The translations under genes were made by a program, and so were the position numbers. This document shows positions 1 to 64,000 of a DNA stretch of 64,000 nucleotides, in pieces (positions within the stretch are counted from its first letter, which is position 1; every line of letters begins with the position of its first letter). Location: contig WHTV01000009.1 in NCBI GenBank assembly GCA_009377535.1, positions 1 to 64,000 on the forward strand, written 5' to 3'. A model generated the notes under the pieces. The model was given only the letters and a program-made list of their open reading frames with translations. It was not told the DNA's origin and did not search any database. The DNA is from Kiloniellaceae bacterium. GTDB taxonomy: Bacteria > Pseudomonadota > Alphaproteobacteria > Kiloniellales > Kiloniellaceae.

Positions 1-90
1 TGGCGGAGAGGGTGGGATTCGAACCCACGAGGCAGTTTCCCGCCCACACGCGTTCCAGGCGTGCGCCTTAAGCCACTCGGCCACCTCTCC
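1..90 (-). tRNA. tRNA-Ser (GGA)
   Basis: The minus strand folds as a complete 90-nt class II tRNA: acceptor GGAGAGG pairing with the 3' side CCTCTCC, D arm, anticodon loop with GGA between TGGAACG flanks, a long variable arm, the GGTTCGAATCC T arm and an encoded CCA 3' end at positions 1-3. The long variable arm and anticodon GGA give serine. It is complete but lies flush with the window edge, so its downstream terminator is not visible. Confidence 0.97.
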
Positions 91-443
91 TCACGCGCTG
101 ATGTCCCTGTCTTAGCGGCGCCGGGTTTCGCAAAGATGAACCCGGCCGGCCGTAAGCCCCGGAAGAGGGGGGATCGGCGCGTCAGCGGCCGGAAACTAGC
201 CGAGGCCGCGCGGCGATGCAACGCCTACGGCCACAGCCAGGGACCGCCGCTGGCGGGCCGTGCCCGGGCCGCTGCGGTGGCCTTCGGGGCCTTGGGCGCG
301 CAGTGGCCTCGCCCAGAGGTTGGCCGCCACGCCCGACGGCTGCTACTATCCTGACTCTTTCAAGGCTTCCGCGGAAGCCGGCTGGATCCGTGGCAGGGCG
401 CGGGCCAAGACGGCGGAGTGGAACATCGGCAATTGGGGGCTCG
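91..443. other. Intergenic region upstream of tRNA-Ser and of the small membrane protein gene
   Basis: No convincing gene. The open frames here are arginine- and alanine-rich shadows of GC-rich sequence. An 8-bp inverted repeat (arms GCCGGGTT and AACCCGGC, positions 120-146) lies just upstream of the tRNA. Promoters for the divergent tRNA and for the gene starting at 444 should be in this stretch, but I could not assign good -35/-10 pairs. Confidence 0.5.
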
Positions 444-782
444 ATGATCGTTGGCCGCATCCTCGGCTGGGTTCTGCTGTTTTGCGCCCTGGTGCTGCTG
501 GGATGGGACGCCGTGTCGTCGCTGAGCACCGGCACCTGGGGCTTCGTCGTGCTCGGCCAGCGCTGGTACGAGATCGACCAGGCGCTCGGCAGCGCCACCC
601 TCAACACCCTGCAGGCCGGCATCGAGCGCAATCTCTCCGTCGGCCTCTGGGACAACGTCGTCGCGCCGCTGCTGCTGTGGCCGGCCGCAGCCGTCTTTGC
701 GCTGCCCGGGCTGGTCCTGGTGTTGCTGTTCCGGCGCTGGGGCGGCACCCGTGCGCCGCGCAAGTTCACCAACCGCCGCTAG
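444..782 (+). CDS. Small two-helix membrane protein, unknown function
   Basis: A 112-residue protein starting at ATG 444, chosen because a GGGGG Shine-Dalgarno-like run sits 4-5 nt upstream and the predicted protein then begins directly with a hydrophobic helix. Two membrane segments are visible, at about residues 2-22 and 78-97, separated by a soluble stretch with a WYEID motif, and ending in a basic tail (RRWGGTRAPRKF). It converges with lepA, leaving 14 nt between the stop codons. I do not recognise the family; a short inner-membrane protein is the limit of what can be said. Codon use is like that of the neighbours, which supports it being real. Confidence 0.75.
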   Translation: MIVGRILGWVLLFCALVLLGWDAVSSLSTGTWGFVVLGQRWYEIDQALGSATLNTLQAGIERNLSVGLWDNVVAPLLLWPAAAVFALPGLVLVLLFRRWGGTRAPRKFTNRR

Positions 783-796
783 CGACGCGACTGGCC

Positions 797-2599
<1,803 letters not shown>

Positions 2600-2844
2600 G
2601 CTGGCTTTGCGAACTGCCTCGGAGAAATCGCTGATACCGCACCGGGCGGGGATGTCCGGGCGCGCAGGAAGATAGGGCGGGCCGGCCGGCTAATCAACGC
2701 TCCCGAACAGGTGGCCGCGGGTAGCGGCGGGGTGCGCCGGTCGCAGCGGATATCCACCGCCCTCGCCGAATTGTCCCGAAGTCGTCACAGACCCTCCGCG
2801 GAGCGCCATGTTAGCCCTCAACCCCTAAACATGGGAGAATACCG

Positions 2845-3117
2845 GTGAAGAGCCACAACATCCTGATCGAGCCCTGGCGGGAGACCTCGAGCTTCACCTA
2901 TCAGCGCGGGGAGCAGCTGTTCCGCTGGACGGTAAGCTATGAACAGGAAGGTGTGCGCTTCGGGCAAGGCATCGCACGGACCCACGCTGAAGCACGCCAG
3001 GCCGCGGAAGACTTCCTTGCCGAGCGCGGCATCGAACTGCACTGGCAGCCGGGCGCCAGCTCCACCACCCGCATCCTTACGCCGCGTTCCGGCAGACCCC
3101 GCTTTCTTCAGCTTTGA
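2845..3117 (+). CDS. Small hypothetical protein
   Basis: 90 residues starting at GTG 2845, supported by GGGAGA at 2833-2838, 6 nt upstream. The protein is soluble, with no signal or membrane segment. The core (EPWRETSSFTYQRGEQ, then a stretch with FRWTVSYEQEGVRF and an Ala/Glu-rich helix around residues 45-60) looks like an ordinary small alpha/beta protein. It lies divergently from lepA. I do not recognise a family, and no function can be given from context. Confidence 0.65.
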   Translation: MKSHNILIEPWRETSSFTYQRGEQLFRWTVSYEQEGVRFGQGIARTHAEARQAAEDFLAERGIELHWQPGASSTTRILTPRSGRPRFLQL

Positions 3118-3250
3118 GTGACCGGGAATTTTTGTTAATCTACCCGAGATTTGGGGGGCATTGTCCCGATTCTTCACGGAATCTAAACGCCGGACGGGAA
3201 GAATGGGAAGACCTCAGGGCGCTGGGGACGAAACGATGCGGAGGGGTCTT

Positions 3251-3604
3251 ATGGGAAGAATCTTCATGTCCGTGGGTGGCGGACTTCGCTTGGCAGCTTG
3301 CGTCGCACTTGCGGGAGCCGTCTTTGCAGCGATGACATCGCCCGCGACGGCGGCGCGCAACGAGGCGCGCTGGTACCAGCAAAACTATTGCATGGTGAAG
3401 GCTTACGAAGCGCTCGGTAACGGCGACTTCGCGACGTACGACAAGAACGCACGCCAGTCGCGAAGCACGTTGATTCGCGCCGGCGTACCCGAGCATCACA
3501 TCCGGGAGCTGGAAACCTTCATCAGCAAGACCATCCGGCAGACCGCGGCCCATAACAAGGCCCATCAGGGGCCGCGCATCTGCATGCAGTGGTACAGCAC
3601 CTGA
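3251..3604 (+). CDS. Small exported protein of unknown function
   Basis: 117 residues from ATG 3251. This start is preferred over the longer in-frame options because GGAGGGG (3240-3246) lies just upstream and the protein then begins with a clean signal peptide: short basic N-terminus, hydrophobic segment of about residues 13-28, and an AxA-type site near residue 34 (PATAA). The mature part is about 83 residues, helical, with two cysteines (YCMVKAY and RICMQWY) that could form a disulphide. Probably periplasmic. Family not recognised. Confidence 0.7.
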   Translation: MGRIFMSVGGGLRLAACVALAGAVFAAMTSPATAARNEARWYQQNYCMVKAYEALGNGDFATYDKNARQSRSTLIRAGVPEHHIRELETFISKTIRQTAAHNKAHQGPRICMQWYST

Positions 3605-3686
3605 TCACCGAAAGCTCCAGACGGCCAGTCAGCCACGCGAGACGCGACAACGCGCGATAGGGCAGACTCAAAGGCCATAGGAACAC

Positions 3687-3718
3687 GGCTCGGTCCTCTT
3701 GGGACTGGGCCTTTTTTT
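3687..3718 (+). terminator. Rho-independent terminator
   Basis: A 10-bp stem (GGCTCGGTCC with GGACTGGGCC, two G-U pairs), a 5-nt loop and then seven T residues (3712-3718). It lies about 80 nt downstream of the exported-protein gene ending at 3604 and is oriented to terminate it. Confidence 0.85.
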
Positions 3719-3867
3719 CTCCACCCCAGCGTTCTACCGGCTGTTGTATCCGTGCAACTGCCGGTACGCGACTATCACGGCCCAGTATTTTTTAACGTTT
3801 CGTTAACCATGGTCGTCGGAGGCTCGGTCCAGTCGCCATTTCCCCATTTGGGCAGGGATTTGCAGGG

Positions 3868-4047
3868 ATGGATCTTAGAATTAGCGAAGCCGAAGCGCGC
3901 GAGTACGCGGCGATGACCTGGGCGCTCGCCGCGCGCGCCGAGGCGGCCGGCAATATCAAGCTGGCGAAGGAACTGGTGGAAAGGGCACGCAAGGCCGACG
4001 AGCTCTGGGCCCGCTACGCCACCACCCCGGGGCAGGAAGTGAACTGA
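3868..4047 (+). CDS. Small 59-residue helical protein
   Basis: An open frame of 59 codons starting at ATG 3868, with a GCAGGG motif shortly upstream. The product is strongly amphipathic-helical (REYAAMTWALAARAEAAG, then IKLAKELVERARKADELW), has balanced charge and third-position G/C preference like neighbouring genes, unlike the Arg-rich shadow frames. It follows a strong terminator (3687-3718), so it should have its own promoter. No family recognised; possibly a small regulatory or structural protein. Confidence 0.55.
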   Translation: MDLRISEAEAREYAAMTWALAARAEAAGNIKLAKELVERARKADELWARYATTPGQEVN

Positions 4048-4105
4048 ACAGAGGCAGGTTCGGCGCCGGGACCAACGGTCCCGGGCCCGACGGCCGCCCG
4101 GCGGC

Positions 4106-6505
4106 TCAACCGCGCAGGCTGCCTCCCGTGGCGGCACTCACCTGGGCCACCACCTTGGCTGCCACCGCCTCGATCTCCTGATCGGTCAGCGTCGCCTCAC
4201 GGGGCTGCAGCGTGACGGCAATGGCCAGCGACTTCTTGCCCGCCGCCACTCCCTTGCCCCGATAGACATCGAACAGCGCGACCTCGGCGATCAGCACCTT
4301 GTCGGCGCCGCGGGCGGCGCGCAGCAGCTTCTCCGCCGGCACGTCCTCATCCACCACGAAGGCGAAGTCGCGCGATACCGGCTGAAAGGGCGACAGCTCC
4401 AGAAGGCTGCGCTTCTGGCGGCCGGCGCGCGGCAGCGGAATGACGTCCAGGAAGACCTCGAAAGCCACCGCCGGTGCCTTGAGGTCCAGCGCGCGCTGCA
4501 CCCGCGGGTGCAGTTCGCCGAACTGGGCCAGCACCTTGGGGCCGAGACGCAGCACGCCGGAACGGCCCGGATGGTACCAGCTCGGCGCGTCGCGGGTGAC
4601 CTGCAGGCTGTCCACCGGCGCCTCGCAGGCGGCCAGCACCGCCTCGGCATCGCCCTTGGCGTCGAAGGCGTCGACTGGACGGGCGCTGCCGGCCCAGTGG
4701 CGCGGCTGCCACTCGCCGCGACGCAAACCGGCCGCCACAGTGGCCTGGCCTTCCGGCGTATCGTCCCGGTACAGCGGGCCGATCTCGAACAGGGCGAGGT
4801 CGCCGAAGCCGCGGTCGGCATTGCGCACCGCGGCCGCGGCGAGGTTGGCCAGCGGCGTCGGGCGCATGACGTCGAGGTCGGCGGAAATCGGGTTGGCCAG
4901 GGTCAGCGCGTCGGCACCGCCGCCGAAGAGTTCCGCCTGGCGGCGCGACACAAAGGAGAAGGTCACCCCTTCGTAGAGACCGCGCCAAGCCAGTGCCGTG
5001 CGCGCCGCCGAAACGCGACGCTGCGCCGGGGTCAGCACGGCCCGCGGCAGGGCACCGTCGCGCGGCAGCTCGACCTCGGGAATGTCGTCGTAGCCGTGGA
5101 TGCGCATGACCTCCTCGACCAGGCAGGCCTCGCTCTCGATGTCGACGCGCCAGCTCGGCGGCGTCACCGTGAGGACGTCGCCGGCCTGGGCCACCGCACA
5201 GCCAAGGCACTCGAGGATCTCCACCTGACGGGCCGGCGCCACGGTCATGCCGCCAAGCTCGGCCACGCGCGCCGGGCGCAGGGTCACCTTGCGGCTTTCC
5301 GGCGGGACCTCGCCGGCGCTGGTCACCTCGCTGGCCTCGCCACCGCAGAGCTCGAGGATCAGGCGCGCGCCGACCTCCACGCCCCAGATCGCCGACTGCG
5401 GATCGAGGCCGCGCTCGAAGCGATAGCGCGCGTCGGAGAGGATGCCGAGGGTGCGCCCGGTGCGGGCCACCATTACCGGATCGAACAGCGCGACTTCCAG
5501 GAAGACGTTGGTGGTCTCGGCGCTGCAGCCGGAGAGCGCACCGCCCATGACGCCGCCGATGCCCTCCGGTCCGTTGTCGTCGTAGATCGCCACCATCTCG
5601 CCGTCGAGGGTATAGGTGTCGCCGTCGAGGGCGAGGATCTCGGCGCCCGGCTCAGCGAAGCGCATGACGACATCGCCCTTCACCTTATCGGCGTCGAAGA
5701 CATGCAGCGGCCGGCCTAAGTCGTAGGTTACGTAGTTGGTGATGTCGACCAGCGCCGAGATCGGCCTGAGGCCGATGGCGCGCAGACGGTCCTGCAGCCA
5801 CTTGGGGCTGGGGCCGTTCTTCACGCCACGGAAGTAGCGCCCGGCAACGTAGGGGCAGGCGTCCTGGCGGTCGGCCGGCAGGTCGCGACGCCACGCGATC
5901 GGGCTCTCGAAGCTGCCTTTCACCGGATCGGCCTGCAGCGGCTTCAGGTTGCCGAGGCCGGCGGCGGCGAGGTCGCGCGCCACGCCGCGTACGCCCAGGC
6001 AGTCGCCGCGGTTCGGCGTGATGGCGATTTCGATGACCGGGTCGGTAAGCCCGGCAACCTCTGCAAAGGCGGCGCCGAGCGGCGCATCGTCGGGCAGCTC
6101 GACGATGCCCTCGTGCTCGTCCGACAGGCCGAGCTCGCGCTCGGAGACCAGCATGCCGTTGGACTCCTCGCCGCGGATCTTGCCGGCCTTCAGCGTCAGG
6201 TCGCCGCCGGGAATATAGCTGCCGACCGGGGCGAAGACGCCCTTCATGCCCGTCCGCGCGTTGGGCGCGCCGCAGACCACCTGCACCTCGCCCTTGCCGG
6301 TATCGACGATGCAGACCTTCAGACGGTCGGCGTTGGGGTGCTGGCGCGCCTCCTTCACGTAGGCGACGGTGAAGGGCTTCAGTGCGGCAGCCCGATCCTC
6401 GACGCCCTCGACCTCAAGGCCGATCATCGACAACTTGTCGGTGAGCTCCTTCAGCGAAGCGGCAGTGTCGAGGTGATCCTTCAGCCAGCTCAGGGTGAAC
6501 TTCAT
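4106..6505 (-). CDS. pheT: Phenylalanyl-tRNA synthetase beta subunit
   Basis: 799 residues, the normal bacterial PheT length. Domain order is visible: N-terminal segment, EMAP/OB tRNA-binding domain (about 40-150), B3/B4 editing domain, B5 domain, catalytic-like core and the C-terminal ferredoxin-fold anticodon-binding domain (RDFAFVVDED onward). It forms the alpha2-beta2 enzyme with PheS and charges tRNA-Phe; the B3/B4 domain clears Tyr-tRNA-Phe. The start lies 4 nt after the pheS stop, so the two are translationally close and certainly one operon. It is the last gene of rpmI-rplT-pheS-pheT. Confidence 0.98.
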   Translation of the reverse strand: MKFTLSWLKDHLDTAASLKELTDKLSMIGLEVEGVEDRAAALKPFTVAYVKEARQHPNADRLKVCIVDTGKGEVQVVCGAPNARTGMKGVFAPVGSYIPGGDLTLKAGKIRGEESNGMLVSERELGLSDEHEGIVELPDDAPLGAAFAEVAGLTDPVIEIAITPNRGDCLGVRGVARDLAAAGLGNLKPLQADPVKGSFESPIAWRRDLPADRQDACPYVAGRYFRGVKNGPSPKWLQDRLRAIGLRPISALVDITNYVTYDLGRPLHVFDADKVKGDVVMRFAEPGAEILALDGDTYTLDGEMVAIYDDNGPEGIGGVMGGALSGCSAETTNVFLEVALFDPVMVARTGRTLGILSDARYRFERGLDPQSAIWGVEVGARLILELCGGEASEVTSAGEVPPESRKVTLRPARVAELGGMTVAPARQVEILECLGCAVAQAGDVLTVTPPSWRVDIESEACLVEEVMRIHGYDDIPEVELPRDGALPRAVLTPAQRRVSAARTALAWRGLYEGVTFSFVSRRQAELFGGGADALTLANPISADLDVMRPTPLANLAAAAVRNADRGFGDLALFEIGPLYRDDTPEGQATVAAGLRRGEWQPRHWAGSARPVDAFDAKGDAEAVLAACEAPVDSLQVTRDAPSWYHPGRSGVLRLGPKVLAQFGELHPRVQRALDLKAPAVAFEVFLDVIPLPRAGRQKRSLLELSPFQPVSRDFAFVVDEDVPAEKLLRAARGADKVLIAEVALFDVYRGKGVAAGKKSLAIAVTLQPREATLTDQEIEAVAAKVVAQVSAATGGSLRG

Positions 6506-6509
6506 GGCG

Positions 6510-7580
6510 CTACATTCCCCTCACCATGGAGGGAATCTCGAGCGGCACGAAGCCGTAGTGCTTCAACCAGCGCAGGTCGGTCTCGAAGAAGATGCGCAGA
6601 TCCGGAAAGCCGTACTTCAGCATGGCGATGCGCTCGATTCCCATGCCGAAGGCGAAGCCCTGGTACTCGTCGGGATCGATGCCGCAGTTGGCCAGCACCT
6701 TGGGGTGCACCATGCCGCTGCCGAGGATCTCCAGCCAGTCCTTGCCCGGACCGATCTTCAGCTCGCCCCCCTCGCGGCTGCAGCCGATGTCGACCTCGGC
6801 GCTGGGCTCGGTGAAGGGGAAATAGCTGGGCCGAAAGCGCAGCGGCAGATCCTCGACGCCGAAGAAGGCGCGGCAGAAGGCCGTCAGCGTGCCCTTCAGG
6901 TGGCCCATGTGGCTTTTCTTGTCGATCACCAGCCCTTCGACCTGATGGAACATCGGCGAATGGGTGGCGTCGTGGTCGGCGCGGAAGGTGCGGCCGGGCA
7001 CGATGATGCGGATCGGCGGCTTCTGCGACAGCATGTGGCGGATCTGCACCGGCGAGGTATGGGTGCGCAGCACCTTGCGGCTGCCATCGGCCGCCGGGCG
7101 CATGTAGAAGGTGTCCATCTCCTGGCGCGCCGGGTGCGCCTCGTGGATGTTGAGCGCGGTGAAGTTGTAGTAGTCGTCCTCGATGTGCGGGCCTTCGGCG
7201 ACCGAAAAGCCCATCTCGCCGAAGATCGCCACCAACTCCTCGAAGGTCTGGCTGATCGGGTGGATGCGGCCGACTTCCGCCGGGCGCGCCGGCAGGGTGA
7301 CGTCGACCGCCTCGCTCGCCAGGCGCACCTCCAGAGCGTTTTCCTCGAGGTCGGCGCGGCGCGCCTCGAGCGCCTCGCTGATCGCTTCCTTCACCCGGTT
7401 GAGGCTTTGGCCGGCTTCCTTGCGCTCGTCCGGCGACAGGCTGGCCAGGCTTTTCAGGCGCTGGGTGACCTCGCCCTTTTTGCCGAGCGCCTGCACCCGC
7501 AGGCTCTCCAAAGCCTCCAGATCGCCGGCCGCGGCCACGCGATCCAGCAGGCTGTTTTGCAGTTCCTCGAGGTTCTCCAT
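6510..7580 (-). CDS. pheS: Phenylalanyl-tRNA synthetase alpha subunit
   Basis: 356 residues. It has the N-terminal coiled coil (residues 1-90) and the class II catalytic core. Motif 2 region: [20 protein letters not shown]. Motif 3: [14 protein letters not shown] near the C-terminus. PheS holds the active site of the PheST heterotetramer. The gene lies between rplT and pheT on the minus strand, as in most proteobacteria. The start MENLEEL fits the family; the stop is 4 nt before pheT. Confidence 0.98.
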
Positions 7581-7677
7581 AGCCTAGACGCCTACCTCTG
7601 CCCTCCCGTCCGGCGCGCCCCCGAAGAGGAAGCGCGCCTCAGGCGACGGGATCGGTCTCTGGTCTTTGCGGGAAAGC

Positions 7678-8034
7678 TCAGGCCTGGGCGGCCTTGGCCT
7701 GCTCCACCAGGGACTTGAAGGCATCGGGCTCGCGCACCGCCAGGTCGGACAGCACCTTGCGGTCGAGCTCGATACCGGCCCGCTTGATGCCGTTCATAAA
7801 CTGGGAATAGGTGAGGCCGTGTTCGCGGGCGCCGGCGTTGATGCGCTGGATCCACAGGGCGCGGAAGTTGCGCTTCTTTACGCGACGGTCGCGATAGGCG
7901 TACTGCAGGCCCTTCTCGACCCGCTCGATGGCCACGGTGAAGACGTTGTTGCCACGGCCGCGATAGCCCTTGGCGCGCTTCAGGATCTTCTGGTGACGGG
8001 CGTGGGTGGTGACGCCGCGCTTGGTTCTTGCCAT
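7678..8034 (-). CDS. rplT: 50S ribosomal protein L20
   Basis: 118 residues, typical L20: basic N-terminus ([20 protein letters not shown]), the RNA-binding helix and a globular C-terminal domain ending in LVEQAKAA. It is an early-assembly protein of the large subunit that binds 23S rRNA. It lies 12 nt after rpmI and 97 nt before pheS. In other bacteria L20 represses its own operon translationally; no leader mimic was identified here. Confidence 0.98.
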
Positions 8035-8046
8035 GTCGGTGCCCCC

Positions 8047-8250
8047 TTACTTCGCGTAGATCAGGAAGTTGCGGCGCACGATCTTGGCATCGGCTTCGCA
8101 CATGATGGAGGAGCCGCGGGCATTGCGGATCATCTTCTGGGGGCGCTTGCGCATGCCGTGGCGCTTGCCGGCCTGACTCATGATGACCTTGCCGGAGCCC
8201 GAGAGGCGGAAACGCTTCTTCGCCCCGGACTTGTTCTTCAGTTTGGGCAT
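8047..8250 (-). CDS. rpmI: 50S ribosomal protein L35
   Basis: 67 residues, starting [20 protein letters not shown], the exact family start. A longer upstream in-frame extension to 8319 exists but is not conserved and would run through the leader. First gene of the rpmI-rplT-pheS-pheT operon. A strong sigma-70-like promoter (8333-8361) lies about 80 nt upstream, so the operon does not depend on readthrough from infC. Confidence 0.97.
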
Positions 8251-8332
8251 TTTGCATCCTTTCCGAACGAAACGAGACAGTAGGAGCGGCTGGGCATGCC
8301 CTTTAGCCGGACCGCTCAATCAAGAACGCGGG

Positions 8333-8361
8333 GTTATAGCCGCCCGGCCGGGGGATTGCAA
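8333..8361 (-). promoter_or_regulatory. Sigma-70-type promoter of rpmI-rplT-pheST
   Basis: On the minus strand, TTGCAA (8356-8361) and TATAAC (8333-8338) are separated by exactly 17 nt. The expected start site gives a leader of about 75 nt before rpmI. This is a better match than most promoters in the window. Confidence 0.65.
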
Positions 8362-8436
8362 GCACCGGCGGCTGGCCGGGCAGGCGGCCGGAAGGCCCGC
8401 AAATCCGCCAAAAAGCCCCGCACGGGTGGGCCGCCG

Positions 8437-9051
8437 TCAGGCCTCGTCCGGCAGCTGGGCGGCGAAGCCCTTAGCAGCCATTTCCGCCGCCTTCCGGAGC
8501 GCGGCCGGGGCCATCCCGTCGCGCGCCGAGGCGGAGAGGCCGGCCAGGGTCACCGTGACGTAGTCTGCCAGCACGTCGGCCGCCTCGGGGTACTCCTCCG
8601 CGATGCGCCGGTACAGCAGCTCGCGGCCCCTGTTGCGCAGCGTCTCGGTGAGCCGGCGGACCTCCGGGTCGCTGCAGTTGCGGGCGCTGTCGAGCACGAG
8701 GCAGCCGGGCAGGGCGCCCGGCGCACCATAGATCTCCGCCGCGCGGGTGAGCATCCGGCCGATTACCTGGGCGACGGAGCCGTCCTCGGCCAGGGTCGCC
8801 GGGATAAAACCGCCCGCGGTCTCCGCATAGCGCCTGAGCGCCCTCTCGAACAGCCCCTTCTTGCTGCCGAAGGCGGCATAGAGGCTGGGGGGCTTTATGC
8901 CGATCGCCTCGCTCAGCTCGGCCACGCCGACGGCGTCGTAGCCGCGGGCATGGAACAGCGCCATGGCGGTTTCCACGGCCTTGTCGGTGTCGAAGGCGCG
9001 CGGGCGGCCGCGGCCGGCATCACATTTTTTAGCGATCGCTATATTTTTCAC
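8437..9051 (-). CDS. TetR-family transcriptional regulator
   Basis: 204 residues from a GTG at 9051, chosen because a GGGGAGGG Shine-Dalgarno sits 7-8 nt upstream and because starts further out would overlap the shared promoter region. The N-terminal helix-turn-helix is typical of TetR: AMALFHARGYDAVGVAELS, then GIKPPSLYAAFGSKKGLFERAL. The C-terminal ligand domain has a GCLVLDSARNC stretch, as in the TetR subfamily with C-terminal domain TetR_C_33-like features. Divergent from the SDR gene at 9114 with 62 nt between starts, so it probably controls that gene and itself. Ligand unknown. Confidence 0.9.
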   Translation of the reverse strand: MKNIAIAKKCDAGRGRPRAFDTDKAVETAMALFHARGYDAVGVAELSEAIGIKPPSLYAAFGSKKGLFERALRRYAETAGGFIPATLAEDGSVAQVIGRMLTRAAEIYGAPGALPGCLVLDSARNCSDPEVRRLTETLRNRGRELLYRRIAEEYPEAADVLADYVTVTLAGLSASARDGMAPAALRKAAEMAAKGFAAQLPDEA

Positions 9052-9089
9052 TTGCAGCCCTCCCCTTCCGACATATGTAGTGCCCACTA
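9052..9089 (+). promoter_or_regulatory. Divergent tetR/SDR promoter with operator-like palindromes
   Basis: Toward the SDR gene: TTGCAG (9052-9057), a 16-nt spacer and TATGTA (9074-9079). A perfect 8-bp palindrome ACATATGT (9071-9078) overlaps the -10. An inverted repeat TAGTG-CC-CACTA (9078-9089) follows directly and would cover the transcription start. Placement over the -10 and start site of a divergent TetR pair is the classic repressor layout. The assignment to this TetR is inference. Confidence 0.5.
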
Positions 9090-9113
9090 AAATATTCCTC
9101 AAGGAGAAGTTTC

Positions 9114-9827
9114 ATGGCTACGTTGAAGGGAAAGAAGGCGCTGGTCCTGGGCGGCAGCCGCGGCATCGGTGCGGCGGTGGTCGAACGGCTGGTGGCCGAG
9201 GGCGCCGAGGCGGCCTTCACCTATGCAGGCTCGAAGGAGGCCGCGTCGGCGCTGGCCGCCAAGACCAAGGCCAAGGCCGTCCAGGCGGACAGCGCCGACC
9301 GCGAGGCCGTGGCCAAGGTGATCGCCGGGCAGGGTCCCCTCGACATTCTGGTGGTCAATGCCGGCGTCGCGGTGGTCGGCGATCCGCTGGAGCTGGATCC
9401 CGCCGAGATCGACCGCCTGATCGACGTGAACGTGCGCAGCCCCTACCACGCCGCCGTGGAGACCGCCCGCAAGATGCCCGACGGCGGCCGCATCATCGTC
9501 ATCGGCTCGGTGAACGGCGACCGCATGCCGTTTCCCGGCCTCGCCGCCTATGCGCTCAGCAAGTCGGCGGTCCAGGGCCTGGTGCGCGGCCTGGCGCGCG
9601 ACCTGGGGCCTCGCGGCATCACGGTGAACAACGTTCAGCCGGGGCCGGTCGACACCGACATGAACCCGGCCGACGGCCCGATGAAGGAGACGATGCACTC
9701 GGTGATGGCGATCAAGCGCCACGGGCGGCCGAGCGAGATCGCCGCCCTGGTGGCCTTCCTGGCCGGACCGGAAGCCGGCTACATCACCGGCGCCCAGCAC
9801 ACCATTGACGGTGGTTTCGGCGCCTGA
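9114..9827 (+). CDS. Short-chain dehydrogenase/reductase (SDR)
   Basis: 237 residues, a classical SDR. Cofactor motif GGSRGIG (residues 13-19), NAG (82-84), catalytic Ser132, Tyr146 and Lys150 (YALSK), and the C-terminal ITGAQHTIDGGFGA that closes the substrate site. It resembles 3-oxoacyl-ACP-reductase-like SDRs of unknown substrate. Start ATG 9114 has AAGGAGAAG upstream. Divergent from a TetR gene that probably regulates it; together they interrupt the infC-rpmI junction. Role may be in detoxifying or reducing a small carbonyl compound, which is a guess. Confidence 0.9.
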   Translation: MATLKGKKALVLGGSRGIGAAVVERLVAEGAEAAFTYAGSKEAASALAAKTKAKAVQADSADREAVAKVIAGQGPLDILVVNAGVAVVGDPLELDPAEIDRLIDVNVRSPYHAAVETARKMPDGGRIIVIGSVNGDRMPFPGLAAYALSKSAVQGLVRGLARDLGPRGITVNNVQPGPVDTDMNPADGPMKETMHSVMAIKRHGRPSEIAALVAFLAGPEAGYITGAQHTIDGGFGA

Positions 9828-9867
9828 GACGGCACCGCGACCCATTCAATGAGATCTGAAAAGGCAA

Positions 9868-9891
9868 GGCCGCCTGCTGCGGCAGGCGGCC
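9868..9891. terminator. Strong hairpin between convergent SDR and infC
   Basis: A 10-bp perfect stem (GGCCGCCTGC with GCAGGCGGCC) and a 4-nt loop lie between the convergent SDR (ends 9827) and infC (ends 9932). On the minus strand it is followed by TTGCCTTTTC, so it could terminate infC; on the plus strand no T tract follows directly. Confidence 0.5.
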
Positions 9892-9931
9892 CGGGCCTTC
9901 TTCAGCGAGGTGTCACGCCCCGCGGCACCCC

Positions 9932-10468
9932 TCAACGGGGTGCCATCACCATCGTCATCTGGCGGCCTTCCAGCTTGGGAAACTGCTCGACCTTCGCGGT
10001 CGCTTCCATCTCCTCGCGCACGCGGTCGAGCACCTGCTTGCCGAGATCCTGGTGAACCATCTCGCGGCCGCGGAAACGCATGGTCACCTTGACCTTGTCG
10101 CCTTCCTCGATGAAGCGGTGGATCGAGCGCATCTTCACCTCGTAGTCATGGGTGTCGATGTTGGGCCGCATCTTGATTTCCTTGACCTCGATGATCTTCT
10201 GCTTCTTCCGGGCCTCGTTCTTCTTCTTCTGGGCCTCGTAGCGGAAGCGGCCGTAGTCGAGGATCTTGCAGACCGGCGGCTCGGCGTTGGGCGAAACCTC
10301 CATCAGGTCCAGTCCGACGCTCTCGGCCCTGCGTCGAGCATCGGCCGTCGATACGACGCCGACCTGCTCTCCGTTCTCGTCGACCAGGCGAACCTGGGGC
10401 GAGGTGATCATATCGTTGACACGCGGCCCATCGCGGGACGGCGCGCTATCAAAAGGTGGACGTGCTAT
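9932..10468 (-). CDS. infC: Translation initiation factor IF-3, rare ATA start
   Basis: 178 residues if started at ATA 10468. The first ATG (10411) would give 159 residues and would cut off the conserved N-terminal segment. Reading upstream of that ATG in frame gives DGPRVNDM, a segment typical of alphaproteobacterial IF3. An in-frame TAA lies two codons before the ATA and there is no ATG, GTG or TTG between. GAGGAG (10476-10481) sits 7 nt from the ATA. Downstream, [19 protein letters not shown] and the C-terminal [13 protein letters not shown] mark the two IF3 domains. IF3 discriminates against non-AUG starts, and known infC genes use rare starts to autoregulate. Follows thrS. Confidence 0.93.
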
Positions 10469-10645
10469 CGCTTAGCTCCTCATTGCTGTTGCAGGGTTCC
10501 CCTCTCAGGTGATTGTCCTGTTCGGGTCTTTTTTACGATCCCACCGCCGGCGGCCGGGACCTCCCCTCAAAACATGGGGGCCGGACCTCCTGTCCCGCCC
10601 GGCTTCTCTCTGCACAAGGCCGGTTGTCCGGCCGGGGCCTTTTGC

Positions 10646-12604
10646 CTAAGGCTGCGCCTCCCGCGGCGCCACTGCGCCCGGGCCTGCAGCCTCGGCCTTG
10701 ATCCTAGCCACTGCTTCGCCGAGCGCAAGGACCTCTTGCTCCTGACTGCCCAGGCGGCGCAGGGCGACCTTGCCCTCTTCCGCCTCCCGCCGGCCGATCA
10801 CGGCGATCGCCGGCACCTTGGCTAGCGAGTGCTCGCGCACCTTATAGTTGATTTTCTCGTTGCGCAGATCCGTCACGACCCGCAACCCGGCCGCCCGCAA
10901 GGCGCCAGCAACCTCTTCGCCATAGCTGTTGGCGTCGGAGGTGATCGAGGCCACCACCACCTGCACCGGCGCCAACCAGAGCGGGAAGCGCCCGGCATGT
11001 TGCTCGATGAGGATGGCCAGGAAGCGCTCGAAGGATCCGAGGATCGCCCGGTGCAGCATGACCGGGCGGTGTTTCTCGCCGTCCTCGCCGACATAGCTGG
11101 CGCCGAGGCGCTCCGGCAGCACGAAATCGACCTGGAAGGTGCCGCACTGCCAGTCGCGCCCGATGGCGTCGCGCAGCACGAATTCCAGCTTCGGGCCGTA
11201 GAAGGCGCCCTCGCCGGGGTTCAGCGTGTAGTCCAACCCGGCCTCTTCGACGGCGTCCCTCAGGGCACCCTCGGCCTTGTCCCAAGTTGCATCGTCGCCG
11301 GCGCGCACGGCCGGGCGGTCGGAGAACTTCACCACCAGCTCGTCGAAGCCGAAGTCGCGGTAGACGGAGCGCAGCAGGTCGCAGAAGGCCACCGTTTCGC
11401 TGTTGATCTGGTCCGGCGTGCAGAAGATGTGGGCGTCGTCCTGGGTGAAGGCGCGCACCCGCATCATGCCGTGCAGCGCGCCCGAGGGCTCGTTGCGGTG
11501 GCAGGCGCCGAACTCCGCCATGCGCAGCGGCAGGTCGCGGTAGCTGGTGATGCCCTGCTTGAAGATCTGCACGTGGCCCGGGCAGTTCATCGGCTTCACC
11601 GCCAGCGAGCGGTCCTCGGACTCTGCGATGAACATGTGCTCGTGGAACTTCTCCCAGTGGCCGGAAGCCTCCCACAGCGAGCGGTCGATGAGCTGCGGCG
11701 TCTTCACCTCGACGTAGCCGGCAGCCTCCAGGCGGCGGCGCAGGTAGCTCTCGACCGTGCGGTACAGCGTCCAGCCCTTGGGGTGCCAGAACACCGACCC
11801 CGCCGCCTCTTCCTGCAGATGGAAGAGGTTCATCTCCCGCCCGAGGCGCCGGTGGTCGCGCTTCTCCGCCTCCTCCAGCATGGTGAGGTAGGCCTTCAGC
11901 TGCTTCTCGTTCTCCCAGCAGGTGCCGTAGATGCGCTGCAACTGCGCGTTGCGCGCATCGCCGCGCCAGTAGGCGCCGGAGATCTTGGTCAGCTTGAAGG
12001 CGTGGCCGAGCTTGCCTGTTGCGGGCAGGTGCGGCCCGATGCAGAGGTCGAGCCAGGCGCCCTGGCGGTAGATCGAAATCTCCGCGTCGGCCGGCAGCGT
12101 CTCGATGTGCTCGGCCTTGTACTTCTCGCCGAGGGAAGCGAAGTGGCGGATCGCGGCGTCGCGCTGCCAGACCTCGCGCGTGATGGTCTCGTTGCGGTCG
12201 ACGATCTCGTGCATGCGCTTCTCGATGACCGCGAGGTCGTCGGGCGTGAAGGGCTCGGAACGGGCGAAGTCGTAGTAGAAGCCGTTCTCGATGGCGGGGC
12301 CGAACGTCACCTGGGTGCCGGGATAGAGCTCCTGCACCGCCTCGGCCAGCACGTGGGCGCAGTCGTGGCGCAGCAGCTCCAGGCTGTCCTCATGGCCGGC
12401 GGTGACGATCTCCACCGCCGCGTCGCGCTCGATCGGCCGCGCCAGGTCGCGCAGTGCGCCGTCGACCTTGATGGCGAGCGCGGCCTTGGCGAGGCCCGGC
12501 CCGATGGAGGCCGCGATCTCACCGCCGGTGACCGGCCCCTCGAAGGCGCGCGTGCTGCCGTCGGGCAGGGTGATCGAGAGCTTATTTTCCGTCGTGACTG
12601 CCAT
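10646..12604 (-). CDS. thrS: Threonyl-tRNA synthetase
   Basis: 652 residues from ATG 12604 ([16 protein letters not shown]), close to the E. coli length of 642. Order: TGS domain (1-65), second additional domain for editing of Ser-tRNA-Thr (about 66-230), class II catalytic core with the zinc cysteine in KPMNCPGHV, motif 2 with [17 protein letters not shown], and the C-terminal anticodon-binding domain. A longer in-frame extension to 13105 overlaps the upstream glycosyltransferase and is not part of the protein. It lies upstream of infC as in many proteobacteria and has its own promoter at 12646-12673. Confidence 0.97.
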
Positions 12605-12645
12605 GATATTCCCGGAAATCCGGGCCCTGTTTGAAAGCGGCGGGA

Positions 12646-12673
12646 ATTTTAGAGGGATTAAGTGACCTGTCAA
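12646..12673 (-). promoter_or_regulatory. Sigma-70-type promoter of thrS-infC
   Basis: On the minus strand a perfect TTGACA (12668-12673) and TAAAAT (12646-12651) are separated by 16 nt. The expected start site lies about 35 nt before thrS, so the leader is too short for an E. coli-like thrS operator. Confidence 0.72.
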
Positions 12674-12707
12674 GGAGCGGTCCGGCGGCGGCCGGCCCGG
12701 GAACGGG

Positions 12708-13928
12708 TCAAGTTCGCGTGGCCTGGGAGCGGGCGCCGGCGCGCAAAACCTCGCGGTAGATCCCCAGGGTGCGGGCGCACATGAGATCCTTGGAGAACTC
12801 AGCGCGCACGCGGGCGACGGCCGCGTCGTGCAGGCGGGCCCGTACGTCCGGCGCCAGGAAAAGCGCCTTGCGCAAGCCGGCGGCAAGCGCCGCGGCGTCG
12901 CCGGAGGGAAACAGGAAGCCGGTGCGCTCGGCGATGATCTGCTCGCGCGCGCCGCCGTGGTCGCTGGCCACCACCGGGCGGCCCATGGCCTGCGCTTCGC
13001 CGATAGTCCGGCCGAAGCCCTCCGGATCGGTCGAGGCGGAAACCACCACGTCGGACAGCATGTAGGCTGCCGGCATGTCGTTGCATTCGTCCATGATGGA
13101 GGCACGGTTGCCCAGGCCGTAGCGCGCGATCAGCGCCTCCAGTTCCCGCCGATAGGCGCCGCGGCCCTGGTCGGAGCCCACCATGACGCAGCGGTAGTCG
13201 ATGTCGCTCAGCTGGTTCAAGGCCTCCAGCAGCAGCGTCTGGCCCTTCAAGCGGCTCAGTCGCCCGGGCATCAGGATGAGCGGCACGCCGTCGGGCAGCC
13301 GCCAGCGCGTCGAGAGCTGGATCATGCGCTCGGCGGAGACGCGGTCGGGGTCGAAGCGCGCGATGTCGGTGCCACGCCGAATGACGCGCAGGCGCGCGCG
13401 GTCGACGTTGTAGTGCTGCCGCACGTGCTGGGCGATGAACTCCGAGATGGCGATCACGCGCTCGCCGTCGGCCATGACCTGGTTGTAGCGCTTCTTGAGA
13501 GCGCTGGTGAAGTTGTAGGCCGCATGGAAGGTGGTGATGAAGTGCCGCCCGGTGCGCTGGCAGGCCGCCTTCGCCGACCACGCCGGCGCGCGCGAGCGGG
13601 CGTGCACGATGTCCACGTTGTAGGCCGTGATTATCTGTTCGAGGCGCGCGATGTTGCGGTACATCACCAGGGGATTCTTGGAAGCCGCCGGCAGCTTCAG
13701 ATGCAGGGCGCCGGCACGCCGCAGATCGTTCTCCATCGGCCCGCCCTCGGAGGCGACGATGGCCGTGCCACCGTCGGCGACGATGGCGCCGGCGATCTCG
13801 ATGGTGCCGCGCTCGACCCCACCGCTTACCAGGCTCGGCACGACCTGCAGCACCACCGGGCCGTCGCTGGACGGCGCCCGTTGGACCTGAGTCACGTCGA
13901 TGTTAACGTCTGGAACGCTCATGCTCAT
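12708..13928 (-). CDS. Glycosyltransferase, family 4 type
   Basis: 406 residues from ATG 13928, with GGGGCGGA 7 nt upstream. It has the GT-B fold pattern: [18 protein letters not shown] near the N-terminus, central HARSRAPAW and [28 protein letters not shown] at the start of the second Rossmann domain, and the EPG-like donor site [22 protein letters not shown]. It most likely transfers a sugar in lipopolysaccharide or exopolysaccharide synthesis; acceptor and donor are not readable. It lies upstream of thrS, which has its own promoter. Divergent from the hydrolase at 14003. Confidence 0.9.
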
Positions 13929-14002
13929 TGCTTTTTCCGCCCCAGGAAGACCTCCTGCGCGGAAGGACCGTTGCCACAAAAATCCGTTTACCGGGAGTTA
14001 GC

Positions 14003-14800
14003 ATGCCGCATTCCGACTTGCCGGTCGACCCTCCGCCGCAAAGTTTAACGCGCGCAGACGGCACGGTCCTCGCCTATTACAAGACGACGGCGGGAAAAGC
14101 CAGGACCGAGGTGGCCAATCCGCCGGGACTGGTCTTCCTCGGCGGCTTCATGTCGGACATGTCGGGCAGCAAGGCCCAGGCGCTGGAGGCCTACGCCAGA
14201 GCGCGGGGACGCGACTTCCTGCGCTTCGACTACCGCGGCCACGGCGCCTCTTCCGGCCGCTTCGAGGAAGCCACCGTCGGCGCCTGGGCCGACGATGCCG
14301 TGGCTGTGCTGGACGAATTGACCGCCGGGCCGCAGATCCTGGTCGGCTTCTCCATGGGCGGCTGGATCATGCTGCTGGCGGCGCTCGCCCGGCCGCAGCG
14401 CGTGGCCGGCCTCGTCGGCATCGCCGCCGCGCCGGACTTCACCGAGGACCTCATCTGGGCGCGCGCTACCACAGCACAGCAGGCGGCACTGGAAAGCCTC
14501 GGCTATGTCGACAACCCCTCCGACTACAGCGAGACGCCCTATCGCATCACCCGCCGCCTGATCGAGGAGGGACGCCGGCATCTGCTGCTGGCCAAGCCGA
14601 TCCCGCTGACCTGCCCGGTGCGACTGATCCACGGACTGGCCGATGCGGACGTGCCCTGGCAGACCAGCCTGCGTCTCGCCGAGGCACTGGAGAGCCGCGA
14701 CGTCGAGGTCACCCTGGTGAAGGGCGGCGGCCACCGGCTCTCGGAGCCCCAGGATCTCGCCCGCCTGGAACAGGTGATCGAGGCGCTTTCCGCCGGTTAG
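14003..14800 (+). CDS. Alpha/beta hydrolase, ABHD10-like
   Basis: 265 residues from ATG 14003 (CGGGAG just upstream). The catalytic serine is S117 in GFSMGG (115-120), with an acid in HGLADADVPW (D214 or D216) and H244 in GGGHRL. The region FDYRGHGASSG followed by GPQILVGFSMGGWIMLLAA closely resembles mammalian ABHD10, a mitochondrial depalmitoylase and acyl-glucuronidase; similarity is from memory, not a search. Bacterial relatives are uncharacterised serine hydrolases. The last 4 nt overlap the 3' end of the convergent SDR gene. Confidence 0.88.
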   Translation: MPHSDLPVDPPPQSLTRADGTVLAYYKTTAGKARTEVANPPGLVFLGGFMSDMSGSKAQALEAYARARGRDFLRFDYRGHGASSGRFEEATVGAWADDAVAVLDELTAGPQILVGFSMGGWIMLLAALARPQRVAGLVGIAAAPDFTEDLIWARATTAQQAALESLGYVDNPSDYSETPYRITRRLIEEGRRHLLLAKPIPLTCPVRLIHGLADADVPWQTSLRLAEALESRDVEVTLVKGGGHRLSEPQDLARLEQVIEALSAG

Positions 14801-15702
14801 AGCCGTTCCGCTGCGAGGATGGCGGCGAGGCCGGCCCGGTAGTCGGGATAGGCGAGGGTGACGCCGAGTTCCTCGTGCAGGCGGCGGTTGGAGACGAGGC
14901 GGTTGTCCTCCCAGAAGCTGCGCGCCATCGCCGACATGTCGGTCTCTGCCAGCGCGATGAGCGGCGGCGGCGCGACCCCGAGCAGCTCGCAGGCAAAGGC
15001 GGTCACCTCGGCCGCCGCCGCCGGTTCGTCGTCGCAAACGTTATAGATCCGCCCCGGGTTCGGCCGGGCGATGGAGGCCTCGAGCACGGTGGCGATGTCC
15101 TCCACGTGAATGCGGCTGAACAGGTGGCCGGGCTTGTCGATGCGCCGGGCGCGTCCGCTGCGCACGCTGTCGAGGGCGCTGCGGCCGGGGCCGTAGATGC
15201 CGGCAAGGCGGAATACCTGCACCGGCAAGGCGCGCTCGGCCTGCAACGCCAGCCAGCCAGCCTCCGCCTCGATACGGCGCCGATTGCGGCCCTTGACGCC
15301 GCGCAGCTCCGAAGTTTCGTCGACCTCGGCGCCTTGCCAGTCGCCATAAACGCCGGTGGTCGAGAGATAGCCGACCCAGGCGAGTTCGGGCAGGGCGGTG
15401 ATGTCCGCGGCGAGGCAATCGAGCACGGGGTCGCCCTGCGCGTCGGGGGCGATGCTGACCAGCAGGTGGGTGGTGCCGGCCAGGGCCGCGGCCTCCAGGG
15501 GATGGTCGCGGTCGAAGACGAAGGCCGCGATTCCCTCGGCCCTCAGCTCTGCCGCCTTGGCCGCTTGACGCGTGGTGCCGGCGACGGCCCAGCCGGCCGC
15601 GGCGAGGCGCCGCGCCAGCGCCCGCGCGCTGAAGCCGAAGCCGACGCAGAACAGGCGACCAGGCGGTGGCAGCGTCGGCAGGAGGTTCGGCGGGGACGAC
15701 AT
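14797..15702 (-). CDS. NAD(P)-dependent epimerase-like SDR (YeeZ type)
   Basis: 301 residues, an atypical extended SDR. The dinucleotide site is near the N-terminus (FCVGFGFSARALARRL). The central VGYLSTTGVYGDWQG and EAGWLALQ regions match the YeeZ-like group, and FRLAGIYGPGRSALDSV and IYNVCDDEPA follow typical sugar-epimerase positions. The canonical YxxxK pair is not obvious, so enzymatic activity is uncertain. Start MSSPPNLL at 15702. Convergent with the ABHD10-like hydrolase, overlapping it by 4 nt. Confidence 0.85.
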   Translation of the reverse strand: MSSPPNLLPTLPPPGRLFCVGFGFSARALARRLAAAGWAVAGTTRQAAKAAELRAEGIAAFVFDRDHPLEAAALAGTTHLLVSIAPDAQGDPVLDCLAADITALPELAWVGYLSTTGVYGDWQGAEVDETSELRGVKGRNRRRIEAEAGWLALQAERALPVQVFRLAGIYGPGRSALDSVRSGRARRIDKPGHLFSRIHVEDIATVLEASIARPNPGRIYNVCDDEPAAAAEVTAFACELLGVAPPPLIALAETDMSAMARSFWEDNRLVSNRRLHEELGVTLAYPDYRAGLAAILAAERL

Positions 15703-15801
15703 GGCGGTTTCAACCTTCCGGCATCTCTTCTATAGATTCGCGGCGACCATCGGCGCCGCCCGCACCATACGGCGGCGCAAAGGGCGAGGACCAGACCTGC
15801 T

Positions 15802-16584
15802 ATGAGACTTTCCGCAAAACCTGGGTCCCGGACGTGGGTCCTGCTGCTGGCGGCAGCGCTCGCGGCCTGGCCGGGCGGCGGCGCAGCGCAGAACGCCGAC
15901 ATCGAACAGGCGGCCCAATACCAGGCCTGCATGGACCTCGCCGACACCGCGCCCGACGAAGCGCTCGAAGCGGCCGAAACCTGGGTGGATCTCGGCGGCA
16001 GCGACCCGGCGCGCCACTGCGCCGCCGTGGCGCTGATGCGGCTCGGCCACTACGAGGCCGCCGGGCAGGAGCTGGAAACGTTGGCCGGCAGCCTGGAGCC
16101 GAACTACACCTTCCTGCAGATTCCCCTGCTGATCCAAGCAGCGCAGGCCTGGCTCGCCGCCGGCAACGTCGAGCGCGCCTACGCGGTGCAGACCGCGACC
16201 CTGGCGCGCGAGCCCAACAACATCGAGCTGCTGGTGGACCGCGCCATGACCACCGCCGGCATCGGCAACTTTACCGCGGCAATCGCCGACCTCGACCGCG
16301 CCCTCTCCCACGCGCCCAACCGGGCCGACATCCGGGTGCTGCGGGCGAGCGCCTACCGCTTTCTCGACGAGCGGGAAGCGGCGCTGGCCGACGTCGAGGC
16401 GGCACTGGCACTCGATCCGCGCAATCCCGAAGGCCTCCTGGAGCGCGGCAACCTGCGGCGCCTGAACGGCAACGACGCCGGCGCCCGCGACGACTGGCTG
16501 CTGGTCACCCGCGTCGCCCCCGACACGCCGGCCGCCGCCGCGGCGCAGGCCAACCTTGCCAAGCTCGACGTGAAGGTGGAGTGA
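15802..16584 (+). CDS. Exported tetratricopeptide-repeat protein
   Basis: 260 residues. It has a signal peptide (basic start, hydrophobic WVLLLAAALAAW, site near GGGAAQ at about residue 30), then helical repeats across the rest: one around VERAYAVQTATLAREPNN, one around FTAAIADLDRALSHAPNR and one around EREAALADVEAALALDPRNP, each with the A/G-A-P spacing of TPR units. Probably a periplasmic scaffold for protein interaction; partner unknown. It converges on the GST-family gene at 16625. Confidence 0.85.
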   Translation: MRLSAKPGSRTWVLLLAAALAAWPGGGAAQNADIEQAAQYQACMDLADTAPDEALEAAETWVDLGGSDPARHCAAVALMRLGHYEAAGQELETLAGSLEPNYTFLQIPLLIQAAQAWLAAGNVERAYAVQTATLAREPNNIELLVDRAMTTAGIGNFTAAIADLDRALSHAPNRADIRVLRASAYRFLDEREAALADVEAALALDPRNPEGLLERGNLRRLNGNDAGARDDWLLVTRVAPDTPAAAAAQANLAKLDVKVE

Positions 16585-16624
16585 CCCGTCCTGGATGCTC
16601 GGATCGCGTCCGAGCGGATAGCCG

Positions 16625-17293
16625 CTAGAAATCCAGGTCGGCGTAGTGCTTGGGCGGCTGCACGCCGGAGATGTGGTCGGCCAGGATGGCGCGGAAGCTG
16701 GGCCGCGACTTGACGCGGGCGTACCAGTCCTTGGCGCCGCCGTGATCGATCCAGGGCACGTCGCCCAGGTAGTCGACCGCGGAGAGTTCCGCCGCCGCCA
16801 CGATGTCGGCCCGCGAGAAGGCGTCGCCGGCCAGCCAGCGCCGCCGGTCGCAGAGCCAGGCGATGTATTCCAGGTGGTAGTGGATGTTGGCGAGGCCGGC
16901 GCGGATCGCGCCCGAGTTCGGCGTGCCGAGCTTCAGGAAGCGCTTCATGATCTTTTCGTCCACCAGGTTCGCCGTGACCTCACGGTGGAACTTCTCGCCG
17001 AACCAGCTGGCGAGGCGCCGCACCTCGGCGCGGTCGGCCGGGTTGTGGCCGAGGAGCGTCGGCTCGGGATAGCGCTCCTCCAGGTATTCCGCGATCACCG
17101 CCGTGCCGGGGATCGAGGTGCCGTCCTCGTCGACGAAGACCGGCACCTGGCCGGCCGGATTAAGGCGCAGGAAGACCTCGCGCCGCTCCCACACCTTTTC
17201 GGTGCGCAGTTCGCAGTCGAGTTCCTTTTCCGCCAGGACGACCCGGATGGCGCGGCAGCCGGGATCTATGGCGATGTGGTAGAGCTGGCGCAT
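16625..17293 (-). CDS. Glutathione S-transferase family protein
   Basis: 222 residues. The N-terminal thioredoxin fold has the cis-proline and glutathione-binding stretch NPAGQVPVFVDEDGTSIPGTAVIAEY (split: NPAGQVPVF, then GTAVIAEYLEE), followed by an all-helical C-terminal domain with FSRADIVAAAEL, the usual GST capping-box region. Likely a glutathione-dependent enzyme of unknown substrate. It stands alone between a convergent TPR gene and another minus gene 72 nt upstream. Confidence 0.88.
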   Translation of the reverse strand: MRQLYHIAIDPGCRAIRVVLAEKELDCELRTEKVWERREVFLRLNPAGQVPVFVDEDGTSIPGTAVIAEYLEERYPEPTLLGHNPADRAEVRRLASWFGEKFHREVTANLVDEKIMKRFLKLGTPNSGAIRAGLANIHYHLEYIAWLCDRRRWLAGDAFSRADIVAAAELSAVDYLGDVPWIDHGGAKDWYARVKSRPSFRAILADHISGVQPPKHYADLDF

Positions 17294-17364
17294 GGCCGCG
17301 GACTATAAGCGCCCCGTCCGCGCCTGGGTAGAGTCAGCTACGGGTCCAACACCAAAGAGGGCCC

Positions 17365-18045
17365 TCAGGTCGGCTCCGCCTCAGGGACTACGCCCCCGAA
17401 GCGCCCGCCCGAGGGGTCCACGAAAGCCGTGGTCAAGATGCCCCCGGCCATGGTGAAGGCATAGGCGGCGGCCTCTGTCCGCTCCCGCGCCGAGCGGGCG
17501 GTGCTGAAGAGGTCCGGGGAGACAGGCTTATCCCCCGCGGCACGGATTGCCTCGAACATTTCCCTCATCGCCGGGATTTCGTAGGCGATTTTCGAAGACA
17601 TGTGCATGTTGCGCAGCGTCTTCTGCAGGGCCGGATCGCCGTTGATCGCCGCCTCGATCTCCGCCGCCCGCGGATCGTCGCTCGTGACCGCCATCGAGCC
17701 ATCTTCACGCAGCTTGATCGAGAGTTCCAAGTCACCTTCGATGTCGAGGTCCGCCATCATCTGTTGAATGGCGGCTTCCGCCTTGCTCCTATCACCCTGC
17801 GGGGTGATCACCTCCAGATCGTTGAGGGAAATCCACGTCACCTCCTTGCCGTCCGCGGTGCGCAGCTTCACGATTTCCTGAGCCGATCCCGAAAGGGTGA
17901 CGCTGTCACCCTCATTGCCGCTGCGGCCGGTTGCCGCGCTCTGTGCGGCGGCGCCGGCAGCGGTGCTGCGCTGGCTGGCCTGCTGGGCCGCCGCAAGGAC
18001 ACGTGCCGCCTCGGCGGCGGCGCTGGATCCAATGGCTTCGGTCAT
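17365..18045 (-). CDS. Conserved-looking hypothetical protein, unknown function
   Basis: 226 residues from ATG 18045, preferred over the ATG 15 codons upstream because GGAGGGA lies 7 nt before it. The N-terminal 45 residues are Ala/Ser/Gln-rich and low complexity. Then comes DSVTLSGSAQEIVKL, a motif of the DSVxLSxxAQ kind seen in many small uncharacterised alphaproteobacterial proteins. The middle (EGDLELSIKLREDGSMAV) resembles beta hairpin, followed by a helical segment. No signal peptide or membrane helix. No function proposed; some proteins with this motif are associated with flagellar or surface genes, but none are nearby. Confidence 0.75.
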   Translation of the reverse strand: MTEAIGSSAAAEAARVLAAAQQASQRSTAAGAAAQSAATGRSGNEGDSVTLSGSAQEIVKLRTADGKEVTWISLNDLEVITPQGDRSKAEAAIQQMMADLDIEGDLELSIKLREDGSMAVTSDDPRAAEIEAAINGDPALQKTLRNMHMSSKIAYEIPAMREMFEAIRAAGDKPVSPDLFSTARSARERTEAAAYAFTMAGGILTTAFVDPSGGRFGGVVPEAEPT

Positions 18046-18143
18046 GCTTGCTCCCTCCAGGATCGATTGTCCCAGCGCCTTCGCAAGCATCGTGCCTCAT
18101 CGGCCACCGGCCTCAAACGCCCGCAATCCCGGCGCTGAAAGGC

Positions 18144-18177
18144 AGCGAGCGCCACCCCCGAGGGAACGGCGCTCGCT
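18144..18177 (-). terminator. Hairpin downstream of gltB
   Basis: A 10-bp perfect stem (AGCGAGCGCC with GGCGCTCGCT) around a 14-nt loop lies about 50 nt beyond the gltB stop. On the minus strand it is followed by GCCTTTC, a weak T tract, so it probably ends the gltDB transcript. Confidence 0.45.
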
Positions 18178-18226
18178 CTTAACGATATTTTTTGCCCGGC
18201 AAATTCAGCCGGCAGGAATTCCCGCC

Positions 18227-22795
<4,569 letters not shown>

Positions 22796-22816
22796 GACAT
22801 CTGTCTCCCGCGAGCT

Positions 22817-24259
22817 CTACTCGGCGGCCACGGCGGTAGCTTCCGCCTTGGCCTGGATGTAGGTGTGGATCTGCTCCGCCGCATCGCGGCCGTCGCGTAT
22901 CGCCCAGACCACCAGCGAGGCGCCGCGCACGATGTCTCCGGCCGCGAAGACGCCGTCCAGCGCGGTCATCTTGGTCCTGAAATCCGTCAGCACAGTGCCC
23001 CAGCGGGTGACCTCCAGTCCCTCGGTGTCGAAGAGCTTCGGCAGATCCTCAGGATCGAAACCCAGCGCCTTGATCACCATGTCGGCCTCCAGCGTGAAGT
23101 GGGAGTCCTCGATGATCTGCGGCGTCTGCCGGCCGGTGGCATCGGGCATGCCGAGGTGGACGCGCTGGGCGCGCACCGCCTGCACGGTCTCGTCGCCGAG
23201 GAAAGCCTCCGGCGCCGACAGCCAGACGAATTCGACTCCCTCCTCCTCGGCGTTGGCGACCTCGCGCTGCGAGCCCGGCATGTTCTTGCGGTCGCGGCGG
23301 TAGAGGCAGCGCACCGCCGTGGCACCCTGGCGCACCGCCGTGCGCACGCAATCCATGGCAGTGTCGCCGCCGCCAATCACCACCACCGCCTTGCCGTTGG
23401 CGTCCAGCGTGCCGTCGTCGAATTGCGGCACGGTGTCGCCGAGGCCCTTGCGGTTGGACGCGGTGAGAAAGTCCATCGCCGGGAAGATGTTGCCGAGGCC
23501 GCAACCGGGCACCTTCATGTCGCGCGCCTTGTACACGCCGGTGGCAAGAAGGACGGCGTCATGGCGCGCCCGCAGCGCCGCGAAGCTCTCGGTGCCGCCG
23601 ACGTCGCAGTTGAGGTGGTACTGGACGCCGCCGCGCGCCAGCAGGTCGGCGCGGCGCTCGACCACCTCCTTCTCCAGCTTGAAGTTGGGAATACCGTAGA
23701 TCATCAGGCCGCCGACGCGGTCGTAGCGGTCGTAGACATGCACCTGATAGCCCTTGCGGCGCAGTTCTTCGGCAGCAGCCAGGCCGCCCGGCCCGGCACC
23801 TATGACGCCGACGGACTGCGGGCGTTCGCGCACCGGCTTGACCGGCTGCACCCAACCCTCCTCCCAGGCGGTATCGGTGATGTACTTCTCGACCGAGCCG
23901 ATGGTGACGGTGCCGTGGCCGGCCTGCTCGATCACGCAGTTACCTTCGCAGAGCCGGTCCTGCGGACAGATGCGCCCGCAGATCTCGGGGAAGTTGTTGG
24001 TCGACTGGGAAAGCTCGTAGGCTTCGCGCAGGCGCCCCTCGGCGGTCAGCATAAGCCAGTCGGGGATGTTGTTGTGCACCGGGCAATGCACCTGGCAGAA
24101 GGGCACGCCGCACTGCGAGCAGCGCGCGGACTGGTCGGCCGCTGCCTTGGAATCATACTCGTCATAGATCTCGCCGAAATCGTGGCGGCGCAGCTCGGCG
24201 CTGCGCTTTTCCGGCATGGCGCGCCCGAGCTTGACGAACTTCAACATCTTGCTGGCCAT
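22817..24259 (-). CDS. gltD: Glutamate synthase (NADPH), small subunit
   Basis: 480 residues from ATG 24259 (MASKMLKFVKLGRAMPEKR), the family start; a 39-residue in-frame extension upstream is not conserved. N-terminal [4Fe-4S] cysteines in CSQCGVPFCQVHCP and CGRICPQDRLCEGNC, FAD motif GAGPGGLAAAEE, NADPH motif GGGDTAMDC and the C-terminal FAD contact GDIVRGASLVVWAIRDGRDAAE. It passes electrons from NADPH to GltB. First gene of gltDB, divergent from uppP across 342 nt that contain a palindrome likely to be regulatory. Confidence 0.97.
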   Translation of the reverse strand: MASKMLKFVKLGRAMPEKRSAELRRHDFGEIYDEYDSKAAADQSARCSQCGVPFCQVHCPVHNNIPDWLMLTAEGRLREAYELSQSTNNFPEICGRICPQDRLCEGNCVIEQAGHGTVTIGSVEKYITDTAWEEGWVQPVKPVRERPQSVGVIGAGPGGLAAAEELRRKGYQVHVYDRYDRVGGLMIYGIPNFKLEKEVVERRADLLARGGVQYHLNCDVGGTESFAALRARHDAVLLATGVYKARDMKVPGCGLGNIFPAMDFLTASNRKGLGDTVPQFDDGTLDANGKAVVVIGGGDTAMDCVRTAVRQGATAVRCLYRRDRKNMPGSQREVANAEEEGVEFVWLSAPEAFLGDETVQAVRAQRVHLGMPDATGRQTPQIIEDSHFTLEADMVIKALGFDPEDLPKLFDTEGLEVTRWGTVLTDFRTKMTALDGVFAAGDIVRGASLVVWAIRDGRDAAEQIHTYIQAKAEATAVAAE

Positions 24260-24418
24260 AGGCTCGATTCCCGAAATCTTTCCGATCGGTTCCGCGCCTC
24301 GGCTGGGCCGGGAGCGGTTGCTCTGGTAGTGGCTCCCTGCCGCCAGGAGGCGGCGCAAGGCCGCCGCCGGGCGCACGTCTATAGACGAAGAACCCGCAGC
24401 CTGCCAGGGAAACCATGG

Positions 24419-24445
24419 ATATAGGTCAGAATGTATGACCTATAT
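24419..24445. promoter_or_regulatory. Palindromic operator candidate upstream of gltD
   Basis: A perfect inverted repeat with 10-bp arms ATATAGGTCA and TGACCTATAT around a 7-bp spacer. It sits about 160 bp upstream of the gltD start and just below a -35-like TTGATA on the minus strand, so a bound protein would cover the likely gltD -10 or start site. The regulator is not identifiable from sequence. Confidence 0.55.
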
Positions 24446-24536
24446 GTTTCTGGATTGGCGCCAGACTATCAAAAGCGGCAGCATTCTGCGAGGGGTTTCC
24501 GTCCAACTAGTCCCGTTATGGTATTAAATTGCGACG

Positions 24537-24564
24537 TGGACTGTTAACCTTGAGGTGCTATAAG
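24537..24564 (+). promoter_or_regulatory. Promoter candidate for uppP
   Basis: TGGACT (24537-24542, four of six matches to TTGACA), a 16-nt spacer and TATAAG (24559-24564), about 38 nt before the uppP start. Confidence 0.4.
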
Positions 24565-24601
24565 CCGCCGTCGCTGGCCACATCCGCCCTGGAACCGCTC
24601 C

Positions 24602-25432
24602 TTGCCGCTCTTGCACATCGTCATCCTGGCCGTCGTCCAGGGCATTACCGAATTCCTGCCCATTTCGTCCTCCGGCCACCTCGTGCTGGCTTGGGAAGCC
24701 TTTGATGCCGTCGGCATGACCGCCATCCAACAGGCCAAGAACGATCGCCTGACCCTCGACATCGCCGTGCACGTCGGCACCCTGGCGGCGGTCTGCGCCT
24801 ATGCCTGGCGGGACCTCGGCCAAATGGCCGGCGGCGTCGGCCGGCTCGCGGTCGGCCGCTGGACGCCCGGCGCGCGCCTCGCCGCGCTGCTGGTGGTCGG
24901 CTCGCTGCCGCTGGTCATGGTCGGCGTGCTGTTCAAGGAGGCCGTGACCAGCCATCTGCGCGACATCGAGGTGGTCGCCTGGGCGACCATCGGATTCGGC
25001 GTCGTGCTCTATATCGCCGACCGCAGCACCCTGACCCTCAGGCGCGTCGAACACATGACCTTCGCCGCCGGCTTCGTCATCGGGCTGGCGCAGATCCTGG
25101 CGCTGATCCCCGGCACCAGTCGCTCCGGCATCACCATGACGGCGGGCCGCTTCCTCGGCTTCGAGCGGGTCGAGGCGGCGCGCTTCTCCCTGCTGCTGGC
25201 GATCCCGGCGATCATCGGGGCGGGCAGCCTGGCCGGCTACGACCTCTACCAGAGCGGCAACGTCACGCTCGGCCACGAGGCCATGGTCGGCGCCGCGCTG
25301 GCCTTCGTGGTGGCGCTGGTTTCCATCATGCTGATGATCGGCTGGCTGCGCCGAGCGTCCTTCACGCCCTTCGTGGTCTACCGCATCCTGCTGGGCATGG
25401 CGCTGCTGTGGTGGGTCCACGGCGGCGCCTGA
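24602..25432 (+). CDS. uppP: Undecaprenyl-diphosphatase (UppP/BacA)
   Basis: 276 residues with about eight membrane helices. The catalytic motifs are both present: QGITEFLPISSSGHL (residues 13-27, with Glu17, the serines and His27) and PGTSRSG in the second half. The enzyme dephosphorylates undecaprenyl diphosphate so the carrier can be reused for peptidoglycan and LPS O-antigen synthesis; its activity gives bacitracin tolerance. The start is taken at TTG 24602; a second TTG at 24611 is possible and no strong ribosome-binding site decides. Divergent from gltD. Confidence 0.95.
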   Translation: MPLLHIVILAVVQGITEFLPISSSGHLVLAWEAFDAVGMTAIQQAKNDRLTLDIAVHVGTLAAVCAYAWRDLGQMAGGVGRLAVGRWTPGARLAALLVVGSLPLVMVGVLFKEAVTSHLRDIEVVAWATIGFGVVLYIADRSTLTLRRVEHMTFAAGFVIGLAQILALIPGTSRSGITMTAGRFLGFERVEAARFSLLLAIPAIIGAGSLAGYDLYQSGNVTLGHEAMVGAALAFVVALVSIMLMIGWLRRASFTPFVVYRILLGMALLWWVHGGA

Positions 25433-25456
25433 GGCACCGCCGACCGGCAGCTAATC

Positions 25457-26404
25457 TCAGGTCGACCTCCGGCTGCTGAAGCGCCCGCCGGCGCGGTAGC
25501 GCTCCAGATAGCTGGGAATCACCGCCTCCGGCGCGGTCGCCTCGATGCCCAGGTCCTTCAACGTCAGGGCGTCGGGCGAGACCACGTTGTCATAACGCAG
25601 TTGGGTGACCTGGTCGCGGGTCAGCGGCGGCTTCGGCAGCAGCTCCAGGAAGGCCGCCTGCAGGCGGGCGAGGCCAAAGGGCAGGCCGACCAACGCCCGC
25701 TTGCGGCCGATCACCTTCAGCAGCAGCTCCATCAGCTCCCGAAAGCTATAGATCCTGGGCCCGCCCAGTTCGTAAATCTTGCCGCGGCAGGCCGGATCGT
25801 TCAGCGCCCGCACCACCGCGCTGGCAACGTCGCCGACATAGACGGGCTGGAAGCGGGTCCGTCCGCCGCCGACCAGGGGCAGTGCCGGGGAAATGCGGGT
25901 CATCCTGGCGAAGCGGTTGAAGAAGTCGTCCTCCGGGCCGAAAACGACGCTGGGCCTGAGGATGACGGCCTCCGGGAAAGCCGCGCGTACCGCCGCCTCT
26001 CCCTCACCCTTGGAGCGGGCATAGCTGGCGGCGGCTTCCGGCCCGGCGCCGATCGCAGAGAGATGCACCAGCGAGGTCACGCCGGCCTCCGCCGCCGCCG
26101 TGGCGATGGTCTTGGCCCCCTCGGCGTGCACCGCCTGAAAGCGCTGCCGGCCGCCTTCGAAGAGGATGCCGACGAAGTTGACCGCGGCATCGGCGCCGTT
26201 CAGCGCCGCCGCCACCGCTTCACGATCCTGCACAGGCACGCAGATCGGGGTGATCTGGCCGATCTCGCCCAGCGGTTTCAGGAACTTGGCACGCGCCGGA
26301 TGACGCACCGCAACGCGGATGGTCCAGCCGTCGCGCGCCAGCTGCTGCACCACGTAGCGGCCGAGAAAGCCGGACCCACCAAAGACCGTCACAGTACCGC
26401 TCAT
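25457..26404 (-). CDS. NDUFA9-like NAD(P)-binding protein (complex I-associated)
   Basis: 315 residues, an atypical SDR. The dinucleotide motif GGSGFLGRYVVQQLA lies at residues 9-23; GADAAVNFVGILFEGG and RPSVVFGPEDDFFNRFA match the NDUFA9 subfamily, whose eukaryotic member is an accessory subunit of respiratory complex I. Alphaproteobacterial homologues are often named complex I NDUFA9-family protein; a role in complex I assembly or in quinone chemistry is inferred. Divergent from the ribonuclease D gene, convergent with uppP. Confidence 0.9.
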   Translation of the reverse strand: MSGTVTVFGGSGFLGRYVVQQLARDGWTIRVAVRHPARAKFLKPLGEIGQITPICVPVQDREAVAAALNGADAAVNFVGILFEGGRQRFQAVHAEGAKTIATAAAEAGVTSLVHLSAIGAGPEAAASYARSKGEGEAAVRAAFPEAVILRPSVVFGPEDDFFNRFARMTRISPALPLVGGGRTRFQPVYVGDVASAVVRALNDPACRGKIYELGGPRIYSFRELMELLLKVIGRKRALVGLPFGLARLQAAFLELLPKPPLTRDQVTQLRYDNVVSPDALTLKDLGIEATAPEAVIPSYLERYRAGGRFSSRRST

Positions 26405-26489
26405 AAAGCTAACCTCTCACCTGCGCCGAAAGACCGCAACAGCGCGACAACCGGCAATCCGGCCGATGTATACAAAGACGGGGATCAAG

Positions 26490-26517
26490 TTGACAGCCTC
26501 AATTGACCGCCTATTTT
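26490..26517 (+). promoter_or_regulatory. Promoter of the ribonuclease D gene
   Basis: A perfect TTGACA (26490-26495), a 16-nt spacer and TATTTT (26512-26517), about 58 nt before the GTG start at 26576. Confidence 0.55.
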
Positions 26518-26575
26518 GAGCTGCCGGCCGCTCTCGGCGGCGCCCACCCTTGGATTCGCTTGACCGGAAAACCAC

Positions 26576-27196
26576 GTGGCCACTCCCGAAATTCACCTTC
26601 ACAAGGGCGACCTGCCGGCGGGACTTTCCCTTGGTGCCGTGATCGCCGTCGACAGCGAGACCATGGGCCTCGACCTTGCCCGCGACCGGCTCTGCCTGCT
26701 GCAGCTCTCCGCCGGCGACGGCGTCTGCCACCTGGTGCAGTTCGCCCGTGGCGATTACGGCGCGCCCAACCTGAAGGCTCTGCTGGCCGATCCGGGGGTC
26801 ACCAAGCTGTTTCACTTCGCCCGCTTCGACGTGGCGGCGATCCGGCGCTATCTCGGCGTGGATTGTGCCCCCGTCTACTGCACCAAGATCGCCTCAAAGC
26901 TGGTGCGCACCTACACCGACCGCCACGGCCTGAAGGATCTCTGCCGGGAGTTGCTGGGGGTCGAACTGTCTAAGCAGCAGCAGTCTTCGGACTGGGGCGC
27001 GGCCGAACTGACCCAGGAACAGCTGGCCTATGCGGCCTCCGACGTCTTGTATCTACACGACCTACGCGCCAAGTTGGACGTGATGCTGGCGCGTGAGGGG
27101 CGTGATGTCCTGGCCCGCGCCTGCTTCGACTTCCTGCCGACGCGTGCCGCCCTCGACATCGCCGGCTGGGAGGAAATCGACATCTTCGCCCACTAG
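26576..27196 (+). CDS. rnd: Ribonuclease D-like 3'-5' exonuclease (short form)
   Basis: 206 residues starting at GTG 26576. It has the DEDDy exonuclease signature: exo I DSETMG (about 24-29), exo II around FHFARFDVAAIRRYLG and exo III YAASDVLYLHDL with the Tyr. The protein ends right after the exonuclease domain, without the HRDC domains of E. coli RNase D (about 375 residues), which is the usual alphaproteobacterial short form. Likely role is 3'-end trimming of tRNA and other stable RNAs. Confidence 0.92.
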   Translation: MATPEIHLHKGDLPAGLSLGAVIAVDSETMGLDLARDRLCLLQLSAGDGVCHLVQFARGDYGAPNLKALLADPGVTKLFHFARFDVAAIRRYLGVDCAPVYCTKIASKLVRTYTDRHGLKDLCRELLGVELSKQQQSSDWGAAELTQEQLAYAASDVLYLHDLRAKLDVMLAREGRDVLARACFDFLPTRAALDIAGWEEIDIFAH

Positions 27197-27511
27197 GGGC
27201 GGCAGCCGTTCGGACCGCGGATTCCCTGAGGTTCAGGGGCTGCTCCGCTTGATCCAACACCCCCCGGGTCGTAGAAGGTGTGTGCGGCAGGGCTCGTGGA
27301 ACGAGTCTTGCTTAAGAGGCTTTCAAGGCGCGGGGTGGCCTGTGCTAAGGTGTGCTGGACGCGCGCAGCGGCGCGGGGTTGTGGGGGATGCCGCGCGCCG
27401 GCGCCGCGTACCGGTAGAGATACTGCGGTCGCGGCCAGACGCCCTTCGGGTCCCGACTCCCGGGCGCGGCATCGCCTGCCACCTGGGGAAGAGCCGAGAG
27501 ATGGACAAGGC
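27197..27511. other. Intergenic region upstream of kdsD
   Basis: No gene supported. It holds a short hairpin just after the RNase D gene (CCCTGA-GGT-TCAGGG), very GC-rich sequence with several nested GCGC runs, and a weak promoter-like pair TTCAAG-N18-TAAGGT near 27330-27360 that could serve kdsD. I looked for a small stable RNA here and found no recognisable fold. Confidence 0.4.
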
Positions 27512-28528
27512 ATGAAGGCACAGTTGGAATCCGAAAAGGCAGAGTCCGTGGCGGATCTGGAGGTCGCACGGCGCGTGCTGGATGTCGAGGCGAGGGCGCT
27601 GAGGACCCTGGCTGGCCTGCTCGACGGCGGCTTCGTCGAGGCCGTCACACGGCTGGCCGCGGTTGAGGGGCGCGTCATCGTCACCGGCATGGGCAAGAGC
27701 GGCCTCGTCGCCCGCAAGATCGCCGCCACGCTGGCCTCTACCGGCACGCCGGCGCTCTTCGTCCATCCTGGTGAGGCAAGCCACGGCGATCTCGGCATGA
27801 TCACGCCGAAGGATGCACTGATCGCACTGTCCAATTCCGGCAACACGCTGGAACTGAGCGACATGATCACCTATGCCAAGCGCTTCGCCATTCCGCTGGT
27901 GGCGATGACGGCACGGGCCGATTCCGCCCTGGCCGAGGCGGCTGACGTCGCCCTCATCCTGCCCGGCGCTGCCCAGGGCGCCCCGGAGGCCTGTCCCATG
28001 GGCCTGGCGCCCACCACGTCCACCACCCTGATGCTGGCGCTCGGCGACGCCCTGGCGGTGGCCCTGCTGGAGCGCAAGGGCTTTTCCACCAGCGACTTCA
28101 AGCTGCTGCACCCTGGCGGCGCGCTCGGCAAGCGCCTGCTGAGGGTTGCCGACCTGATGCACGGGGCCGACGCCCTGCCGCTCTGCGCGCCCGACACCGT
28201 CGTGTCGGAGGCCATCCTCATCATGACCGCCGGCCACTTCGGCTGCGTTGGCATCGTCGACGCCAACCGCCGTCTCGTCGGCATCATCACGGACGGCGAC
28301 CTGCGTCGTCACATGAACCGGGATATCCTGACCCTGCACGCCGCCGAGATCATGACGCCCAAGCCGCGCACCATCCGCGCCAACGCGCTGGCGGCCGAGG
28401 CAGTCTCCTTCATGAACACCAGCTCGCCGCCTTTCCTTTGCGTCTTCGTGGTCGACGAAGACGGCCCGCCGGAACGGCCGATCGGCATCTTGCACATGCA
28501 CGACTGCCTTCGTGCCGGCGTGATTTGA
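27512..28528 (+). CDS. kdsD: Arabinose-5-phosphate isomerase (KpsF/GutQ family)
   Basis: 338 residues from ATG 27512. Order: SIS sugar-isomerase domain (about 40-185) with GMGKSGLVARKIA, HPGEASHGDLGM and SNSGNTLEL, then HPGGALGKRLL and two CBS domains (about 205-330). It converts ribulose 5-phosphate to arabinose 5-phosphate, the first step of KDO synthesis for LPS. A longer open frame extends upstream to 27278 but has no conservation and begins in non-coding sequence. It heads the kdsD-lptC-lptA-lptB run. Confidence 0.95.
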   Translation: MKAQLESEKAESVADLEVARRVLDVEARALRTLAGLLDGGFVEAVTRLAAVEGRVIVTGMGKSGLVARKIAATLASTGTPALFVHPGEASHGDLGMITPKDALIALSNSGNTLELSDMITYAKRFAIPLVAMTARADSALAEAADVALILPGAAQGAPEACPMGLAPTTSTTLMLALGDALAVALLERKGFSTSDFKLLHPGGALGKRLLRVADLMHGADALPLCAPDTVVSEAILIMTAGHFGCVGIVDANRRLVGIITDGDLRRHMNRDILTLHAAEIMTPKPRTIRANALAAEAVSFMNTSSPPFLCVFVVDEDGPPERPIGILHMHDCLRAGVI

Positions 28529-28545
28529 CGGGACGGCAGCAGCAC

Positions 28546-29265
28546 ATGGCGCACACCGCAGTCCATCGCGAAATCCGGGTGCCGCCGGGCGGCACCGCTC
28601 GCGGCGAGACGGGCGATTTCCTAATCCCTCCGCCGCCGCGGCTGTCCGGGCGCAACACCTACAGCCTCTTCGTCAGCTCCATGAAGCTGCTGCTGCCGGC
28701 GCTGGCCGCCGGGCTGGTGCTGCTGGTGGTTGCCTGGCCGCAGCTGATGCCCGACATCAACCGCTCCGGCCTCGACTTCAGCAAGATCGCCCGCGACCAG
28801 GCCAAGACGCTGAACATGCTGAATGCGCGCTACAGCGGCGTCGACGAGAACAACCAACCCTTCAACGTCGCCGCCGACATGGCAACACAGACGCCGGACA
28901 ACGAGAACGTGGTCGAGCTGCAGCACCCCAAGGCCGACATCCGCGCCACCGAGGGACTGGTCGCGCTCTCCGCGCGTGTCGGCCACTACCATCGCGAGGA
29001 GGAGATGCTGGACCTGATCGGCGGGGTCCACCTGACCCACGACGAGGGCTTCGACATCGTCACCGAGGCGGCGAGCGTCGATCTGAAGGAGGGTTCGGCG
29101 GCCGGCGACTCGGCCGTCAGCGGGACGGGCCCCTCCGGCGAGCTGCAATCGGAGGGCTTCCGCCTCAGCGAGCGTGGCCAAGTCATCGTCTTCACCGGCA
29201 AGAGCCGCCTGCTCATCCAGCCGGCGGCCAAGGACAGCCTGCCCGGGCGGGAGGGCAGGCCATGA
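28546..29265 (+). CDS. lptC: LPS export protein LptC
   Basis: 239 residues from ATG 28546. A cytoplasmic N-terminus of about 45 residues precedes one membrane helix (about 48-66, LLLPALAAGLVLLVVAWP); the rest is a periplasmic beta-jellyroll (VVELQHPKADIRATEG, LIGGVHLTHDEGFDIVTE). LptC is the bitopic component that receives LPS from LptBFG and passes it to LptA. The last 4 nt overlap the lptA start (ATGA), which indicates translational coupling. Low identity to E. coli LptC is normal for alphaproteobacteria. Confidence 0.9.
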   Translation: MAHTAVHREIRVPPGGTARGETGDFLIPPPPRLSGRNTYSLFVSSMKLLLPALAAGLVLLVVAWPQLMPDINRSGLDFSKIARDQAKTLNMLNARYSGVDENNQPFNVAADMATQTPDNENVVELQHPKADIRATEGLVALSARVGHYHREEEMLDLIGGVHLTHDEGFDIVTEAASVDLKEGSAAGDSAVSGTGPSGELQSEGFRLSERGQVIVFTGKSRLLIQPAAKDSLPGREGRP

Positions 29266-30206
29266 TCCGCGGCCTGCAGGCTCTCCCTTCGCCGCGGCGC
29301 CTGGCCGCGGGCTTGCTGCTGGCGGCGACCTTCGCAGTCATCTCCGCGGCGTCGCCCGGGCGGCCCGCCTTCGGTCAGTCGGTAGAGAACCTGCGCAAGA
29401 GCGACCAGCCGCTGGAGATCAATGCCGACGACGGCATCGAGTGGAATCGCAACGACAAGACCTACATCGCCCGCGGCAATGCGCGCGCCGCCAGTGGCGA
29501 CGTCGAAGTGCTGGCAGACGTGCTGACCGCCTACTACCGCGAGCCGGACGAGGGCGCGGAGGGCGAGACGGAGATCTTTCTGCTGGAGGCCACCGGCAAC
29601 GTCCGCATCAATTCGCCGGAGGGATCCGTCTATGGCGACAAGGGCCAGTACAAGCTCGACGAGCAGATCTTCGTCATGACCGGCGGCGATCTGCGCCTGG
29701 TGAGCAAGGACGACGTCGTCACCGCGCGCGACAGCCTCGAGTATTGGGAAGGCCAGCGCAAGGCGGTGGCGCGCGGCCAAGCCCACGCGACCCACGAGGA
29801 CAAGCAGATCAAGGCCGACGTACTGACCGCCAACTTTCGGGAAGATGCCGAGGGCGACCTCGCAGTCCATCGCATCGATGCGGTCGGCAACGTCGAAATC
29901 CTCACCGCCAAAGAATATGCCCGCGGGCGCAAGGGCGTGTACTTCGTCGACGAGGAGCGCGCCGAGCTGGAAGGCGAGGTGAAAATCACGCAGGGCGAAA
30001 ACCAGCTGGACGGCAACTATGCCGAGGTCAACATGGCCACCGGCATCAGCAAGCTGCTGGGCGCGCGGCCGGGCAGCGCCGGGCAGCCCACCCAGGTAAA
30101 GGCCCTGGTGCTGCCGCGCGCCAGCAAGGACAAGGAAGCCGGCGACGAGGTGCCGGGGGCGGACGAAGCGGCGCCGGCTGCCGAGGCCGGCGACAGCGGG
30201 TCCTGA
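29262..30206 (+). CDS. lptA: LPS transport periplasmic protein LptA
   Basis: 314 residues, clearly longer than E. coli LptA (185). Signal peptide with a site near residue 37 (RPAFGQS), then an OstA-type beta-jellyroll beginning QPLEINADDGIEWNRNDKT and a second similar repeat region (KDDVVTARDSLEYWEGQRKAVARGQA, given here only as landmarks VTARDSLEYW and AVARGQAHA). The acidic, Ala-rich C-terminal tail is unusual. LptA bridges the periplasm between LptC and LptD. Overlaps lptC by 4 nt; lptB follows. Confidence 0.92.
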   Translation: MIRGLQALPSPRRLAAGLLLAATFAVISAASPGRPAFGQSVENLRKSDQPLEINADDGIEWNRNDKTYIARGNARAASGDVEVLADVLTAYYREPDEGAEGETEIFLLEATGNVRINSPEGSVYGDKGQYKLDEQIFVMTGGDLRLVSKDDVVTARDSLEYWEGQRKAVARGQAHATHEDKQIKADVLTANFREDAEGDLAVHRIDAVGNVEILTAKEYARGRKGVYFVDEERAELEGEVKITQGENQLDGNYAEVNMATGISKLLGARPGSAGQPTQVKALVLPRASKDKEAGDEVPGADEAAPAAEAGDSGS

Positions 30207-30245
30207 CGGAACCGCGACGCATCATGAGGATTGGGGGTCGGACTG

Positions 30246-31064
30246 GTGAGCGAGACGCGCAACAAGGCAACGGCGGCGAGTGACGCCGGCAGGGCCACCC
30301 TACCCGCCGGCGCTGCGGAAGGCCCGCGCCTGGTGACGGACAATGTCGGCCTGATGGCCGTCAACATCGGCAAGAGCTTCAAGAAGCGGCCGGTGCTGCG
30401 CGGCGTCACCCTGTCGCTGCAGCGGGGCGAGGCGGTCGGCCTGCTTGGCCCCAACGGCGCCGGCAAGACGACCTGCTTCTACATCGTCACCGGGCTCATC
30501 TCGCCGGACTACGGCTGGGTCACCCTCGACGGCCACGATATCACCGACATGCCGATGTACCGCCGCGCGCGCCTCGGCATCGGCTACCTGCCGCAGGAAG
30601 CGTCGATCTTCCGCGGCCTTACCGTGGAGCAGAACATACGCGGTGTGCTGGAAGTCATCGAACCCGTGCGCGAGAAGCGCGAGGTAACGCTCGAGAACCT
30701 GCTGGCCGAGTTCTCCATCACCCACCTGCGTCGCACCCCGGCGGTCGCGCTTTCCGGCGGCGAGCGGCGACGCGTCGAAATCGCCCGGGCGCTCGCCTCG
30801 CAGCCCAACTTCATTCTGCTTGACGAACCGCTGGCCGGCATCGACCCGATCGCTGTCAGCGACATCCGCGATCTCGTCTCGCACCTGAAGGACCGCGGCA
30901 TCGGCGTACTGATCACCGACCACAACGTGCGCGAAACCCTGGAGATCGTCGACCGGGCCTATATCATCCACGACGGCGTCGTGCTGATGGAAGGGGCCCC
31001 CGACGAGATCGTCGCCCATGAGGACGTCCGACGCGTTTACCTGGGCGAAAGGTTTAGCCTCTAA
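30246..31064 (+). CDS. lptB: LPS export ABC transporter ATPase LptB
   Basis: 272 residues from GTG 30246, chosen because GGGGG lies 8 nt upstream; a TTG at 30231 is an alternative. Walker [11 protein letters not shown]-loop [12 protein letters not shown], signature [15 protein letters not shown], Walker [13 protein letters not shown] and the switch His in TDHNVRETL are all intact. A 30-residue low-complexity N-terminal extension precedes the ABC domain. It powers LPS extraction with LptF and LptG, which are not in this window. Confidence 0.96.
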
Positions 31065-31077
31065 AAGGTTAAGCGAT

Positions 31078-32622
31078 ATGGCGGCGACACAAAGATTGGA
31101 ACTGCGCCAGCGCCAATCTCTGGTCATGACGCCGCAGCTGCAGCAGGCGATCAAGCTGTTGCAGCTTTCCAACCTGGAACTAGCGGCGGAAGTGGACCGA
31201 GAGCTCGAGCAAAACCCACTGCTCGACCGCGACGAGGGCGCTAACGACAGCTTGCTGGAGGGCCCTTCGGTGGACCAGCAGGCGGAGGCAGCCGATTCCG
31301 CAAACGAAGGCGAGGCCAGCGAAGGCCCCCGCGACATCGACGTCCTTGAACACTCGACCGCGGAACAGCTGCCCTCCGCCGCCGAGGCGCCGCTCGATAC
31401 CGACTATGAAAACGTCTACACCAACAGCGCCGCCGGCGAAGGCCCCGGCAGCGAGCCCGCCTTCTCGACGCAGGGCGCGTCGAGCACAGGCGACGACGGC
31501 GAGTACTCGCTGGAGCAGCGCCTGTCCGAGTCCATCAGCCTGCGCCAGCATCTCACCGTGCAGATGCAGATGGAGATTTCCGACCCCACCGATCGGGCGA
31601 TCGGCGTCTGCCTGATCGACCAGCTCGACGACAACGGCTACCTGAGCGTCGATCTGGTCGAACTGGCCGCGCAGCTCGGCTGCCCTCTGGAGCGGATCGA
31701 AGACGTTCTCGCCGTGCTGCAGGGCTTCGAGCCGACAGGGATCTTCGCCCGCTCGCTCGCCGAGTGCCTTGCCCTGCAATTGAAGGAACGCGATCGCTAC
31801 GATCCCGCCATGCAGGTGCTGGTGGAGAACCTGGAGCTGCTGGCCAAGGGCGAGCATGCCCGGCTGCTCAAGATTTGCGGCGTGGATCACGAGGACCTCG
31901 CCGACATGATCGTCGAGATCAAGGCGCTCGACCCGCGCCCGGCCTTGACCTTCGAGGGCGAGGTGGCGCAGCCGGTTGTCCCCGACGTGCTGATGCGCCC
32001 GGACCGCAAGGGTGGCTGGATCGTCGAGCTGAACAGCGAGACCGTGCCGCGGGTGCTGGTCAACTCCGACTACTACGCGCAGGTCTCCGCCCACGTGCGC
32101 TCCAAGAAGGAGCGCGAGTACCTGAATGATCGCCTGCAGTCGGCCAACTGGCTGGTCAAGGCGCTGCACCAGCGCGCCACCACGATCCTGAAGGTGTCGA
32201 CCGAGATCGTACGCCAGCAGGATGCCTTCTTCCGCCAGGGCGTGGAACACATGAGACCCCTCACGCTGCGCGACATCGCAACCGAAATCGAAATGCACGA
32301 ATCGACGGTCAGCCGGGTCACGTCCAATAAGTACATGGCGACCCCGCGCGGCACCTTCGAGTTGAAGTACTTCTTCACCGCCTCCATCCCCGGCGCCAAC
32401 GGCACGGCCCACTCGGCCGAGGCGGTGCGCCACCGGATCAGGCTGCTGATCGACGCGGAGAACTGCCGCTCGATCCTGTCCGACGACACCATCGTCGAGC
32501 TGCTGCGCAAGGACGGCGTGGATATCGCCCGGCGCACCGTGGCCAAATACCGTGAAGCCATGCGGATCCCGTCGTCAGTGCAGCGCCGGCGCGAGAAAGC
32601 GGGCCTGGTCAACCATGTCTAA
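31078..32622 (+). CDS. rpoN: RNA polymerase sigma-54 factor RpoN
   Basis: 514 residues from ATG 31078. Region I is the glutamine-rich activator-response segment (QRQSLVMTPQLQQAIKLLQL). Region II (about 55-160) is acidic and of low complexity. Region III holds the core-binding domain, the helix-turn-helix with LRDIATEIEMHESTVSRVT, and the C-terminal RpoN box ARRTVAKYRE (about 484-493). It directs nitrogen, motility and other enhancer-dependent genes. It starts 13 nt after lptB, and hpf and ptsN follow, the standard proteobacterial rpoN neighbourhood. Confidence 0.98.
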   Translation: MAATQRLELRQRQSLVMTPQLQQAIKLLQLSNLELAAEVDRELEQNPLLDRDEGANDSLLEGPSVDQQAEAADSANEGEASEGPRDIDVLEHSTAEQLPSAAEAPLDTDYENVYTNSAAGEGPGSEPAFSTQGASSTGDDGEYSLEQRLSESISLRQHLTVQMQMEISDPTDRAIGVCLIDQLDDNGYLSVDLVELAAQLGCPLERIEDVLAVLQGFEPTGIFARSLAECLALQLKERDRYDPAMQVLVENLELLAKGEHARLLKICGVDHEDLADMIVEIKALDPRPALTFEGEVAQPVVPDVLMRPDRKGGWIVELNSETVPRVLVNSDYYAQVSAHVRSKKEREYLNDRLQSANWLVKALHQRATTILKVSTEIVRQQDAFFRQGVEHMRPLTLRDIATEIEMHESTVSRVTSNKYMATPRGTFELKYFFTASIPGANGTAHSAEAVRHRIRLLIDAENCRSILSDDTIVELLRKDGVDIARRTVAKYREAMRIPSSVQRRREKAGLVNHV

Positions 32623-32685
32623 CCATTTGATTTAGCCCTGTTTTCCTTGCCGGGTCGGCAGCCGTTAACCTTTGGAGACCGCCTA

Positions 32686-32714
32686 TTGACTCGACCTGGG
32701 GCCGTCTCTATGTT
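32686..32714 (+). promoter_or_regulatory. Promoter of hpf-ptsN
   Basis: TTGACT (32686-32691), a spacer of exactly 17 nt and TATGTT (32709-32714), about 70 nt before hpf. It indicates that hpf-ptsN can be expressed apart from rpoN, which fits growth-phase control of a hibernation factor. Confidence 0.6.
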
Positions 32715-32784
32715 GCGCCCGCCTAGCCTATAGGGCATGCTGTGGAGGTGGTAGGCCGCCTCGTTTCAATCCATACAAGTGGTT

Positions 32785-33369
32785 ATGCAGCTCTCCGTTA
32801 AAGGAAAGCAGCTGGACGTCGGTGACGCGCTGCGAACGCACGTAGACGAAAGCCTTTCTCGAATTCTCGACAAGTACTTCGGGGATGCGCTGGAGGTTAC
32901 GGTGACGCTTTCGCGAGACGCGCATCTCTACCGTGCCGTCATCTCGGCGCATGTAGGACGTGGCATTCAGCTGGAAGCTCATGGCGATGCAAATGAGCCC
33001 TATCCCGCTTTCGACGGCGCGGCCGACCGCCTGTCGAAGCGGTTGCGCCGCTACAAGCGGCGTTTGCGGGACCATAACAGCAAGGCTGTCGAGGCAGATC
33101 CTTTGCCCGCCCAGCAGTACATTCTGGCTGGCGACAGCCTCGAGGAGTTAGGAGAAGAGTGCAGCGCGGACGGGCCGCCGGCCGTTGTTGCGGAAATGAC
33201 AACCGAAATTCCGATGCTCACGGTAAGCGAGGCGGTCATGCGCATGGACCTGGCAAACCTGCCGGCCATGATGTTCCGCAACAGTGCCCACGGCGGCCTG
33301 AACATGATCTACCAGCGCAGCGACGGAAACATCGGCTGGATCGACCCCCGCGGAAATCGCGGCGAGTGA
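32785..33369 (+). CDS. hpf: Ribosome hibernation promoting factor, long form
   Basis: 194 residues from ATG 32785; a GTG two codons upstream is a possible alternative. The N-terminal S30AE domain (1-100) binds the mRNA channel of the 30S subunit. The C-terminal domain (about 135-194, with PMLTVSEAVMRMDL and MIYQRSDGNIGWIDP) is the dimerisation domain of long HPF, which joins two ribosomes into inactive 100S particles. It lies downstream of rpoN and 24 nt before ptsN. It has its own promoter candidate. Confidence 0.96.
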   Translation: MQLSVKGKQLDVGDALRTHVDESLSRILDKYFGDALEVTVTLSRDAHLYRAVISAHVGRGIQLEAHGDANEPYPAFDGAADRLSKRLRRYKRRLRDHNSKAVEADPLPAQQYILAGDSLEELGEECSADGPPAVVAEMTTEIPMLTVSEAVMRMDLANLPAMMFRNSAHGGLNMIYQRSDGNIGWIDPRGNRGE

Positions 33370-33393
33370 TCCGCCGAGCACAAAGAGTTACTG

Positions 33394-33858
33394 ATGGATA
33401 TTTCTGATCTGATCTTACCTCAGAGCGTGATCGCGAACCTTCGCGTCACCAGCAAGAAGCAGGCTCTTCAGGAACTCGCCAAGAAGGCCGCCGATCTTAC
33501 CGGACAGCCCGAAAGAGCGCTGTTCGAGGTGCTGATGGAGCGCGAACGCCTCGGCACCACCGGCGTCGGCCATGGCATCGGCATCCCGCATGGCAAGCTG
33601 CCGGAACTCGACCGTCTCTACGGGCTCTTCGCCCGCCTGGAGACGCCGATCGATTTCGACGCCATCGACGAGCATCCGGTCGACCTGATCTTCGTGTTGC
33701 TGGCCCCGGAGACTGCCGGCGCGGACCACCTGAAGGCGCTGGCCCGGGTGTCTCGCCTGTTCCGCGACCGCCCGGTCTGCGACAAGCTGCGCGGCACCGA
33801 CAGCGCCGAGGCGATTTACGCACTGCTGACCCAGAGCCAGGCCAGCCACGCGGCTTGA
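33394..33858 (+). CDS. ptsN: Nitrogen-regulatory PTS protein EIIA-Ntr
   Basis: 154 residues, one EIIA mannitol/fructose-type domain. The phosphorylated His66 sits in GHGIGIPHGKLP. EIIA-Ntr takes phosphate from NPr and signals carbon/nitrogen balance, potassium uptake and other processes rather than moving sugar. Its position after rpoN and hpf is conserved. No sugar-transport domains are attached. Convergent with the DUF1150 gene 27 nt away. Confidence 0.96.
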   Translation: MDISDLILPQSVIANLRVTSKKQALQELAKKAADLTGQPERALFEVLMERERLGTTGVGHGIGIPHGKLPELDRLYGLFARLETPIDFDAIDEHPVDLIFVLLAPETAGADHLKALARVSRLFRDRPVCDKLRGTDSAEAIYALLTQSQASHAA

Positions 33859-33885
33859 GGCGGCTGCCGCTGCCGCCAATCCACT

Positions 33886-34101
33886 CTAGTGTACGCTGAG
33901 CGGCTCCAGGCCGTTCTGGCGCACCGCAACGAAGGCAACTTCGTGATTGGCCAGTGCGGTGATGGGGGCGCCGTCGGCGGAGTGGATCATGAAGACGTCC
34001 TTGCCGTCGCGCTCCTCCTTCTTCACATAGGCGATGTCGTTGATGCCAAGCAGCAGGAAGTCGTGCTGCGACAGTTCGCTATAGGTGACCTGCTGGTTCA
34101 T
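33886..34101 (-). CDS. DUF1150 family protein
   Basis: 71 residues. The pattern LLLGINDIAYVK and ADGAPITALANHEVAFVAVRQN identifies the alphaproteobacterial DUF1150 family. Function unknown. The start overlaps the stop of the upstream hsp20 gene by 4 nt (ATGA), so the two are co-translated and both should respond to heat. This pairing is common in alphaproteobacteria, which suggests a role linked to the small heat-shock protein. Confidence 0.9.
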   Translation of the reverse strand: MNQQVTYSELSQHDFLLLGINDIAYVKKEERDGKDVFMIHSADGAPITALANHEVAFVAVRQNGLEPLSVH

Positions 34102-34574
34102 TTCCGTCCCTCCACCTCTTGTTCGGGGCGAATATCTTCAAGGACCTGGCCGGCGCCTTCGGCGACGTCCTCGGTCCTGATCTTGATGGTGCGCACTTCC
34201 GGCTCGACGACCCGGCGTTCCAGGTCGATATGAAGCAGGCCGCGCTCGAGCGTGGCGCCGCTGATCTCGATGCCCTCGGCCAGCACGAAGCTGCGCTGAA
34301 ACTGGCGGGCTGCAATGCCGCGGTGCAGATAGATCCGGCTCTGATCGTCGACCTGCTTGCCGCGGATCACCAGCTGGCGGTCCTCGATCTGCACCGAGAG
34401 ATCCTCTTCGGTGAAACCTGCCACTGCCAGCGTAATGCGCAGGCGATTCTCGCCGAGCTGTTCGACATTGTATGGCGGGTAGCCGTCAGCGGTCTTGGAA
34501 ATTCGGTCGATGGCCTGCTCGAACTGCTCGAAACCGAGCAGGAGCGGGCTGTTGAAGAGCGATAGTCGTGTCAT
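34098..34574 (-). CDS. Small heat-shock protein, Hsp20 family
   Basis: 158 residues from ATG 34574, with GGAGGAGG upstream; an in-frame extension to 34709 runs through the promoter and is rejected. The alpha-crystallin domain spans about 35-130 (YNVEQLGENRLRITLAVAGF, IEDRQLVIRGKQ, GIAARQFQRSFVLAEGI). It holds unfolding proteins in a refoldable state. It is first in a two-gene operon with a DUF1150 gene and is preceded by a heat-shock (RpoH) promoter at 34687-34714. Confidence 0.95.
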   Translation of the reverse strand: MTRLSLFNSPLLLGFEQFEQAIDRISKTADGYPPYNVEQLGENRLRITLAVAGFTEEDLSVQIEDRQLVIRGKQVDDQSRIYLHRGIAARQFQRSFVLAEGIEISGATLERGLLHIDLERRVVEPEVRTIKIRTEDVAEGAGQVLEDIRPEQEVEGRK

Positions 34575-34686
34575 AGATCCTGCCTCCTCCTTTGTGAGCA
34601 AGGCTGTACTCCGGTTGCACGGGGTCGGGCACCGCATCCCGGCTGCCCGCCCGCCAGCGGCCCGGAAAGCGGCGCCGCCTAGGATT

Positions 34687-34714
34687 AGATAGGGTGCCGC
34701 GGCAGGCAATCAAG
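34687..34714 (-). promoter_or_regulatory. RpoH (heat-shock) promoter of hsp20-DUF1150
   Basis: On the minus strand CTTG (34711-34714), a 17-nt spacer and CCTATCT (34687-34693). This fits the alphaproteobacterial sigma-32 pattern CTTG-N17/18-CYTATNT exactly. It lies about 110 nt before the hsp20 start. The leader contains several GC-rich inverted repeats but no clear ROSE-type thermometer. Confidence 0.7.
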
Positions 34715-34777
34715 CGGCGGCGAGTAGCCTGGGGCAGCGGAAAACCTGATCCGGTTGCCGCGATTCCTGAATGATTT

Positions 34778-36499
34778 CTAGGCTTGGCGCCGGCCCCGGG
34801 AGGTTCCGACGAAGACCGGCTGCGGCGCCGGGCGGCCGAGCAGGTAACCTTGGCCCATGTGGACGCCGAGGCTGCGCAGCTTGGCGACCTGATCGTCCAG
34901 TTCCACCATCTCTGCAATGGTCTTGATGTTGAGGTCCGCGCAGAGCTCGCAGAGGTTACGCAACATCAGGCTGTCGCGGTCGGAGCTCAGCAGGCGGCGG
35001 GTGTAGGTGCCGTCGATCTTCACGTAGTCGACCTCCAGCGCGCGCAGGTACTGGAAGGAAGCGGCGCCCGCACCGAAGTCGTCGAGGCACATGGCAAAGC
35101 CCCGAGCCTTCAGGGCATTGAACACCCGGCTGACCCGCTCCAGGTCGTGCATGCGCGAGGATTCCGTGGCCTCGAACATCAGGCGTCCGGCAAGGTCGGC
35201 GTGCTTCTGCAGGAGGCCGATCAGCGCCTCGACGAAGACGTCGCTCTGCAGCGACAGGCCGGAAAGGTTGACCGCCAGGTTGACCGGCGAACTCTGCACC
35301 CGCTCGGCCATGAAACCCATGGCGCGTCGACAGCATGCGAGGTCGAAGTCCTGGATCAATCCGACATCCTCTGCGAAGACGATGGTCTGGTAGGGCGATT
35401 CGCCGTGGGCGAAGCGGGCCAGTACCTCGAAATGCGAGATCTCGCGGGTCTCCAGGTCGACGATCGGCTGGAAGGCGAAGTCGAAGCGGTTGCTGGCGAC
35501 CACCGCCTTGAACGACGCGATGCGATCCTGCGTCTCCATCACCTGCTCGTGGAAGGAGGCGGCGAGGCTGGCGACTCCGAGAGTGCCGCTGCCCTGGGAC
35601 GCGACCTTGTTTATGGTGTAAACCAGCGCCTGGGCCGCTTCCTCGCCGGTCAGTTCGTTGGTCGAGGTGGTGATCGTGGCCTGCTCGACATTCAGGCCGC
35701 TGCCGGTGGGATCGAAGGCGCGGGCTAGCTCGGCCAGCTGGCGGCGCACTTCGGTGCCGACGCCGGTGCCGGCCTCATGAACGATACCGAAGCGGTCCTC
35801 GGCGATAGTGCCGGCCGTGTCGCTGTCGATGGCGCCGCTGCGCAGCACCGTGGCGGCATCGGTGTAGAAGGCCTCCCAGCGGTCGTTGCCGAGACGCTCG
35901 CGGAAGCCTGCCGCCCCGACGAATTCGATAAAGGTGATCTCCACGTCCTGGCCCGTCGCGCGCGCCGCCTCCAGGGTTTCCGCCGCCGCCGATTCAAAGC
36001 CGTCGCGGTACAGCAGCCCGCCGCCGGTACGCGCACCCGTCGACCGCGCCGCCTTGGCCAGACTGATGTTGGCCACCGTGAGGGTGCAGTAGATGACGTC
36101 CTTGTGGCCGGGAATGCGACAGGCGTTGAATGCCACCTTGACCGCCTGCGGCAGGTGCCGCGGCGCTGCCTTGCCTTTGGCGACCTCGACCGGACAGATC
36201 GAAACAAGGATCGGGCCGCAGCGTTTGCCCGGCGCCAGATCGCCGATCTTGGCGACGAGCAGGGCGCGGTCCTCCTCGACGAAGAGGTCGAGCCAGCCGC
36301 GGCCGATCACCGCGGCGGGCGGACCGCCCAACAGCTGGTTGGTGGCACCCACGGCATAGCGGATCTGGCTGTCGTCGCCGACCTCCAAAAGCAGGTCGGA
36401 AGCGGCAAACGCAAAGGCAAGGAAGCGGTCGCGCTGCTCGCGCAGCTGCTCGGCCTCCGTCAGCGCGATGTCAACCTCTTGGGTTTCCTTGGCTTGCAA
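34778..36499 (-). CDS. EAL-domain c-di-GMP phosphodiesterase with PAS and degenerate GGDEF
   Basis: 573 residues. The N-terminus (about 25-150) looks like a PAS sensor (FAASDLLLEVGDDSQIRYAV). The middle (about 165-310) has the GGDEF layout but carries AEDRF in place of GGDEF, so it should not make c-di-GMP. The C-terminal EAL domain (about 325-565) keeps the key residues: FEVLAR, VNLSGLSL, FEATESS, LDDFGAG, VDYVKIDG, TIAEMVE and the MGQGYLLGRP lobe. So hydrolysis of c-di-GMP is likely. Start is TTG 36499 with no strong ribosome site. Stands alone. Confidence 0.88.
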   Translation of the reverse strand: MQAKETQEVDIALTEAEQLREQRDRFLAFAFAASDLLLEVGDDSQIRYAVGATNQLLGGPPAAVIGRGWLDLFVEEDRALLVAKIGDLAPGKRCGPILVSICPVEVAKGKAAPRHLPQAVKVAFNACRIPGHKDVIYCTLTVANISLAKAARSTGARTGGGLLYRDGFESAAAETLEAARATGQDVEITFIEFVGAAGFRERLGNDRWEAFYTDAATVLRSGAIDSDTAGTIAEDRFGIVHEAGTGVGTEVRRQLAELARAFDPTGSGLNVEQATITTSTNELTGEEAAQALVYTINKVASQGSGTLGVASLAASFHEQVMETQDRIASFKAVVASNRFDFAFQPIVDLETREISHFEVLARFAHGESPYQTIVFAEDVGLIQDFDLACCRRAMGFMAERVQSSPVNLAVNLSGLSLQSDVFVEALIGLLQKHADLAGRLMFEATESSRMHDLERVSRVFNALKARGFAMCLDDFGAGAASFQYLRALEVDYVKIDGTYTRRLLSSDRDSLMLRNLCELCADLNIKTIAEMVELDDQVAKLRSLGVHMGQGYLLGRPAPQPVFVGTSRGRRQA

Positions 36500-36668
36500 C
36501 CTTCGGTGCCCCTCTCATGACCGCCGACCGGCCCCGCAGCGCCGCCCAAAGGGGTGAATGCTAACGGAAATGATAGCAATTCTACCGCCAGAACCCTTAG
36601 GGCTTGCTTAAAGCCGGCCATGGCAAGGCTTCCGTTAGCCTTAACCCGCGTCAACTCATTCGAAAAGC

Positions 36669-37442
36669 CTAGGTTTCTTCGCGTGTGCTGATGAATCTGA
36701 GGCGCTCGCCGTGCAGTTCCACGGCGCTCAGCGAACCGCTCATGAAGACGCCGCTGTCGACCCCGATGCGGTGGCTCAGCGCGGTCGGGCCCTCCGGCGT
36801 GTGGCCATGCACCACGGTCACCGGATGCGGCCAGCCGCGTCCGCTGAGGAAGGGCTCGCGGATCCACAGCATGTCATGCTCCGTCTGCGCCTCCAGCGGC
36901 AGGGCCGGGTTGAGCCCGGCATGCACGAAGACGTAATCGCCGATGCGGTGCTGCAGCTCGAGCCCCTGGAGGAAGTCGAGCCGCTCCGGACCCAGGCTTT
37001 CCCTGAGCGCTGCGGCCAGTTCCGCCGGATCTTCCATGCGGGCGTCGGGCGCCAGCATCTTCAGGGTCTCCTCGCCGCCGAAGCGCCACCAGCTGAGCAG
37101 CCGCGGCAGGCTGAGATCCTCGCCGGTCGCCGCCTCGATCAGGTAGACCTCGTGGTTGCCGATGAGGCGGATCTCCTCGACGCCCGGCTGGCCGAGCCCG
37201 GCAGCCACCAGGTCGAGGGTCTGCAGCGGCTGCCAGCCGCGATCGACGTAGTCGCCCAGCCAGACCACGGAGACCTGCTCGGCATCGTGTTCCAGCGCGA
37301 TAATGCCGGCAATGTGCTCCTGCAGGACCCAAAGATGATCGGCATGGGCATGCACGTCCCCGATGGCAAAGACCGCCCGCTCGGCCGGCAGCGATTGCGG
37401 CGCGGGTTGCCAGGCGGTGGTTTCGGCGATGATGCGCGCCAT
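36669..37442 (-). CDS. Metallophosphoesterase, PPP (serine/threonine phosphatase) type
   Basis: 257 residues from ATG 37442, with AGGAGAG upstream. The PPP signature motifs are in order: GDVHAHADH (28-36), GDYVDRG (63-69), GNHE (95-98), then HAGLNP and VVHGHTPEGP with the remaining metal ligands. Members include bacterial phosphoprotein phosphatases and ApaH-like Ap4A hydrolases; which one this is cannot be told. It lies downstream of the phytase-like gene but a terminator (37517-37555) separates them. Confidence 0.9.
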   Translation of the reverse strand: MARIIAETTAWQPAPQSLPAERAVFAIGDVHAHADHLWVLQEHIAGIIALEHDAEQVSVVWLGDYVDRGWQPLQTLDLVAAGLGQPGVEEIRLIGNHEVYLIEAATGEDLSLPRLLSWWRFGGEETLKMLAPDARMEDPAELAAALRESLGPERLDFLQGLELQHRIGDYVFVHAGLNPALPLEAQTEHDMLWIREPFLSGRGWPHPVTVVHGHTPEGPTALSHRIGVDSGVFMSGSLSAVELHGERLRFISTREET

Positions 37443-37516
37443 GCGCTCTCCTGCAGGAAGACAGGGAGCCAGTCTAGCCGAGCGGCGAAACGGCGCAAAT
37501 CGTCCCTGCAAGCCGC

Positions 37517-37555
37517 AAGAAAAGGCCGGCGCCCCCCAAGGAGGGGCCGCCGGCC
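37517..37555 (-). terminator. Rho-independent terminator of the phytase-like gene
   Basis: On the minus strand a long stem of about 12 bp (GGCCGGCGGCCCC with GGGGCGCCGGCC, one bulge) is followed by TTTTCTT. It lies about 90 nt after the stop at 37643. Confidence 0.75.
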
Positions 37556-37642
37556 GCAAGGTGAGCAGGATTAGGGCTCAATGGGAGGCTTCCGCAGAAG
37601 GCCTCGGGTCCGACGAACCGCCCCCACGGAAGGCGTCGGGGA

Positions 37643-38962
37643 TCAGTTCGTATAGATCGCAGTATCGACCGTCACCGCGCCGCCGACCAGTAGCACCTTG
37701 GTCTCATCACCGCCGATTCCGAAGTCGTTGTCGTTGATGAGGGCCAGGGTACCGTCGCCGAGGAAGGCGATCCCTTCCAGCTTGGTCGGCGCCTCCGGGA
37801 AGTCGCGGGCGGTATCGATGCGCAGGGTCTTCGCCAGGGTGACGATGCCGGTGCCGGCGAGCTCGTTGCTCAGCTCCAGGCTCGGCGCCGTCGCCGTGTC
37901 GTCCCACTTGCTGCCGAGGATGTTGGTCGCCCCCGCGAGCGACACTTCGTGCAGCTTGGTGGTGGCGTCGGTACGCTCGAGCACCAGCAGCCGGTCGGGG
38001 CCGATCGCCGCCAGCTCGGAGACGCGCGGTGCGCTCTGCTTGTCGGAAGGATCGAGGCCGAAGCTCTGCGGCTCATCCAGCGGATAGACGTACTCGCCGA
38101 CCAGCTTGCCGCTTGCACGCTCCATCTTGAACAGGCGGGTGTTCTTCGCCTGCGCATAGGCCTTGGGGTCCGGGTTGTCGAGCGGGTTCTGCAGCATGAA
38201 GTAGAGGAATTGCTCGTCCGGCGAGACCGCCATCGATTCGATGCCGCGGTTGGCGTGGCGCTTGGAGAGGATGGCCGGCAGGCCGCCGACGATCTCGGTA
38301 TCGGCGGCCTTGTAGTCGTCCACCGCGTCTGATGGCACGATGCGCTTCAGGATGCGCCCGTCGGCGGCGACATGCAGCACCGACGGGCCCATCTCCTCGC
38401 CGATCCAGAAGCTGCCGTCGGAGAGCTTCACCAGGCCCTCGGCGTCCACCGTGTTCGCGTCGTAGGCGAGCTTGTTGCCTTGGGCGTCGAGACCCTGGTC
38501 CGTCTTAGCCACGCTCTGGGGGTTCAAGAGGCCGGTGATCGCAAGGCCGGAGGCCGTCTTCAGCGCAATGACGTCCTTCACCGCAAAGGTGCCGGCGGCC
38601 GGGTCTAGCTCGAGGCGGTAGATCGACGGCGTGTAGTCCGGCGTCGGATAGAAGCGCGCGCCCTTCACGTCCTTGCAGAGTGCCTGACTCGCCTCGCCCA
38701 TGATCTTCTTGGCAGCGCCACAGGTGAAGTTGGGCCCGCGGTCGGAGACCACGTAGATCACGTTGGCCGGATCGCTCGGATGGCGGAAGGCGGCCGAGCC
38801 GAGGCCGATGGAGAAGGCCGTGGTCTTGCCGCCCGCATAGGTAACGGTCCGCCAGTTTGCCAGCGGGTCGTCGCTGGTGAGCAGCTTGATATCCATGCCA
38901 ACAGCCTGGGAGGCCGGTGCCAGGGCGATCAGCCCCGCCAGCACAAGGGCGCGTCGGTTCAT
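37643..38962 (-). CDS. Secreted esterase-like-activity-of-phytase family protein
   Basis: 439 residues from ATG 38962. A signal peptide (MNRRALVLAGLIALAPASQA) is followed by a beta-propeller-like protein with VVSDRGPNFTCG near the N-terminus, DGSFWIGEEMGPSVLHV and KLEGIAFLGDGTLALINDNDFG near the C-terminus, the pattern of the phytase-esterase family (PF13449). Such proteins are periplasmic or extracellular; many respond to phosphate starvation, but true substrates are mostly unknown. Two cysteines (FTCGAAKK and ALCKDV) may form a disulphide. Single-gene unit ended by a good terminator. Confidence 0.88.
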   Translation of the reverse strand: MNRRALVLAGLIALAPASQAVGMDIKLLTSDDPLANWRTVTYAGGKTTAFSIGLGSAAFRHPSDPANVIYVVSDRGPNFTCGAAKKIMGEASQALCKDVKGARFYPTPDYTPSIYRLELDPAAGTFAVKDVIALKTASGLAITGLLNPQSVAKTDQGLDAQGNKLAYDANTVDAEGLVKLSDGSFWIGEEMGPSVLHVAADGRILKRIVPSDAVDDYKAADTEIVGGLPAILSKRHANRGIESMAVSPDEQFLYFMLQNPLDNPDPKAYAQAKNTRLFKMERASGKLVGEYVYPLDEPQSFGLDPSDKQSAPRVSELAAIGPDRLLVLERTDATTKLHEVSLAGATNILGSKWDDTATAPSLELSNELAGTGIVTLAKTLRIDTARDFPEAPTKLEGIAFLGDGTLALINDNDFGIGGDETKVLLVGGAVTVDTAIYTN

Positions 38963-39064
38963 CGTGTTTTCCCCCAAAAGAGATTTGCCATGAAAGACTC
39001 TAGGGGGCCGGCGATGTCCCGGCGGTGACGGAATGCGGAAGGATTTATGACGGCGAGGCCGCCG

Positions 39065-40129
39065 CTAAGGTGCGAGCGCGGTGCCGATGGCGCTGCCGAT
39101 CTCCTCGGCGACCTGGGCATCGGCCATGTCCGTGGTGTTCACGAAGACGGTCGCGTAGCCGTTCTTCCACGCGATCACCGTGGCGTCGGCAAAGAAGTCG
39201 TCGGCCTTGCAGGCATGCGAGCCGTGGGTGCGCAGGGCACGCTTGCTGTCGACGCTGGCCCTGAGGCCGGAGACGAAGGGCCCGGAGCAGCCCTCCTGCA
39301 GCGCGGCCAGGGCATCCGAGAGAATCCGCTCGGCGCTGCGGCCGTCGTCCAGCTGTTCCCAGTAGAAGCCGGTCAACAGGTCGCCGACGCCGTAGACGTA
39401 GTCCATCTCGAGTGACACATCGACCTCGGCAGCCGGCTTCACCCAGAACTCGACTCCGACCACCTTCTCCAGCAGGCCGCTCAGCTGCGCGAGCTGCAGG
39501 CTCGGGCGCGGCGGCCGCGGCGCCTGCTGCGGCGGCGCAACGGGCGCGGCGGCGAAGGGATTGCTGCTCCCCCCAAAGGGATTTCTGTCGGCCTCGACGA
39601 CGGCGCGGCTGTGGTCGCGGAAGCACCGCTCGAGGCGGTCGAGGGCGCGGGCACTGCCATCAAGCACGAAGTCGAAGCGCCGCGCGTCGCTCACCACGGT
39701 GAGCCGCCTGCCCCGGCTCAGCGCATCCCAGACGCGTAGCTCCGGCTGCAGCTCGACCAGCACCGAATGCAGCACCGCGCGGCCTTCGACGCGCTCGGAC
39801 CACAGCCGGTCGATGCTCACGGTGAGCGGGTAAGTTGCGTACTGCTCGAGCTGCCAGCGCGGGTCGCTGATGAAGAAGGCAAAGCCTTCGGCCTTGCGGA
39901 TGAAGGCGAGGGTCATGCCGTTGTCGAACTCGGCGGAGATGAGGCAGAGGCTGAAGCTCTGCCGGCCGGTGCCGTCGTCGTCGTACTGGGCGTGGCCGGC
40001 CCAGTCGCCGGCCGCGAAGCGCTCGCCGACCTCGAAACTGCGGGCGGGCGAGACCGGCCCGAGGGCGGCGAGTCCGGAGATGAAGACGAGGCCGACCAGA
40101 CGGCCTCTGAACCTGGATCGGCACGGCAT
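39065..40129 (-). CDS. Secreted hypothetical protein
   Basis: 354 residues with a signal peptide (basic RSRFRGR, hydrophobic LVGLVFISGLAALGP, site near PARS). The N-terminal domain (about 35-175, containing GDWAGHAQYDDD, SFSLCLISAEF and FISDPRWQL) resembles periplasmic proteins that respond to invasion-associated-type folds, but I cannot name a family. A proline- and alanine-rich linker (about 185-215) leads to a C-terminal domain with two further cysteines (EGCSGPF, HACKADD). No neighbour gives a hint of role. Confidence 0.75.
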   Translation of the reverse strand: MPCRSRFRGRLVGLVFISGLAALGPVSPARSFEVGERFAAGDWAGHAQYDDDGTGRQSFSLCLISAEFDNGMTLAFIRKAEGFAFFISDPRWQLEQYATYPLTVSIDRLWSERVEGRAVLHSVLVELQPELRVWDALSRGRRLTVVSDARRFDFVLDGSARALDRLERCFRDHSRAVVEADRNPFGGSSNPFAAAPVAPPQQAPRPPRPSLQLAQLSGLLEKVVGVEFWVKPAAEVDVSLEMDYVYGVGDLLTGFYWEQLDDGRSAERILSDALAALQEGCSGPFVSGLRASVDSKRALRTHGSHACKADDFFADATVIAWKNGYATVFVNTTDMADAQVAEEIGSAIGTALAP

Positions 40130-40230
40130 GATGCTGCCTCCCGCTGCCCTTCTTTCTCTACCGAAGATGCAGCGTAGCAGCGTCTATTCAACCGTGCGAG
40201 TCATTTGTTCTGTTTTTGTTCGGACAACTG

Positions 40231-40791
40231 CTACGGCTGCGCGGGGCTGTGGCCGTGGCTGCCGTGGGCCGGCGGCTCGTCGCCCGCCGCGTAGCCGCGC
40301 AGGGCGTTGTACTCGGCCACCTGGGCCGGGCTGAGCAGCGCCCGGGCCGCCAAGTGGCTGCGCAGATGGACGTAGCGCAGGTCACCCTGCAGCGCGCCCA
40401 GCGCCGCCAGGCGCTCGCGCAGGGCCGCCTCGTCCGCCCGGCCGCTGCGGAAGGTGTGGTCGAGGGCCGCTTCCTCCGCCAGGATCGCCGCACCCAGTCG
40501 CTGCGCCTCGGCCTGCATCTGCCGGAACAGCGCCTCGAAGGCGGCACGCTGGGAGGCGGTCAGGCCGAGGTCGGTGCCGAGGTCCAGCACGTGGCGCGGC
40601 CCCGGGTAGCCGTTCAGCTCCGCCGCCAGCGCCAGCGACATGCCGCGCCCGGCAGCGAGGTCGTCGATCTGCTGCGCCGACAGGGCCTTGATGTCGCGCG
40701 CCGGCCAGCCGGCATAGGGGCTGGCGGTGTCGGCCACGGCCGCGCCGGCCATGAGGATTGCCGCAAATACCGCTGCCAGCGTCGTCTTCAT
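40231..40791 (-). CDS. Spy/CpxP-like periplasmic protein
   Basis: 186 residues with a clear signal peptide (AAVFAAILMAGAAVA). The mature protein is helical and carries the LTxxQ-type repeats of the Spy/CpxP group (LGLTASQRAAFEAL, and LLSPAQVAEYNALRGY near the end), the hallmark of periplasmic chaperones and metal-resistance sensors of this fold. The tail has several His residues (HGSHGHS) that could bind metal. It lies 24 nt downstream of a cytochrome c gene and is probably co-transcribed with it. Confidence 0.8.
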   Translation of the reverse strand: MKTTLAAVFAAILMAGAAVADTASPYAGWPARDIKALSAQQIDDLAAGRGMSLALAAELNGYPGPRHVLDLGTDLGLTASQRAAFEALFRQMQAEAQRLGAAILAEEAALDHTFRSGRADEAALRERLAALGALQGDLRYVHLRSHLAARALLSPAQVAEYNALRGYAAGDEPPAHGSHGHSPAQP

Positions 40792-40815
40792 CGTCGTCCT
40801 CCGCCCAAGGTCGTT

Positions 40816-41277
40816 CTAGCGCTCGGAAATCTGATCGTGCCGGGTCCGGATCTCGGCCGGCCAGCGGCTCTTCAAGTAGGAGAGCACCGCCCAGATCTCG
40901 GCGTCGCTTAGCTTACCCTCATAGGCGGGCATGTCGCTCTGATAGTCGGCGCCAGCGAGCGCCGCCAGGCCCTGCTTGGTGAGCGCGAAGAGCTGCTCGG
41001 CCGGATGGTGCCAGGTGTGACCAGTCTCGTCGTGCGGCGGCGCCGGCAGGCGGCCGTCGGGGCGGCGCTGGCGCCAGTTGGGCTGGCCCTCCAGCTCGGT
41101 GCCGTGGCAGGCCGCGCAGTGCTCGGCATAGAGCCGGGCGCCCAGCGCCACCTTCTCCGGGTCGTCCGGGTCGAGCGCCGCGCCGGCACCGTTCCCCGTC
41201 GCGAAATAGGCCGCCGCCCCCGCCGCCGCGGCGAGGCCGGCCAGGCCGATCACTATCCAGCGAGCCTTCCTCGGCAT
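40816..41277 (-). CDS. Membrane-anchored class I cytochrome c
   Basis: 153 residues. An uncleaved N-terminal helix or signal (residues 7-25) is followed by a cytochrome c domain with CAACH (C54, C57, H58) and a probable axial Met116 in DMPAYEG. The long insert between them contains HHPAEQLFALTKQGLAAL, typical of small c-type cytochromes that move electrons in the periplasm; partner unknown. It is upstream of the Spy-like gene, 24 nt away. A related pair is often found near copper or metal-handling genes, but none are in this window. Confidence 0.9.
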   Translation of the reverse strand: MPRKARWIVIGLAGLAAAAGAAAYFATGNGAGAALDPDDPEKVALGARLYAEHCAACHGTELEGQPNWRQRRPDGRLPAPPHDETGHTWHHPAEQLFALTKQGLAALAGADYQSDMPAYEGKLSDAEIWAVLSYLKSRWPAEIRTRHDQISER

Positions 41278-41361
41278 CCCCCGATCTTCCTTTCGCCTTG
41301 CCTGCGCGGCAGCCTGACGCTTGCAGCGACGGGAAGGTCAAGGCGTACCGGCTGGCCTCCG

Positions 41362-41395
41362 TGACGCCCGCCATAGTTTGAGAAATCCGGGCTAG
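41362..41395. repeat. Half copy of a dispersed palindromic element
   Basis: Contains CATAGTTTGAGAAATCCGGG plus CT(AG), identical over 24 nt to one arm of the element at 48723-48775, and its left side TGACGCCCGC matches that element's loop with one base missing. The other arm is absent. The final CTA of the copy supplies the stop codon of the adjacent tartrate dehydrogenase gene on the minus strand. Confidence 0.8.
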
Positions 41396-42459
41396 GCCAG
41401 CGCCTTGAGGATCGCCTCGCCGCAACCGCGGGTGTCGGCGCTGCCGCCGAGGTCGCGGGTGCGCCCCTGCGGGTTCACCAGCACGCTCTCCACAGCCGCC
41501 TCCAGCTCCGCCGCCGCAGCGCTCTCGCCGAGGTGGTCGAGCATCAGGGCGGCGGTCCACACCGCGGCGACCGGGTTGGCGATACCCTTGCCGGCGATGT
41601 CGGGCGCCGAACCGTGCACCGGCTCGAAGAGCGAAGGGAACTCGCGCGGCGGGTTGAGGTTGGCCGCCGGGGCAATGCCGATGGAGCCCGCCACCGCGGG
41701 ACCGAGATCGGAGAGGATGTCGCCGAAGAGGTTGGAGGCGACCACCACGTCGAACCAGTCGGGGTGCTGCACGAAGTGGGCGGTCAGGATGTCGATGTGG
41801 TACTGCGCCGTCTTCACGCCGGGATACTGCTCCGCCATGGCGGCAAAGCGTTCGTCCCAGTAAGGCATGGTGTGCACGATGCCGTTGGACTTGGTGGCCG
41901 AGGTCACGTGCCGGCGCCGGCGTTTCTCGGCGAGCTCGAAGGCGTACTTCAGGATGCGGTCGGTGCCGCGGCGCGTGAAGCAGGACAGCTGGGAGACCAT
42001 CTCCTGCTCGGTCCCGGCGTAGAGCCGCCCGCCGATCTCCGAGTATTCGCCCTCGACGTTCTCGCGCACCACGATGAAGTCAATGTCTTCCGGGCCGCGC
42101 CCGGCCAGCGGCGAGGTCATACCCTTCAGCAGGCGCACCGGCCGCACGTTGGCATAGAGGTCGAGCTCGCGGCGCAGCGGGATCAGCAGGCCCCAGAGCG
42201 AGACGTGGTCCGGCACGCCGGGAAAGCCGACCGCGCCGAGGTAGATGGCATCGAACTCCTTGACCTGGGCGATGCCGTCTTCCGGCATCATGCGGCCGGT
42301 CTCGGCGTAGCGCTGGCAGGACCAGTCGAAGTGCTGCCACTCCAGGGCGAAGCCATGACGGCCGGCGACCGCCTCGGCCGCACGCTGGCCCTCCGGAATC
42401 ACTTCCTTGCCGATCCCGTCTCCAGGAATCACGGCGATGCGGTATTTGCGATCAGCCAT
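41392..42459 (-). CDS. Tartrate / D-malate dehydrogenase family enzyme
   Basis: 355 residues of the isocitrate/isopropylmalate dehydrogenase superfamily. N-terminal AVIPGDGIGKEV, then GLLIPLRRELDLYANVRPVR, FIVVRENVEGEYSEIGG, the catalytic Lys region TSATKSNGIVHTMPYW and DILSDLGPAVAGSIGIAP plus the NAD contact FEPVHGSAPDIAGKG. The LLIPLRRELDLYANVRP pattern and the absence of LeuB-specific features point to tartrate dehydrogenase/D-malate dehydrogenase (TtuC/DmlA). NAD is the likely cofactor. Its stop codon lies inside a dispersed repeat. Confidence 0.9.
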   Translation of the reverse strand: MADRKYRIAVIPGDGIGKEVIPEGQRAAEAVAGRHGFALEWQHFDWSCQRYAETGRMMPEDGIAQVKEFDAIYLGAVGFPGVPDHVSLWGLLIPLRRELDLYANVRPVRLLKGMTSPLAGRGPEDIDFIVVRENVEGEYSEIGGRLYAGTEQEMVSQLSCFTRRGTDRILKYAFELAEKRRRRHVTSATKSNGIVHTMPYWDERFAAMAEQYPGVKTAQYHIDILTAHFVQHPDWFDVVVASNLFGDILSDLGPAVAGSIGIAPAANLNPPREFPSLFEPVHGSAPDIAGKGIANPVAAVWTAALMLDHLGESAAAAELEAAVESVLVNPQGRTRDLGGSADTRGCGEAILKALA

Positions 42460-42630
42460 CCGAATCTCGCCATCCTTGGGTCACTGGAGGCCTCGAATAG
42501 GGCATCGGAGCGTTTTCGGCAAGCGGCGGCGGGACCCATTGCACCTCACGGAAAACGCCGGGGACTTGCAAATTGCCGCCTTCGCCAAATCGGCGCATAA
42601 ACCAAGATCTTTGCACGGAGGGGTCGCAAG

Positions 42631-43104
42631 GTGAGGAGATATCTACCCTACCTCATTCCCGCGGGGCTGGTGGCGGTCGCCATCTTCATCGTCCTTGACC
42701 GGCCCGATGATCCGAAGATGTTGGGGTTCACCTTGGCAGAGATCGATCAGCTTCGAGATGATGCCGGTAGGATCTCTCCGGAAGAGCTTCAGAATGAACT
42801 CCAGCGATGGGCGGCGGAAATGCAGACGCAACTGCCCGTCGACCTCCCCACGGACAGGGAAATCCTGGCATTGGAGATCTATGACCTCACGGTCGAGGCT
42901 CGCATCCGGCTTTCCGTCCAGGAAAGCTACGGGATCAGCCAAGCTCTTGCCCAAGATCTGAGGGAATCCGATGCGGACGCCTGTCGGAACGAGACGATGC
43001 GCCGACTGCTTGAAGCCGGCGTCGAGGTCGTGATGGCGTTCGAGGATCACGACGGCGACTTCATCCGCAATCACCTGCTACGCAAGGCGTCCTGTCGGGG
43101 ATAG
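42631..43104 (+). CDS. Hypothetical membrane-anchored protein
   Basis: 157 residues starting at GTG 42631, with GGAGGGG 8 nt upstream. A short basic start and one hydrophobic helix (residues 5-22) would anchor or export it. The rest is acidic and helical (DPKMLGFTLAEIDQLRDD, ISPEELQNELQRWAAEMQ), with two cysteines (DACRNE and ASCRG). No family recognised. Base composition is slightly lower in GC than its neighbours, so it may be a more recent arrival. It converges with tRNA-Ala. Confidence 0.65.
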   Translation: MRRYLPYLIPAGLVAVAIFIVLDRPDDPKMLGFTLAEIDQLRDDAGRISPEELQNELQRWAAEMQTQLPVDLPTDREILALEIYDLTVEARIRLSVQESYGISQALAQDLRESDADACRNETMRRLLEAGVEVVMAFEDHDGDFIRNHLLRKASCRG

Positions 43105-43122
43105 GGCCGCACAGGAGCAACC

Positions 43123-43164
43123 CCGAAAAGCAAGAAGGGTTCGACCTGACGGATCGAACCCTTC
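43123..43164 (-). terminator. Terminator of tRNA-Ala
   Basis: A perfect 11-bp stem (GAAGGGTTCGA with TCGAACCCTTC, positions 43134-43164) around a 9-nt loop begins 10 nt after the tRNA. On the minus strand it is followed by TTGCTTTTC. It can also act on the convergent gene ending at 43104. Confidence 0.75.
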
Positions 43165-43173
43165 CTGAAAACT

Positions 43174-43249
<76 letters not shown>

Positions 43250-43450
43250 ATGGGAACCACCGGTTGAACCTGTCTAAACGGCTGCCGCCCGGCGGCGTGG
43301 AGCGGGAAATTAAGTATCCCGCCGTATCAAGGCAAGAGAAAACTCGTGGGCTCCCGTCCCCTTCCTTGGGCGCCGCTTCCGCCTGCCGGGCCTGGACCGG
43401 CGCGGCGGAGTATCGACGCCAAGGGTTACTCTTAGGCTAACGCCAGGATG

Positions 43451-43822
43451 TCAGGTGTCTTCGTCGTCGTCACTGACCACGACTTCGGCCACGTCGTCGT
43501 CGCCCAGGTCCGAGGTATCCTCGATGAAATCGTCATCGTCCTTGCTCTTGCCGACGACCGCATCGGCCTCCTCATCATCGATTTCGAAGTCGTCTTCGAC
43601 GTCCTCGCTATCCTCGCCCTCGGCGGCCACGGGCTTCGGCTTCTTCGGCTTGGCCGGAGCCTCGGGCTTCGGCGCACTGCGCGGGCGGCGCGATTTCAAG
43701 AGCGCCTCCGGATCGAACACCGCCCCGCAGGAGGGGCAGACGATCGGCGATTTCAGCAGGTCGTAGAACTTGGCCCCACAACTCTGACAGCTGCGCTTGG
43801 TTCCCCATTTCGGATTTGCCAC
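43451..43822 (-). CDS. TIGR02300 (FYDLN-acid) family protein
   Basis: 123 residues from GTG 43822, with GGAGGT 8 nt upstream. The N-terminal 45 residues hold a zinc-ribbon-like module, CQSCGAKFYDLLKSPIVCPSCG (four Cys), with the FYDL signature. A Pro/Lys linker follows, and then a strongly acidic tail (FIEDTSDLGDDDVAEVVVSDD). Function unknown; the family is restricted to alphaproteobacteria and related groups. Divergent from aroA, its usual neighbour. Confidence 0.93.
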   Translation of the reverse strand: MANPKWGTKRSCQSCGAKFYDLLKSPIVCPSCGAVFDPEALLKSRRPRSAPKPEAPAKPKKPKPVAAEGEDSEDVEDDFEIDDEEADAVVGKSKDDDDFIEDTSDLGDDDVAEVVVSDDDEDT

Positions 43823-44050
43823 CAGCGCGTACCTCCACAGGTCTGCAGTTCATTGGTTGGGCGTGGCAATTGCCATGATCGTGCATCGCTGTCAAAAGGT
43901 TATTGCCGCCTGCCGGGCCGGACCCCGGCGGCCCGGCGGAGCAGGGGATTGCAGCCACCCCCGAAAGGCCGATAGAAACTGTTCGAACATCGGCGGAAGG
44001 TCTGCCGGAATACTAGCCAGACACCTCCCCAGACAAGGAAGCCGCCTCCC

Positions 44051-45415
44051 GTGAAACCCATGACTGCCAGGCCGGGCACGGCGCTTTCAGGCAGCGTCCG
44101 GCTGCCCGGTGACAAATCCATCTCGCACCGCGCCCTGATGTTCGGTGCGCTGGCAGTGGGGGAAACCGTCATCGACGGTCTGCTGGAGGGCGAAGACGTG
44201 CTGCGTACCGCCGCGGCGATGCGCGCGTTGGGTGCCCAGATCGAACGCGATCCGGCCGGCCGCTGGCACGTCTGGGGGCGCGGTATCGGCGCCCTGGAGG
44301 AGCCGGCGGACGTGCTCGACATGGGCAACTCCGGCACCGGCGCGCGCCTGCTGCTGGGCATCCTGGCGAGCCACCCGCTGACCGCTGTGCTGACCGGTGA
44401 CGCCTCCCTGCGCAAGCGGCCGATGGCGCGGGTGACCGAGCCGCTCTCGGCCTGCGGCGCCGTGTTCATCGCCCGCGAGGGCGGCCGCTTGCCGCTGACG
44501 GTGATCGGCGCCCGCGATCCGCTACCGCTCGACTACCGCCTGCCGGTGCCCTCGGCCCAGGTGAAGTCGGCCGTGCTGCTGGCTGGCCTGGGCGCACCGG
44601 GCGAGACGCGGGTGGTCGAGCGTGAGGCGACGCGCGACCACAGCGAGCGCATGCTCGGCCACTTCGGCGCCGTCATCCGCCGTCGCCAGATCGACGACGA
44701 AGGCCACGCCGCGCAGGAGATCCTCCTCACCGGCCAGCCGGAGTTGATCGCGCGCGCCGTGCAGGTGCCGACCGATCCCTCTTCCGCCGCCTTCCCACTG
44801 GTCGCCGCCCTCCTGCTGCCCGGCTCCGAGGTGCGCCTGGCCGGCGTCGGCATGAACCCGCAGCGCAGCGGTCTGATCACCACGCTGCAGGAGATGGGCG
44901 GCGACATCGCCATCGAGAACCGGCGCCACCAGGGCGGCGAGCCGGTCGCCGACCTGGTGGCGCGCGGCAGTCGCCTGAAGGGGGTGGAAGTGCCGGCCGA
45001 GCGCGCGCCCTCGATGATCGACGAGTTCCCGATCCTCGCCATGGCCGCCGCCGCCGCCGAGGGGCGCACGGTGATGCATGGCCTGGGCGAGCTGCGTGTC
45101 AAGGAAAGCGACCGCCTGGCCGCCATCGCCCGCGGCCTCGCCCGCTGCGGCGTCGGCGTCGAGGAGCAGCCGGAGAGCCTGACCGTCGCCGGCTGCGGCG
45201 GACGCCCGCCCGGCGGCAACGCGCAGGCCATCGAGACCGAGCTGGACCACCGCATCGCTATGAGCTTCCTGGTGCTCGGGCTCGCCGCCGAGCGTCCGGT
45301 GCTGATCGACGACATGACGCCGGTAGCGACCTCCTTTCCCGACTTCGCCGACCTCATGCAGGGCCTCGGCGCCGAGTTCGCGGCGCCGGAGGGCGCCCTC
45401 AAGTGGCAGCCATGA
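44051..45415 (+). CDS. aroA: 3-phosphoshikimate 1-carboxyvinyltransferase (EPSP synthase)
   Basis: 454 residues from GTG 44051. Key regions: [18 protein letters not shown] (substrate Lys and Arg), [41 protein letters not shown] (catalytic Asp and Glu), [14 protein letters not shown]. It joins shikimate 3-phosphate and phosphoenolpyruvate in aromatic amino acid synthesis. The GDKS and NSGTGARLL forms, with Ala after the TG rather than Gly-Asn-Ala-Gly-Thr, resemble class II enzymes such as Agrobacterium CP4. Stop overlaps the cmk start. Confidence 0.97.
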
Positions 45416-46062
45416 TCGTCGCCGTCGACGGGCCGGTGGCAGCCGGCAAGGGCACCCTGGCGCGGCGCCTGGCCGCCGCCCTCGGCTGCGCCTACCTCGA
45501 TACCGGGTCGATCTACCGCGCCGTGGCGGCCAAGATCCTGGTGGCCGGCGGCGACCCGGAGAACGCCGAAACAGCCGCCGCCGCCGCCAGGGACCTGGAG
45601 CCCATCGACCTCGAACGCGACGACCTGCGCCTGGAGAAGGTCAGCCAGGCGGCCTCCAAGGTGGCCGCCATCCCGGCGGTGCGCGCCGCCCTGCTGGACT
45701 TCCAGCGCCGCTTCGCCGCGGCGCCGCCGCGGGGCCTGAACGGTGCCGTTCTGGACGGCCGCGACATCGGCACCGTGGTCTGTCCGGGCGCCGATGTGAA
45801 ATTCTTCCTGACAGCTTCGGTCGAGGCGCGCGCCGCCCGGCGCCATAAAGAGTTGCTTGAACGGGGCGAGCAGAGTATATACGCGCGCGTTTTGCAGGAC
45901 TTGCGCGAACGGGATGCGCGCGACAGCGGGCGGGCGACCGCCCCTTTGCGGGCCGCGGAGGATGCGGTCCGGCTCGATACCAGCGCGATGGACGCCGATC
46001 AGGCCTTCGAGGTCGCCATGGCGGAGATCGCCCGGCGTGGGCTGGCGCGTCAGCCGGGGTAA
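45412..46062 (+). CDS. cmk: Cytidylate kinase
   Basis: 216 residues from ATG 45412, whose ATG overlaps the aroA stop (ATGA); an alternative GTG lies three codons upstream. P-loop [19 protein letters not shown]-binding region [33 protein letters not shown] and the LID-like [17 protein letters not shown] are all typical of Cmk. It phosphorylates CMP and dCMP. The aroA-cmk-rpsA order is widespread in proteobacteria. Confidence 0.97.
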
Positions 46063-46244
46063 CCCCAAAATGGGTGTTCTCCGAAGCGGGCCGTCAGGAA
46101 CGGTTTCAGGAAAATCGGTTTTCCGGCTGCCTTTCGGGGCCGTCCCGTGCAAGCCAGCAAGACGTTTTCGCCCGGGATGGTCCCGGGAAGACCGGCGGCA
46201 AACCGCCCGGCCTGGATAGTGAAGAAGAGAAAGGACGTCCCCAC
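46063..46244 (+). promoter_or_regulatory. Leader of rpsA with two hairpins
   Basis: 182 nt between cmk and rpsA. It contains the hairpins GGAAAA-TCGG-TTTTCC (46109-46124) and CCCGGGA-TGG-TCCCGGG (46171-46187), then AAAGGA 9 nt before the rpsA ATG. In E. coli the rpsA leader is structured and mediates repression by S1; a similar role here is inference. Confidence 0.4.
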
Positions 46245-47996
46245 ATGGCAGAAGCAGCCACCAACACCGTCGCGAAGGAAAGCTTTGCGGCCCTGCTCGA
46301 TGAATCTCTCGGCACTGACGATTCGCTGGAAGGCAAAGTCCTCCGCGGCACCATCATCGCCATCGAAGGCGACACCGCGGTTATCGACGTCGGCCTGAAG
46401 TCGGAAGGGCGCGTCGCCCTGAAGGAATTCGCCGAAGCCGGCCAGATGGCGGAGCTGAAGGCCGGCGACGAGGTCGAGGTCTACCTCGAGCGCATGGAGA
46501 ACAAGAACGGCGAGGCCATGCTGAGCCGTGAGAAGGCCAAGCGCGAGGAAGCCTGGACGCTGCTGGCCAAGGCCTTCAACAACAACGAGCGGGTGACCGG
46601 CATCATCTTCGGTCGCGTCAAGGGCGGCTTCACCGTCGATCTTTCCGGCGCCGTGGCCTTCCTGCCCGGCAGCCAGGTCGACATCCGCCCGGTGCGCGAC
46701 GTCAGCCCGCTGATGGGCACCCCGCAGCCCTTCCAGATCCTCAAGATGGACCGTTCGCGCGGCAACATCGTGGTGTCGCGCCGCGCTGTCCTCGAGGAAA
46801 CCCGCGCCGAGCAGCGTTCGGAGCTGGTGGCCAACCTGAAGGAAGGCCAGGTGCTGACCGGAGTGGTCAAGAACATCACCGACTACGGCGCCTTCGTCGA
46901 TCTCGGCGGTGTCGATGGCCTGCTGCATGTCACCGACATCTCCTGGAAGCGCATCAACCACCCGACTGAAGTGCTGTCCATCGGCCAGCAGGTGCAGGTG
47001 CAGGTGATCCGCTTCAATCCGGAGACCCAGCGCATCAGCCTGGGCATGAAGCAGCTGGAAGCCGATCCCTGGGAAGGCGTCGCCGCCAAGTACCCGGTCG
47101 GCACCAAGTTCACCGGCCGCGTCACCAACATCACCGACTACGGCGCCTTCGTGGAACTGGAGGCCGGTATCGAGGGCCTCGTCCACGTCTCCGAGATGAG
47201 CTGGACCAAGAAGAACGTCCACCCGGGCAAGATCGTCTCCACCTCGCAGGAAGTCGAGGTCATGATCCTCGACGTCGACGAGCAGAAGCGGCGCATCAGC
47301 CTGGGCCTAAAGCAGTGCGGCTCCAATCCCTGGGAGTCCTTCCTGGCCAACTATCCGGTCGGCAGCGAGCTGGAAGGCGAGATCAAGAACATCACCGAGT
47401 TCGGCCTCTTCGTCGGCATGCCCGGCGAGATCGACGGCATGGTTCATCTCTCCGACCTCGACTGGAACCTGTCGGGCGAGGAAGCGGCCAAGAGCTACAG
47501 CAAGGGTGATCTCCTCAAGGTCAAGGTGCTCGACGTCGACGTCGAGAAGGAGCGCGTCAGTCTCGGCGTGAAGCAGCTCGGCGAGGATCCCTTCGCCGGC
47601 AGCACCGAGAACCTGAAGAAGGGCGACGTGGTGACCTGTACCGTGCATCAGGTGGTCGAGAACGGCATCGAGGTGCAGGTGGGCGACGGCGGCCCCATCG
47701 GCTTCATCCGCAAGGCCGAACTGTCGCGCGACCGCAGCGAGCAGCAGCCGACCCGCTTCGCCGTGGGTGAGAAGGTCGATGCGCGCATCACCGCCGTCGA
47801 TCCCAAGACCCGCAAGATCTCGCTGTCCGTCAAGCAGCGCGAGATTGCCGAAGAGAAGAAGGCTGTCGCCGACTACGGCTCCACCGAGTCCGGTGCCAGC
47901 CTGGGCGACATCCTGGGTGCCGCCATCTCCGAAGCCGCACGCAAGCGCGGCAAAGGCGACCAGGACGAGGACGGCGACGAGGACGAGGACGCTTGA
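46245..47996 (+). CDS. rpsA: 30S ribosomal protein S1
   Basis: 583 residues from ATG 46245, with AAAGGA upstream. Six S1 (OB-fold) repeats are readable: first at about 35-100, with later ones marked by NITDYGAFVDLGGVDGLLHV, NITDYGAFVELEAGIEGLVHV and NITEFGLFVGMPGEIDGMVHL. Ends in an acidic tail. S1 brings mRNA to the 30S subunit. Upstream in-frame codons to 46074 are leader. Followed by a very strong terminator. Confidence 0.98.
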   Translation: MAEAATNTVAKESFAALLDESLGTDDSLEGKVLRGTIIAIEGDTAVIDVGLKSEGRVALKEFAEAGQMAELKAGDEVEVYLERMENKNGEAMLSREKAKREEAWTLLAKAFNNNERVTGIIFGRVKGGFTVDLSGAVAFLPGSQVDIRPVRDVSPLMGTPQPFQILKMDRSRGNIVVSRRAVLEETRAEQRSELVANLKEGQVLTGVVKNITDYGAFVDLGGVDGLLHVTDISWKRINHPTEVLSIGQQVQVQVIRFNPETQRISLGMKQLEADPWEGVAAKYPVGTKFTGRVTNITDYGAFVELEAGIEGLVHVSEMSWTKKNVHPGKIVSTSQEVEVMILDVDEQKRRISLGLKQCGSNPWESFLANYPVGSELEGEIKNITEFGLFVGMPGEIDGMVHLSDLDWNLSGEEAAKSYSKGDLLKVKVLDVDVEKERVSLGVKQLGEDPFAGSTENLKKGDVVTCTVHQVVENGIEVQVGDGGPIGFIRKAELSRDRSEQQPTRFAVGEKVDARITAVDPKTRKISLSVKQREIAEEKKAVADYGSTESGASLGDILGAAISEAARKRGKGDQDEDGDEDEDA

Positions 47997-48001
47997 TCCC
48001 G

Positions 48002-48031
48002 CCGCGGCCGCGCCCTCGGGCGCGGCCGCGG
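48002..48031. repeat. Long GC hairpin after rpsA
   Basis: Almost perfect palindrome: a 14-bp stem beginning CCGCGGCCGCGC directly after the rpsA stop, with a very small loop. No T tract follows, so it may stabilise the 3' end of the mRNA rather than terminate. Confidence 0.6.
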
Positions 48032-48051
48032 ACCATCGCAACTGCCCATTC

Positions 48052-48088
48052 AGCGGCCCGCCGGAGCACCGGCGGGCCGCTTTCTTTT
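48052..48088 (+). terminator. Rho-independent terminator of rpsA
   Basis: A 13-bp perfect stem (AGCGGCCCGCCGG with CCGGCGGGCCGCT), a 4-nt loop and TTCTTTT. The strongest terminator in the window. Confidence 0.92.
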
Positions 48089-48111
48089 GGCTGGGCCTTA
48101 GCGGCCCTGGC

Positions 48112-48147
48112 GAAAACGCAGAGATTCCACGAGTCTCTGCCGTTTTC
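48112..48147 (+). terminator. Second hairpin/terminator between rpsA and ihfB
   Basis: A stem of GAAAACG-CAGAGA with TCTCTG-C-CGTTTTC (13 bp with one bulge), a 9-nt loop, followed by TTGTTCTC. Its A/T-rich base could let it work in either direction. Confidence 0.55.
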
Positions 48148-48195
48148 TTGTTCTCGGCATTCATCGAAAAAACGTTTGTTCTGAAAGGCTTATCC

Positions 48196-48224
48196 TTGAC
48201 GCCTGAGCGTTCCTCTGGCAACGT
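48196..48224 (+). promoter_or_regulatory. Promoter candidate for ihfB
   Basis: TTGACG (48196-48201), a 17-nt spacer and a poor -10 CAACGT (48219-48224), about 190 nt upstream of ihfB. The -35 and spacing are good, the -10 weak. Confidence 0.35.
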
Positions 48225-48417
48225 TTCCCTCACTTGCGCCCGGAGCTCGAGCCCCGGACGCACAAAAAGCAGCGCGGAGCGCAGGCCGGAGCAGGGGAAC
48301 GACCTCAAGGGTTACCTGGGTCCAAGGGAAAATACCGGCGGCCGTACCGTGATCTGCGGGAGGTAAACGGGATGGGGACACCGACCGCTTCGCGGATCGG
48401 GAGGGGATGACGTCGCT

Positions 48418-48699
48418 ATGACAAAATCTGAATTGATCCAACATATCGCGGATCTCAATCCGCATCTCTATCACCGTGACGTTGAGCGTATCGTTACGAC
48501 GATCTTCGACGAAATCAGCGAAGCCCTGGCGCGGGGGGACCGGGTAGAGCTGCGCGGTTTTGGCGCCTTTTCGGTGAAGCGCCGCGAGGCGCGCGTCGGC
48601 CGCAATCCGCGCACCGGCGCGGCGGTCAGCGTGTCGGAGAAGCACGTTCCCTTCTTCAAGACCGGCAAGCAGCTGCGCGAGCGCCTGAACAGTCGCTGA
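48418..48699 (+). CDS. ihfB: Integration host factor beta subunit
   Basis: 93 residues, an HU/IHF-fold protein: [55 protein letters not shown] (the DNA-intercalating arm with RNPRTG) and [15 protein letters not shown]. It pairs with IhfA to bend DNA sharply, including at sigma-54 promoters, which fits with rpoN elsewhere in the window. Preceded by GGGAGGGG and located after rpsA, the standard position. Confidence 0.97.
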
Positions 48700-48722
48700 G
48701 GCCTCGCCGGTCCCGGTTACCG

Positions 48723-48775
48723 AGCCCGGATTTCTCAAACTATGGCGGAGCGTCATAGTTTGAGAAATCCGGGCT
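48723..48775. repeat. Dispersed palindromic element, complete copy
   Basis: Two perfect 22-bp arms (AGCCCGGATTTCTCAAACTATG and its reverse complement, described here as arms 48723-48744 and 48754-48775) around a 9-nt loop GCGGAGCGT. A half copy of one arm lies at 41362-41395, 7.3 kb away. It lies 24 nt downstream of ihfB and has no T tract, so it looks like a REP-type repeat rather than a plain terminator. Confidence 0.88.
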
Positions 48776-48834
48776 AGGGCCTCGCGATGCGGCGTCGATT
48801 GGGCTAGACTCGGGCCGAACTTGCGGCAATCCGA

Positions 48835-49212
48835 GTGGTGTTTGCGCCTGTGCACTACGTCTACTGGATCATCACCTTCCTGTTCCTGATCGTCTTCGTG
48901 ACTTTCACGGCGGCGAACCTGCAGCAGGTGGCCATCGATTTCTGGCCCTTCGAGTACCATCTCGTCCTGCCCTTCGCGCTGGTCCTGCTGGGCAGCCTGT
49001 TGAGCGGCTTCCTCATCGGCGCCTTCCTCATGTGGCTGCGCTTCGGCGCCGCCCGCGCCCGCGCCCGTCGCGCCGAGCAGCGCGCCGCCCTCCTGGAGCG
49101 CGAGCTTGTCGATCTGAAGCGCAGCGCAGCGGCGCCGCGCAGCGCCGCCGCCGGCACACCGCAATTGGCAAACCCCGCAAGCGGGCTGAAGTCGGCCGCC
49201 GGTGGTCGCTGA
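48835..49212 (+). CDS. LapA-domain (DUF1049) membrane protein
   Basis: 125 residues; start taken at GTG 48835, though GTG 48850 is equally possible. Two membrane helices (about 9-28 and 45-68) with the LapA pattern FTAANLQQVAIDFWPF between them, followed by a basic coiled-coil-like segment (ARARARRAEQRAALLERELVDLKR). E. coli LapA works with LapB in LPS assembly control; here no lapB is adjacent. The C-terminal tail is low complexity. It sits between ihfB and the ornithine-cyclodeaminase homologue. Confidence 0.85.
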   Translation: MVFAPVHYVYWIITFLFLIVFVTFTAANLQQVAIDFWPFEYHLVLPFALVLLGSLLSGFLIGAFLMWLRFGAARARARRAEQRAALLERELVDLKRSAAAPRSAAAGTPQLANPASGLKSAAGGR

Positions 49213-49230
49213 ACCGGTGCGGGCGGCCTG

Positions 49231-50166
49231 ATGCGCATCGTTTCCGCCGCCGAGGTCGAGGCCGCCCTCGACTACCCCTCGCTGGTCGAGCGCCTGCGCC
49301 AGGCCTTCCGCCGCGACTTCCAGGTGCCGGTGCGCCATCACCACGACATCGAGGTGACCGGCGGCAGCACGGCGACGCTGCTGCTGATGCCGGCCTGGCA
49401 GGTCGGCCGCCACATCGGCATCAAGATGGTGACGGTGTTTCCCGACAATGCGGAAAAGAGCCTGCCGGCGGTCATGGGCATCTACGTTCTGGTCGACGGC
49501 AGCAACGGTTCGCCGCTGGCCTTGATCGACGGACCCACCTTGACGGTGAAGCGTACCGCCGCCGCCTCGGCGCTGGCCTCCAGCTATCTCTCGCGCCCCG
49601 ATGCGGAGCGCCTGCTGATGGTCGGCACCGGCGCGCTGGCGCCGCAGCTCATCGTGGCCCATGCGGCCGTCCGGCCGATCTGCAACGTGCTGATCTGGGG
49701 CCGCAGCGCCGAGAAGGCGCAGCGCCTAGCCAAGCGCATGAACCGCCGCGATTTCCGCGTCGACTGGACCGACGATCTGGAGACGGCCGCGCGCGGTGCC
49801 CACATCATCTCCTGCGCCACATTGTCGAAGGTGCCGCTGATCCACGGCGACTGGCTGCAGCCGGGCCAGCACCTCGATCTCGTCGGCGCCTTCCGTCCGG
49901 ATATGCGCGAGACTGACGACGCGGTGATGCGCCGCGCCCGCGTCTTCGTCGACACCCGTGCCGGCGCGACCAAGGAGGGCGGCGACATCGTGCAGGCCGT
50001 TGAGACAGGCGCGCTGTCGGTCGACGACATCGCCGGCGATCTCTTCGAGTTGACGCGCGGCGACCGCAGCGGCCGGCGCTACTACGATCAAGTCACGCTT
50101 TTCAAGTCGGTCGGCACCGCCGTCGAGGATCTCGCGGCGGCGCAACTGGTCGTCGAACGGTCTTAG
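49231..50166 (+). CDS. Ornithine cyclodeaminase / mu-crystallin family protein
   Basis: 311 residues. Family marks: HHHDIEVTGGSTATLLLMPAW, the substrate Lys region IGIKMVTVFPDN, DGPTLTVKRTAAASALAS and the Rossmann motif MVGTGALAPQLIVAHA, then DLVGAFRPDMRETDD. Members include ornithine cyclodeaminase, imine reductases and amino-acid dehydrogenases, so the substrate is open. It is followed, 208 nt later, by a sarcosine-oxidase-like flavoenzyme; both work on C-N bonds, so a joint amine pathway is possible. Confidence 0.9.
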   Translation: MRIVSAAEVEAALDYPSLVERLRQAFRRDFQVPVRHHHDIEVTGGSTATLLLMPAWQVGRHIGIKMVTVFPDNAEKSLPAVMGIYVLVDGSNGSPLALIDGPTLTVKRTAAASALASSYLSRPDAERLLMVGTGALAPQLIVAHAAVRPICNVLIWGRSAEKAQRLAKRMNRRDFRVDWTDDLETAARGAHIISCATLSKVPLIHGDWLQPGQHLDLVGAFRPDMRETDDAVMRRARVFVDTRAGATKEGGDIVQAVETGALSVDDIAGDLFELTRGDRSGRRYYDQVTLFKSVGTAVEDLAAAQLVVERS

Positions 50167-50374
50167 AGCAGTGCGGATCCGAGGAGGAGCACTGCATGGC
50201 CGAGCGGGGGCACGGCCAGCGGCCGATTTCGCCCGGTGGATCTCGGGGCGCTGGATTTCGCAGCGGCCCGGCGCTATGCAGGACGCGGCGCCGCCGGCAT
50301 GAAGCCAGGGGGCTTGTCCCTGGGGCCCGGACGACGGCGGGAGCGGCGAGGCCTCGCAGGAAGGTTCCAAGCTA

Positions 50375-51493
50375 ATGAAGGTCATCATCATCGGGGGCGG
50401 CATCGTCGGTCTGTCGACAGCCTGGGCCCTGGCGCGCAGCGGCCACGATGCTTTGCTCTTCGAGCAGGGGCCGCTGCCCCACGCGGGCGGGGCCTCCTAT
50501 GACCAGCACCGCCTGATCCGCCTGCCCTATGCCGACCAGCCCGGCTACTGCGCCATGACGGTGGATGCGCTGAGGTCCTGGGGCCGGATGTGGGACGACC
50601 TCGGCGAATCCCACTATGCCGAGGTCGGCAGCCTGGCGCTGTCGACGGAGGAGGGCGACTGGGCCGATCTCTCGCGCCAGACCCTCGACCACCTGGGCCT
50701 CGACTACGAAACCCTCGACGCCAAGCAGATCGAGGCGCTCTGCCCCTTCATGACCGCACCGCCGGAGGCCTGGGGCCTCTACAACACGACCGGTGGCCTG
50801 CTGTTCGCCTCACGCATCGTCGACTCGCTCATCCGCGACCTCGGCCGCCGCGGCGTGACCCTGCGTGGCGAGACCCGCGTGGTCGGCGTCGACCCCGGCA
50901 CCGGCGCCGTCGTCCTGGAGAACGGCAAGCGTGAAACCGCCGACGCCATCGTGGTGGCCGTCGGCGCCTGGACCGCCAAGCTGTTCCCGGAAACCAAGCG
51001 CCGGGCGGTGCCGCACCGCCAGGTGGTGGCCTACATGGCGCCGCCGGAAGCCCATGCCGAGAGCTGGGCCAAGGCGCCGGTCATGGTCCACCTGCTGAAC
51101 GAGGTGGACATCTACGCCGCGCCGCCGGCCGGCGGCAGCGAGCTGAAATTCGGCTGCGGCCAGCACCGCCGCCCGGGCGACCCAGACAGGCTGGACCCGC
51201 TGGGCGACAACGAGGCGGCGGAAGTGGCTTCCGCCTTCGCCCCGCTGCTGCGCGATTTCGCCGACTACAAGGTGTTGCGCGGCCAGGTCTGCCCCTACGC
51301 GGTCTCCCCCGACGAGCGCTTCGTCACCGAAAGCAACGGGCCGATCCTGCTGATCGGCGGCTGCAGCGGGCACATGTTCAAGTTCGGCGCCCTGATGGGC
51401 GAGCAGCTCGCCCGCACCGCGACCGGCGAGACCTCCTTCAAGGACTTCCGCCTCTGGGCGGAGGGCCGTCATCAGACCCTGACCCGCGCCTAG
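50375..51493 (+). CDS. FAD-dependent amine oxidase, monomeric sarcosine oxidase type
   Basis: 372 residues. N-terminal FAD motif GGGIVGLSTAWALARSG (7-23), then SYDQHRLIRLPY. Cys306 in GQVCPYAVSPDERFV aligns with the cysteine that binds FAD covalently in monomeric sarcosine oxidase, and GCSGHMFKFGALMGE matches the C-terminal FAD contact. It likely oxidises a secondary amine such as sarcosine, N-methyltryptophan or pipecolate, making H2O2. A 59-codon open frame with a good ribosome site overlaps its start (see findings). Confidence 0.9.
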   Translation: MKVIIIGGGIVGLSTAWALARSGHDALLFEQGPLPHAGGASYDQHRLIRLPYADQPGYCAMTVDALRSWGRMWDDLGESHYAEVGSLALSTEEGDWADLSRQTLDHLGLDYETLDAKQIEALCPFMTAPPEAWGLYNTTGGLLFASRIVDSLIRDLGRRGVTLRGETRVVGVDPGTGAVVLENGKRETADAIVVAVGAWTAKLFPETKRRAVPHRQVVAYMAPPEAHAESWAKAPVMVHLLNEVDIYAAPPAGGSELKFGCGQHRRPGDPDRLDPLGDNEAAEVASAFAPLLRDFADYKVLRGQVCPYAVSPDERFVTESNGPILLIGGCSGHMFKFGALMGEQLARTATGETSFKDFRLWAEGRHQTLTRA

Positions 51494-51567
51494 AGACCCG
51501 CGGCGGAGGATCCCGGTCGGAGAACGGCGGGGATGACCGGCTGGCGACGCTCTGCTAGGAAGGGGCG

Positions 51568-52305
51568 ATGACCACGAAACTCGCCCCCCATGAACGCATC
51601 TTCGTCGGCCTCGACACCGCGGACGTCGACAAGGCGGCGCGCATCGCGCGCCAGCTGGTCGGCGCCGTCGGCGGCGTCAAGATCGGCAAGGAGCTGTTCA
51701 CGGCGCAGGGACCGGACGGCGTGCGCCTGGCCGCCGGCGGCGCGCCGCTGTTCCTCGACCTGAAGTTCCACGACATCCCCAATACCGTGGCCGGCGCGGT
51801 GCGTGCCGCCGTCCACCTACGGCCCAGGATCCTCAACGTGCACGCCTCCGGCGGGCGCGCCATGATGGTCGCGGCCGCCGAGGCCGCGCGCGAGACGGCC
51901 GAGGATCTCGGCATCGAGCGGCCGAAAGTGATCGGCGTCACCGTGCTCACCAGTCTGGACGCCGCGGACCTCGCCGAGGTCGGCCAGCTGGGCCCGCCCG
52001 AGGCCCAGGTCGAGCGCCTCGCCCGCCTGGCGCAGGACAGCGGCCTCGACGGCGTGGTCTGCTCGGCCCGGGAGATCGTCCTGCTGCGCAAGGCCTGTGG
52101 CCCGGACTTCCTGCTGGTTGTGCCCGGCATCCGCCCGAGCTGGTCGGCCGCCGGGGACCAGAAGCGCATCATGACGCCCGAAGATGCCATCGCCGCCGGC
52201 GCCGACCACATCGTCATCGGTCGCCCGATCACGGCGGCGGACGATCCCCTGGCCGCCGCCCGGCGCATCGCAGCCGACCTGGACGCGGCCGGCGTCGAGG
52301 CGTGA
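51568..52305 (+). CDS. pyrF: Orotidine 5'-phosphate decarboxylase
   Basis: 245 residues, group I OMP decarboxylase. Catalytic tetrad region LFLDLKFHDIPNTV (Lys and Asp), substrate-binding VGLDTADVDKA near the N-terminus, and the phosphate site VVPGIRPSWSA and DHIVIGRPIT. It makes UMP in pyrimidine synthesis. It sits 13 nt before the membrane protein gene and lies upstream of trpF, which is the usual alphaproteobacterial order. Confidence 0.97.
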   Translation: MTTKLAPHERIFVGLDTADVDKAARIARQLVGAVGGVKIGKELFTAQGPDGVRLAAGGAPLFLDLKFHDIPNTVAGAVRAAVHLRPRILNVHASGGRAMMVAAAEAARETAEDLGIERPKVIGVTVLTSLDAADLAEVGQLGPPEAQVERLARLAQDSGLDGVVCSAREIVLLRKACGPDFLLVVPGIRPSWSAAGDQKRIMTPEDAIAAGADHIVIGRPITAADDPLAAARRIAADLDAAGVEA

Positions 52306-52318
52306 CGCTGCCAATATC

Positions 52319-53266
52319 ATGAGCAATCCCAACCAGCCGCCGCCCCAGGCGGTGGCGAACCTGCCAATCGGCGAGACGGTGCTCGGTGCCTTTGCGTCGG
52401 TGGCCGGTCAGTTGGGCCTGGTCGCCCGCGCCGCCAAGGGCGCCTTCCTGCTGCTGGTAATGGCATCGCTGATCTCCCTCGCGCTGCCGGCCGGTGGCAG
52501 CTCCAGCCTGTTCCTGGTGCTGGTGAGCTTCGCGGCGACCTGCCATTTCGGCGTCAACTGGTGCCGCGTCATGCTGCTGGGGCCTGCCGGCCTGCCGGCC
52601 CGCGCCCTGATCTGGCGAGAGCCGCACTGGCGCTTCTTCGGTCACGGCCTGCTGCTGTTTCTCGTCATGATGCTGCTCACCCTTCCCATGACCTTCATCG
52701 GTTCCGTCCTTGCCGGCCTGCTCGGGCTCGCCGGCACGGCGGATGCCGGGCCGGGGCTTGGGGTGGCACTGGTCCTCCTGCTGGTCTTCGTCGGCGTCCT
52801 CTATGTGCTGGCGCGGCTCGGTTTCATCTTCCCGGCCATCGCGGTGGAAGAGAGCTACGATCTGCGTCTTGCCTGGCAGCACACCGCAGGCCAGGGGGCC
52901 AGGGTCACCGCCGCGCTCTTCGCCGCCGGCCTGCCTGTCGTGCTCGCCCAACTGGCGCTCACCGCCTTCCTTTTCGACAGCCTGTTCGACATTTCCATCA
53001 CGCAGATGCTGCCGGCGCCGGGCGGCGAGCTGCCGACGGCAGCACCGCCCCCTTCCGACAGCCTGCCGCAGGAAGCGCCCTCGGTGTTTGCCGTCCTCCT
53101 TTTCGACCTGGTCGCCGCGGTCACCAACTTCCTCTCCTTCGCCGTGCTGTTCTCCCTGCTCTGCCTGGCCTTTCGCACCTGCACCGGCTGGGTGCCGGCG
53201 GGTCCGGCCAGCCTGCCGGCCGCACCGCGGGACGAGGACCGCGACGGCAGCAACGACGGCTTCTAG
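52319..53266 (+). CDS. Polytopic membrane protein of unknown function
   Basis: 315 residues from ATG 52319; the open frame extends 45 codons upstream but that part overlaps pyrF and is rejected. About six membrane helices are visible (around 42-60, 66-80, 108-135, 150-175, 200-222 and 262-287), with a Pro-rich loop between the last two (APGGELPTAAPPPSDSLP) and an acidic C-terminal tail. The pattern ARLGFIFPAIAVEE and LAWQHTAGQG resembles small DUF-type inner-membrane proteins, but I cannot name one. Located between pyrF and trpF. Confidence 0.8.
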   Translation: MSNPNQPPPQAVANLPIGETVLGAFASVAGQLGLVARAAKGAFLLLVMASLISLALPAGGSSSLFLVLVSFAATCHFGVNWCRVMLLGPAGLPARALIWREPHWRFFGHGLLLFLVMMLLTLPMTFIGSVLAGLLGLAGTADAGPGLGVALVLLLVFVGVLYVLARLGFIFPAIAVEESYDLRLAWQHTAGQGARVTAALFAAGLPVVLAQLALTAFLFDSLFDISITQMLPAPGGELPTAAPPPSDSLPQEAPSVFAVLLFDLVAAVTNFLSFAVLFSLLCLAFRTCTGWVPAGPASLPAAPRDEDRDGSNDGF

Positions 53267-53349
53267 CCCGACCAACACCACGAATGGCGGGAGCGCTTCG
53301 GGTGAACCGGTTGACTCGGGCCATCTCCGAGAGGCACTAATCCCGCGCC

Positions 53350-53997
53350 ATGAGCGTGCAAGTGAAAATCTGCGGGATCTCGACAGTTGAGGCGATGACG
53401 GCCGCCGTGGAGGATGGCGTCGCCTTCGTCGGGCTGGTGTTCTATCCGCCGAGCCCGCGCGCCGTCACTCCTTCCCAGGCGGCGGCGCTGGCCGCGCTGG
53501 TCCCGGCGGGCATCGTGAAAACCGGCCTGCTGGTCGATGCCGAGGATGCCACCATCGAGGGGATCCTGAAGGAGGTTTCGCTCGACCTGCTGCAGTTGCA
53601 CGGAGGCGAGAGTCCGGAGCGGGTGGCCGCGATCAAGCGGCGCTTCGGCCTGCCGGTCATGAAGGTGGTGAAGCTGCGCCAGGCGGGCGACCTGGAGGCG
53701 GTGGCGCCCTTCCTCGCCGTGGCCGACCGGCTGCTGTTCGACGCCAAGCCGCCGGCGGCCATGACAGGCGCGCTGCCGGGCGGCAATGCCGTGGCCTTTG
53801 ACTGGACCCTGCTGTCCGGCAGGAGCTGGCCTCTCCCCTGGATGCTGGCCGGCGGGCTCACATCCCAAAACGTAGCGCAGGCGGTCGCCGTCTCCGGTGC
53901 GCCGGCGATCGACGTTTCCTCCGGCGTGGAGGACGCGCCGGGGAAGAAAAATCCGCAGAAAATCGCGGCTTTCCTGGCGGCCGCGCGCGCCCTTTAG
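53350..53997 (+). CDS. trpF: Phosphoribosylanthranilate isomerase
   Basis: 215 residues, a TIM barrel. KICGISTVEAM at the N-terminus holds the catalytic cysteine, ASVSLDLLQLHGGES-type region (here LLQLHGGESPE), LLFDAKPP carries the catalytic Asp, and WMLAGGLTSQNV plus AIDVSSGVEDAPGKK form the phosphate sites. It performs the third step of tryptophan synthesis from chorismate. Upstream of trpB and trpA, consistent with a trpFBA operon. Confidence 0.96.
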   Translation: MSVQVKICGISTVEAMTAAVEDGVAFVGLVFYPPSPRAVTPSQAAALAALVPAGIVKTGLLVDAEDATIEGILKEVSLDLLQLHGGESPERVAAIKRRFGLPVMKVVKLRQAGDLEAVAPFLAVADRLLFDAKPPAAMTGALPGGNAVAFDWTLLSGRSWPLPWMLAGGLTSQNVAQAVAVSGAPAIDVSSGVEDAPGKKNPQKIAAFLAAARAL

Positions 53998-54111
53998 GCG
54001 ACCCGGAATGCCCGGAAGTCCGGCCTGCCGGGCATTGCAGCCGCCGCCCTAATGGGGCAAAGTCCGCCCTTCGTAACCAATAGTGATGCGAAGAAGGGCA
54101 AGACGTCCCCC

Positions 54112-55354
54112 ATGGAGACGCTGAACACCTACCGCGGCGGCCCTGACGAGGGGGCATTTCGGCATTTTCGGCGGCCGCTTCGTCGCCGAGACCCTGATGC
54201 CGCTGATCCTCGACGTCGAGCAGGCCTACAAGGCCGCCCGCAAGGACGCGAGCTTCCAGGCCGACTACGACTACTACGCCAAGCACTATGTCGGCCGGCC
54301 GAGCCCGCTCTACTATGCCGAGCGGCTGACCGCCGAGCTGCGCAAGGGCGCCGACGCCGACCCAAGCGCTCCCCGGGGCGCCAAGATCTACTTCAAGCGC
54401 GACGAGCTGAACCACACCGGCTCCCACAAGGCCAACAACGTGCTGGGGCAGATCCTGCTGGCGCGGCGCATGGGCAAGACCCGCATCATCGCCGAAACGG
54501 GCGCCGGGCAGCACGGCGTCGCCACCGCCACCTTCTGCGCCCTCTTCGACCTGCCTTGCGTGGTCTACATGGGCGCCACCGACATCGAGCGGCAGGCGCC
54601 CAACGTGTTCCGCATGAAGCTGCTGGGCGCCGAGGTAAAGCCGGTGACCAGCGGCACCGGCACCCTGAAAGACGCCATGAACGACGCCCTGCGCGACTGG
54701 GTCGCCAACGTCGAAAACACCTTCTACATCATCGGCACCGCGGCCGGTCCGCACCCCTATCCGGCGATGGTGCGCGACTTCCAGTCGATCATCGGCCGCG
54801 AGACCCGCGAGCAGATCATGGAGGCCGAGGGCCGCCTGCCCGACGCGCTGGTCGCCTGCATCGGCGGCGGCTCCAACGCCATCGGTCTGTTCCACCCCTT
54901 CCTCGACGACAAAGATGTGCGCATCATCGGCGTCGAGGCCGCCGGCCACGGCATCTCCAGCGGCGAGCACGCGGCGTCGCTCACCGGTGGCCGCCCGGGC
55001 GTTCTGCACGGCAACCGTACCTACCTGCTGCAGAACGACGACGGCCAGATCACGGACGCCCACTCGATCTCCGCCGGGCTCGACTATCCCGGCATCGGGC
55101 CGGAGCATTCCTGGCTGCACGACGTCGGCCGCGCCGAGTACGTCTCGGCGACCGATGCGGAGGCGCTGGATGCCTTCCGCCTCTGCTCGCGCATCGAGGG
55201 CATCATCCCGGCGCTGGAGCCGGCTCATGCGCTTGCCTATGTGCGCAAGCTGGCGCCGCTGATGGGACGCGACCAGATCATCGTCATGAACATGTGCGGG
55301 CGCGGCGACAAGGACGTCTTCACCGTCGCCAAGGCCCTGGGAGTGGAGCTGTGA
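54112..55354 (+). CDS. trpB: Tryptophan synthase beta chain, with apparent +1 frameshift near the 5' end
   Basis: The intact frame starts at ATG 54197 and gives 385 residues, which lacks the normal N-terminus. Reading from ATG 54112 ([14 protein letters not shown]) gives the expected first 13 residues, and the region after a G5 run (54150-54154) gives [14 protein letters not shown] in the next frame. Removing one G would restore a 413-residue TrpB. The rest is intact: PLP Lys in [24 protein letters not shown]. TrpB joins indole and serine. Whether the shift is real or a sequencing error cannot be told here. Its stop overlaps the trpA start. Confidence 0.9.
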
Positions 55355-56187
55355 GCGGAACCAGCCGCATCGAGCGGCGCTTCGCCGCGCTGAAGGCCGC
55401 CGGCCGCGGCGCGCTGGTCACCTTCGTGACCGCCGGCGACCCCGACCCGGAGACCTCGCTGGCGATCGTCAAGGGCCTGCCGGGTGCCGGCGCCGACCTC
55501 ATCGAGCTCGGCATGCCGTTTTCCGACCCCATGGCCGAGGGTCCGCCGATCCAGGCCTCCAGCCTGCGCGCGCTGCAGGCCGGCATGACTCTGGCGAAGA
55601 CGCTCGCCATGGTGCGTGCCTTCCGCAAGGACGACGGCGACACGCCGATCATCCTGATGGGCTACTACAACCCGATCTACAGCTACGGCGTGGCGCGTTT
55701 CGTCGCTGACGCCAAGGTCGCCGGGGTCGACGGCCTCATCATCGTCGACCTGCCGCCGGAGGAGGACGAAGAGCTCTGCCTGCCGGCGCTGAAGGCGGGG
55801 CTGCACTGGATCCGCCTGGCCACGCCGACCACCGACGACAAGCGCCTGCCGACGGTGCTGAACAACACCAGCGGCTTCGTCTACTATGTCTCCATCATGG
55901 GCATCACCGGCACCGCCGCGGTGCCGACCGACCACGTGCGCGCAGCGGTGGCCCGCCTGCGCCGCCACACCGACCTGCCGGTCGCCGTCGGCTTCGGCAT
56001 ACGCACGCCGGAGCAGGCCGCCGCCATCGCCGGCATCGCCGATGCCGCCGTCGTCGGCTCGGCCATCGTCGATGCGGTGAAGGCAGAGCTGGACGCCGAC
56101 GGCAAAGCCAAGCCGGGGCTGGCCGCCAAGGTGCTGGCGCTGGTAGAATCCCTGGCCCACGGCGTGCGCGGCAGCCGCGCCGCCTAA
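55351..56187 (+). CDS. trpA: Tryptophan synthase alpha chain
   Basis: 278 residues from GTG 55351, overlapping the trpB stop (GTGA). It is a TIM barrel: [11 protein letters not shown], the active-site [29 protein letters not shown], and the phosphate site [12 protein letters not shown]. Glu52 corresponds to the catalytic Glu49 of E. coli TrpA. The residue matching catalytic Asp60 is Glu63 (MAEGP instead of MADGP). It releases indole to TrpB through a tunnel. The Asp-to-Glu change is conservative and may lower activity (see findings). Confidence 0.96.
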
Positions 56188-56209
56188 TTTTCGCGGGAGC
56201 ATCGCGCCC

Positions 56210-57238
56210 ATGAACTGGATCACCAACTACGTCAGGCCGAAGATCCGCGCCCTGGTGCAGAAGCCGGATGCGCCGGACAATCTCTGGGAAAAGTGCTCCA
56301 GCTGCAGCCAGATGATCTTCCACCGCGAACTGGAGAACAACCTGCGGGTCTGCCCGCACTGCGGCTTTCACATGCGCATCGCCGCGCGGCGGCGCCTCGA
56401 GCTGCTGTTCGACGACGCCGCCTTCAAGGTGATCGAGCTGCCCGAGGTGCCGCTGGACCCGCTGAAGTTCCGCGACCGCAAGCGCTACACCGACCGCCTG
56501 CGCGAGGCCCAGGCCAAGAACGGCGCCGATGAGGCCATCGTGGTGGCGCACGGCACCATGGGCGGCAAGGCGACCGTCATCGCCGTCTTCAACTTCGCCT
56601 TCATGGGCGGCTCCATGGGCATCACCGTGGGCGAGGGCCTGCTGGCCGCTGCGCGCCTGGCGGTGCTGCAGGAAGCACCGCTGATCGTCATCCCCGCCTC
56701 CGGCGGCGCGCGCATGCAGGAGGGCATCCTTTCGCTCATGCAGATGCCGCGCTCGGTCGCCGCGGTGGAACTGGTGAAGGAGGCGGGCCAGCCCTACATC
56801 GTCGTGCTGACCGACCCGACCACCGGCGGCGTTTCAGCCTCCTTTGCTATGCTGGGCGACATCTCGCTGGCCGAGCCCGGCGCCGTCATCGGCTTCGCCG
56901 GGCAGCGGGTGATCGAGGAGACCATCCGCGAGTCGCTGCCCGAGGGATTCCAACGCGCGGAATACCTGCTCGACCACGGCATGGTCGACATGGTGGTGCG
57001 CCGCGGCGAACTGCGCGACACCCTGGTGCGCATCCTCGCCCTGCTGCGCGACAAGGTGCCGAGCGCCGAGGTGGTGTCGATCAAGGGCGATGGCCGCAAG
57101 GGCGGCGCGCGCAAGCCGGCCGCCGCCGAGACGGCGCCCGAGATCGAGATTCTGCCGCCGCCTCTGGCCAAGAGAACGGAAGCTGGCGCCGTCGAGACCG
57201 CCGGAAACACCGAGGAGGGCGATGCCCCCCGCCGTTGA
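56210..57238 (+). CDS. accD: Acetyl-CoA carboxylase carboxyltransferase beta subunit
   Basis: 342 residues. N-terminal zinc ribbon with four cysteines (C29, C32, C48, C51: KCSSC and VCPHCGFH). The crotonase-fold carboxyltransferase domain follows (FMGGSMGITVGEGL, VIPASGGARMQEG, TDPTTGGVSASFAMLGD, GFAGQRVIEETI). The tail of about 40 residues is Ala/Glu-rich and not conserved. With AccA it moves CO2 from biotin to acetyl-CoA, the first step of fatty-acid synthesis. The last 17 nt overlap folC. Confidence 0.97.
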   Translation: MNWITNYVRPKIRALVQKPDAPDNLWEKCSSCSQMIFHRELENNLRVCPHCGFHMRIAARRRLELLFDDAAFKVIELPEVPLDPLKFRDRKRYTDRLREAQAKNGADEAIVVAHGTMGGKATVIAVFNFAFMGGSMGITVGEGLLAAARLAVLQEAPLIVIPASGGARMQEGILSLMQMPRSVAAVELVKEAGQPYIVVLTDPTTGGVSASFAMLGDISLAEPGAVIGFAGQRVIEETIRESLPEGFQRAEYLLDHGMVDMVVRRGELRDTLVRILALLRDKVPSAEVVSIKGDGRKGGARKPAAAETAPEIEILPPPLAKRTEAGAVETAGNTEEGDAPRR

Positions 57239-58547
57239 CGCGCCGACGCCGGCCGCCACCGGCGGCAAGTCCAGCGATGCGGTCCTCGACCGCCTGACCC
57301 GCCTGCATCCCAAGGTCATCGACCTCTCGCTCGGCCGCGTCGAACGGCTGCTTGCGTTGCTCGGCCATCCCGAGCGGCGCCTGGCGCCGGTGGTGCATGT
57401 CGCCGGCACCAACGGCAAGGGCTCGCTGATCGCCTTTCTGCGCGCCATGCTGGAAGCCGCCGAACGGCGCGTGCAGGTCTATACCTCGCCGCACCTGGTG
57501 CGCTTCCACGAGCGCATCCGACTCAGCAGCGGCCTGATCGACGAGGCGGCACTGATCGCGCTGCTGGAGCGCTGCGAGGCGATGAACGGCCCGCAGCCGA
57601 TCACCTTCTTCGAGGTCACCACCGCCGCCGCCTTCCTCGCCTTCGCCGACGACCCCGCCGACATCCTGCTGCTGGAAGTCGGGCTCGGCGGCCGGCTCGA
57701 CGCCACCAACGTCATAGCGCGGCCGCGTCTGACGGCGATCACGCCGATCGCCCTCGACCACCAGCAGTTCCTCGGCACCACGCTGGAGGCGATCGCCGGC
57801 GAGAAGGCCGGCATCATGAAGCCGGGCGTCACCTGTGTCGTCGGACCGCAGGACGCGGACACCCTAGCCGTGCTGGAAAGCCACGCGCGTGCGATCGGCG
57901 CGCCGCTCTTTGCCTGCGGACGCGACTGGCATTTTCGTGCCGCGGCAGGGGGATTCCGCTACGAGGACGCGAACGGAATTCGCGATCTGCCGAAACCTTC
58001 GCTGCTCGGCAGCCACCAGATCGCCAATGCAGCCCTGGCCGTGGCCTGCGCGACGCAGCTTCAGGCGTTCGGGCTGGCGGACGCCGCTCTGGCGGCGGGC
58101 GTCGCGCGCGCGCTCTGGCCGGCACGCCTGCAACGCCTCATCAAGGGCCCGCTCGTGGAAGCCCTCCCTTCGGATTGGGAGCTGTGGCTCGACGGCGGCC
58201 ACAATCCGGCCGCCGGCCTTGCCCTCGCCGAGACCCTGAAGGACTGGCACGACCGCCCGCTCGAACTCATCTACGGCATGCTGGATACCAAGGTGGCCGC
58301 CGGCTACCTCGAAGCCCTGGCGCCGCATGCCCACGCGCTGAAGGCGGTGCGCATTCCCGGCGAGGCCGCGAGCCTGTCGGCCGAGACGGCGGCCGGTCAC
58401 GCGGCGAAGGCGGGCATCGACGCCGAGGCTTGCGGCTCGGTCATGGAGGCTCTGCAGGCGCATGTCGCAGCGGCGAAAGGGCCCAGCCGCATTCTCATCT
58501 GCGGGTCGCTCTACCTCGCCGGCCAGGTGCTGCGCGACAACGGCTGA
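57222..58547 (+). CDS. folC: Bifunctional folylpolyglutamate synthase / dihydrofolate synthase
   Basis: 441 residues from ATG 57222, inside accD by 17 nt; GAGGAGGG lies just before. P-loop VAGTNGKGSLIAFLRA, the folate region YTSPHLVRFHERIRL, the ATP site LEVGLGGRLDATNV, and SLLGSHQIANAALAVA are typical of FolC (Mur ligase fold). It adds glutamate to dihydropteroate and folates. The overlap suggests translational coupling with accD. The open frame continues upstream inside accD and is not coding. Confidence 0.96.
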   Translation: MPPAVDAPTPAATGGKSSDAVLDRLTRLHPKVIDLSLGRVERLLALLGHPERRLAPVVHVAGTNGKGSLIAFLRAMLEAAERRVQVYTSPHLVRFHERIRLSSGLIDEAALIALLERCEAMNGPQPITFFEVTTAAAFLAFADDPADILLLEVGLGGRLDATNVIARPRLTAITPIALDHQQFLGTTLEAIAGEKAGIMKPGVTCVVGPQDADTLAVLESHARAIGAPLFACGRDWHFRAAAGGFRYEDANGIRDLPKPSLLGSHQIANAALAVACATQLQAFGLADAALAAGVARALWPARLQRLIKGPLVEALPSDWELWLDGGHNPAAGLALAETLKDWHDRPLELIYGMLDTKVAAGYLEALAPHAHALKAVRIPGEAASLSAETAAGHAAKAGIDAEACGSVMEALQAHVAAAKGPSRILICGSLYLAGQVLRDNG

Positions 58548-58556
58548 AGCCGGTAT

Positions 58557-58946
58557 TCAGTAGTTGTTGGTTATGGCGACGTAGTCGGGATCTTCCTGGG
58601 CGTCGCGCTCGTGCATCAGGAATTCATAGTAGCCGCAGCGCTTGCGGCCGGGGTACTCGCGGCAGATCTCGGGCCGCGCCTCGTAAACCGTGCAGCGGCG
58701 CTTTTCCGTATCGAAGAAGGCGCAGATGCTGCCGAAGTGCTCGTCGTCCTGGTGGCGCAGCACGCGCGGGCGCTCGTCCATGCCGTCTTCCTTGAAGCCC
58801 TTCTTGGTGAAGCGCTTCTCGGCCTGCTCTTCGGTCACCTTGAAATGCTCGGCAAGCCGCTTGATGTCCTTCGGCTTGGCATGGATGTTCGGATAGGAAC
58901 AGCAATAACCCGGACACTTCAGGCAGTCGTACTTAACTTTCCCCAC
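58557..58946 (-). CDS. YkgJ-family cysteine-cluster protein
   Basis: 129 residues from GTG 58946, with GAGAAGG upstream; a longer frame to 59141 is rejected because it crosses the terminator of trxA. The cluster CLKCPGYCC (C8, C11, C15, C16) with later cysteines (ICAFF, RRCTVYEARPEICREYP, KRCGYYEF) matches the YkgJ zinc or iron-sulphur family (PF03692). Function unknown; a metal-chelating role is usually assumed. Convergent with folC (9 nt). Confidence 0.9.
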   Translation of the reverse strand: MGKVKYDCLKCPGYCCSYPNIHAKPKDIKRLAEHFKVTEEQAEKRFTKKGFKEDGMDERPRVLRHQDDEHFGSICAFFDTEKRRCTVYEARPEICREYPGRKRCGYYEFLMHERDAQEDPDYVAITNNY

Positions 58947-59060
58947 GTCGGCCTTCTCACCTGGTCGTTGTTCGTCGATGGAACGCGAAGGCGGACCTTC
59001 GGCACTCGCCGTCCGCCTGTCAAGACCAGCGTCCTGCAGCGGGAAGAATCCAGCGGTTGC

Positions 59061-59094
59061 AAACAGAAACCCCGCCGGATTTCTCCGGCGGGGT
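59061..59094 (-). terminator. Rho-independent terminator of trxA
   Basis: On the minus strand an 11-bp perfect stem (ACCCCGCCGGA with TCCGGCGGGGT, loop of 4) is followed by TTCTGTTT. It lies about 95 nt after the trxA stop. Confidence 0.8.
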
Positions 59095-59186
59095 CCGTGG
59101 CATCTGTACTTGGGGGATAAACGTACTTTCGGGGGAATCACGTATTTGGAGGTAACTTACCTTGTTACCCTTAGGTATGTAGGTCC

Positions 59187-59507
59187 TCAGACGACGGATT
59201 CAACCCATTCCATCAACTGACCCTTGCCGACGGCCCCGACCTTGGTGGCGGCGACCTGCCCGTCCTTGAACAGCATGAGGGTGGGAATGCCGCGCACGCC
59301 GTACTTCTGCGGGGTGTGCGGGTTGTCGTCGATATTGATCTTGGCGATCGTGACGCGGCCGTCCATCTCTGCAGCGATCTCTTCCAGCGCCGGTGCGATC
59401 ATCTTGCAGGGGCCGCACCATTCGGCCCAGAAATCGACAAGGACAGGGCCAGCTGCCTTCAAGACATCCTGCTCAAAGGTGCCGTCGCTGGTGGCTCTTG
59501 TGGTCAT
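59187..59507 (-). CDS. trxA: Thioredoxin
   Basis: 106 residues from ATG 59507; upstream in-frame codons are non-conserved. Active site [13 protein letters not shown] with C31 and C34, cis-Pro in [11 protein letters not shown], and the conserved VGAVGKGQL at the end. It is the main cytosolic disulphide reductase. It lies downstream of addA, the usual alphaproteobacterial order addB-addA-trxA, and ends in a strong terminator. Confidence 0.97.
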
Positions 59508-59604
59508 GGAAACATACCCCTGTGAGGATACTGCCGAAGGGCCGGGCTGGCCCCAAGGTCTGTTATGAAGTTGGCCTAAATGTAGGGAGCGGCATATGGC
59601 AGCG

Positions 59605-62600
59605 TCAAGGCGCGTGACCCGCCAGCAGCGCATCGCTGAGTTGCATCAGGCGGGGCTGATCCGTCCAAAGCAGATAGCTGCGAATTGTCCGTCCGGGGTA
59701 GATTCGCGCCAGCAGCGCGCGGTAGGCCGCCATCTGCCTGAGATAAAGGGCCGGCACGTCTTCGGCGCGCGCTGGCGCCGGCCGCTGACTCTTGTAGTCG
59801 ATGAGCCAGATCGCGTCGTCTTCTACCAGAAGGCGATCTATCTGCCCCGCAAACACCTGTGGCCCCGAGGCCGACTCGACCAAGCCTGCCAGCGGCACCT
59901 CGGCGCGGCTACCCGGACCGAAGAGCGGCGCCAGTTCCGGCGCCTCGAGCACCCGCAGCACCTCATCAAGAATCTCTTCCTGCTGTGCCCTTGTCAGGTC
60001 ATGCAGCGGGCTGGCCAGGAAGGCCCGGCCGGCGAAGCCCCGCTGTTCCACCGGCAGCTCCGGGAGCGACTGCAGCAGGCGGTGGATGATCAGGCCACGG
60101 CGGAAGCGCAGGCCGGCATCGCGCCCGAGCGGCGAGTGCGACGGCGGCTCGGTCTCCCGCGGGCGCGAAGGGGCCAGGGGCTGCGGCGGGGCCGGCTCCG
60201 CCGGAGCCGGGCGCCTTGCCCAGGCCGGCAGCTCAATTAATTCGGCGCTCGCCCTCAGCGGGCGCAGCTTCTCCACCGCAATCGGGACGCTTTGGGGCAA
60301 CTGCAGGCGCCAGCCGGGACCGGCCCAGCCGTCGGCGCCGATGTCGCTGGTGAAATCGAACTCGACAGCCTCGGCCTCGCCGCCCTCGGCGAGGCGTGAC
60401 AGCGCTCCTTCTGCCAGCTCGTACCAATTGCCGGCGGAGGCTGAGCGCTTGGTCTGCCAGCCGCAGAGGTAGAGCCGGTCCTCGGCGCGGGTCAGCGCCA
60501 CGTAGAGCAGGCGACGATATTCCTGTTCCTGCGCAAGCTGGCGGGCGGCGCGCGCCGCGCCCAGCAGCGGCAGGTCGTAGTCCCGCTTCACCGGCCAGAC
60601 CGCGAGCGGCGGCCGCGCCGAGCGATCGTCCACCCAGAGCAGGCCGTCAGGCGCGTTGGGCAGCTGCAGGGTGTCGGGCAGGATCACCACCGGCGCCTCC
60701 AGGCCCTTGGAGCCATGCACCGTCATCAGGCGCACGGCGCCGTGCTCCTGCTCGAGGTCGCGCTTGATCTCCAGTTCGCCGGCGGAAAGCCAGTGCAGGA
60801 AACCTTCGAGGGAAGGTGCGTTTTCGCGCTCGTAGGCCAGCGCCAGCGACAGGAACTCATCGAGCGGATCGGCGGCGTCCGGGCCGAGGCGCGCCAGCAG
60901 CTTCTCGCGGCCGCGCCCGGCGCCGAGCAGTGAGGCGTAAAGCTCGAAGGGCGCCACGTAGTCGGCCCGCGCCGCAAGCGCCTCTAAGAAGTGTCGCGCC
61001 GAGGCGAAGGCGGGATCATCTTTCGCCCACTCGCCGAGGCGCTGCCAGAGGCTGCGGCGGCCGCGGTCGTAGGCCAGCGCGAAGAGCTGGTCTTCGTCGA
61101 GTCCGATGAGCGGACCCTTCAGCACGCAGGCGAGGCTGAGATCGTCCTCCGGCAGCAGCAGTACCCGGCCCAGCGCCATGAGGTCCATCACCGCCAGCTG
61201 TTCGGTCAGGTTCATGCGGTCGACGCCGGCGACCGGCACGCCCTGCCTCTTCAACTCGCGTACCAGCTCGGTGAGGAAGGCGTTGCGCCGGCGCACCAGC
61301 ACCATGATGTCGCCGGGTTGCAGGCGCCGGCCGCGCGCCTCCAGCCGGCAAGCCGGATCGTCGGCGCCCTCGTGGCTGACCGTCCAGTACCAGATGCGTT
61401 TGGCCACCAGGCGGGCGAGGCGCAGCAGCGCGGCGCTGTCGCTGCGGCCAGGCAGCGGCAGAGCCCAGGGCTCCTCCGCCGCCGCCGCCGCGGGCGGTGC
61501 CGGCGGCCAGAGTTCGATGAGGCCGGCCTCGCCGGTACGCTTGGCCCGGTGGCTTATCTCCGCCTCGCCGAACAGCACGCCGTCCTGCGCCGCCGTGGCT
61601 GCGAAGACCGCATCCACCATGCGCAGCACGGCCTCGGTCGAGCGAAAGGAAACCGCCAGCGAGACAGGGCGCCAGTGGTGCTGCGCAAGCTGTGCGCGCG
61701 CACGGAAGAGATCGCGCATGCGCTGGAACTCGGTGGGGTCGGCGCGCTGGAAGGAATAGATCGACTGCTTGGGATCGCCGACGGCGAAGACCGTGCGCAC
61801 AGTCTCCGCGCTGTCTTCATGGGCGCCCAGGCCCGCAAAGAAGTCGCCGGTCAGTTGCTCGACGATGCGCCACTGTTCCGGGCTGGTGTCCTGCGCCTCG
61901 TCGACCAGCAGGTGGTCGAGGCCGCCGTCGAGCTTGAAGAGCACCCAGGAGACGCCGCCCTGGCGTGCCAGCAGGCGGGCCGAGAAGTGGATGAGGTCGT
62001 CGTAGTCGAGCAGCACCCGCGCTTCCTTGTGCCGCTGGTAGGCGGCGAGGATGGCGTCGCCGAGGATGAGGAGAGCCCGCGTCGCCCGCGCCACGGTGAG
62101 CGCGTTGCAGCGTTGGGCCAGTGCCAGCAGGCGGTCGGCCTCCTCGGCCATGACTTTCGCAGCGTCAGGGTTTGCGGTGGCGAGCTTCTTCGTCAGCTGA
62201 TCTACGAAGGGCTGCCCGTCTGTCTTTAGAAACAGTCGCCTGTAGTCCTCGAAACCGGCAACGCGGGTCTTTGCATCTGACGCCAGCCATGCGGCAAGCT
62301 TGGCGCCTTTTGGCTGATCCGTCTTTGCAGTTCCCGTCCTGCAGACCTCGACAGCCAGCATCAGGGCCTCGCGATCGAAGGCGCCTTCCTCGCAGGCAGC
62401 GGCGGTCAGGCCGTCGACCGTTTCGTCGGGGTCGACGCGCAACAGCGCGAAGACCTCGGCCACCAGGCGATCGACGTTGCCGCGTGCCGCCTTCAGCTCG
62501 GCGAAGCGGCCGCGCTCGTGAATCAGTTGCTGCATGACCTCGGTGAAGCGGTCTTCCTGCAGGTGCGCGGTGAGCACGGCGATGGCTTCGGAGAGGCGCC

Positions 62601-63129
62601 CCTGGCCCTCCAGTGCCTCGCCCAGCACCTCGACCCTTGCGGTGTCCAGCAGGTCCGCCGCCTCGTGCTCGTCGAGCACCCTGGCGTTGGGCGCCACGCC
62701 GGCTTCCAGCGGGAAGCGCCCGAGCAGCGACTGGCAGAAGGCGTGGATGGTCTGGATCTTGATGCCGCCGGGGGTATCCAGCACGCGGGCAAAGAGGGCG
62801 CGGGCGCGCGGCAGCAACTCGGACTCCACCTGCCCGCCGAGCAGGTTCTCCAGGCTCGTGCGCAGGGCGGCCTCGTCGGCAGTCACCCAGCCGGTCAGCC
62901 GGTCGGAGAGGCGATTGGCCATCTCCGCCGCCGCCGCCTTGGTGAAGGTGAGGCAGAGGATCTTGGCCGGCGCGCTGCCGCGCAGCAGCAGGCTCAGCAC
63001 ACGGTCGACCAGCACCTTCGTTTTGCCGCTGCCGGCGGAGGCCGAGACCCAGACCGAGCTCGCCGGGTCGGCCGCCTGGCGCTGCGCCGCCGTCGCCTCG
63101 GCGATGATTCCTTCAGCCAGCATCGTCAT
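59605..63129 (-). CDS. addA: Double-strand break repair helicase AddA
   Basis: 1174 residues from ATG 63129; the longer open frame (to 63681) is shadow of addB. UvrD-type helicase motifs: Walker [16 protein letters not shown] near the N-terminus, [14 protein letters not shown] (motif II), [15 protein letters not shown] (motif III), and [15 protein letters not shown]-type motif V (seen as [16 protein letters not shown]). The C-terminal nuclease has [10 protein letters not shown]. With AddB it processes broken DNA ends for RecA. It overlaps addB by 4 nt. Confidence 0.96.
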
Positions 63130-64000
63130 GGCGTGTCGGCCCCGACCGACCACTCCGCGATGCGCGAGAGATGGTCGTAGTCGCCAAAGCGCGGCGCCCG
63201 CTCCGGACGTGGCTGGCAGGCATAGGGCGTCGTCGGATCGTCGAAGGCCGCGACGAGACGCAGGAGGCCGGCCAACGCCTCCTCGGCGAGCTGGACCGGA
63301 TCGCCCTGGCCGGCTGCCTGGGTCTCGCCGGGCGGCGTGCCGCCGGAGAGGCGCCAATAGGAGAGCGCCCCCACCGGGCCCGGCGGCAGCCCTGCGAAGC
63401 CACCGGCCGCGGCGATGGCCGCCTCCAGGGGCAGCTGCGGCGCGAAGCCGCGATCTACGGCGCTGCGCGCGGGCGGCGCGCCGGTCTTGTAGTCGATGAT
63501 CTCCAGGCTGCCGTCGGTTCGGCGATCGATGCGGTCGGCCTTGGCCGTCAGGCGGAAGCGGCCGCCGGGCAGATCGAGATCGAGCGCGCCTTTGATCTCC
63601 ACGAAGCTTTCGGCGATCCCGGCGCGGCGCGGCCGCTCCTCCGTGACGAACCAAGTGGCGACGCGCAGGAAGCGCGGCCACCAGAAGGCGAAGGCCCCAG
63701 GCTTGGCGCGGATCGGATGGAACACCTCGGCGCCGATGCCGACGAGGTCGTCGAGCGCCGTCGCCGGCAGCGCCCTGGGATGCAGCCTCATGAAGCGCTC
63801 CAGCGCCGCGTGCACCAGGGTGCCGCGCTCCGCCGCGCCGGGATCGGCATCGAGCGGATCGAGCGGCCGCAGACGCAGGATCTCGCGGGCGTAAAGGGCA
63901 TAGGGATCGCCCATCCAGGTCTCGATGCGCGTCACCGAAAGTTCGCGCGGGCGCGCCGAGACCGGCGGGCAGGGCAGCGGCGGATCGAGGCGCAAGGTCT
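63126..64000 (-). CDS. addB: AddB, 3' part only (runs off the window)
   Basis: About 290 C-terminal residues are visible and the gene continues past 64000. They hold the RecB-like nuclease: GTLVHAALERF, then SLEIIDYKTGAPPA with the catalytic Asp and Lys, and a LPLEAAIA helix. The N-terminal inactivated-helicase part is outside the window. Its stop overlaps the addA start (ATGA), so the two are co-translated. AddB supplies one of the two nuclease sites of AddAB. Confidence 0.93.
   Translation of the reverse strand, partial: TLRLDPPLPCPPVSARPRELSVTRIETWMGDPYALYAREILRLRPLDPLDADPGAAERGTLVHAALERFMRLHPRALPATALDDLVGIGAEVFHPIRAKPGAFAFWWPRFLRVATWFVTEERPRRAGIAESFVEIKGALDLDLPGGRFRLTAKADRIDRRTDGSLEIIDYKTGAPPARSAVDRGFAPQLPLEAAIAAAGGFAGLPPGPVGALSYWRLSGGTPPGETQAAGQGDPVQLAEEALAGLLRLVAAFDDPTTPYACQPRPERAPRFGDYDHLSRIAEWSVGADTP

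Follow-up and report, generated by a model that had tools for sequence, protein, structure and literature searches.

The palindrome at 24419-24445 of the window, i.e. of the whole 64,000-nucleotide stretch of DNA that was analysed, is best explained as the operator through which a conserved MarR-family regulator would control gltDB. This regulator would be encoded elsewhere in the genome, beside ilvE, and would also act at its own gene and at the gene of an indolepyruvate ferredoxin oxidoreductase (ior); we assign to this reading a probability of about 0.8. Sites of the gltD type are common to many alphaproteobacteria and are probably bound by this conserved regulator, which would thereby control nitrogen and amino-acid metabolism. 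The site and the genes around it are the following.

24419-24445, no strand: candidate palindromic operator with 10-bp arms and a 7-bp spacer
22817-24259, minus strand: gltD, glutamate synthase small subunit, first gene of gltDB
18227-22795, minus strand: gltB, glutamate synthase large subunit, downstream of gltD
24602-25432, plus strand: uppP (BacA family), divergent neighbour of gltD; Pfam BacA, E 4.6e-72

Direct reading of the window at 24419-24445 gave ATATAGGTCA GAATGTA TGACCTATAT, exactly the palindrome with 10-bp arms and an N7 spacer that had been described in the first-pass annotation. The operator core, TAGGTCA-N7-TGACCTA, occupies 24422-24442, with the centres of GTCA and TGAC 11 bp apart. 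When up to 3 mismatches to ATATAGGTCA-N7-TGACCTATAT were allowed, the 64-kb window contained a single match, the one at 24419-24445, and 100 shuffles of the window contained none. The window holds 26 perfect pairs of 10-bp arms separated by 0-20 bp (nested pairs being counted separately), compared to about 1.3 expected with equal bases. The shape is thus not rare, which would favour a chance palindrome or an RNA hairpin with no regulator involved, and the palindromic shape by itself was dropped as evidence. As 10-bp-arm palindromes are common in the window, the weight of the gltD site lies in its conservation. A separate inverted repeat, with arms of 22 bp and a loop of 9 bp, was seen at 48723-48775, about 23 bp past the stop codon of a short frame whose product resembles an IHF/HU-type protein; it has no run of T and is possibly a terminator or a repeat element.

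The gltD and gltB products scored above the cut-offs of the NCBIfam models TIGR01318 and NF008730, respectively. With gltD starting at 24259 and uppP at 24602, the intergenic gap is 342 bp long, the length given before. Its earlier description as A/T-rich is correct for 24400-24560 (52% A+T) and incorrect for the gap overall (41%) and for 24260-24399 (31%).

Of 116 genomes, 83 gave a gltD match at E <= 1e-60, and the upstream regions (450 bp plus 61 bp of the gene) were taken from 82 of them, the partial gltD of G045 being dropped. The pattern TANGTCA-N7-TGACNTA was present within 2 mismatches in 68 of these 82 regions, compared to 1 of 82 for the reversed pattern and 11 of 1640 shuffles. The best match had 0 mismatches in 14 regions, 1 in 33, 2 in 21, 3 in 8, 4 in 4 and 5 in 2, and its distance to the gltD start ranged from about 77 to 401 bp across genomes. 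Related genomes are not independent, which is mended only partly by counting genera and families; half or more of the examined members carry the site in 42 of 53 genera and 25 of 33 families, against 1 and 0, respectively, for the reversed pattern. The first-pass annotation had proposed a regulatory operator upstream of gltDB and had tied this proposal to the conservation of the palindrome in front of the gltD of relatives; the 68 regions that carry the site do not refute it, and the operator proposal holds.

The least biased search used TAGGTCA-N7-TGACCTA, a pattern drawn from the gltD site alone. The genome of the window (4.43 Mb) has one exact place and, within 2 mismatches, only gltD (0 mismatches), ior (2) and marR (2), marR being the gene of the candidate regulator. 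At up to 3 mismatches there were 36 places against 66 for the reversed pattern, i.e. fewer than in the control, and the 3-mismatch places were left uninterpreted. Among the 116 related genomes the exact core was found in 8 (reversed pattern, 2), and all 8 places fall at the same three promoters.

Exact core at gltD (5): G000, G027, G030, G037, G099
Exact core at marR (1): G074
Exact core at ior (2): G082, G092

The conservation of the site and the targets that share it are thus observed far above controls, and they make the chance or hairpin reading exceedingly improbable. A regulator dedicated to gltDB, as suggested previously, does not agree with the presence of like sites at the MarR-family gene and at ior. 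The first 481 residues of the ior frame of this genome match the NCBIfam indolepyruvate ferredoxin oxidoreductase family below its whole-protein cut-off, as expected of a fragment, and gave no Pfam family. The ior sites were examined in the 30 best loci of the 65 genomes with a match.

The candidate marR gene lies at G000:C111:123536-124075, divergent from ilvE, the latter being named by an NCBIfam match above cut-off. Its product exhibits the Pfam domains MarR_2 (E 1.1e-15) and MarR (2.9e-08), both above cut-off; no NCBIfam model was reached at cut-off, and solved structures gave distant matches only (best E 1.3e-07). A marR match was present in 86 of the 116 genomes at E <= 1e-15, as a single copy in 85 of these. 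Upstream of marR, the TANGTCA-N7-TGACNTA site was found within 2 mismatches in 76 of 83 genomes, 65 of them with 0 mismatches, compared to 0 of 83 for the reversed pattern and 13 of 1660 shuffles; these counts leave out the marR of G107, two distant homologues of G092 and two loci with less than 200 bp upstream. The marR site usually spans the start codon, where the copy of the present genome also lies, and it half-overlaps the coding sequence in most genomes. Nevertheless, more than a coding sequence is conserved, since L068, L069, L070 and L080 keep the site although their start codon is 18-33 bp from its centre. The annotated marR of a Rhizobium leguminosarum plasmid is preceded by an exact site, at a distance of 60-70 bp. 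Beside marR on the R. leguminosarum plasmid pSK03 (L351, 3217-3627), a short unannotated frame resembles, by reading, part of IlvE, as would be left by a decay of ilvE with retention of marR and its site.

Among the six genomes with gltD and no marR match at E <= 1e-15, three have no gltD site, G057 (59% complete) has an exact one, and G044 and G052 have sites with 2 mismatches. In fourteen of the 82 gltD upstream regions the best match has at least 3 mismatches; 11 of the fourteen come from genomes with a marR match. A scoring matrix made from marR sites only, which ignores the spacer and whose best segment is not always the pattern match, ranked the best gltD segment above all 20 shuffles in 72 of 82 cases and the best ior segment in 22 of 30.

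In named genomes, the best 80 marR loci gave a similar picture, with a site of 0 mismatches in 64 and of at most 2 in 76; the four others, with 4-5 mismatches, belong to Azospirillum (L316), Nitrospirillum (L341 and L342) and a MAG (L327). The closest MarR proteins among the matches listed come from Pelagibius marinus, at 93% identity over the best segment, and from P. litoralis, at 84%, so that the window probably belongs to Pelagibius or to a near relative. In these 80 loci ilvE is divergent from marR in 73 and a response-regulator gene is downstream of marR in 74; of the 12 class-level loci read, 10 also have an OmpR-type response-regulator gene near marR. This response regulator, which has a DNA-binding domain, could itself bind the palindrome and autoregulate the operon, MarR having another part. 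We consider this quite unlikely. OmpR-type regulators usually bind direct repeats, and exact sites occur beside marR at L290, L328 and G098, where no response regulator was found adjacent, although one could lie elsewhere in those genomes. In G072, where marR also has no response regulator next to it, the marR site has 3 mismatches.

An unlinked regulator, for example of the LysR type, could bind all three sites, that of marR included. The LysR operator rule is T-N11-A, and the TCA-N7-TGA geometry of the site fits it, the rule being short enough to fit other dyads too. By reading, the divergent neighbour of ior is a LysR-type gene in L007 and a TetR-like gene in L008; L007 is the only case of a LysR-type neighbour of the site among the few contexts read. 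As these two ior neighbours differ from each other and the regulator gene that recurs at the site is marR (76 of 83), an unlinked binder is unlikely. Three points make MarR the best candidate for the binding protein: the copy of the site at its own gene is the most constant one; the exact marR sites of L290, L328 and G098 have no response regulator found adjacent; and all 12 MarR proteins compared, with 45-100% identity, have the segment (S/T)KQSLxRV in the presumed recognition helix. The argument from the shared helix is weak, since the one Sphingobium homologue read has the same segment without a site near its gene.

The upstream regions of marR hold further conserved elements on the ilvE side: TGTTAC at +23/+24 from the operator centre in 45 of the 76 genomes, and GTAAC at +55/+56 in 17 of 76. 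They could be promoter parts or the site of a second regulator, and no assignment of the marR and ilvE promoters from these elements was possible.

Upstream of gltD, the first-pass annotation had placed the site on the -10 or the transcription start; comparison of genomes instead revealed a conserved pair of promoter-like elements on the downstream side of the site.

24401-24406, minus strand: predicted gltD -35, TGGCAG, degenerate, with CT[CG]G conserved at +25 from the operator centre
24378-24383, minus strand: predicted gltD -10, TATAGA, 17 bp after the -35

Outside the genus g3, CT[CG]G occurs at +25 in 31 of 60 gltD upstream regions and in at most 4 of 60 at the other offsets from +15 to +44, and TA.[AG] occurs at +49 in 31, at +50 in 8 and at +51 in 18 of the 60. 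The joint -35/-10 pattern with a 16-18 bp spacer was found in 29 of 60, seven of these 29 being from the genus of the window; the controls gave 0-2 of 60 in five other downstream intervals and 2, 0 and 8 of 60 in three upstream intervals. The two elements together resemble a promoter whose -35 is degenerate. Transcription of gltD would start near 24371, so that the operator centre would be near -61. A sigma-70 consensus scan of 24250-24640 returned one weak match, at 24547-24518 on the minus strand; it is upstream of the site and was not used as the gltD promoter.

A position of about -61 from the transcription start is the usual one for an activator. Considering that the operator centre would be near -61 of a weak promoter, activation is the likeliest mode of control of gltDB here, and the predicted promoters suggest the same for roughly half of the relatives that were scored. 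The arrangement is different in g3 (probably Kiloniella), where the gltD operator lies between TTGACA at -18 and TACCTA at +5 in 8 of 8 cases, its right half-site deviating from the palindrome at the base that gives the first T of the -10. The ior promoters present the same layout as g3 gltD, with TTG at -18 in 22 of 24 and TA...[TA] at +5 in 24 of 24, the latter being partly forced by the half-site; 24 of the 30 ior loci were kept for this geometry and those with more than 3 mismatches were dropped. This geometry is observed directly, and repression is predicted because the operator is inside a consensus promoter, which suggests that gltDB is repressed in g3 and that ior would be repressed by the site between its -35 and -10. 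Autorepression of marR is predicted from the usual position of its site over the start codon.

The same promoter geometry bears on uppP, which could be the regulated gene in place of gltD, the site being located between the two. This is highly improbable: the conserved promoter-like pair adjoining the site points to gltD, and the site precedes gltB in G118 and in G069, in the latter as a second site. Moreover, no uppP match was found in the nine g3 genomes, whereas a gltD site with 1 mismatch is retained in all eight of those that have a gltD match. No evidence for uppP as a regulated gene was found.

From these sequences, we infer the binding protein, the sign of control and the effector of the proposed MarR system as follows. 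The regulator occurs in much of the class; its gene is divergent from ilvE and in most cases precedes that of the OmpR-type response regulator. A MarR dimer would bind sites resembling TA(G/T)GTCA-N7-TGAC(C/A)TA, whose GTCA half-sites would be one helical turn apart. Its three targets would be its own gene (autorepression), ior (repression) and gltDB; the latter would be activated here and repressed in g3, with the operator inside a consensus promoter, and in two genomes of another order gltB is the first gene behind the site. The effector may be an amino acid or a 2-oxoacid, a guess made from the target genes.

MarR-family autoregulators of the HpaR, MarR, OhrR and SlyA type share with this candidate the MarR/MarR_2 domains and a palindromic operator on their own gene. 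Here, in contrast, the targets are glutamate synthase, indolepyruvate ferredoxin oxidoreductase and the regulator's own operon beside ilvE, and the protein reaches no NCBIfam cut-off. The petP gene of Rhodobacter capsulatus encodes a MarR-type regulator and is next to a response-regulator gene, petR, like the pair described here. PetR is described as a response regulator for the bc1 genes and petR as upstream of fbcFBC (PMC9603854), whereas the neighbour here is ilvE; no link between PetP and gltBD appeared in the literature searched. MarR proteins generally repress, and some activate or do both, according to a review (PMC10458429).

Control of gltBD by NtrC has been predicted in some alphaproteobacteria (PMC5343134). 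The half-sites of NtrC differ from the palindrome here, and three simple NtrC-like or sigma-54-like patterns (a pattern search, without weight matrix) gave no match in 24201-24640. The literature searched, RegPrecise and most subscription papers being outside it, held no description of the motif or of a MarR regulator of gltBD, nor any regulator of glutamate synthase with such an operator. This MarR-type regulon is thus apparently undescribed, an earlier prediction being possible. The fuller proposal is more tentative, and we hold it slightly below even odds: an undescribed, class-wide and NtrC-independent MarR-type regulator of gltDB, ior and its own operon beside ilvE, whose sign would have switched in g3 (probably Kiloniella) by placement of the operator inside a consensus promoter as against upstream of a weak one. 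Glutamate synthase is one of the main entries of ammonium into amino acids, and a single conserved regulator with a seemingly small regulon (gltDB, ior, itself and possibly ilvE) would be directly testable. If true, g3 would offer a natural example of an operator that turns from activating to repressing by its position.

The extent of the regulon was assessed with TADGTCA-N7-TKACHTW, which gave 116 matches on both strands compared to 19 for the reversed pattern. Of 58 genomes, 45 contain it, and its 82 distinct places fall on the promoters of marR (26), ior (26) and gltD (21), with 9 elsewhere. As this pattern derives from the three kinds of site, its share at those promoters is partly built in; the telling figure is the 9 places elsewhere, about the chance level. 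Sites of marR whose free positions hold C or G, that of the present genome among them, escape the pattern. A brief reading of the nine non-target places and of places in G016 and G069 revealed no common function, the G069 one being that in front of gltB. A TANGTCA-N7-TGACNTA site is present in 38 of the 40 genomes of the order to which G069 belongs; 26 of the 30 loci returned hold both marR and an ilvE-like gene, and at L378 the site is upstream of gltB.

Two further kinds of operator-like site were seen. One, at 1501-1521 of L379 (G119), lies upstream of a gene that by reading is aminotransferase-like and is a possible extra target in the order of G069. The other is an additional site that five genomes have some 2.7 kb away from that of marR (L390, L400 and, by coordinates, G134, G147 and G150); in L390 and L400, the two loci read, it lies at 1501-1521, just past a sensor-kinase-like gene, and no promoter was recognised there.
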